Of a DNA stretch of 22,463 bases, positions 1 through 22,463 are shown one piece after another. The translations under genes were made by a program, and so were the position numbers. The stretch comes from a virus: positions 1 to 22,463 of the IMG/VR virus record IMGVR_UViG_3300037070_008003. One strand, given 5' to 3'. The first letter of the stretch is position 1; the number at the start of each line of letters is the position of its first letter. The notes below the pieces were generated by a model. That model was not told where the DNA came from, made no database searches, and saw nothing but the letters and a program-made list of their open reading frames with translations.

Positions 1-1164
1 GAACGCGCGGTCAACGTGCCCATGCCCAACGAGGGTCGCCGCCTGGCGTTCCTCAACTACTACCTGAGCCGGCGCACCGTCGATCTGGACGGCGTGACGA
101 CGCAGCAGTTGGCCCGGCAGACCGCCGGCCTCAACCTCAAGAACCTTGAGGATATCCTCTTGGAGAGCGTGGCCGCCGGGTCGGTCACGGTCGGCCGGGT
201 CAAGGCCGCGAAAGACCGCATCATCGCGTCGAGCTACAGCGAGATTGCGGAGATGCTAGAGCCGCTGGATGGCGGCCTGGATGCGCTGGGCGGCATGGAC
301 GATCTCAAGCGGTTCATGACGAACCGGATCGTGACGCCGATCAACGATGGGCGCTTGCAGCACGTCACCAAGGGCTTGCTGCTCGTCGGCCCGCCCGGCA
401 CCGGCAAGACCTACGCGGTGCGGGCGCTGGCCGGCAGCGTCGGCTACAACGTGGTCTCGCTCAAGGCCGAGAACATCCAGTCGAGCCTGGTCGGGGCGTC
501 CGAGCGGGCGCTCAAGCGGTTCTTCGCCTTCTCGATTGCCCTGGCCCCGACCATCATCTTCATTGATGAGATCGACCAGGGCAACATGGGCAAGAGGGCG
601 ACGAACGACAATAACCCGGTCGCCGGCAACCTGTTCAATCAGGTGCTCCAATTCATGAGCGACGAGACCTTGCGCGGTCGCGTCATCGTGATTGCCGCCA
701 GCAACCGGCCCGACATGCTCGACCCGGCGCTCATGCGGCCCGGCCGCATGGATGCCATTGTGCCGGTCATGCTCCCTGAGTATGGCGACCGGAAGCTGAT
801 CGCGGTGAGCGCCGCGAAAGGCTTTGGGGCGACAATCACGCCCGATGCGCTGGATGCCCTGGCGCAGAACACCGACCGCTATTCGGCGGCCGATATCGCC
901 AGCATCATGCGCGATGCGACGTGGAGCGGGAAGGCGCTCCTCATGGTCAATGACGTGATCGACGCCGTTGACGACCACCAGAGCAACACGGCCGATAAGG
1001 CCGACTGGTACGAGAGCCTGGCCATTGCGGCGTGCAACAAGAAGTCCTTGCTGCCGGCTCGCTTCCGCGCCCTGGCGAACGACCGGGTGGCGCTCACCGC
1101 CCAGATCAAGGCGACCGCCCCCAGCAATGAGGAGTACGGCTTGCGCGGCCCGCGCGAAGTCTGA
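1..1164 (+). CDS. AAA+ ATPase, CDC48/Ycf46-like tandem type, 5' end outside the window
   Basis: The frame is open from base 1, so the GTG at 16 and ATG at 22 are probably internal. The first ~60 visible residues (VPMPNEGRR, then LARQTAGLN) look like the lid of a preceding AAA domain. A linker and a complete second AAA+ domain follow. Counting from base 1, Walker A GPPGTGKT is at 130-137, Walker B IIFIDEID has D189/E190, sensor 1 Asn is at 235, and MRPGRMD carries candidate arginine fingers R246/R249. The linker wording (RIIASS, then ALGGMDDLKRFM) is closer to Ycf46-type ATPases than to classical p97. Such proteins form ATP-driven hexamers that remodel or unfold proteins. The client here is unknown. 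The next gene lies 67 bp downstream, after a perfect inverted repeat, and is probably co-transcribed. ATPase activity is near certain; the biological role is not. Confidence 0.93.
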   Translation, partial: ERAVNVPMPNEGRRLAFLNYYLSRRTVDLDGVTTQQLARQTAGLNLKNLEDILLESVAAGSVTVGRVKAAKDRIIASSYSEIAEMLEPLDGGLDALGGMDDLKRFMTNRIVTPINDGRLQHVTKGLLLVGPPGTGKTYAVRALAGSVGYNVVSLKAENIQSSLVGASERALKRFFAFSIALAPTIIFIDEIDQGNMGKRATNDNNPVAGNLFNQVLQFMSDETLRGRVIVIAASNRPDMLDPALMRPGRMDAIVPVMLPEYGDRKLIAVSAAKGFGATITPDALDALAQNTDRYSAADIASIMRDATWSGKALLMVNDVIDAVDDHQSNTADKADWYESLAIAACNKKSLLPARFRALANDRVALTAQIKATAPSNEEYGLRGPREV

Positions 1165-1173
1165 GCCTTCCAC

Positions 1174-1201
1174 GCGGCACCGGCAACCTGGCCGGTGCCG
1201 C
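1174..1201. repeat. Perfect 11-bp inverted repeat between the AAA gene and its partner
   Basis: Arms GCGGCACCGGC (1174-1184) and GCCGGTGCCGC (1191-1201) are perfectly complementary with a 6-nt loop. No T-run follows, so it is not a standard intrinsic terminator. It may stabilise or process the mRNA, or weaken read-through so that the two proteins are made in different amounts. It begins 9 nt after the upstream stop codon. Confidence 0.6.
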
Positions 1202-1231
1202 CCAAGCCTATCTCTCTATGAGGAGACCAAC

Positions 1232-2428
1232 ATGACCGACACTGACAAGACTGAGGCGCAGGCCGCCATTGACGCCCTGCTCACCGACCCGGCCGTGCGC
1301 CGTCGCCAGTGGGCCGATATCGCCCGCCAGGGCGTTGTGATCGAACTGCACATCGGCTACTGGCGACCGTGGGCACGCCTGGACCCGGCCGACCTGGGCC
1401 TGCCAAGCTTGACGAAAGCACAGGCGACGAGCATGAAGCTGGGCAGCAAGGCGCTTGTGACGAACGAGTGGCTTGACAAGCTGCTGATCGAGGGCGTGGC
1501 CCGTCGCACGCTGGCTCGCTTCTCATTAGAGATCGCCGGCCGCCGGTTCGTGCCGGTCACGGCGTATGCGACCTGGCGCGAGCAGAATGAGGCCATCAAG
1601 GCCAGCTTCTTCAAGGTCCGTGACCAGATGATCGCCCGCTGGGACGACATTCTGCGCGATGCCCAGATCGTGTACGAGGTCGCCGCCAGCGATGCCTGGC
1701 CGACCGCCGTCGCCATCAACCCTGAACTCGCCGTCGCCGGCCGGCTGGCGTTCATGGAGAACTACGTCGGCCGCATCATGAGCCAGATGCCGTCGCAAAC
1801 GTATGTGCGCGACTCGTTCACCTTCACGGCCAGCCTGACCTATATCGAGGGCGGGCCGACGAACGTCGGAGACACGGGCCTGAAAATCCTTGACGACGAT
1901 ATCCGCGCCGAAGCGGAGCGCCGCCAGGTCGAACTGGCCGACAACTTCGTGGCCGGCGTGCTGGGGGAACTGAACACGATTGTCTACGACGTGGCGTTGG
2001 GCGTCCTGTCCAACGTCGAGCGTGGCGGTCGCATGACCCCCGGCGACACCAAGGCGATGCGCGCCATGATCGACCGCTCGCCGTTGCTCAACTTCATGAA
2101 TGACCCTGAACTGGCCGCGATGATCGCGGAGATCAGGCGCATTGCCGACATGGAGTCGGGCGACCGTGACATGGGCCTGGTGGCGAACATCATGCGGAAC
2201 GTCTGCGTGATCGGTCGCCGTCGCCTGGTCGATCTGGGGCGCGACGTGTCGAGCGCCCGCACGCTGGGCGTGCCTGACAGCCCCGATGACGTGGCTGTGC
2301 GTGGGGCGCGGCTGAGCCTGAATCTGATCGCTGAGGCCGACCTGAGCCTGCCGGTGCGAACCGGCCGCATCGGCCCCGACGATGAGGGTATCTTCGACCT
2401 GCCGGTGCTCACGCGCACCGGACGGTGA
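1232..2428 (+). CDS. DUF3150-like protein paired with the AAA ATPase
   Basis: A 398-aa protein with no signal peptide or membrane segment, mostly helical in appearance. The frame is open much further upstream inside the AAA gene, but ATG 1232 has a clear AGGAGA site at 1221-1226. The first ~140 residues show the pattern I associate with DUF3150: a short beta-like VVIELHIGYW, then LGSKALVTNEWLDKLL, a segment ending RRFVPVTAYATW, and a charged helix ending RWDDILRDA. From family knowledge, DUF3150 proteins are encoded next to MoxR/CobS-like AAA+ ATPases in phages and plasmids, which fits the upstream neighbour. The family's biochemical function is unknown. The assignment rests on pattern and context, so it is moderate. 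The gene ends 6 nt before a strong terminator. Confidence 0.88.
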   Translation: MTDTDKTEAQAAIDALLTDPAVRRRQWADIARQGVVIELHIGYWRPWARLDPADLGLPSLTKAQATSMKLGSKALVTNEWLDKLLIEGVARRTLARFSLEIAGRRFVPVTAYATWREQNEAIKASFFKVRDQMIARWDDILRDAQIVYEVAASDAWPTAVAINPELAVAGRLAFMENYVGRIMSQMPSQTYVRDSFTFTASLTYIEGGPTNVGDTGLKILDDDIRAEAERRQVELADNFVAGVLGELNTIVYDVALGVLSNVERGGRMTPGDTKAMRAMIDRSPLLNFMNDPELAAMIAEIRRIADMESGDRDMGLVANIMRNVCVIGRRRLVDLGRDVSSARTLGVPDSPDDVAVRGARLSLNLIAEADLSLPVRTGRIGPDDEGIFDLPVLTRTGR

Positions 2429-2434
2429 CACACT

Positions 2435-2464
2435 GGGCAGGGGCGTCTGGCCCCTGCCCTTTTT
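2435..2464 (+). terminator. Intrinsic terminator after the DUF3150-like gene
   Basis: A perfect 10-bp GC-rich stem (GGGCAGGGGC at 2435-2444 and its complement at 2450-2459) with a 5-nt loop is followed directly by TTTTT. This is a textbook rho-independent terminator and marks the end of the AAA operon. Confidence 0.93.
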
Positions 2465-2485
2465 GCGTGACAGGAGTAAAAGAGC

Positions 2486-2773
2486 ATGGCATGGAGCATC
2501 TTGAGGCCGCCGGGGCACGCGCATGGGCCGTGCCTGAATGAGGCGTGTGGGCACGTTGACTGTGAGGGCACCAGGGAAGATGCTGCGCGAGTCTGCCCGC
2601 TCTGCGGCAAGCCAATCGGCTATGACCGTCAGATCACGAGCGACCACGCGGCCACGCCCGCACACCGGACGCTCGTCCATTGGGTGTGCTCGATGAAGCA
2701 ACTGGACGAGATCGAGAATAAGAGCAAGGCCCGGCACGCGCCAGGGCAACCCAAGCTGGACTTAGGAGAGTGA
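2486..2773 (+). CDS. Small zinc-finger-like protein
   Basis: A 95-aa protein with an AGGAG site at 2472-2476 ahead of ATG 2486. It has a cysteine cluster C16, C21, C26, then C37-P-L-C40 followed by GKPIGYDRQ, with a later HW-C around residue 68. CxxC followed by G-K-PIG is common in short zinc-binding proteins of phages and other mobile elements, so structural zinc binding is likely. The C-terminal tail is basic and then acidic. It is the first gene after the terminator at 2435-2464, and no obvious promoter is visible in the 21-bp gap. The next gene starts 1 nt after its stop, so the two are probably translated together. Function unknown. Confidence 0.8.
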   Translation: MAWSILRPPGHAHGPCLNEACGHVDCEGTREDAARVCPLCGKPIGYDRQITSDHAATPAHRTLVHWVCSMKQLDEIENKSKARHAPGQPKLDLGE

Positions 2774-2774
2774 C

Positions 2775-3152
2775 ATGGCAGAAGCAGAGAACGCGGTCCC
2801 TGTATCGTACTTTCGACGGTCAGACTGGGTCTGGCTGGTGCTTCTTTTCACCGGCCCCGGTCATCTGACAGAGACCCGCGCGTACACGACCTACCAGGCT
2901 GCCCGCGATGCCGCCAATGAGTACCGTCAGCGCCACGGCGGGCGCTGGAACCGCTGGCAGACCGACGTGGTGATCGAGAAGCTGGGCGAAGAGAGTTCGA
3001 TCCTGCGCTCGACCAGCCGCACCACACGACCACCTGCCAGAAAGACGGGCGAATCGGCCCCGTTCACGCTGACCAAACGCGCCATGATCCTGATCGAGCG
3101 CACAGAGGTCAAGACCTACGGGCCGCTGGCAACCGACGTATCGCAGGGCTGA
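2775..3152 (+). CDS. Hypothetical protein, 125 aa
   Basis: I do not recognise this protein. It starts at ATG 2775 with an AGGAGAG site overlapping the end of the previous gene. The N-terminal half (WVWLVLLFTGPG, then YTTYQAARDAANEYRQRHGG) looks like a small alpha/beta fold with an amphipathic helix. The C-terminal third is basic and low in complexity (RSTSRTTRPPARK), which may mean nucleic-acid contact or disorder. WVWLVLLF is hydrophobic but too short and too poorly placed to be a convincing membrane helix. The TGA stop at 3150-3152 lies inside the extended -10 promoter of the next gene. Confidence 0.75.
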   Translation: MAEAENAVPVSYFRRSDWVWLVLLFTGPGHLTETRAYTTYQAARDAANEYRQRHGGRWNRWQTDVVIEKLGEESSILRSTSRTTRPPARKTGESAPFTLTKRAMILIERTEVKTYGPLATDVSQG

Positions 3153-3158
3153 TATACT
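3150..3158 (+). promoter_or_regulatory. Extended -10 promoter TGATATACT
   Basis: TG-A-TATACT matches the extended -10 form TGnTATAAT in five of six hexamer positions plus the TG. There is no good -35 at the usual distance, which extended -10 promoters tolerate. It lies 25 nt ahead of ATG 3184, giving a leader of roughly 20 nt. The same word recurs at 11331 and, as TGATATGCT, at 7529. Confidence 0.55.
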
Positions 3159-3183
3159 CAGGGTGACGGAAAGGAAGTCGCCC

Positions 3184-3525
3184 ATGACGAGACCCTATCG
3201 ACGCCGGCCGTCACCGATGCAGCGGCCAAGCATGACGCTCGCCCAGGCGGTCGCCTATGGTCGCCGCTGGGCGGCGATCAGGGGCAGCTATTCACCCAAT
3301 CGCAGCGGCCTGTCCAAGGCCATCGCCCGTGGCCGCCTCAAGGCGACCCAGGTCGTCAGCCTGGGCCAATCGCTGCCGATCTGGATGGTGAGCGAGTCCG
3401 ACCTGCTTGACTATCTGGTGAGCCGCCGTCATGATCTGCGGCCAGGCCGAACGCCAGAGCGAGAAAGAGTCCAGCGACCAGAAAGGGGGGAGCGCGTTCT
3501 GATAGAGACCGCGCACGATGCATAG
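3184..3525 (+). CDS. Small helix-turn-helix DNA-binding protein
   Basis: A 113-aa basic protein. ATG 3184 is preferred because AAGGAAG (3171-3177) precedes it by 6 nt, while the upstream GTG at 3163 has no such site. Residues ~17-80 read MTLAQAVAYG, SPNRSGLSKAIARGRLKAT, a short strand, then SESDLLDYLV. This is the layout of excisionase/MerR-like helix-turn-helix domains: recognition helix followed by 'RGRLKA' and an 'ESDLxxYL' helix. The tail is rich in Arg, Glu and Pro. The gene has its own extended -10 promoter and a hairpin terminator 14 nt after the stop, so it may be an independent regulatory unit, with repressor or Xis-like roles both possible. No integrase is visible in this window to support an Xis role. 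Confidence 0.82.
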   Translation: MTRPYRRRPSPMQRPSMTLAQAVAYGRRWAAIRGSYSPNRSGLSKAIARGRLKATQVVSLGQSLPIWMVSESDLLDYLVSRRHDLRPGRTPERERVQRPERGERVLIETAHDA

Positions 3526-3539
3526 CGTTCTGACATGAA

Positions 3540-3574
3540 AAGACCGGGGCGGCCCGACTCACCGCCCCGGTCTT
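3540..3574. terminator. Strong hairpin terminator, possibly bidirectional
   Basis: A perfect 13-bp stem (AAGACCGGGGCGG at 3540-3552 with its complement at 3562-3574) and a 9-nt loop lie 14 nt after the helix-turn-helix gene. On the + strand the 3' tail is only TCTTGTGG; on the - strand the stem runs into TTTT. It separates this gene from the replication block. Confidence 0.75.
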
Positions 3575-3626
3575 GTGGCACTCGCATACTGAGGCTGCGG
3601 TGCGGTCCTAGTATACCGCCGGTCAG

Positions 3627-3643
3627 CCGTCTGTCCTAGACGG
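3627..3643 (+). promoter_or_regulatory. Hairpin covering the ribosome site of the replication gene
   Basis: CCGTCT (3627-3632) and AGACGG (3638-3643) form a 6-bp stem with a 5-nt loop. Its 3' arm overlaps the GGAG site at 3642-3645 used by ATG 3653, so folding of the leader could limit translation. A second small inverted repeat, GCGGT/ACCGC at 3602-3619, sits just upstream around CCTAGTATA and could be an operator. No convincing promoter was found in 3575-3652. Confidence 0.45.
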
Positions 3644-3652
3644 AGTGACTTG

Positions 3653-4429
3653 ATGCGCTCAAGAATCCTGAAACCAGAGTTCTTCCGTGACGTGAAAGTC
3701 TTAGGATTAGACCCGCTCAATCGCTTGCTCTTCGCCGGTCTCTGGTGCCTGGCTGACCGTGAGGGTCGCCTGAGTGATGAGCCGGGGCAGATCAAGATTG
3801 ACGTAATTCCCGTTGACGATCTGGACGTTGACAGCGCGCTTGATTGCATTCAGCGTGCCGGCCTGATCACGAGATATGCCGTCGATGGGCGGCAATTCAT
3901 CCAGGTCGTCAACTTCCTCAGACACCAGAATCCGCACGTCCGAGAATCGGCTAGCACGGTGCCAGCACCAGGCCAGCACTGTGCTAAGCACGACCTAGGC
4001 AGTGCTAGGCATGGCCTAGGCGAAGGCGAGGCATCGCCTAGATCGCCTATTTCTATTTCTATTTCTGATTCTGTTTCAGTAGACGCTTCTCCTAACGGAG
4101 AAGCTAGTGCCAGGCCCAGGAAATTACGGCGGCCAGTCTCAGCCAGACGGACGCCAGAAGAGATCGCCACGCACGAGCCGATCCTGTTCGGCAAGCTGTG
4201 GGCGTTCTTCGGCAAGCACGGCTCGTGCGAGAAGGCGGCGCGCGAATGGGATGCCCTGGCACCGTCGCGTGACGAGATGAAGATCATTCGGGCCGCCATC
4301 GAGAATCAACGGGCGGCCTACCGCTGGGGCCAGGAAGGGGGGCAGACCCAGCCACATCTCTCGACCTGGCTACACGGTCGCAATTGGGAATGGGACGCGG
4401 TGCCCAACAAGATCGCGAGGGGAGAATGA
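3653..4429 (+). CDS. Phage replication-initiator-like (replisome organiser) protein
   Basis: A 258-aa protein. ATG 3653 is chosen over the adjacent TTG because GGAG lies 7 nt upstream. The N-terminus (RILKPEFFRD, RLLFAGLWCLADREGRL, IPVDDLDVD, FIQVVNFLRHQNPH) is the recognisable winged-helix start of a widespread family of phage replication or replisome-organiser proteins. Residues ~98-155 are a low-complexity linker containing ISISISDSVSVD. The C-terminal ~100 residues include LFGKLWAFFGKHG and a terminal STWLHGRNWEWD, as in DnaD-like or helicase-loader proteins. It likely binds the origin and recruits host helicase. The linker DNA carries an array of short repeats and an AT-rich tract, as in the lambda O gene. 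It overlaps the next gene by ATGA. Confidence 0.87.
   Translation: MRSRILKPEFFRDVKVLGLDPLNRLLFAGLWCLADREGRLSDEPGQIKIDVIPVDDLDVDSALDCIQRAGLITRYAVDGRQFIQVVNFLRHQNPHVRESASTVPAPGQHCAKHDLGSARHGLGEGEASPRSPISISISDSVSVDASPNGEASARPRKLRRPVSARRTPEEIATHEPILFGKLWAFFGKHGSCEKAAREWDALAPSRDEMKIIRAAIENQRAAYRWGQEGGQTQPHLSTWLHGRNWEWDAVPNKIARGE
4048..4077. repeat. Tandem hexamer repeat, AT-rich
   Basis: Three exact TATTTC units are followed by TGATTC and TGTTTC, making five 6-bp units coding for alternating Ile/Val/Asp and Ser. It is the most AT-rich run in this neighbourhood and the likely melting element of the proposed origin. Confidence 0.85.
4085..4104. repeat. Perfect 8-bp inverted repeat beside the proposed origin
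   Basis: Arms GCTTCTCC (4085-4092) and GGAGAAGC (4097-4104) enclose a TAAC loop. It lies directly after the AT-rich hexamers inside the replication gene and may be part of the origin structure, such as a primer or protein site. Confidence 0.7.
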
Positions 4430-4734
4430 GCGACGACGATCTAGACGACGTGTTTCCGACCGCCCCGACGCCGATTCGCAAGGCCAAGATCGGCTCGTTT
4501 GACGACCCGACCGTGCGCGCCAAATGGGAGCACGTCAACGACGATCTCCCGGCCTGGCATGAAGCGCAGGCCGAACTGGCCGAATGCACCGCGCCGATGG
4601 CGTGCGAGATCGGTCAGTATGCTCACCGGCTCACGATCTGCTCGCACCATCCCTATCACGGGGAGATGGCGTATGCGTTCGGTCGCGCCTGGGCCTGGGA
4701 TGGCGGCAAGCACGCCTGGGAGCGCATGTCATGA
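4426..4734 (+). CDS. Small acidic hypothetical protein
   Basis: A 102-aa protein that I do not recognise. ATG 4426 overlaps the stop of the replication gene (ATGA) and is served by GGGGAGA at 4419-4425, so translation is probably coupled. The N-terminus is acidic (MSDDDLDDVF). The middle has alternating charge, and the C-terminus holds C and H residues (ECTAPMACE, ICSHHPYHGE) ending in an aromatic stretch AFGRAWAWDGGKHAWERM. The C/H pairs might bind metal, but the spacing does not match a family I know. Position between a replication initiator and a sigma factor suggests an early gene. It overlaps the sigma gene by ATGA. Confidence 0.78.
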   Translation: MSDDDLDDVFPTAPTPIRKAKIGSFDDPTVRAKWEHVNDDLPAWHEAQAELAECTAPMACEIGQYAHRLTICSHHPYHGEMAYAFGRAWAWDGGKHAWERMS

Positions 4735-5351
4735 CGCTCTCGCGACGGTCACAGGTCGCGAACGACCTGGCCGACAAGATTACGCCCGGCGACGAACGCG
4801 CCTTTACCGACCTGACCGACTTCCTGAGCGGCGAGATGCGCCGCTACGCCTATCACATGTTGCCGTCGATAAGCGAGACCCGCAACGAGGATGCCGACGA
4901 TATCACCCAGGCGACGGTGGCACGGGCCTGGGTCGCCTACCAGGCGAGCGAGATCGAGCCGGGCAATATCCGCGCCTGGATGATGACCAGCATCCGCAAT
5001 CGTTGTATCGACCTGATACGCCGCCGGAAACGCTGGCGCATGGAATCCTGGGACGCGCCGACCCATGACGGTCTCCTGTCTGACAACGACCAGGGCGCAC
5101 TCGACCAGATGGTCGAGCATGAAGATGCCGTGCGCGTCAGGCGGGCGCTGGCGATGACCAGCCCGCGTCACCGGCTGGCGCTCGTGCTGCGCGAGTATCA
5201 CGAGATGCCGCTCGAAGAGATTGGCCGCTGCCTGGGTCGCGACGACGGCGGTCGGCAAATGATGAAGTCGCTCCTGTTTCGCGCTCGCGACGAACTGCGC
5301 CAGCACTATCTGGCGCTGCTCGACCAGGAGCGCCTGGCCCGCGCCGGATGA
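4731..5351 (+). CDS. ECF-type RNA polymerase sigma factor
   Basis: A 206-aa protein. ATG 4731 overlaps the previous stop (ATGA) and marks the start of the sigma homology, although the frame is open further upstream. Region 2 covers ~21-104: DADDITQATVARAWVAY, then NIRAWMMTSIRNRCIDLIRRRKR, the core-binding and -10 recognition helices. Region 4 covers ~136-193: ALAMTSPRHRLALVLREYHE, PLEEIGRCLG and a recognition helix ending SLLFRARDELR. Regions 1 and 3 are absent, so it is ECF-like (group 4). It should redirect host RNA polymerase to phage promoters. No anti-sigma gene is seen beside it; neighbours are a small acidic protein and a secreted transglycosylase. Its promoter sequence cannot be deduced directly. 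Confidence 0.92.
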   Translation: MTLSRRSQVANDLADKITPGDERAFTDLTDFLSGEMRRYAYHMLPSISETRNEDADDITQATVARAWVAYQASEIEPGNIRAWMMTSIRNRCIDLIRRRKRWRMESWDAPTHDGLLSDNDQGALDQMVEHEDAVRVRRALAMTSPRHRLALVLREYHEMPLEEIGRCLGRDDGGRQMMKSLLFRARDELRQHYLALLDQERLARAG

Positions 5352-5360
5352 CCCGGCGCG
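5340..5360. repeat. 8-bp inverted repeat over the sigma-factor stop codon
   Basis: Arms CGCGCCGG (5340-5347) and CCGGCGCG (5353-5360) are perfect, with a 5-nt loop holding the TGA stop (5349-5351). There is no T-run after it. It could slow ribosomes or protect the mRNA end rather than terminate. Confidence 0.45.
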
Positions 5361-5386
5361 TGACGACCGTCGCATAAGGAGTTTGC

Positions 5387-5905
5387 GTGCGCTGGACATA
5401 CTGGCTGGTCGGCCTGGCGCTGGGCGTCGTGCTTCTTTCTCCCGCGCTCGCCAGGGCCGACGACCGACCAACCGCGAAGTGGCGTGCCCTGATCGAGCGG
5501 GCCGCCGACGAGTTTGACGTTGACGCCGACCTGATCGAGGCCATCGTGCTCGTTGAGAGCAATGGCGACCAGAACGCCCGTTCGAGCGCCGGGGCGATTG
5601 GCCTGGGGCAACTCCTGCCCCAGACCGCCCGCGCCCACGGTGTCGATCCCTATGACGCGGCCGACAACTTGAGAGGAACGGCCGCGCACCTGGCGTATTG
5701 GCTGGCCCGATGCGGCTATGTGAATGGCATCGCGGCCTATAACGGCGGCACGCGCGCCTGCGCCGGGAAGTATCTCCCAGAGACCGCCGCCTATGTACCG
5801 CGCGTGATTGCCATGCGCGGTCAGATCAGCGCCGAACCGCGAAGAGTTTATTTACCCGGTCTGCCAAAGGCCGGCGAAGGGGGAAATCATGGCCAGTCAC
5901 GTTGA
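5387..5905 (+). CDS. Secreted lytic transglycosylase (SLT/GH23)
   Basis: A 172-aa protein starting at GTG 5387 with AAGGAG at 5376-5381. Residues 1-24 form a signal peptide or anchor: a basic start, the hydrophobic core WLVGLALGVVLLSPAL, and an ALA-RA-type cleavage area. The catalytic domain follows. IVLVESNGD places the catalytic glutamate at E57, IGLGQLLPQTA (71-81) is the conserved SLT motif, and GIAAYNGGT is the usual C-terminal motif. It would cleave the glycan strands of peptidoglycan in the periplasm or cell wall, making it an endolysin or wall-opening enzyme. It sits behind a sigma gene in the early block rather than with obvious lysis or tail genes. Two small membrane proteins elsewhere (10427, 13485) are possible holins. 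The last 17 nt overlap the next gene. Confidence 0.92.
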   Translation: MRWTYWLVGLALGVVLLSPALARADDRPTAKWRALIERAADEFDVDADLIEAIVLVESNGDQNARSSAGAIGLGQLLPQTARAHGVDPYDAADNLRGTAAHLAYWLARCGYVNGIAAYNGGTRACAGKYLPETAAYVPRVIAMRGQISAEPRRVYLPGLPKAGEGGNHGQSR

Positions 5906-6269
5906 CCCATCGAGCCTGACCCGGCCGGTGCGCCCGGTGCCGCTGCCACCGTCGCTGGCCGACCGCGACCCGGCGACCATCGGCAAGATCGTGCTCACCG
6001 GCCTGAACCAGCCGCTGATTGCCGGCACGACCGTGAGCGTGATTCACCTGTCCTGGGCGGCCGACCGTAACGAGCAAGTGCTCGACCATCTGCGCGCCTC
6101 AGGCATCACCGACCTGGATATCGTCGCCGCCCAGTCGTTTCTGGCCGGCAGTGGCTGGGCCGGCGACACACACGAGAACATCAGGATCGCACGGCGCGAC
6201 CGCAAGCGCCTCAAGAAAGCCAAGAAGATCGCCGCCCTATTGAAACTGGCGGCAGACACCGGAGACTGA
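5889..6269 (+). CDS. Hypothetical protein, 126 aa
   Basis: I do not recognise this protein. ATG 5889 is chosen because of the purine-rich GAAGGGGGAAA site at 5877-5887, inside the end of the transglycosylase gene; the earlier in-frame ATG at 5808 has no such support. The N-terminus is proline-rich (RPVRPVPLPPSL). The middle has a plausible alpha/beta segment (TIGKIVLTGLNQPL, TVSVIHLSWAADRNEQVLDHL) and the C-terminus is strongly basic and helical (RRDRKRLKKAKKIAALLKLA). The basic helix might bind nucleic acid. The gene is coupled to the transglycosylase upstream and ends 1 nt before the next start. Confidence 0.78.
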   Translation: MASHVDPSSLTRPVRPVPLPPSLADRDPATIGKIVLTGLNQPLIAGTTVSVIHLSWAADRNEQVLDHLRASGITDLDIVAAQSFLAGSGWAGDTHENIRIARRDRKRLKKAKKIAALLKLAADTGD

Positions 6270-6270
6270 C

Positions 6271-6630
6271 ATGGAACTGACCCGACACCTGAATACACGC
6301 CTGTTGCCGCCCGTGAGCCTGGGCATCGCCATTGCCGACAATGACATGGGCAAGGATGGCCTGCGCGCCGACAAGCGCACCAGGAAACTCCTGATCGAAT
6401 TGCAGCACGCACTGGCCCTGGAAAAGCGCCGCTCTGGCCTGCTGATCAAGGCCGGCGAGTATCTGGCGGCACTCGAAGGTCATAGCGCGTCCTGCGACCG
6501 TCGCTATGACCAGACGCGCGACAGCCTGTGCACCTGCGAGCACGCCAGCGCCGAAGCTGACTTTCACGACGCGAAGCTGAACCGGCTGCCGCGCGTGAGC
6601 GATACCCAGCGTGGCGGGCTGCTGTCATGA
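6271..6630 (+). CDS. Hypothetical protein, 119 aa
   Basis: I do not recognise this protein. It starts at ATG 6271, one base after the preceding stop, with a GGAG site at 6260-6263. The central part is helical and charged (KRTRKLLIELQHALALEKRRSG, then KAGEYLAALEGH), and a small cluster C-x(11)-C-x-C-EH occurs around residues 75-90 (SCDRRYDQTRDSLCTCEH), which might bind metal. It overlaps the Myb-like gene by ATGA, so the two are probably made together. Confidence 0.75.
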   Translation: MELTRHLNTRLLPPVSLGIAIADNDMGKDGLRADKRTRKLLIELQHALALEKRRSGLLIKAGEYLAALEGHSASCDRRYDQTRDSLCTCEHASAEADFHDAKLNRLPRVSDTQRGGLLS

Positions 6631-7472
6631 CCACGCGCAAAGAGGGCTGGAAGCCGCGCCAGCCGCGCCACGTCTGGACGGCCGCCGACGATCAGTTTCT
6701 AGTCGATCACCAGCACGACATGACCCAACCAGAGATCGCACGACACATGGGCATGACCCTCAGCGCCATCGCGCACCGTCGCCGGCACCTGGGGCTAGGA
6801 TGCACCGGCCTGTCGCCCGACGCGCTTCGCGACTTCAAGCGCGCGAACCTGGCGCGCATCGTGGCTGAGCGCCGCGTTCGCTGGGGCACGCACGCCTGGA
6901 CCGACGAGGAAGATGACCGGCTGCGGTCGATCTATCTGGCCGCTGACGGTCGCAAGCAACTGCCGGCGCTCAAAATCATGGCGGCCGACCTGGGCGTGAC
7001 GCTCGAAGTCCTGCATCGGCGGGCCAAGATACTCAAGGTGCATCGTCAGGGCTGGGCGCACACCTGGACGCCCCAAGAAGATGCCGTTCTGATCGAGTGG
7101 TGCGGTCTCGTGCCTGACCGCGAGATTGCCAAGCGCCTGCATCTCGACGTGCCCGGTGTGCGTTGCCGCAAGCTGGCGCTGGGCATCACGTCGGCCGGCA
7201 ATCGAGCGCAACGCCTGTTTGACCTGTTCGACGGTCGCAACGCGCTGCGCGAACTGGCCGACACGCAGGCCCAGGAGATCAGGGAGCTAAAAATATATCT
7301 CGCTCAGGCCAGTAACCTGCTCAGCGACCAGGATGCAGCGACCGCGCTCGACACAAGCGCACCGCTCTTCCTGGCCGCTCAGGCAAAGAAATCTTTACAG
7401 GGCATGGCGCTGGCGATGCTCGACACGGTCCTGGCCGACTACGGCCCGCGCCAGGTGAAGAGGGAAGCATAA
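6627..7472 (+). CDS. Protein with three tandem Myb/SANT-like DNA-binding repeats
   Basis: A 281-aa protein starting at ATG 6627 (ATGA overlap). Three repeats of the form WT-x(2-3)-ED-x(2)-L followed by a helix-turn-helix are visible: residues ~17-57 (WTAADDQFL to HRRRHLGL), ~91-138 (WTDEEDDRL to RRAKILKV) and ~147-188 (WTPQEDAVL to CRKLALGI). Each ends in the R-x-K/L-G recognition-helix pattern of Myb/SANT and the related GcrA-like domains. The C-terminal ~90 residues are helical (LRELADTQAQEIRELKIYL) and may dimerise. Known Myb-type proteins bind DNA through two or three such repeats, so a multi-site regulator or origin/packaging-site binding protein is likely. Its target is unknown. It is the last gene before the 7473-7572 promoter gap. 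Confidence 0.87.
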   Translation: MTTRKEGWKPRQPRHVWTAADDQFLVDHQHDMTQPEIARHMGMTLSAIAHRRRHLGLGCTGLSPDALRDFKRANLARIVAERRVRWGTHAWTDEEDDRLRSIYLAADGRKQLPALKIMAADLGVTLEVLHRRAKILKVHRQGWAHTWTPQEDAVLIEWCGLVPDREIAKRLHLDVPGVRCRKLALGITSAGNRAQRLFDLFDGRNALRELADTQAQEIRELKIYLAQASNLLSDQDAATALDTSAPLFLAAQAKKSLQGMALAMLDTVLADYGPRQVKREA

Positions 7473-7508
7473 TCGACGGTCTGGATATTCGCGATGCCCT
7501 GGCCCGGC

Positions 7509-7537
7509 TTGCCGCTGGGACACCGGCATGATATGCT
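7509..7537 (+). promoter_or_regulatory. Sigma70-like promoter with extended -10
   Basis: TTGCCG (7509-7514), a 17-bp spacer and TATGCT (7532-7537), with TG one base ahead of the -10. It is in the only sizeable gap of this region (7473-7572) and points at the gene starting at 7573, giving a leader of about 30 nt. This is one of the better promoters in the window. Confidence 0.7.
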
Positions 7538-7572
7538 CATAAATCGTAGGGCTAAGATACACAGGAGCGCAC

Positions 7573-7923
7573 ATGCCCAACGTCATCAATTGCACCCCGC
7601 ACGACCTGCACATCATGCTCAAGGACGGCACGATCTTGACGATCCCGACCAGCGAGTATCTCGCTCGCTGCGATGAGGTCAAAAAGACGATTGGCAGCGT
7701 GACCGTCGCCGGCATCGACGTGCCCCTGCGTGCTCGCAGCTATTCAAGCCTGCGTGGCCTGCCAAAAGAGCAGGCGCACGGCCCCGTTCTGTACGTCGTC
7801 AGCGCCATTGCCGCCATCCAGGGGATGCGAGAGGCGCGCGGCGACCTGATCACCGTCGATGACCCGGTGCGCGACGGCGACGGTCGCATCGTCGGTGCCC
7901 GCGCCTTCGCCAGGCAGCATTAG
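7573..7923 (+). CDS. Conserved small phage protein (N-x-TPH family)
   Basis: A 116-aa protein starting at ATG 7573 with AGGAG at 7562-7566. The opening MPNVINCTPHDLHIM, the internal IPTSEYLARCDE, the PVLYVVSAIAAI strand and the closing VRDGDGRIVGARAF match a widespread family of small phage and bacterial proteins that begin 'VxNLTPH' and end 'GxxVGxxxF'. The family looks like an all-beta domain followed by a helix; its function is not known to me. It is the first gene of the run behind the 7509-7537 promoter, a position suggesting good expression. Confidence 0.85.
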   Translation: MPNVINCTPHDLHIMLKDGTILTIPTSEYLARCDEVKKTIGSVTVAGIDVPLRARSYSSLRGLPKEQAHGPVLYVVSAIAAIQGMREARGDLITVDDPVRDGDGRIVGARAFARQH

Positions 7924-7933
7924 GAGCACGATC

Positions 7934-8182
7934 ATGAACGAGCGCGAGTTGCGCCGGGCCGCCGTTGACCTGAATCAGGCGATCATGCTGGTCGGTCAGG
8001 CGCACGCCAAGCTGGCGCTGGCGACGGCCCGCATCGAGACACACACCGACCTGTTTGAGCCGTGGCGCTTGGCGCACACCCTGTTCGTCGCCGCAGAGAG
8101 CATGAAGTCGGCCAGCCGGGACATGGAAGGTGTCAGGGAAAGCCTCACCAAGGCCGCTGGTGTGCCCCAGGAACGTCCGTAG
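7934..8182 (+). CDS. Small helical hypothetical protein
   Basis: An 82-aa protein. ATG 7934 is chosen for its AGGAG site at 7922-7926; the frame is open a further 75 nt upstream inside the preceding gene without a ribosome site. The product is almost entirely helical with heptad-like spacing (LRRAAVDLNQAIMLVGQAHA, LFVAAESMKSASRDM), so a small coiled-coil or four-helix-bundle dimer is plausible. I do not recognise the family. A 68-bp gap without clear signals follows. Confidence 0.75.
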   Translation: MNERELRRAAVDLNQAIMLVGQAHAKLALATARIETHTDLFEPWRLAHTLFVAAESMKSASRDMEGVRESLTKAAGVPQERP

Positions 8183-8250
8183 CCCTATGAATGACCACGG
8201 GTGCCATCGAATCGTCCTGGGGCATCCTACGCAAGAAAATGGAGTTTTCA

Positions 8251-8712
8251 ATGGCGCGCATCAAGGTCGAGAAGGTCACCGACAAGCCCGCCGTCGCCAG
8301 GCGCGCCGGCACCCCGCTGACACCGGGGAGCAAGCGCGCCGTCTATGGCCCCGGCTACAACGGCAAGGGCCAGAAGTCGCACGGCACCCTGGATACGGCC
8401 CAGCGCCTGTACCAGACGGGCGGCGAGCGCGACAACTTCGTGTATCGCCGGCTGAATCTCGTGTCGATGAGCTATGTGATCTGGCAACAGATCAGGGGCC
8501 ACGTCGATGCGATTGAGTTTATCGACCACATCACGAATACCTGCTACCGGCTGTCGGGCCAGGACCGTCTGAGGAGCGGCCTGGCGCTCTATAACGCCGG
8601 TTTTGGGCAACGCGCCGGGTGGCCGCTGCCCTGGTTCGATGTGATTGACGGAAAGGGAGAGATTTTATCGCACAGCAAGGCACCAGTCATCGCGCCGTTG
8701 CCGCGACCGTAA
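8251..8712 (+). CDS. Hypothetical protein, 153 aa
   Basis: I do not recognise this protein. ATG 8251 is preferred because TGGAG at 8239-8243 precedes it; the frame is open to 8191 without a site. The N-terminal ~60 residues are basic and glycine-rich (KRAVYGPGYNGKGQKSHG) and look disordered. Residues ~65-130 are helical (LNLVSMSYVIWQQIRGHVDA, then FIDHITNTCYRLSGQ). A GKGEI turn and a proline-rich tail close it. The stop codon lies in a short palindrome GTAACCGTTAC (8709-8719). Confidence 0.75.
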   Translation: MARIKVEKVTDKPAVARRAGTPLTPGSKRAVYGPGYNGKGQKSHGTLDTAQRLYQTGGERDNFVYRRLNLVSMSYVIWQQIRGHVDAIEFIDHITNTCYRLSGQDRLRSGLALYNAGFGQRAGWPLPWFDVIDGKGEILSHSKAPVIAPLPRP

Positions 8713-8739
8713 CCGTTACAAGAGAGGGGAATCTCAGCC

Positions 8740-9678
8740 ATGCCAGACAAGAAGAACGATCACGAGACAATCCTGACCATCCCGAAAAGCCCGTTCACCA
8801 ACCCGCTCGCTGATCTACCGGAGCCGATCTATCAGGAACTTGACCCGACCGGCCTGATGGTCGATCACTCCTACCAGCGTTATCTGTCACCGACGCTGGT
8901 CGAGAAGATCGTCAACGACTTCCGGCGCGATGCGTTCAGCGTTCTCACCGTATCCTGGCGGGACGATGACACCCTGTATGTCATGGACGGTCAGAACCGG
9001 CTGGCGGCCTGGAAGAAGAAGTTTGGCGTAAAGCCGGTGCCCTGTATGGTGCATGTCGGCCTGACCGTGAAGCGTGAGGCCGATATCTTCTACTACCTGA
9101 ACGGCATCCGCAACCAGACCAAGCCGATTGACAACTTCAAGGCAGCGGTGCGGGCCGAGCATCCAAAGGCGCTCGCCATCCTGGCGCTCCTGCGCTCGCA
9201 CAAGCTCGATATCGACTGGGACCGGCACGGCGTCAACAGCCGGGTCGTCGCGGTCGGTGCGCTCGTCGCCATCTACGGTGACGACGGCGGCAACCTGGAT
9301 GCCGTGCTTCGCATCCTGACGGGTGCCTGGAAGGGTATCGATTCGAGCCTGTCCAATCAGTTCCTGTATGGCATCGACCGCTTCGTGCGCCGCTACCAGG
9401 GACATTTCAACGAGGCCGATCTGATCGACCGGCTGGGGCGACTGACGCCAACGGAGATGCGGAAGCGGGCACTCGACTATAAGGCGCTGGCGCACGACGG
9501 CAAGCTGACGTTCGCCCTTGTCGTCAAGGGTGTGTACGACTACAAGCGCCGCACCAACAAGCTGCCTGACTGGCAGGCAGAGCCGAACTACGGCACGTCG
9601 AATAAGTACGTGTCGGGTATGCAGGCGCGGCGCATGACGGACGAGCAGGCGCTGATCGTGTCGGGGAAGGGGGGATAG
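8740..9678 (+). CDS. ParB-like nuclease-domain protein (stand-alone)
   Basis: A 312-aa protein starting at ATG 8740 after the purine-rich GAGAGGGGAA (8722-8731). The N-terminal domain has the ParB/Srx-like motifs: LMVDHSYQRYLS (40-50), then LYVMDGQNRLAAW (79-91) with the signature DGQNR at 83-87, followed by VPCMVHVGLT and FYYLNGIRNQTKP. The ~170 residues after that are helical and lack a clear known fold. No ParA is encoded nearby, so plasmid-style partitioning is not implied. Phage relatives are usually annotated as ParB-like nuclease or DUF6551-like proteins and may bind or cut DNA, or act in host take-over. It ends 3 nt before the next start. Confidence 0.88.
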   Translation: MPDKKNDHETILTIPKSPFTNPLADLPEPIYQELDPTGLMVDHSYQRYLSPTLVEKIVNDFRRDAFSVLTVSWRDDDTLYVMDGQNRLAAWKKKFGVKPVPCMVHVGLTVKREADIFYYLNGIRNQTKPIDNFKAAVRAEHPKALAILALLRSHKLDIDWDRHGVNSRVVAVGALVAIYGDDGGNLDAVLRILTGAWKGIDSSLSNQFLYGIDRFVRRYQGHFNEADLIDRLGRLTPTEMRKRALDYKALAHDGKLTFALVVKGVYDYKRRTNKLPDWQAEPNYGTSNKYVSGMQARRMTDEQALIVSGKGG

Positions 9679-9681
9679 GGC

Positions 9682-9876
9682 GTGCCCATTACGACCGTGA
9701 TCTGGCTCTCAAGCAAGCGCCGACGATTCACGGTCATGGTGACAGTGCGCGATGGGATCGTGGTCAAGGCCGCGCCCATCGTGCGCGTCTTTCTAGGGCA
9801 ACCAATAGAGAATCTCCTGATCTGGGCGCTGCCCGATCAGATCGCGACACTCGCAGAGGAGAACGACCATGCCTGA
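9682..9876 (+). CDS. Small conserved hypothetical protein, 64 aa
   Basis: It starts at GTG 9682, 3 nt after the ParB-like stop, with AAGGGGGG at 9667-9674 as the ribosome site. The sequence (IWLSSKRRRFTVMVTVRDG, IVVKAAPIVRVFLGQPIENL) reads as three beta strands and a helix and resembles a small family often seen beside other phage accessory genes, with the pattern 'F-T-V-x-V-x-V-x-DG' then 'APIV-x-x-F-x-GQ'. Function unknown. Its last 8 nt overlap the next gene, which supports real translation. Confidence 0.7.
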   Translation: MPITTVIWLSSKRRRFTVMVTVRDGIVVKAAPIVRVFLGQPIENLLIWALPDQIATLAEENDHA

Positions 9877-10162
9877 CGATCCCGATCCGACCATGTTGAC
9901 CGATGCTGAGTTGCGCGCGGCGGGCGCGCCCGATTCCATGATCCCCTACCGGAACCAGCGGCCGACCGGGGCGCAGCGCGACCGGGCCAGGCTGGTGCGC
10001 TATCGAAAAGTCTGCCGCGAACTGACCGACGCCCATAAGGCGATTGCGCTCGTCACAAAGGACGACACGGTGCGACCTGAAATCTGGGTGGTCATGCTCG
10101 AACGAGCAACGCTTGCCACCAAGACGCTCATCGAACTGGTCGAGAGCGACGACGATGACTGA
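9869..10162 (+). CDS. Hypothetical protein, 97 aa
   Basis: It starts at ATG 9869 with GAGGAGAA at 9855-9862. I do not recognise it. The N-terminus is acidic (MPDDPDPTMLTDAEL) and the middle basic (TGAQRDRARLVRYRKV). The rest is helical and ends in a run of acidic residues (ELVESDDDD). Helix pairs of this size are common in small phage regulators, but nothing specific can be said. It overlaps the next start by 8 nt. Confidence 0.72.
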   Translation: MPDDPDPTMLTDAELRAAGAPDSMIPYRNQRPTGAQRDRARLVRYRKVCRELTDAHKAIALVTKDDTVRPEIWVVMLERATLATKTLIELVESDDDD

Positions 10163-10430
10163 TTTGACTGATGTACGCAGGCTCACGGTGCTCCTTGAGG
10201 TCAAGGACGCCAATATCGAGGCGCTGATCGCGGAAGGTCGCGCCCTGGCACGCGCGGGCAGCCACGAAGAGGGCTGCCCCGCGACGTGGCGCGAGACATG
10301 CGACTGCGGCTGGGCTGACCGACTCTTTTCCTGGTCGGCATTGATTGAAACAATGGGCGCGGCCGAGGATGCCGCCGCCGTTGAGGAACTTCTAGCCGAC
10401 GACGACAGCGACCAAGGGGGGCAGCCATGA
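10155..10430 (+). CDS. Hypothetical protein with cysteine cluster, 91 aa
   Basis: ATG 10155 lies within the last codons of the previous gene; the ribosome site is weak (GAGAGCGACG), so coupling is likely. The helical N-terminus (LLEVKDANIEALIAEGRALA) is followed by HEEGCPATWRETCDCGW, a C-x(7)-C-x-C group with a nearby histidine that may bind zinc. The C-terminus is acidic. I do not recognise the family. It overlaps the next gene by ATGA. Confidence 0.72.
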   Translation: MTDLTDVRRLTVLLEVKDANIEALIAEGRALARAGSHEEGCPATWRETCDCGWADRLFSWSALIETMGAAEDAAAVEELLADDDSDQGGQP

Positions 10431-10657
10431 AAGAGTTTCGACGGGCCATACTGCGGGCCGGCATCAATGTGCTGTGCATGTGGGTGCTAGCCGCTTCGTT
10501 TCTTGCCTTAGGCCGCGACCTGACCGCGCTCGTCTGGGCGTGCTGGACCAGCGGCCTGATCTTGATCGCAACGGCAATCGCGCTCAGCGCCATTGCGACC
10601 CCCTGGAAGGGAGATGCCCACAATGAGCACACCGGACCCGACGCTAAAGCACCCTGA
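10427..10657 (+). CDS. Small two-helix membrane protein, possible holin
   Basis: A 76-aa protein starting at ATG 10427 (ATGA overlap, AAGGGGGG at 10414-10421). Two hydrophobic segments, ~residues 12-29 (AGINVLCMWVLAASFLAL) and ~33-58 (around LVWACWTSGLILIATA), are joined by a short turn GRD, with a basic N-terminus and a charged C-terminal tail. Size and topology fit a class II holin, which would release the transglycosylase. However, it is 4.5 kb from that gene and the fold alone is not specific. Its end overlaps the next gene by 35 nt. Confidence 0.72.
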   Translation: MKEFRRAILRAGINVLCMWVLAASFLALGRDLTALVWACWTSGLILIATAIALSAIATPWKGDAHNEHTGPDAKAP

Positions 10658-11207
10658 CCGTGATCTGTCGATACGGGCTGGCCATGTCACGCGGTCAGTC
10701 CCAAAGCAATGCTGGTGGAACGCACGCAACACCGTTCGCCTGGGCCGCACGCGCCAGTGGCTCAAGGGCGCTGAGTACGTCGAAGGCTGGTGCGTTGATA
10801 TGAGCATCCCGCTCATCTTCGAGCACGCCTGGGTCGAGATGCCTGACGGCACGATCATCGAGCCGACGTTGTCGCGCAAGGCGATCTCTTTCGGCGGCGA
10901 CCAGTTCGACCCGACCGACTACACCTATCACCCGGTCATTCGCTTCGACGGTGACGACGTGCCCGACGACAACAATCTGCCCTGGCACTGGCAAGTGTTT
11001 CACCTTGACCCAAGCTTCCGCGACGTTTGGATGGACGCCTACGACAAGGCGCACGAATCAGTCTGGGGGATATCATGGCGTGCCACTTTATCTGCGATGG
11101 CTGCGGCGCAAGCGCGCCCGGCCGATTCGACGGCTACAACCATCTCCGTCCGTCAACATGGTTCGAGCGCGTTCGCTGGGATAAGCCCGACCCCAGCACC
11201 GGCATGA
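10623..11207 (+). CDS. Transglutaminase-like or cysteine-peptidase-like phage protein
   Basis: A 194-aa protein. ATG 10623 is preferred over 10614 because AAGGGAG (10607-10613) is then 9 nt away. The pattern KQCWWNARN (C30), EYVEGW, then EHAWVEMPDGTIIEPTL (H68, D75/E80) and YHPVIRF follows the Cys-His-Asp order of transglutaminase-like folds. I have seen the HAW-x-x-x-x-DG-x-x-(E/D)PT motif in uncharacterised phage proteins. Activity is inference. The last ~45 residues (rich in A, S and T) lie in a second gene's reading frame and look like read-through rather than a true domain, so the functional protein probably ends near the SVWG around residue 147. Confidence 0.8.
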   Translation: MSTPDPTLKHPDRDLSIRAGHVTRSVPKQCWWNARNTVRLGRTRQWLKGAEYVEGWCVDMSIPLIFEHAWVEMPDGTIIEPTLSRKAISFGGDQFDPTDYTYHPVIRFDGDDVPDDNNLPWHWQVFHLDPSFRDVWMDAYDKAHESVWGISWRATLSAMAAAQARPADSTATTISVRQHGSSAFAGISPTPAPA

Positions 11208-11311
11208 TCCCCAGCGCCATCCTGGCCTGCTCACGGTCATGCATGGCGACGGCCGACACCAGGGCGGGCAGCGAGGGCATCAACCGTCAGCCGCGACCGA
11301 CGACTCGCTGA
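11075..11311 (+). CDS. Small zinc-binding-like protein
   Basis: A 78-aa protein. ATG 11075 has TGGGGGA (11064-11070) 4 nt upstream. Cysteines C3, C7-D-G-C10 and C52-SRS-C56 make a CxxC plus CxxxC set typical of small zinc ribbons. Between them lies a tryptophan-containing loop (STWFERVRWDKP). The composition is more protein-like than the overlapping tail of the upstream gene, so I regard this frame as the coding one for 11075-11207. Function unknown. It ends 19 nt before the next promoter. Confidence 0.72.
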   Translation: MACHFICDGCGASAPGRFDGYNHLRPSTWFERVRWDKPDPSTGMIPSAILACSRSCMATADTRAGSEGINRQPRPTTR

Positions 11312-11330
11312 CCCAGAGATACCACCCCTA

Positions 11331-11339
11331 TGATATACT
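11331..11339 (+). promoter_or_regulatory. Extended -10 promoter TGATATACT
   Basis: Identical over all nine bases to the site at 3150-3158. It lies in the 49-bp gap between 11311 and 11361, 21 nt ahead of ATG 11361, so the transcript leader would be very short and hold the AGAGGGGG ribosome site. No clear -35 hexamer is present at 16-18 bp. Confidence 0.6.
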
Positions 11340-11360
11340 ACGCCCAGAGAGGGGGCCACC

Positions 11361-12008
11361 ATGAAGAAGCACTCCACCGACCACACGCAGCCCGTGCCGA
11401 CGATGGCGCGCTGCGCCTGGACGGCGATCAAGGCGGCCGGCTACGGCAACGACAGTTGTGTGCTGGCCGCCAGGGTCATCGCTGACTGCCTCACCGTCCT
11501 GGGCAAGACCCCCAGGACGGTGCCGGTCTCGTTCGAGGTCTACAGCCCGCGCTTTCTCGAACTGGCCAGCCTGCACGGGATGCCCGACGAGGCGACTGCG
11601 CTGGCCTGGAAAGAATCAGACCCGCTCGTGTATATCGTCGCGACCGATACGACGAGCGCGAACGACGGTCGCTTCGCCGGCCATCTGGTCACGCTCTGCG
11701 ACGGCTGGTTTCTTGACCCCAGCATCATGCAGGCGCATCGACCACATCGGGGCATTCATCTCAAGCCGGTCTATCTCGAAGCGCCGGCCGGCTTCCCTGA
11801 CGGAAAGCGCCGCATCAAGTTGTTCAGCGTCATGCCTGACGATGATCTGTTGGGCGTAGGCAGGTCGCTCGTCGTCTACGAGCACCTGGACAATCACGCC
11901 GACTACACGCGCGCCCCAGACTGGCAGGTGAGTAAATCTAGCCCGCTGGTCTATCAGGCCGTCCAGATGTATACAACGTTCATGCTCAACAGAAAGCAGG
12001 ACGCGTGA
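11361..12008 (+). CDS. Transglutaminase-like/cysteine-protease-like protein (C-H-D triad)
   Basis: A 215-aa protein starting at ATG 11361 with GAGAGGGGG at 11347-11355. NDSCVLAARVIADCLTVLG places a candidate nucleophile C33 at the head of a helix. FAGHLVTLCDGWFLDPSIMQA supplies H108 and D119 in the spacing of transglutaminase-like or papain-like folds. The wording 'SC-x-x-AAR', 'GHLV' and 'LDPS-x-xQA-x-RP' matches an uncharacterised family found in bacteria and phages. Protein cross-linking, proteolysis and amide hydrolysis are all possible, and none is proven. It is the first gene behind the TGATATACT promoter at 11331 and ends in a TGATG junction with the next gene. Confidence 0.85.
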   Translation: MKKHSTDHTQPVPTMARCAWTAIKAAGYGNDSCVLAARVIADCLTVLGKTPRTVPVSFEVYSPRFLELASLHGMPDEATALAWKESDPLVYIVATDTTSANDGRFAGHLVTLCDGWFLDPSIMQAHRPHRGIHLKPVYLEAPAGFPDGKRRIKLFSVMPDDDLLGVGRSLVVYEHLDNHADYTRAPDWQVSKSSPLVYQAVQMYTTFMLNRKQDA

Positions 12009-13006
12009 TGGCAGAGATCGACCTGGCAGAACTGCGGCGGCGGCTGGCGGCGGCAACGCACGGCGAATGGGGCGCGACCTACGAGGACTCGACCTATGGC
12101 GCGGGCTTGTTTTCGCCAGAAGGCGTGTACCTGGGCGAAGAAGAGGACGCCGTGCTCATCGTTGCCGCCGTGGACGCCCTGCCCGTGCTGCTGGGCCGAC
12201 TGGCGGCGGCCGAGGCGCGGGCGGCGGAATTGGATGCAGAGGTCGAGCGCCAGATGGACAAGGCACAGCAACTGGATGCCCGCCTGTGGGATCAGGGCTT
12301 ACTGACGAAACGATTGGTGGCGGCCGAGTCCCTGCTTGCCGAAAAGACAGCGGCGATCCAGGGATTGCTCGATCAGGTTCATGATCTTGCAGGTGATCTG
12401 GGCAAGGCCAGGAATGAGTTGCTCCTCACGCAGCGAGACTCACAGCGGGGCATCGCGGCGCTCGAAGCGGCCGAGGCGCGTGCGGCTCGCGGAGAGGAAC
12501 ACTGGCGACAGGCCGAGTTGTCGTGCAGCGTGCTGGTGGCTCGTGCCGAGGCCGCCGAGGCGCGGGTGGCGGCTCTCGAAGCCGCACACGCCCCGCTTCG
12601 GGCCGAACTAGAGCAACAGCGCGACCGGGCAGAGGATGCCGAGGCGCGGCTGGCGGCGCATGAGGACGCCATCTACGAACATGCCTACAAGAACCTTGTG
12701 CGGGACGTGATCGACGCACTGGGCGACGATCCGAACGATTGGGACTATGAGGGCAGCGATGAACGGCTGCCGCAGGCCATTCGTGATCGTTTGGTCGCCT
12801 ACGAGGTTATCCGCGAGAGCGACGGCAAGCGCATAGCGGCCCTCACAGCGGTGGCGCGGGCGCTCGTTACCGATCAGGTTGTACCGCGAAAGCTTCTGAA
12901 CGACCGCCGGCTCTGCCTCTGGTGCCGTGCATTCGTGGACGAAGAAGGTCACGCCGACGATTGTCTGGTCGGGGCACTCGCGGCGCTGCTGGATGGAGAT
13001 GCCTGA
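12008..13006 (+). CDS. Coiled-coil protein with C-terminal zinc motif (Ea22-like)
   Basis: A 332-aa protein. ATG 12008 shares its A with the previous stop; AGGA lies at 11998-12001. The N-terminus (IDLAELRRRLAAATHGEWGA, then DAVLIVAAVDALPVLLGRL) resembles phage Ea22/Ead-type proteins. Residues ~60-220 form a long alanine/glutamate/arginine coiled coil in which the unit AEAR occurs four times (coding word CGAGGCGCG at 12211, 12472, 12556 and 12640). The last ~35 residues have CLWCRAFVDEEGHADDC, a C-x2-C-x8-H-x3-C zinc-binding pattern, then an LL-rich helix. Ea22-like genes are accessory and of unknown function. It is joined to the next gene by TGATG. Confidence 0.82.
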   Translation: MAEIDLAELRRRLAAATHGEWGATYEDSTYGAGLFSPEGVYLGEEEDAVLIVAAVDALPVLLGRLAAAEARAAELDAEVERQMDKAQQLDARLWDQGLLTKRLVAAESLLAEKTAAIQGLLDQVHDLAGDLGKARNELLLTQRDSQRGIAALEAAEARAARGEEHWRQAELSCSVLVARAEAAEARVAALEAAHAPLRAELEQQRDRAEDAEARLAAHEDAIYEHAYKNLVRDVIDALGDDPNDWDYEGSDERLPQAIRDRLVAYEVIRESDGKRIAALTAVARALVTDQVVPRKLLNDRRLCLWCRAFVDEEGHADDCLVGALAALLDGDA

Positions 13007-13488
13007 TGTACACCTGGGACTTCCTGGCCCAAGCGGCACACTACCCGGTCATCCCCAAGCAGGCCGCCGCCTACCGGCACCTGCCCGGCGGCGCATTTGC
13101 GCTGGCGTTCCCTGACGACCACATCACGAGCGCCGGCTGGCACGCTTATCTCTATATCCGACCCGAAGCAACGCCCACGGTTGGTCGCATCGCCTTCCTG
13201 TGGCGACCGGCCACGCTATCACCCTATCTGCCGTCGTTCACCGTTCAGATCAGGTCGCAGCATGACCGGAGCGAGGTGCACTCCGACCTGACCATCGACC
13301 CGTCGAGCCTGGGCATCTATTTCTCGTGGCCCGCGTCCTGGCTGCCCGACACCTGGCTCGATATATCGCTCATCCGGCACGGCACCGCGCCGGACGACAC
13401 CCTGCCCGGCGATGCGCTCATCCTGTCGGGCTTCCTGGGCGGCTACCCGGCCGGCGACAGCCCCATTACAGAGAAGGAAATCACATGA
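13006..13488 (+). CDS. Hypothetical beta-rich protein, 160 aa
   Basis: ATG 13006 overlaps the previous stop (TGATG), with GGAGATG just upstream. The product is rich in aromatic residues and alternating strands (GWHAYLYIRPEATPTVGRIAF, FTVQIRSQHDRSEVHSDLTI, WLDISLIRHG), so an all-beta sandwich or virion-surface domain is plausible. I do not recognise a family. It lacks a signal peptide. It overlaps the next small gene by ATGA. Confidence 0.75.
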   Translation: MYTWDFLAQAAHYPVIPKQAAAYRHLPGGAFALAFPDDHITSAGWHAYLYIRPEATPTVGRIAFLWRPATLSPYLPSFTVQIRSQHDRSEVHSDLTIDPSSLGIYFSWPASWLPDTWLDISLIRHGTAPDDTLPGDALILSGFLGGYPAGDSPITEKEIT

Positions 13489-13622
13489 GCAGATTTATGA
13501 CCGGCTTTCGCCAGGGCTGCTGCTGCCTCTGGCTCGCGTGTCTGCCCGTCCTGGCGCTGGCACTTGTCGCGTTCGTGACCGTTATGACGACACGGAGAGA
13601 TTCTCATGCCACATCCGAGTGA
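13485..13622 (+). CDS. Very small single-span membrane protein
   Basis: A 45-aa product from ATG 13485 (ATGA overlap; AGAAGGAAA at 13472-13480). It has a short basic N-terminus, one hydrophobic segment ~11-35 including GCCCLWLACLPVLALALVAF, and a charged tail (TRRDSHATSE). It could be a holin-like or spanin-like peptide, or an unrelated membrane micro-protein. The good ribosome site and position between coupled genes support translation; the function is open. It overlaps the next gene by 17 nt. Confidence 0.62.
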   Translation: MSRFMTGFRQGCCCLWLACLPVLALALVAFVTVMTTRRDSHATSE

Positions 13623-14193
13623 CCAGACCTTTCATCCACGCATCCCTGACGGCGTGGTCGGTGCGACCACGCCGGTCGAGATCAGCCAGCAGCAGTACGT
13701 CGATACGCTGGCAACCCTGGTGCGCGACTCTATCGAGATTCAGACCATCCGTGGCCTGGTCGTCGCGGGCGACGGTCGTGACACGTTCGCGCTGCCCGTC
13801 TTTGATCTCGACTGCCAGGCCCAGCGCCCCGATCTCTATCGCGCCATCACGCACCAGGCGATCCCTGACGGTGCCGATCTGCGCTGGCTATGGACGCTGT
13901 ATCAGGATATCGCCGCGCCGGTCATGCCCGGTGCCGCCTGCCGCGAGGGCGTGGCCGTCTTGCGGGTGACGCTCGCGCACGGCACCCCGCACGAGATCGA
14001 CTTCCTGCTGAGTTTCCCATTGCCCGAACAGGCGCACAAGCTCGATATGATCATCGAGTCGCACGGCTTGCTGGCGCTGTGCCCGGTCAACGGCGATATT
14101 GTCACGGCCAGTCTCCTGATCGAGACCGATGGCGCGATTATCGACCAGATGTTGCTCGACGCGGGCGCACGCCGAAGGGACCAACGACCATGA
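13606..14193 (+). CDS. Hypothetical protein, 195 aa
   Basis: It starts at ATG 13606 with GGAGAG at 13593-13598. I do not recognise it. It looks like a mixed alpha/beta cytoplasmic domain: a helix YVDTLATLVRDSIEI, strands IRGLVVAGDG and REGVAVLRVTLAHG, then an amphipathic helix and DIVTASLLIETDGAIIDQML. The alternation VLRVTLAHG/EIDFLLSFP suggests a central sheet. It ends in a basic tail and overlaps the next gene by ATGA. Confidence 0.77.
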   Translation: MPHPSDQTFHPRIPDGVVGATTPVEISQQQYVDTLATLVRDSIEIQTIRGLVVAGDGRDTFALPVFDLDCQAQRPDLYRAITHQAIPDGADLRWLWTLYQDIAAPVMPGAACREGVAVLRVTLAHGTPHEIDFLLSFPLPEQAHKLDMIIESHGLLALCPVNGDIVTASLLIETDGAIIDQMLLDAGARRRDQRP

Positions 14194-15035
14194 ACGCCGA
14201 TCATCCTGCCATGAGTCACCCACGGGTCAAAGCGTTCTTCGATGACCTGGCAGCCGATGCCGAATCCGACGCCTGGTCGAGTGTTCCAACGTTCGACCTG
14301 ACCCAGCGCCTTGAGGCCGTGATCATCGGCCTGGGCCTGGCGAGCCTGGCGACGAATCCCGACTACGTCGTGCGCCCGACGCCCGATCTGGTCACGCTCG
14401 AACTCGCCTATGCGCGCCTCTTAGACCTGACCGTGGCCGGCGATCAGATGGCGTCGTTCTCTGTCGCCCATAAAGCGCCGTGCGAACTCGCCCGCCCCCA
14501 GCCCGGCCGCTGCCAGGACGACTGGCAGGCCGCCACGAGCGCCTGGTTCACGACCGTCATGGGCCAGGATCGCATCCAGCCACCCAGCCAGCCGGTGCCC
14601 TTCTCGACCCTGCCCGATTCGGTCATGCCGACCTGGGAAGAAATCAAGTCGAAGATCGTGCGCGACAATCGCGATCATGACGCAGAGACCGCGCCCATCA
14701 CATACACCGTTCCCGCCCTGCACAAGCTCAAAAGCGCCCTGGCGCGCATTCCCGACATGATCGCCCCCGGCGATGACGTGGGCATGACCGCACCCTTACA
14801 TGGCTGGCGCGACCTGATCGAGTACACCGATAGGCTGGCGCACGAGCATCGGGTCATGACCAGCGTCCTGATCGAGGCCGCCGCCGTCATGAATCTCCTG
14901 GTCAACCCCGACCCCGATGAGACCCGCGATACCGGCGAGCAGGTGCAGGCGATCTACGACCGCGCCGCGACCCTCTTGCCCAGCCTGAACCACGCCCTGA
15001 TCATGACTGGACACGCCAATGCCACCGTCGAGTAG
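14190..15035 (+). CDS. Hypothetical protein, 281 aa
   Basis: ATG 14190 overlaps the preceding stop (ATGA), with AAGGGA at 14175-14180; the frame is open 300 nt upstream but that part is out-of-frame reading of the previous gene. The protein is mostly helical and acidic with no membrane segment (RLEAVIIGLGLASLATN, TLELAYARLLDLTVAGDQMA, HRVMTSVLIEAAAVMNLLV, then DRAATLLPSLNHALIM). I cannot assign a family. The 3' end overlaps the next gene by 17 nt. Confidence 0.76.
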   Translation: MNADHPAMSHPRVKAFFDDLAADAESDAWSSVPTFDLTQRLEAVIIGLGLASLATNPDYVVRPTPDLVTLELAYARLLDLTVAGDQMASFSVAHKAPCELARPQPGRCQDDWQAATSAWFTTVMGQDRIQPPSQPVPFSTLPDSVMPTWEEIKSKIVRDNRDHDAETAPITYTVPALHKLKSALARIPDMIAPGDDVGMTAPLHGWRDLIEYTDRLAHEHRVMTSVLIEAAAVMNLLVNPDPDETRDTGEQVQAIYDRAATLLPSLNHALIMTGHANATVE

Positions 15036-15543
15036 AGGCCAGCACATCTTACAGACCGACGCCGATAAGCTGGCCGCCGTCGAACAGGGCAAGCTCGATC
15101 TCCCATCCCCAGACACCCGCCCCGATATCTTCGACATAACCAGCGAACCAGGCTGGCTGATCACGCCCTGGGGCCGCTACGAGCGCCTCAGGCCACTCAG
15201 GCGCATTATTCGTGATGGCCCCACCCAACCAGCCAACCCCAACGCCTGCTGGGCCTGTGGTCGCGAGCGTTGGCACGCGCACCCCAACGGCGAGCGCATC
15301 TGTCTGATCTGTCACCCGATTGATGGAGTCATCCCCGCCGTCTATGCCAAACCCGCACAGCCCCTGCTTGACGTGCCCGACCAGAAGCGCGGTACACTCG
15401 CGCAACCCAGGGCACCAAAAGCACGGCCAGAAAGGAAGGCAAAGCCAACGATCACGGCCCAGCAAGCCAAATACGCCTGGACACCGATTTCGGCCACCCC
15501 GTCAAACGGTGAGGCCAAACACGACAAGGATTTGCCGCTATGA
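15019..15543 (+). CDS. Zinc-ribbon protein with basic tail
   Basis: A 174-aa protein starting at ATG 15019, within the end of the previous gene; the ribosome site is weak, so coupling is likely. Residues 77-99 contain CWACGRERWHAHPNG and ICLICHP, a C-x2-C-x14-C-x2-C zinc ribbon of the kind found at the ends of replication and DNA-processing enzymes. The C-terminal ~60 residues are basic and proline/lysine-rich (RAPKARPERKAKPTI) and look disordered, which fits nucleic-acid binding. It directly precedes the resolvase gene (ATGA overlap), so a joint role in DNA processing is plausible but unproven. Confidence 0.78.
   Translation: MPPSSRGQHILQTDADKLAAVEQGKLDLPSPDTRPDIFDITSEPGWLITPWGRYERLRPLRRIIRDGPTQPANPNACWACGRERWHAHPNGERICLICHPIDGVIPAVYAKPAQPLLDVPDQKRGTLAQPRAPKARPERKAKPTITAQQAKYAWTPISATPSNGEAKHDKDLPL
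15368..15398 (+). promoter_or_regulatory. Possible promoter inside the zinc-ribbon gene
   Basis: TTGACG (15368-15373) and TACACT (15393-15398) are each close to sigma70 consensus, but the 19-bp spacer is long. It would start transcription about 140 nt ahead of the resolvase start and about 200 nt ahead of the terminator-like hairpin at 15606. Confidence 0.3.
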
Positions 15544-16202
15544 ACGCCCGCACCCTGTTTCGACCCGCGCCCCAGATCGGGCGTAAAAATCGAGAGGCAC
15601 GCCTGGCCCCCGACTTCGGGGGCTTTTCTCATGCCCAGTTAGACGCCCTGACCGACCAGCCCATCCTGGCACTCGACCTGGCCTCTCACGTCTGCGGCTG
15701 GGCGCTCTACTGGCTGAGCGACGAGAAACGCGCCCGCGCCGGCTCGATCATGTTGAGCCAGGGCAGGGCACGCACGCAGCTAGGCGACCGGATTGCGACC
15801 CTGTCACGCAGCGTGTACGATCTCTATAAGACCGCCGGGGGCACCGGAGATACCCCGGCCCTGATCGCGGTCGAGACCCCTGATCTCATGGTCGAGGGCA
15901 TGGTGACGAACCCCAACACGCTCAAGTCGCTCTATGCCTGCCTGGGGGCCGTCTATGCCTTCGCGACTGATTTTCATGTGCCCGTGCTCGAAGTGGACCC
16001 CAGGCACGTCAAGGCTCGCACCACGGGCAACCTGACGGCGAACAAGGGCGCGGTTCAGCAGTATCTAGAGCGCCGTGGCTTCACGCTGGGCCAGACCGTG
16101 ACCGGCATGGTCGATCATGACGCTGCTGATGCACTGGCACTGGCGGTCGTGGTCGCGGATGAGGCGCATATGATCAGATTGGCGAAGCGGATCGCCCTGT
16201 GA
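15540..16202 (+). CDS. RuvC-like Holliday-junction resolvase
   Basis: A 220-aa protein starting at ATG 15540 (ATGA overlap, AAGGAT at 15527-15532). The RNase-H-like fold motifs are present: LALDLASHVCGWALY with D45, ALIAVETPD with E112, and VDHDAADALA with D194 and D197, matching the spacing of the RuvC catalytic acids D7, E66, D138 and D141. VPVLEVDPRHVKAR and TGNLTANKGAVQQYLERRG match the conserved region before the last acids. Phage enzymes of this kind cleave branched DNA before packaging, which fits a place just upstream of the terminase genes. The first ~40 residues are extra to the fold, and their DNA carries a terminator-like hairpin. Confidence 0.9.
   Translation: MNARTLFRPAPQIGRKNREARLAPDFGGFSHAQLDALTDQPILALDLASHVCGWALYWLSDEKRARAGSIMLSQGRARTQLGDRIATLSRSVYDLYKTAGGTGDTPALIAVETPDLMVEGMVTNPNTLKSLYACLGAVYAFATDFHVPVLEVDPRHVKARTTGNLTANKGAVQQYLERRGFTLGQTVTGMVDHDAADALALAVVVADEAHMIRLAKRIAL
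15606..15627 (+). terminator. Terminator-like hairpin inside the resolvase coding region
   Basis: GCCCCCGA (15606-15613) and TCGGGGGC (15616-15623) are perfectly complementary and are followed at once by TTTT. This is the form of an intrinsic terminator (stem GCCCCCG with a CGGGGGC partner and a small loop), yet it lies 66 nt inside the resolvase gene. It could attenuate transcription of the resolvase or end a transcript that starts upstream. Confidence 0.6.
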
Positions 16203-16498
16203 GCATGATCGCGATGACCGATCTGCTCCAACTGCGCCGCGCCATGCATCCGTCACTGGATGCTGAGGAGAGCCTGGCGGCCGGCTTCTGGCGTCAGGTG
16301 ATGGCCGACCTGAATGACAGCCAGAAGCGCCGCACACTGGCACTCGCCTGGCTCACCAGTGAGGATTTCTACTGGTGGGCCAGCACGAGCCTTGATCTGC
16401 ACGACCATCACGCCGATGACTTTCGCGCCCGCCTGATCGCTCAGGCCCAGGCAAGAAAGTCATCGGCTTTTTGTTTGTCTGCCGCTCATGCGGTATAA
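16199..16498 (+). CDS. Hypothetical protein, 99 aa
   Basis: It starts at GTG 16199 overlapping the resolvase stop (GTGA); ATG 16205 is an alternative. No strong ribosome site is visible, so coupling is likely. The product is helical with an aromatic, histidine-rich segment (LTSEDFYWWASTSLDLHDHHADD), which may bind metal. I do not recognise the family. Its last codons overlap the -10 box of the packaging promoter. Confidence 0.68.
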   Translation: MSMIAMTDLLQLRRAMHPSLDAEESLAAGFWRQVMADLNDSQKRRTLALAWLTSEDFYWWASTSLDLHDHHADDFRARLIAQAQARKSSAFCLSAAHAV

Positions 16499-16499
16499 A
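16471..16499 (+). promoter_or_regulatory. Near-consensus promoter ahead of the packaging genes
   Basis: TTGTTT (16471-16476), a 17-bp spacer and TATAAA (16494-16499), in the last codons and just past the stop of the preceding gene. A small CCGC/GCGG hairpin (16482-16493) sits in the spacer. It is 45 nt ahead of the small-terminase ATG and is the best candidate for late transcription of terminase, portal and head genes. Confidence 0.72.
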
Positions 16500-16544
16500 G
16501 AGCACGGCTGGTATATGAGCGCCAGGTCGTGTATGGAGCACCGA

Positions 16545-17246
16545 ATGCCGACGCGCCCCAGGATTGCGAACATCACCGTCGATGGCATTCGCCGTTGTGG
16601 GGCGATGACCAATGCGGGCACGCCCTGTATGCGCCGACCGAAAGAAGGGCGTGATCGGTGTCGGACGCATGGCGGCAATGCCTTGCAGGGCACGGCAGCA
16701 CCGAACTTCAAGACCGGCCGCTATAGCAAGGTTCTGCCCGCCCGCCTGATCGAACGCTATAACGAGAGCAAATCTGATAAAGAGCTTCTGGCGATGGTCG
16801 AAGAGATCGCCCTGATCGACGCGCGCCTGGCTGATATGCTGATCAGGGTCGAGCAGGGTGAGCCAGGGGAACTCTGGGAGAAGCTAGGCGATGGCTGGCA
16901 GGCGCTTGACCAGGCGATGCAGTCAGGCGACGGTATCGCGACCATGAGCGCCATGCGGGCATTGGAGACCGCGATCAAACGCGGGGCGAGCGACTGGGCG
17001 GCCTGGGCAGAGATATCCCGCCTGATCGAGCAACGGCGCAAGACCAGCGAGAGCGAGCAAAAGCGCCTGGTGGCCATGCAGCAGATGATCACGAGCGAGC
17101 AGTTGCTTGTGCTCCTGGGGGCGATCAGTGACACCATCAGACGCCACATCCACGATAGAGACATACTCGCCAGTATCAGTACAGACATTGGGCGACTTGT
17201 TTCTCGCCCAGCTATCAGCGGCACTGGCACCGGACTCACAGCTTGA
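16545..17246 (+). CDS. terS: Terminase small subunit-like protein with N-terminal zinc-finger motif
   Basis: A 233-aa protein. Several in-frame ATGs exist (16488, 16515, 16533); ATG 16545 is chosen for GGAG at 16535-16538. Residues 18-44 read CGAMTNAGTPC, then DRCRTHGG, a C-x9-C-x10-C-x2-H set (C18, C28, C39, H42), followed by NFKTGRYSKVLPARL. This 'HGG...GRYSK' signature is common in proteins encoded directly upstream of large terminases. The remainder is helical (LLAMVEEIALIDARLADMLI) and would drive ring formation. It recognises phage DNA and feeds it to the large subunit. The 3' end overlaps the large-subunit gene by more than 100 nt. Confidence 0.85.
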   Translation: MPTRPRIANITVDGIRRCGAMTNAGTPCMRRPKEGRDRCRTHGGNALQGTAAPNFKTGRYSKVLPARLIERYNESKSDKELLAMVEEIALIDARLADMLIRVEQGEPGELWEKLGDGWQALDQAMQSGDGIATMSAMRALETAIKRGASDWAAWAEISRLIEQRRKTSESEQKRLVAMQQMITSEQLLVLLGAISDTIRRHIHDRDILASISTDIGRLVSRPAISGTGTGLTA

Positions 17247-18750
17247 CAAGGGCTTGCCCGATGACTATGAGGGCTGGCTGAGTGCCCTGTTTCCGGCCTA
17301 TGTGAGCAACCCGTTCGGGCCGCATCACCATGACCTGTGGCGCTGGCTGTGGGCGATAGAGCGCCGCAAGCCCACCAGGCCGTTTGTGGCGGTCTGGCCC
17401 CGTGGTGGCGGCAAGAGCACATCCAGCGAGCTTGCCACGATTGCGCTTGGTGCACGCGGCATCCGGCGCTATTGCCTGTATGTCTGCTGCACCCAGAAGC
17501 AGGCCGACGATCACGTCCAGACCATCGCGACCATTCTCGAATCGCCCATCATCGCGCGCTACTACCCGACGATGACGACGCGCATGGTCGGGCGCTATGG
17601 CCAGGTCCGTGGCTGGTCACGCACGCGCCTCAGGACAGCCGCCGGCTTCACGATTGACGCCCTGGGTCTCGATGTGGCCGTTCGAGGCGTAAAGCTCGAT
17701 GAGCAGCGCCCCGATGCCCTGATTCTCGATGATCTCGATCAAGAGGGCGATAGCCAGGCCGAAAGTGATAGAAAGGTCATCGCCTTTACAAGGAAGCTTC
17801 TGCCCGCCTGCACGGCCGATGCGGCGATTCTGGCCGTCCAGAACGTCGTCAAAGAAGATGGCCTGTTTGGGCGTATGGCCGGGCGCTCGAACTATAAGAT
17901 CGACTGGATGAGCGACAGGATCGTGAGCGGCCCATTTCCGGCCCTGGATGACTTTGCCTGGGAGACCAAAGAGGGTCAAACAACGATCACGAGCGGCATC
18001 CCTATCTGGGACGGGCAAGGGCTGGTCGAGTGTCAGGCGTTCATCAACAGGTGGGGCTTGCTCGCCTTTAGAACGGAGTGCCAGCACGAGACCGGCGTTG
18101 CTGACGGTGGCATATTCTCTCATATAGAGTTTGCCCATTGTACGCCTGATGCGGTGCCACCCTTGATCAAGACCGTCGTGGCTATCGACCCGGCCGTGAC
18201 CGACACCGACAAGTCAGACGCGCACGGCATCCAGATCGACGGCATCGACGCCAAGCGCCGCCTGTACAGGCTCTTCTCCTGGGAGCAGCGCGCATCGCCC
18301 GATGTAACGCTCAAAACTGCTATGCTAAAGGCGCTGGAATACAAGGCCAGCGAGATCATTGTCGAGACCGACCAGGGCGGCGATCTCTGGCAGGGCGCAT
18401 ACGACACGGCCTGGAAGAGCCTGGTGCAGGACCGGCTCGTGCCCGTCAGAGATGCGAACTTGCACCAAAAGGACAAAGATGGCCGCCCACTGCCCGAAAA
18501 GCTGGTCGCGACCGTGCCCAGGCCGACATTCAGGCCCGAAAAGGCCGGTGCCGGTCACGGCCCCAAGGTGCATCGAGCGCAGCTTATGCTCGAAGATTAC
18601 GATAACGACATGATCACGCATGTGCTGGGCACGCACGTCACATTAGAGCGGGCGCTCAGGCGCTTTCCGGCTGAAAAGCCCTTTGACCTGACCGATGCCG
18701 CCTACTGGTCATGGCGGCGCTTGCGTCGAGGGGGCGTCGGATTCGCCTGA
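17128..18750 (+). CDS. terL: Terminase large subunit
   Basis: About 540 aa. The start is uncertain: GTG 17128 has GGGGG at 17117-17121, the TTG at 17107 is possible, and in-frame TTGs occur later; any of the early ones overlaps the small-subunit gene. The ATPase domain has Walker A VWPRGGGKST near residues 89-98 and Walker B LILDDLD with D201/D202. The RNase-H-like nuclease has VVAIDPAV with D354, IIVETDQGGD with E413/D415, and FDLTDAAYWSW with D520/D523, so both activities appear intact. It powers DNA translocation through the portal and cuts the concatemer. The family by cutting mode (cos or pac) cannot be judged by eye. Confidence 0.95.
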   Translation: MTPSDATSTIETYSPVSVQTLGDLFLAQLSAALAPDSQLDKGLPDDYEGWLSALFPAYVSNPFGPHHHDLWRWLWAIERRKPTRPFVAVWPRGGGKSTSSELATIALGARGIRRYCLYVCCTQKQADDHVQTIATILESPIIARYYPTMTTRMVGRYGQVRGWSRTRLRTAAGFTIDALGLDVAVRGVKLDEQRPDALILDDLDQEGDSQAESDRKVIAFTRKLLPACTADAAILAVQNVVKEDGLFGRMAGRSNYKIDWMSDRIVSGPFPALDDFAWETKEGQTTITSGIPIWDGQGLVECQAFINRWGLLAFRTECQHETGVADGGIFSHIEFAHCTPDAVPPLIKTVVAIDPAVTDTDKSDAHGIQIDGIDAKRRLYRLFSWEQRASPDVTLKTAMLKALEYKASEIIVETDQGGDLWQGAYDTAWKSLVQDRLVPVRDANLHQKDKDGRPLPEKLVATVPRPTFRPEKAGAGHGPKVHRAQLMLEDYDNDMITHVLGTHVTLERALRRFPAEKPFDLTDAAYWSWRRLRRGGVGFA

Positions 18751-18853
18751 AACGGCCGTCTTATTATCTTTGTTGTGAGAGCAAAAGTACCAGCCCGGTG
18801 TTTTGCGATCCTTGTTCCAGCAAGATGCACTCAATGACGTACAGGAGCGCCGC
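18751..18853. other. 103-bp gap between terminase and portal genes
   Basis: It holds a short palindrome ACGGCCGT (18752-18759) followed by a T-rich stretch, which could be a weak terminator. No convincing promoter was found; TTGTTG at 18770 has no matching -10. The portal frame is open back to 18803, but AGGAG at 18843-18847 points to ATG 18854. Confidence 0.4.
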
Positions 18854-20386
18854 ATGAGCCAGCCCTGGGGCACGAGAATCTCGCTGGCCTGGAAGGCTGT
18901 GACCGGCACCAACCTGATCGTGCGCGATTCCAGGCCCATCCAGTACAAGAAAGCCCCGATGCAGTGGCCGGCATGGCGCGACGGCAAGCCAGAATGGCAG
19001 CTTGTCGATCTGCAAGGCTATGTGCAAGAAGGCTTCAATCTCAATAGCCTGATTTACTCTGCCATCATGTATAAGGCGCGCTCGTCGCAAGCAGCGCCAC
19101 TCAGGGCGTACCAGGGCGATCAAGATAACCCAACGCCGGCAGAGAAAACCCATCCCCTGAGCGTCCTGCTCGCCCGACCCAATAAGTACCAGTCGGGCAT
19201 AGAGTTTCAGAGCCTGGCTCAGGTCTACTTCAATCTGACCGGCAACGTCTATGTCTACGTTGATCGCAAGCGCGGCAAGGGCGCTGACGGTCTCTATCTC
19301 CTGCGCCCTGATCGCATGTACGTCGTCCCTGAGGGCAATGGCCTCAAGGGCTTTCTCTATGTCCCAGAGGGCAAAGGCATCGCTGAGGGTGGCGGCGCGA
19401 TCCCGTTCCTACCGTCAGACGTGATCCATATCAAGCTGCCCAATCCGGCCGACCCGCTGGAAGGGCTGGGCTACGGTCTCAGCCCCATCAGCCCCCTGGC
19501 CCAGTCGGCCGACGTAGACAACCGCGTCACCAGCTTCCTCAACGACTTCTTCAAGCGCGGCACGATGACCAATCATGTGCTCAAGTTCAAGATGCCGCTC
19601 GAACAGGAGCAGATTGCCCGCATTCGGGAGCGATGGAAAGAAGTCTATGGCGGCAGCGACAATTGGAGCGAAGTGGGCGTCCTTGACGAAGAGGCCGAGG
19701 TGCAACGCCTGGGCTTTGACTTCGAGGAGATGGGCTTTGACTCTATTGACGAGCGCAACGAGAGCCGCATCCTAGGCCCGTTCGGCGTGCCGCCGATCTT
19801 GCTGGGCACGAGAACCGGCCTGGCCCGCTCGACCTATAGCAACTATGAAGAGGCCAGAAAAGCCTTCTGGCAAGATACGTTTGTGCCTGAGCTTTCCCTG
19901 CATGAGGGCGAATACCAGTTTGCCCTGAATCCCGGCAGCGATGCGTTCGTGCAGTTTGATTACTCAGAAGTGCCGGCGCTGCAACAGGATATCAACGAGC
20001 AGGTCGAAGCGGCATCGAAGCTCTGGGCGATGGGCGTGCCGATCAACCAGGCGCTCGATGTGGTCGGCCTGCCCATCGGGCGCGTTCCTGGCGGCGACGT
20101 TGGCTATCTGCCCATGACGGTCGTGCCGGTCCTGGGTGGCCTGCCCGCACCCTTGCCCGAAGCGGGCGAACCCGACGATGCGGCGCTTCTGGCCCCCGAT
20201 GGCACGCCACTACCGGACCAGATTGGCCCCGGTGACGGTCCCGTTCGCAAACCGGCCAAGCCGAGCGAGAAACCGGAGAGCAAAGATGGTCATGGGACTG
20301 GCCTTACGCCCTTCCGGCCCCGCCGTGCAGGCCGCGTCAGACAGGCGCAAGCGGCGTATGGGTCTCTTGATCGACAGGACGGCTGA
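18854..20386 (+). CDS. Phage portal protein, HK97 family
   Basis: A 510-aa protein starting at ATG 18854 with AGGAG at 18843-18847. It has the HK97-type portal pattern: LNSLIYSAIMYKARSSQAAP near the start, HPLSVLLARPNKYQSGIEF, VYFNLTGNVYVYVDR, LRPDRMYVV, SDVIHIKLPNP, the LEGLGYGLSPISPLAQSA clip region, and RILGPFGVPPILLGTRTG, followed by a helical crown. Twelve copies form the ring at the head vertex through which terminase pumps DNA. The C-terminal ~80 residues are proline-rich and low in complexity (PDDAALLAPDGTPLPD, then KPAKPSEKPESKDG), and the last 101 nt overlap the MuF gene. Confidence 0.95.
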   Translation: MSQPWGTRISLAWKAVTGTNLIVRDSRPIQYKKAPMQWPAWRDGKPEWQLVDLQGYVQEGFNLNSLIYSAIMYKARSSQAAPLRAYQGDQDNPTPAEKTHPLSVLLARPNKYQSGIEFQSLAQVYFNLTGNVYVYVDRKRGKGADGLYLLRPDRMYVVPEGNGLKGFLYVPEGKGIAEGGGAIPFLPSDVIHIKLPNPADPLEGLGYGLSPISPLAQSADVDNRVTSFLNDFFKRGTMTNHVLKFKMPLEQEQIARIRERWKEVYGGSDNWSEVGVLDEEAEVQRLGFDFEEMGFDSIDERNESRILGPFGVPPILLGTRTGLARSTYSNYEEARKAFWQDTFVPELSLHEGEYQFALNPGSDAFVQFDYSEVPALQQDINEQVEAASKLWAMGVPINQALDVVGLPIGRVPGGDVGYLPMTVVPVLGGLPAPLPEAGEPDDAALLAPDGTPLPDQIGPGDGPVRKPAKPSEKPESKDGHGTGLTPFRPRRAGRVRQAQAAYGSLDRQDG

Positions 20387-21806
20387 AAGCTTCGAGCACG
20401 CCTTTGAGCGAGCGGCCCAGATCGCCCTTGCCGATCAACTGCGCGAGATCGAGCGCATCCTTGCCGATGCTAGCCCGGTGCCAGGCACGACCAAGGCGAG
20501 TCCTGGGCCAGACCCGGCACCGGGCATCAACTGGCAAAGCATCAGCCAGGACACGAGCGCCTATCTGCTCACAGACGGTCAGGACGCCTGGCGGCGCGCA
20601 TTTCGGCCGGTGCTTCGGGGCGTGATGAGCGCCCAGGGCGAGGCGTGGTCGAATGTGTTTGGCTTTTCTTTCAATACCAGGAACTTCCATGCCGAGCAGT
20701 GGTATAGAGATTACGAACTCCAATTCTCCCAGGCCGTGAGCCAGACGACCAGCCAGGGGATATCCCGCCTCTTGCTCCAGGCCATGCAAGAGGGCTGGTC
20801 GATGCCCAAGACGCGCCAGCGCCTACGAAAGGTCTTTCGCCAATGGATGTATGGCGGCGAACGCGACGAGGATTTCACCTGGCTCGCTGATCGCCTGCCG
20901 GCGCACCGTGCCATGCTCATTGCGCGCACTGAGACCATGCGCGCCAGCAATGCCGGATCGCACGCGCTGTTTGACCAGATGGGCGCGGGCCAGAAAGAGT
21001 GGCTGGCGACCAGCGATCATCGCACCCGTGACACGCATCGCCATGCCAATGGTCAGGTGCGTCCGATGGCGGCCCCGTTTCGGGTCGGCGCATCGCTCAT
21101 GATGCACCCCGGCGACATGAGCCTGGGTGCGCCCGTGCGCGAGGTCGCGAATTGTCGATGTACGGTCCTACCAGTGCTCGATGACGACGCCACGGTACAG
21201 GATGACGCCCTGCCCCCTGGCGACGATCCTGAGGCACTACAGGCCCAACAGGACGCAGCGATTGACGATGCCATCGCGGAAGTGCATCGGTTGCCCCATG
21301 AGCGCATGATCGTGCTGGATAGGGCCGGCAATCGCCTGCTCACCAAGGACGGCACGAACGACGCGGTCGCGATCACCGAGACCGAGATGAACCGGCTCAG
21401 GGGCATCGGCGCGACCATGATCCACAACCACCCTTCGGGCTGGGGCTTCCCGGTGAGCCATCCCCAGCGAGGCGGGAATAGCTTTTCACGGTCAGACATA
21501 GAGACTGCGGCCGACCTGCAACTGGCGAACACGATTGTCGTATCACCCGGCTATCTCTATGAGATGCGCCCGCCAGAATCCGGCTGGGATATTTCCTGGT
21601 GGCACAAGTTTGGCCTGCCAACGTACATGAATATCGGGAGCGAGCTTGAGATCGAGATGCGCCGTCAGGTCAGAGAGCGCGAGATCACGCCCCAACAGGC
21701 CAACGCCAGGCATTATCATGAAGTCTGGCTCCGCTGGTATCGCCTGACCCGCGCCCTGTACGAAAGGAACGTCTACGATGCCGCCAACACTGGACTTGGG
21801 GCATAG
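20286..21806 (+). CDS. MuF/SPP1-gp7-type head protein with C-terminal JAB-like domain
   Basis: A 506-aa protein. ATG 20286 has GGAGAG at 20275-20280; the frame is open earlier but only as a shadow of the portal gene. Residues ~20-190 are a helical arm. Residues ~198-295 are the MuF minor-head domain: AHRAMLIARTETMRASNAGS, DHRTRDTHRHANGQVR, then NCRCTVLPV at 289-297. After an acidic linker, ~340-460 form another domain: ERMIVLDRAGN, ATMIHNHPSG with H380/H382, FSRSD with S401/D404, and ANTIVVSPGYLYEM. The H-x-H-P-S-G...S-x-x-D pattern resembles JAB/JAMM metallo-isopeptidases and RadC, with an insert of ~10 residues before the S-x-x-D. MuF proteins with C-terminal effector domains are known; which activity this one has is unproven. 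Confidence 0.92.
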   Translation: MVMGLALRPSGPAVQAASDRRKRRMGLLIDRTAESFEHAFERAAQIALADQLREIERILADASPVPGTTKASPGPDPAPGINWQSISQDTSAYLLTDGQDAWRRAFRPVLRGVMSAQGEAWSNVFGFSFNTRNFHAEQWYRDYELQFSQAVSQTTSQGISRLLLQAMQEGWSMPKTRQRLRKVFRQWMYGGERDEDFTWLADRLPAHRAMLIARTETMRASNAGSHALFDQMGAGQKEWLATSDHRTRDTHRHANGQVRPMAAPFRVGASLMMHPGDMSLGAPVREVANCRCTVLPVLDDDATVQDDALPPGDDPEALQAQQDAAIDDAIAEVHRLPHERMIVLDRAGNRLLTKDGTNDAVAITETEMNRLRGIGATMIHNHPSGWGFPVSHPQRGGNSFSRSDIETAADLQLANTIVVSPGYLYEMRPPESGWDISWWHKFGLPTYMNIGSELEIEMRRQVREREITPQQANARHYHEVWLRWYRLTRALYERNVYDAANTGLGA

Positions 21807-22059
21807 CGACCCGGTCTATAGCCCGGTCTGCTCCACCTGCCGCCATCTCTTTCCCGAACCGACCTATGAGGCGCTGACCGGCACGCGCCTGCCCGATGGG
21901 TGCATGGCCTTTCCCATGGGCATCCCTGATGAGATATTTCAGGGCGATCACGATCACCGGACCCCGTATGAGGGCGATGGCGGCATTCAGTATGCGCCGG
22001 CCAGGAATCCCAGGGGCGTGCGGGCACCAGCGGGCTTTGAGGCAGGCCCGAATCAATAG
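21778..22059 (+). CDS. Conserved small zinc-binding-like protein beside head genes
   Basis: A 93-aa protein starting at ATG 21778 with AAAGGAA at 21763-21769, overlapping the MuF gene by 29 nt. It contains CSTCRHLF (C18, C21), C42 in GCMAFPMGIPDEIFQGDHDHR, then PYEGDGGIQYAP. The order CxxC, C-x-AFP-x-GIP, G-x-x-x-H and GD-x-GI is a recognisable small family that often lies next to phage head or plasmid genes. Function unknown, probably zinc-stabilised. Confidence 0.8.
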   Translation: MPPTLDLGHSDPVYSPVCSTCRHLFPEPTYEALTGTRLPDGCMAFPMGIPDEIFQGDHDHRTPYEGDGGIQYAPARNPRGVRAPAGFEAGPNQ

Positions 22060-22073
22060 CGACGGGGGAGAGC

Positions 22074-22397
22074 ATGGCGCTGGCGCTGCGATCTGACGAG
22101 GAACTGGTCTGGCAGCAGCCCAATGGGGCGCTCACGATCACGCGCCGGGCTGGGCGCGTGCATTTCTGGCACGGGCATACGCTCGTGATCTCGCTGCCCG
22201 ACGATCAGAGCCTTGACCTGGCGAATGCGATTGTGACCGTGAATGAGACAGAGGGCGTCGGCGTTATGGAGATAAAAGTCCCGGTCGAGATCGAGGGCTA
22301 TGCTCCCATCGGCATCGCTCTTGTAACGAGCGCGCCCATCACACCGGCACCCGTCAAGCGCGGCCCAGGGCGGCCCAGGAAAGTCACTCCCGCATGA
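22074..22397 (+). CDS. Small protein with C-terminal AT-hook-like motif
   Basis: A 107-aa protein starting at ATG 22074 with GGGGGAG at 22064-22070. The first ~85 residues read as a beta-rich domain (GALTITRRAGRVHFWHGHTL, LANAIVTVNETEGVGVMEIK). The last 15 contain PVKRGPGRPRKV, the GRP core flanked by basic residues that defines AT-hooks, which bind the minor groove of AT-rich DNA. A structural or internal head protein that touches DNA is possible. It overlaps the next frame by ATGA. Confidence 0.75.
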   Translation: MALALRSDEELVWQQPNGALTITRRAGRVHFWHGHTLVISLPDDQSLDLANAIVTVNETEGVGVMEIKVPVEIEGYAPIGIALVTSAPITPAPVKRGPGRPRKVTPA

Positions 22398-22463
22398 GTT
22401 TCGACGCCTACCTGAGCGAGAGGAAGTACCGTGCCGGTCAAGCGCGGCACCCGGCCGGGTCGA
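22394..22463 (+). CDS. Start of a further gene, truncated by the window end
   Basis: ATG 22394 overlaps the previous stop (ATGA) and stays open to the end of the window (23 codons, beginning MSFDAYLSERKYRAG). A competing start is GTG 22432 in another frame, with GAGGAAG at 22421-22427 and product beginning MPVKRGTRPGR. Which one is real cannot be decided here. By position, a head protease, scaffold or capsid gene would be expected soon after. Confidence 0.4.
   Translation, partial: MSFDAYLSERKYRAGQARHPAGS

Follow-up and report, generated by a model that had tools for sequence, protein, structure and literature searches.

A very probable phage replication origin within the coding sequence of its initiator

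Can a stretch of phage DNA serve both as the coding sequence of a replication initiator and as the origin of replication? The question is raised by IMGVR_UViG_3300037070_008003, a linear phage fragment of 22,463 bp that was analysed over the entire IMG/VR record (hereafter "the window"). Its gene at 3653..4429 (+ strand) encodes a protein of 258 aa, and inside this gene, at 3951-4107, the original prediction placed an origin comparable to that of phage lambda, on the strength of three GCAnnnCCTAG direct repeats, several AGCAC/GTGCT elements, six CTAG tetramers, five AT-rich hexamers and a perfect hairpin.

In a profile search the 258-aa protein matched eleven PHROGs, mostly described as 'replication initiation protein'; the best is phrog_16167 (E=1.5e-40 over aa 1-128), the other ten are weaker, and phrog_12556, phrog_1408 and others belong to the same set. 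No match was found in Pfam at E <= 0.1 or in NCBIfam, the profile search against solved structures returned nothing meaningful, and the Rfam search gave no match. The AlphaFold2 model comprises a winged-helix-like N-domain of helices and a two-strand wing (about aa 1-105/110, pLDDT around 95), a linker predicted to be disordered (aa 113-161, pLDDT <50) and, downstream of it, a helical C-domain. Structure 4pt7 tops the Foldseek PDB results for this model, at a non-significant E-value (E=0.043; TM 0.46 by target length); its PDB title reads merely 'Structure of initiator', and we take it to be a RepA_N protein. The DNA at 3951-4107 encodes aa 100-152, largely the disordered linker, so that with the PHROG initiator match the elements do lie, as proposed, in the linker of a replication protein. 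The initiator gene is followed by an ORF encoding 102 aa and by one for a sigma-70-like protein (regions 2 and 4; 4731-5351, two genes past the initiator) and not by a P-like loader, and among the scanned genes of the record, itself a fragment, no DnaB, DnaC or P protein was recognised. Searches with the initiator, the AAA ATPase, the sigma-like gene or the whole record (megablast) yielded no close relatives of this phage. Two CCTAG elements also occur upstream of the initiator start, at 3600-3640, one of them within the inverted repeat CCGTCTGTCCTAGACGG; they are possibly the promoter or operator of the initiator gene.

The segment begins with an array of iterons at 3951..4041 (+ strand), identified by tests of both sequence and period and comprising some nine units spaced by close to 11 bp. 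AG(C/G)C marks units at 3953, 3964, 3975, 3987, 3997, 4007, 4018 and 4029, with AG at 4040, which gives spacings of 11, 11, 12, 10, 10, 11, 11 and 11 when the fourth unit is read from AGCAC at 3987. The upstream units TAGCACGGTGC, CAGCACCAGGC and CAGCACTGTGC (3952..3984, +) were recognised by chaining against the family profile and fit the consensus AAGCACCRKRC. They are followed by the 18-bp palindromic iteron GCACGACCTAGGCAGTGC (3988..4005), which consists of two opposed units, by the second GCAnnnCCTAG unit GCATGGCCTAG (4009..4019, +), continued as a degenerate inverted half to 4026, and by the third, GCATCGCCTAG (4031..4041, +). GCAnnnCCTAG is present on the plus strand at 3988, 4009 and 4031, spaced by 21 and 22 bp, and a minus-strand copy at 3995-4005 makes four. 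The three repeats and all other elements listed in the original prediction are in place, but its anatomy was incomplete, since the 21-22 bp repeats are every second unit of the run of about nine with its 11-bp period.

In 5000 shuffles of synonymous codons within the gene, which leave the protein unchanged, 0.67 CTAG, 1.4 AGCAC/GTGCT and 0.11 GCAnnnCCTAG were expected, against six, six and three observed (each p < 2e-4). The CTAG tetramers, under-represented in the rest of the record, start at 3951, 3995, 4005, 4016, 4038 and 4104, and the AGCAC/GTGCT elements fall within 3953-4006. GCAnnnCCTAG is absent elsewhere in the 22.5 kb (four matches were reached in 0/100 shuffles), and no other 157-nt stretch of the record equals the counts of the three elements at 3951-4107. 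Identity at period 11 reaches 0.51, where synonymous shuffles give 0.37 +/- 0.04 (p = 0.0004), and period 22 is also significant (p = 0.003); in the window sequence alone period 33 is not significant against such shuffles, and inverted 7-mer pairs and out-of-frame repeats are marginal (p 0.04-0.13). The repeats of the window are real, and protein coding does not account for them.

Beyond the iterons, the predicted AT-rich hexamers were found as a 6-bp array at 4048..4077 (+ strand; TATTTC three times, TGATTC and TGTTTC), with a period-6 run at p=0.0007 versus synonymous shuffles, and the perfect hairpin as 8-bp arms, GCTTCTCC-TAAC-GGAGAAGC, at 4085..4104 (z -3.6). The array falls in the most AT-rich 40-mer of the record. 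By comparison with the relatives described below it would be the counterpart of their 7-bp TGATTCC array, and it is a candidate unwinding or loading element. A change of GC skew had been suggested as a mark of the origin, and no extremum occurs at 3951-4107; this check has no power, because lambda itself is without a skew extremum at its ori. Skew is strongly negative at 13000-16000 of the window, and the cumulative curve of the fragment is lowest near 15-16 kb, which lies upstream of the terminase/portal genes.

Related proteins were found by tblastn in 111 phage records, and 160 more loci were drawn from IMG/VR and GTDB genomes. A redundancy filter on the linkers (30% shared 12-mers) left 129 genes; it lessens their shared ancestry without removing it, and the shuffle statistics ignore that ancestry. 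In several annotated phages a helicase loader (DnaC-like or P-like) or the helicase DnaB comes directly, or almost directly, after the initiator gene. In the linker 5' of the array (95 genes, synonymous-codon shuffles) identical 5-mers recur at 11 bp (506 vs 69 expected, z 34), 22 bp (278 vs 47, z 32), 33 bp (293 vs 109, z 12) and 44 bp (128 vs 25, z 15), and other spacings show no excess of this size. Since three does not divide 11, each unit falls in a different reading frame from the one before; direct out-of-frame 7-mer pairs in the linker before the array number 908, against 124 +/- 15 expected, while the control regions give 66 vs 72 +/- 11 (N-domain) and 142 vs 122 +/- 14 (C-terminal). 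The 11- and 7-bp periods are absent from the N-domain coding region of the family. Peaks at 7/14/21 and 11/22/33 reappeared in a hold-out of 18 further linkers, scanned separately over a fixed interval. Both this hold-out and the 5-mer analysis were made without the trained 11-bp profile, whose chain score, trained on the same data, exceeds the 95th percentile of shuffles in only 60 of the 95 linkers.

The second element is as regular as the first. Within the 300-nt linker region lie 328 of the 374 copies of TGATTC, where 58 +/- 6 would be expected with the protein fixed; they occupy both stop-free frames and are spaced mostly by 7, 8, 14, 15 and 21 bp. LIPDSLIPDS, DSGFLIPDS and DSLNLIPDS are peptide readings of the TGATTCC register. 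We infer that a pure TGATTCC tandem would run into an in-frame TGA, a stop that the frequent GGATTCC, CTTAACC or steps of 8 bp would avoid. At most one TGATTC is present in 35 genes, the window's included; 20 of these have a run of period 7 where 0.65 would be expected, and 16 have a run of period 11 where 1.07 would be, their units including AACAGGG, TGACTCC, TGAATCC and CTTAACC. The array thus keeps its period better than its sequence. The window shares with a few relatives an array of 6 bp in place of the 7-bp one; since the array of the window is thereby phased with the codons, frame independence can be demonstrated only in the family, on which the frame argument rests. An account of the array as a plain AT-rich tract is weakened by the most AT-rich 30-mer of the gene, which lies there in only 20 of 95 genes. 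One initiator fragment at a contig end (L173) carries about nine or more IPDPL repeats in its linker, apparently a runaway expansion of the array.

The iterons themselves are shared more widely than was first supposed. Palindromes of the class GC(A/G)-n2-4-CCWAGG-n1-3-(G/A)TGC occur in 12 copies, in all three frames, in linkers. These belong to nine genes: those of the window, of phages F10, JBD44 and IME307, and of loci L028, L056, L119, L150 and L161. The other 81 kb of the gene set contain no copy, and the repeat cannot be called specific to this phage. Whether the repeats change together with the N-terminal domain, as the original prediction asked, was examined over 90 genes. Partial correlation gives r 0.28 (p 0.001) between iteron similarity and N-domain identity when controlled for the C-domain, and a much lower r 0.09 (p 0.004) between iteron similarity and C-domain similarity when controlled for the N-domain. 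In pairs with unrelated C-domains iteron similarity climbs from 0.18 to 0.41 as N-domain identity rises. Such covariation would be expected if the N-domain reads the iterons, and as the linker adjoins the N-domain, linkage alone could give part of it. N-domains recur among proteins with unrelated C-domains, the switch falling at the linker.

Helically phased sites would fit any DNA-binding protein, and arrays that covary with a DNA-binding domain would also be found if the protein used them to repress its own gene while replication started elsewhere. We consider such an autoregulatory operator array quite improbable: the sites lie in the middle of the gene and not at a promoter (the sole nearby promoter-like match is on the minus strand, 3610-3637), the relatives sit in replication operons ahead of loaders or helicases, and the adjacent 6/7-bp array would be left unexplained. 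The switch of domains at the linker, together with the similarity of TGATTCC arrays in distant phages, might alternatively mark conserved low-complexity DNA that promotes the exchange of N- and C-domains between phages and has no part in initiation. A recombination joint of this kind is very improbable as the whole explanation, for the 7-bp period outlasts changes of sequence, which would not aid homologous exchange, and the iterons vary between phages yet retain their 11-bp period; origin and recombination joint could nevertheless both be true together. Exceedingly improbable is neutral low-complexity DNA expanding by slippage under an unconstrained peptide, since this suits a linker predicted to be disordered and the way in which short tandem arrays grow but predicts neither equal 11- and 7-bp periods in a fixed order across distant phages, nor palindromes in three frames, nor the association with the N-domain.

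We therefore return to the reading of the segment as a phage replication origin embedded in its own initiator's gene, which we regard as very probable. In favour of the likeness to lambda ori originally drawn are the PHROG family, the O-like gene position of relatives, and iterons that cross reading frames and are followed by the array. Repeats beyond the demands of the protein, their periodicities, their frame independence in the family, their location, their family-wide conservation and their association with the N-domain are all documented at the level of sequence, and it is strongly suggested that the DNA rather than the encoded peptide is what evolution preserves. In the mechanism that we infer, the winged-helix N-domain would bind the helically phased iterons at their spacing of about 11 bp and wrap or bend them; the adjoining short tandem array, with units of 6 bp in the window and 7 bp in most relatives, would open and present a single strand; and the C-domain would recruit or help to load the replicative helicase, via a loader where the phage encodes one. 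Origin and DNA-binding domain would travel as one cassette, and the linker would tolerate any sequence that the origin needs because the peptide it encodes is disordered. More tentatively, and less probably than not, the 6-/7-base array might be a periodic single-strand recognition element, DnaA-trio-like in its logic and not just an AT-rich melting region, that is read by a filament of initiator or loader, each protomer taking the same number of bases; the period of the array is kept over its sequence, and GGATTCC and CTTAACC would hold the register without a TGA stop.

Several linkers of the family contain nuclease-type domains. An HNH endonuclease domain precedes the DSLIPDS array within the initiator linker of loci L031, L033 (= L036) and L166; in L031 the iteron region is replaced by it, and both the array and the C-terminal part of this locus differ very little from those of L009 (phage yong1). 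The p19 protein of Myxococcus phage Mx8 (L011) has a T5orf172/MUG113 (GIY-YIG-like) domain, the nuclease type found in Odn, inserted in its linker at residues 129-204. Free-standing HNH proteins, 52% identical and without the initiator N-domain, are encoded directly 5' of the initiator in JBD44 (L004:56-802) and Dewey (L012:1683-2483). In Odn of ICP1 a nuclease domain is joined to an initiator-like domain (PMC8263062), and by a comparable logic the HNH domains in linkers may be homing or origin-targeting nucleases.

The analysis provides predicted, base-resolved origins for more than 100 phages and prophages, whose initiators are mostly without a curated family and for whose origins we found no description. 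One stretch of DNA would carry two codes, origin and protein, of which the DNA code would dominate and a peptide such as LIPDSLIPDS would be a by-product. Origin specificity, the swapping of initiator domains and origin-targeting nucleases become directly testable.

How does this arrangement compare with known systems? Iteron plasmids as a rule have their iterons helically phased, and an origin can lose its activity when this phasing is disturbed (PMC5043065). For RepA of the PLEs it was reported that the origin sequence changes in concert with the DNA-binding domain and moves together with it as a module (PMC8263062); the PLE origin differs from that of the window in being intergenic, with three semi-palindromic iterons of about 30 bp, and in belonging to another protein family. 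PHROG family descriptions cover the protein only, with no origin in the descriptions returned, and a search of the open-access literature found no description of the 11+7 layout, which may have been mentioned earlier for single phages.

The nearest parallels are lambda and pSK41. The lambda origin lies in the middle of the O gene and is made of iterons and an AT-rich tract (PMC7466680). With it the window shares the mid-gene position, the order of iterons before AT-rich tract and the palindromic sites about two helical turns apart (PMC7466680), and several relatives of the window gene share its O-P-like gene position. Lambda differs in its four 18-bp iterons at 20-24 bp, with a period of 23-24 and no 11-bp period, whereas the window combines the 21-/22-bp CCTAG spacing with a significant 11-bp period and a 6-bp tandem array (7-bp in relatives). 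Membership of the lambda O family was considered and rejected: PF04492 and TIGR01610 hit lambda O only and not the window protein, and hhalign gave a probability of 0.2, in keeping with the earlier view that the protein is no obvious O homologue. In plasmid pSK41, according to the part of the source drawn on here, a winged-helix N-terminal domain binds Rep boxes located centrally within rep, the linker encoded there is dispensable, and the C-domain is separate (PMC5703833). The window likewise has boxes inside the initiator gene, an N-domain predicted here to be winged-helix-like, a linker and a separate C-domain; its initiator is phage-borne, and the 11+7 pattern is not described for pSK41 in that part of the source. 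Membership of RepA_N was likewise set aside, PF06970 being unmatched by the window protein (Pfam, E <= 0.1) and the fold match not significant. Judged by its sequence features, the segment would work like lambda ori or a pSK41-type in-gene origin while being a member of neither, and it is best read as an in-gene origin of their kind with a different family of initiator and a distinct 11+7 (here 11+6) architecture.
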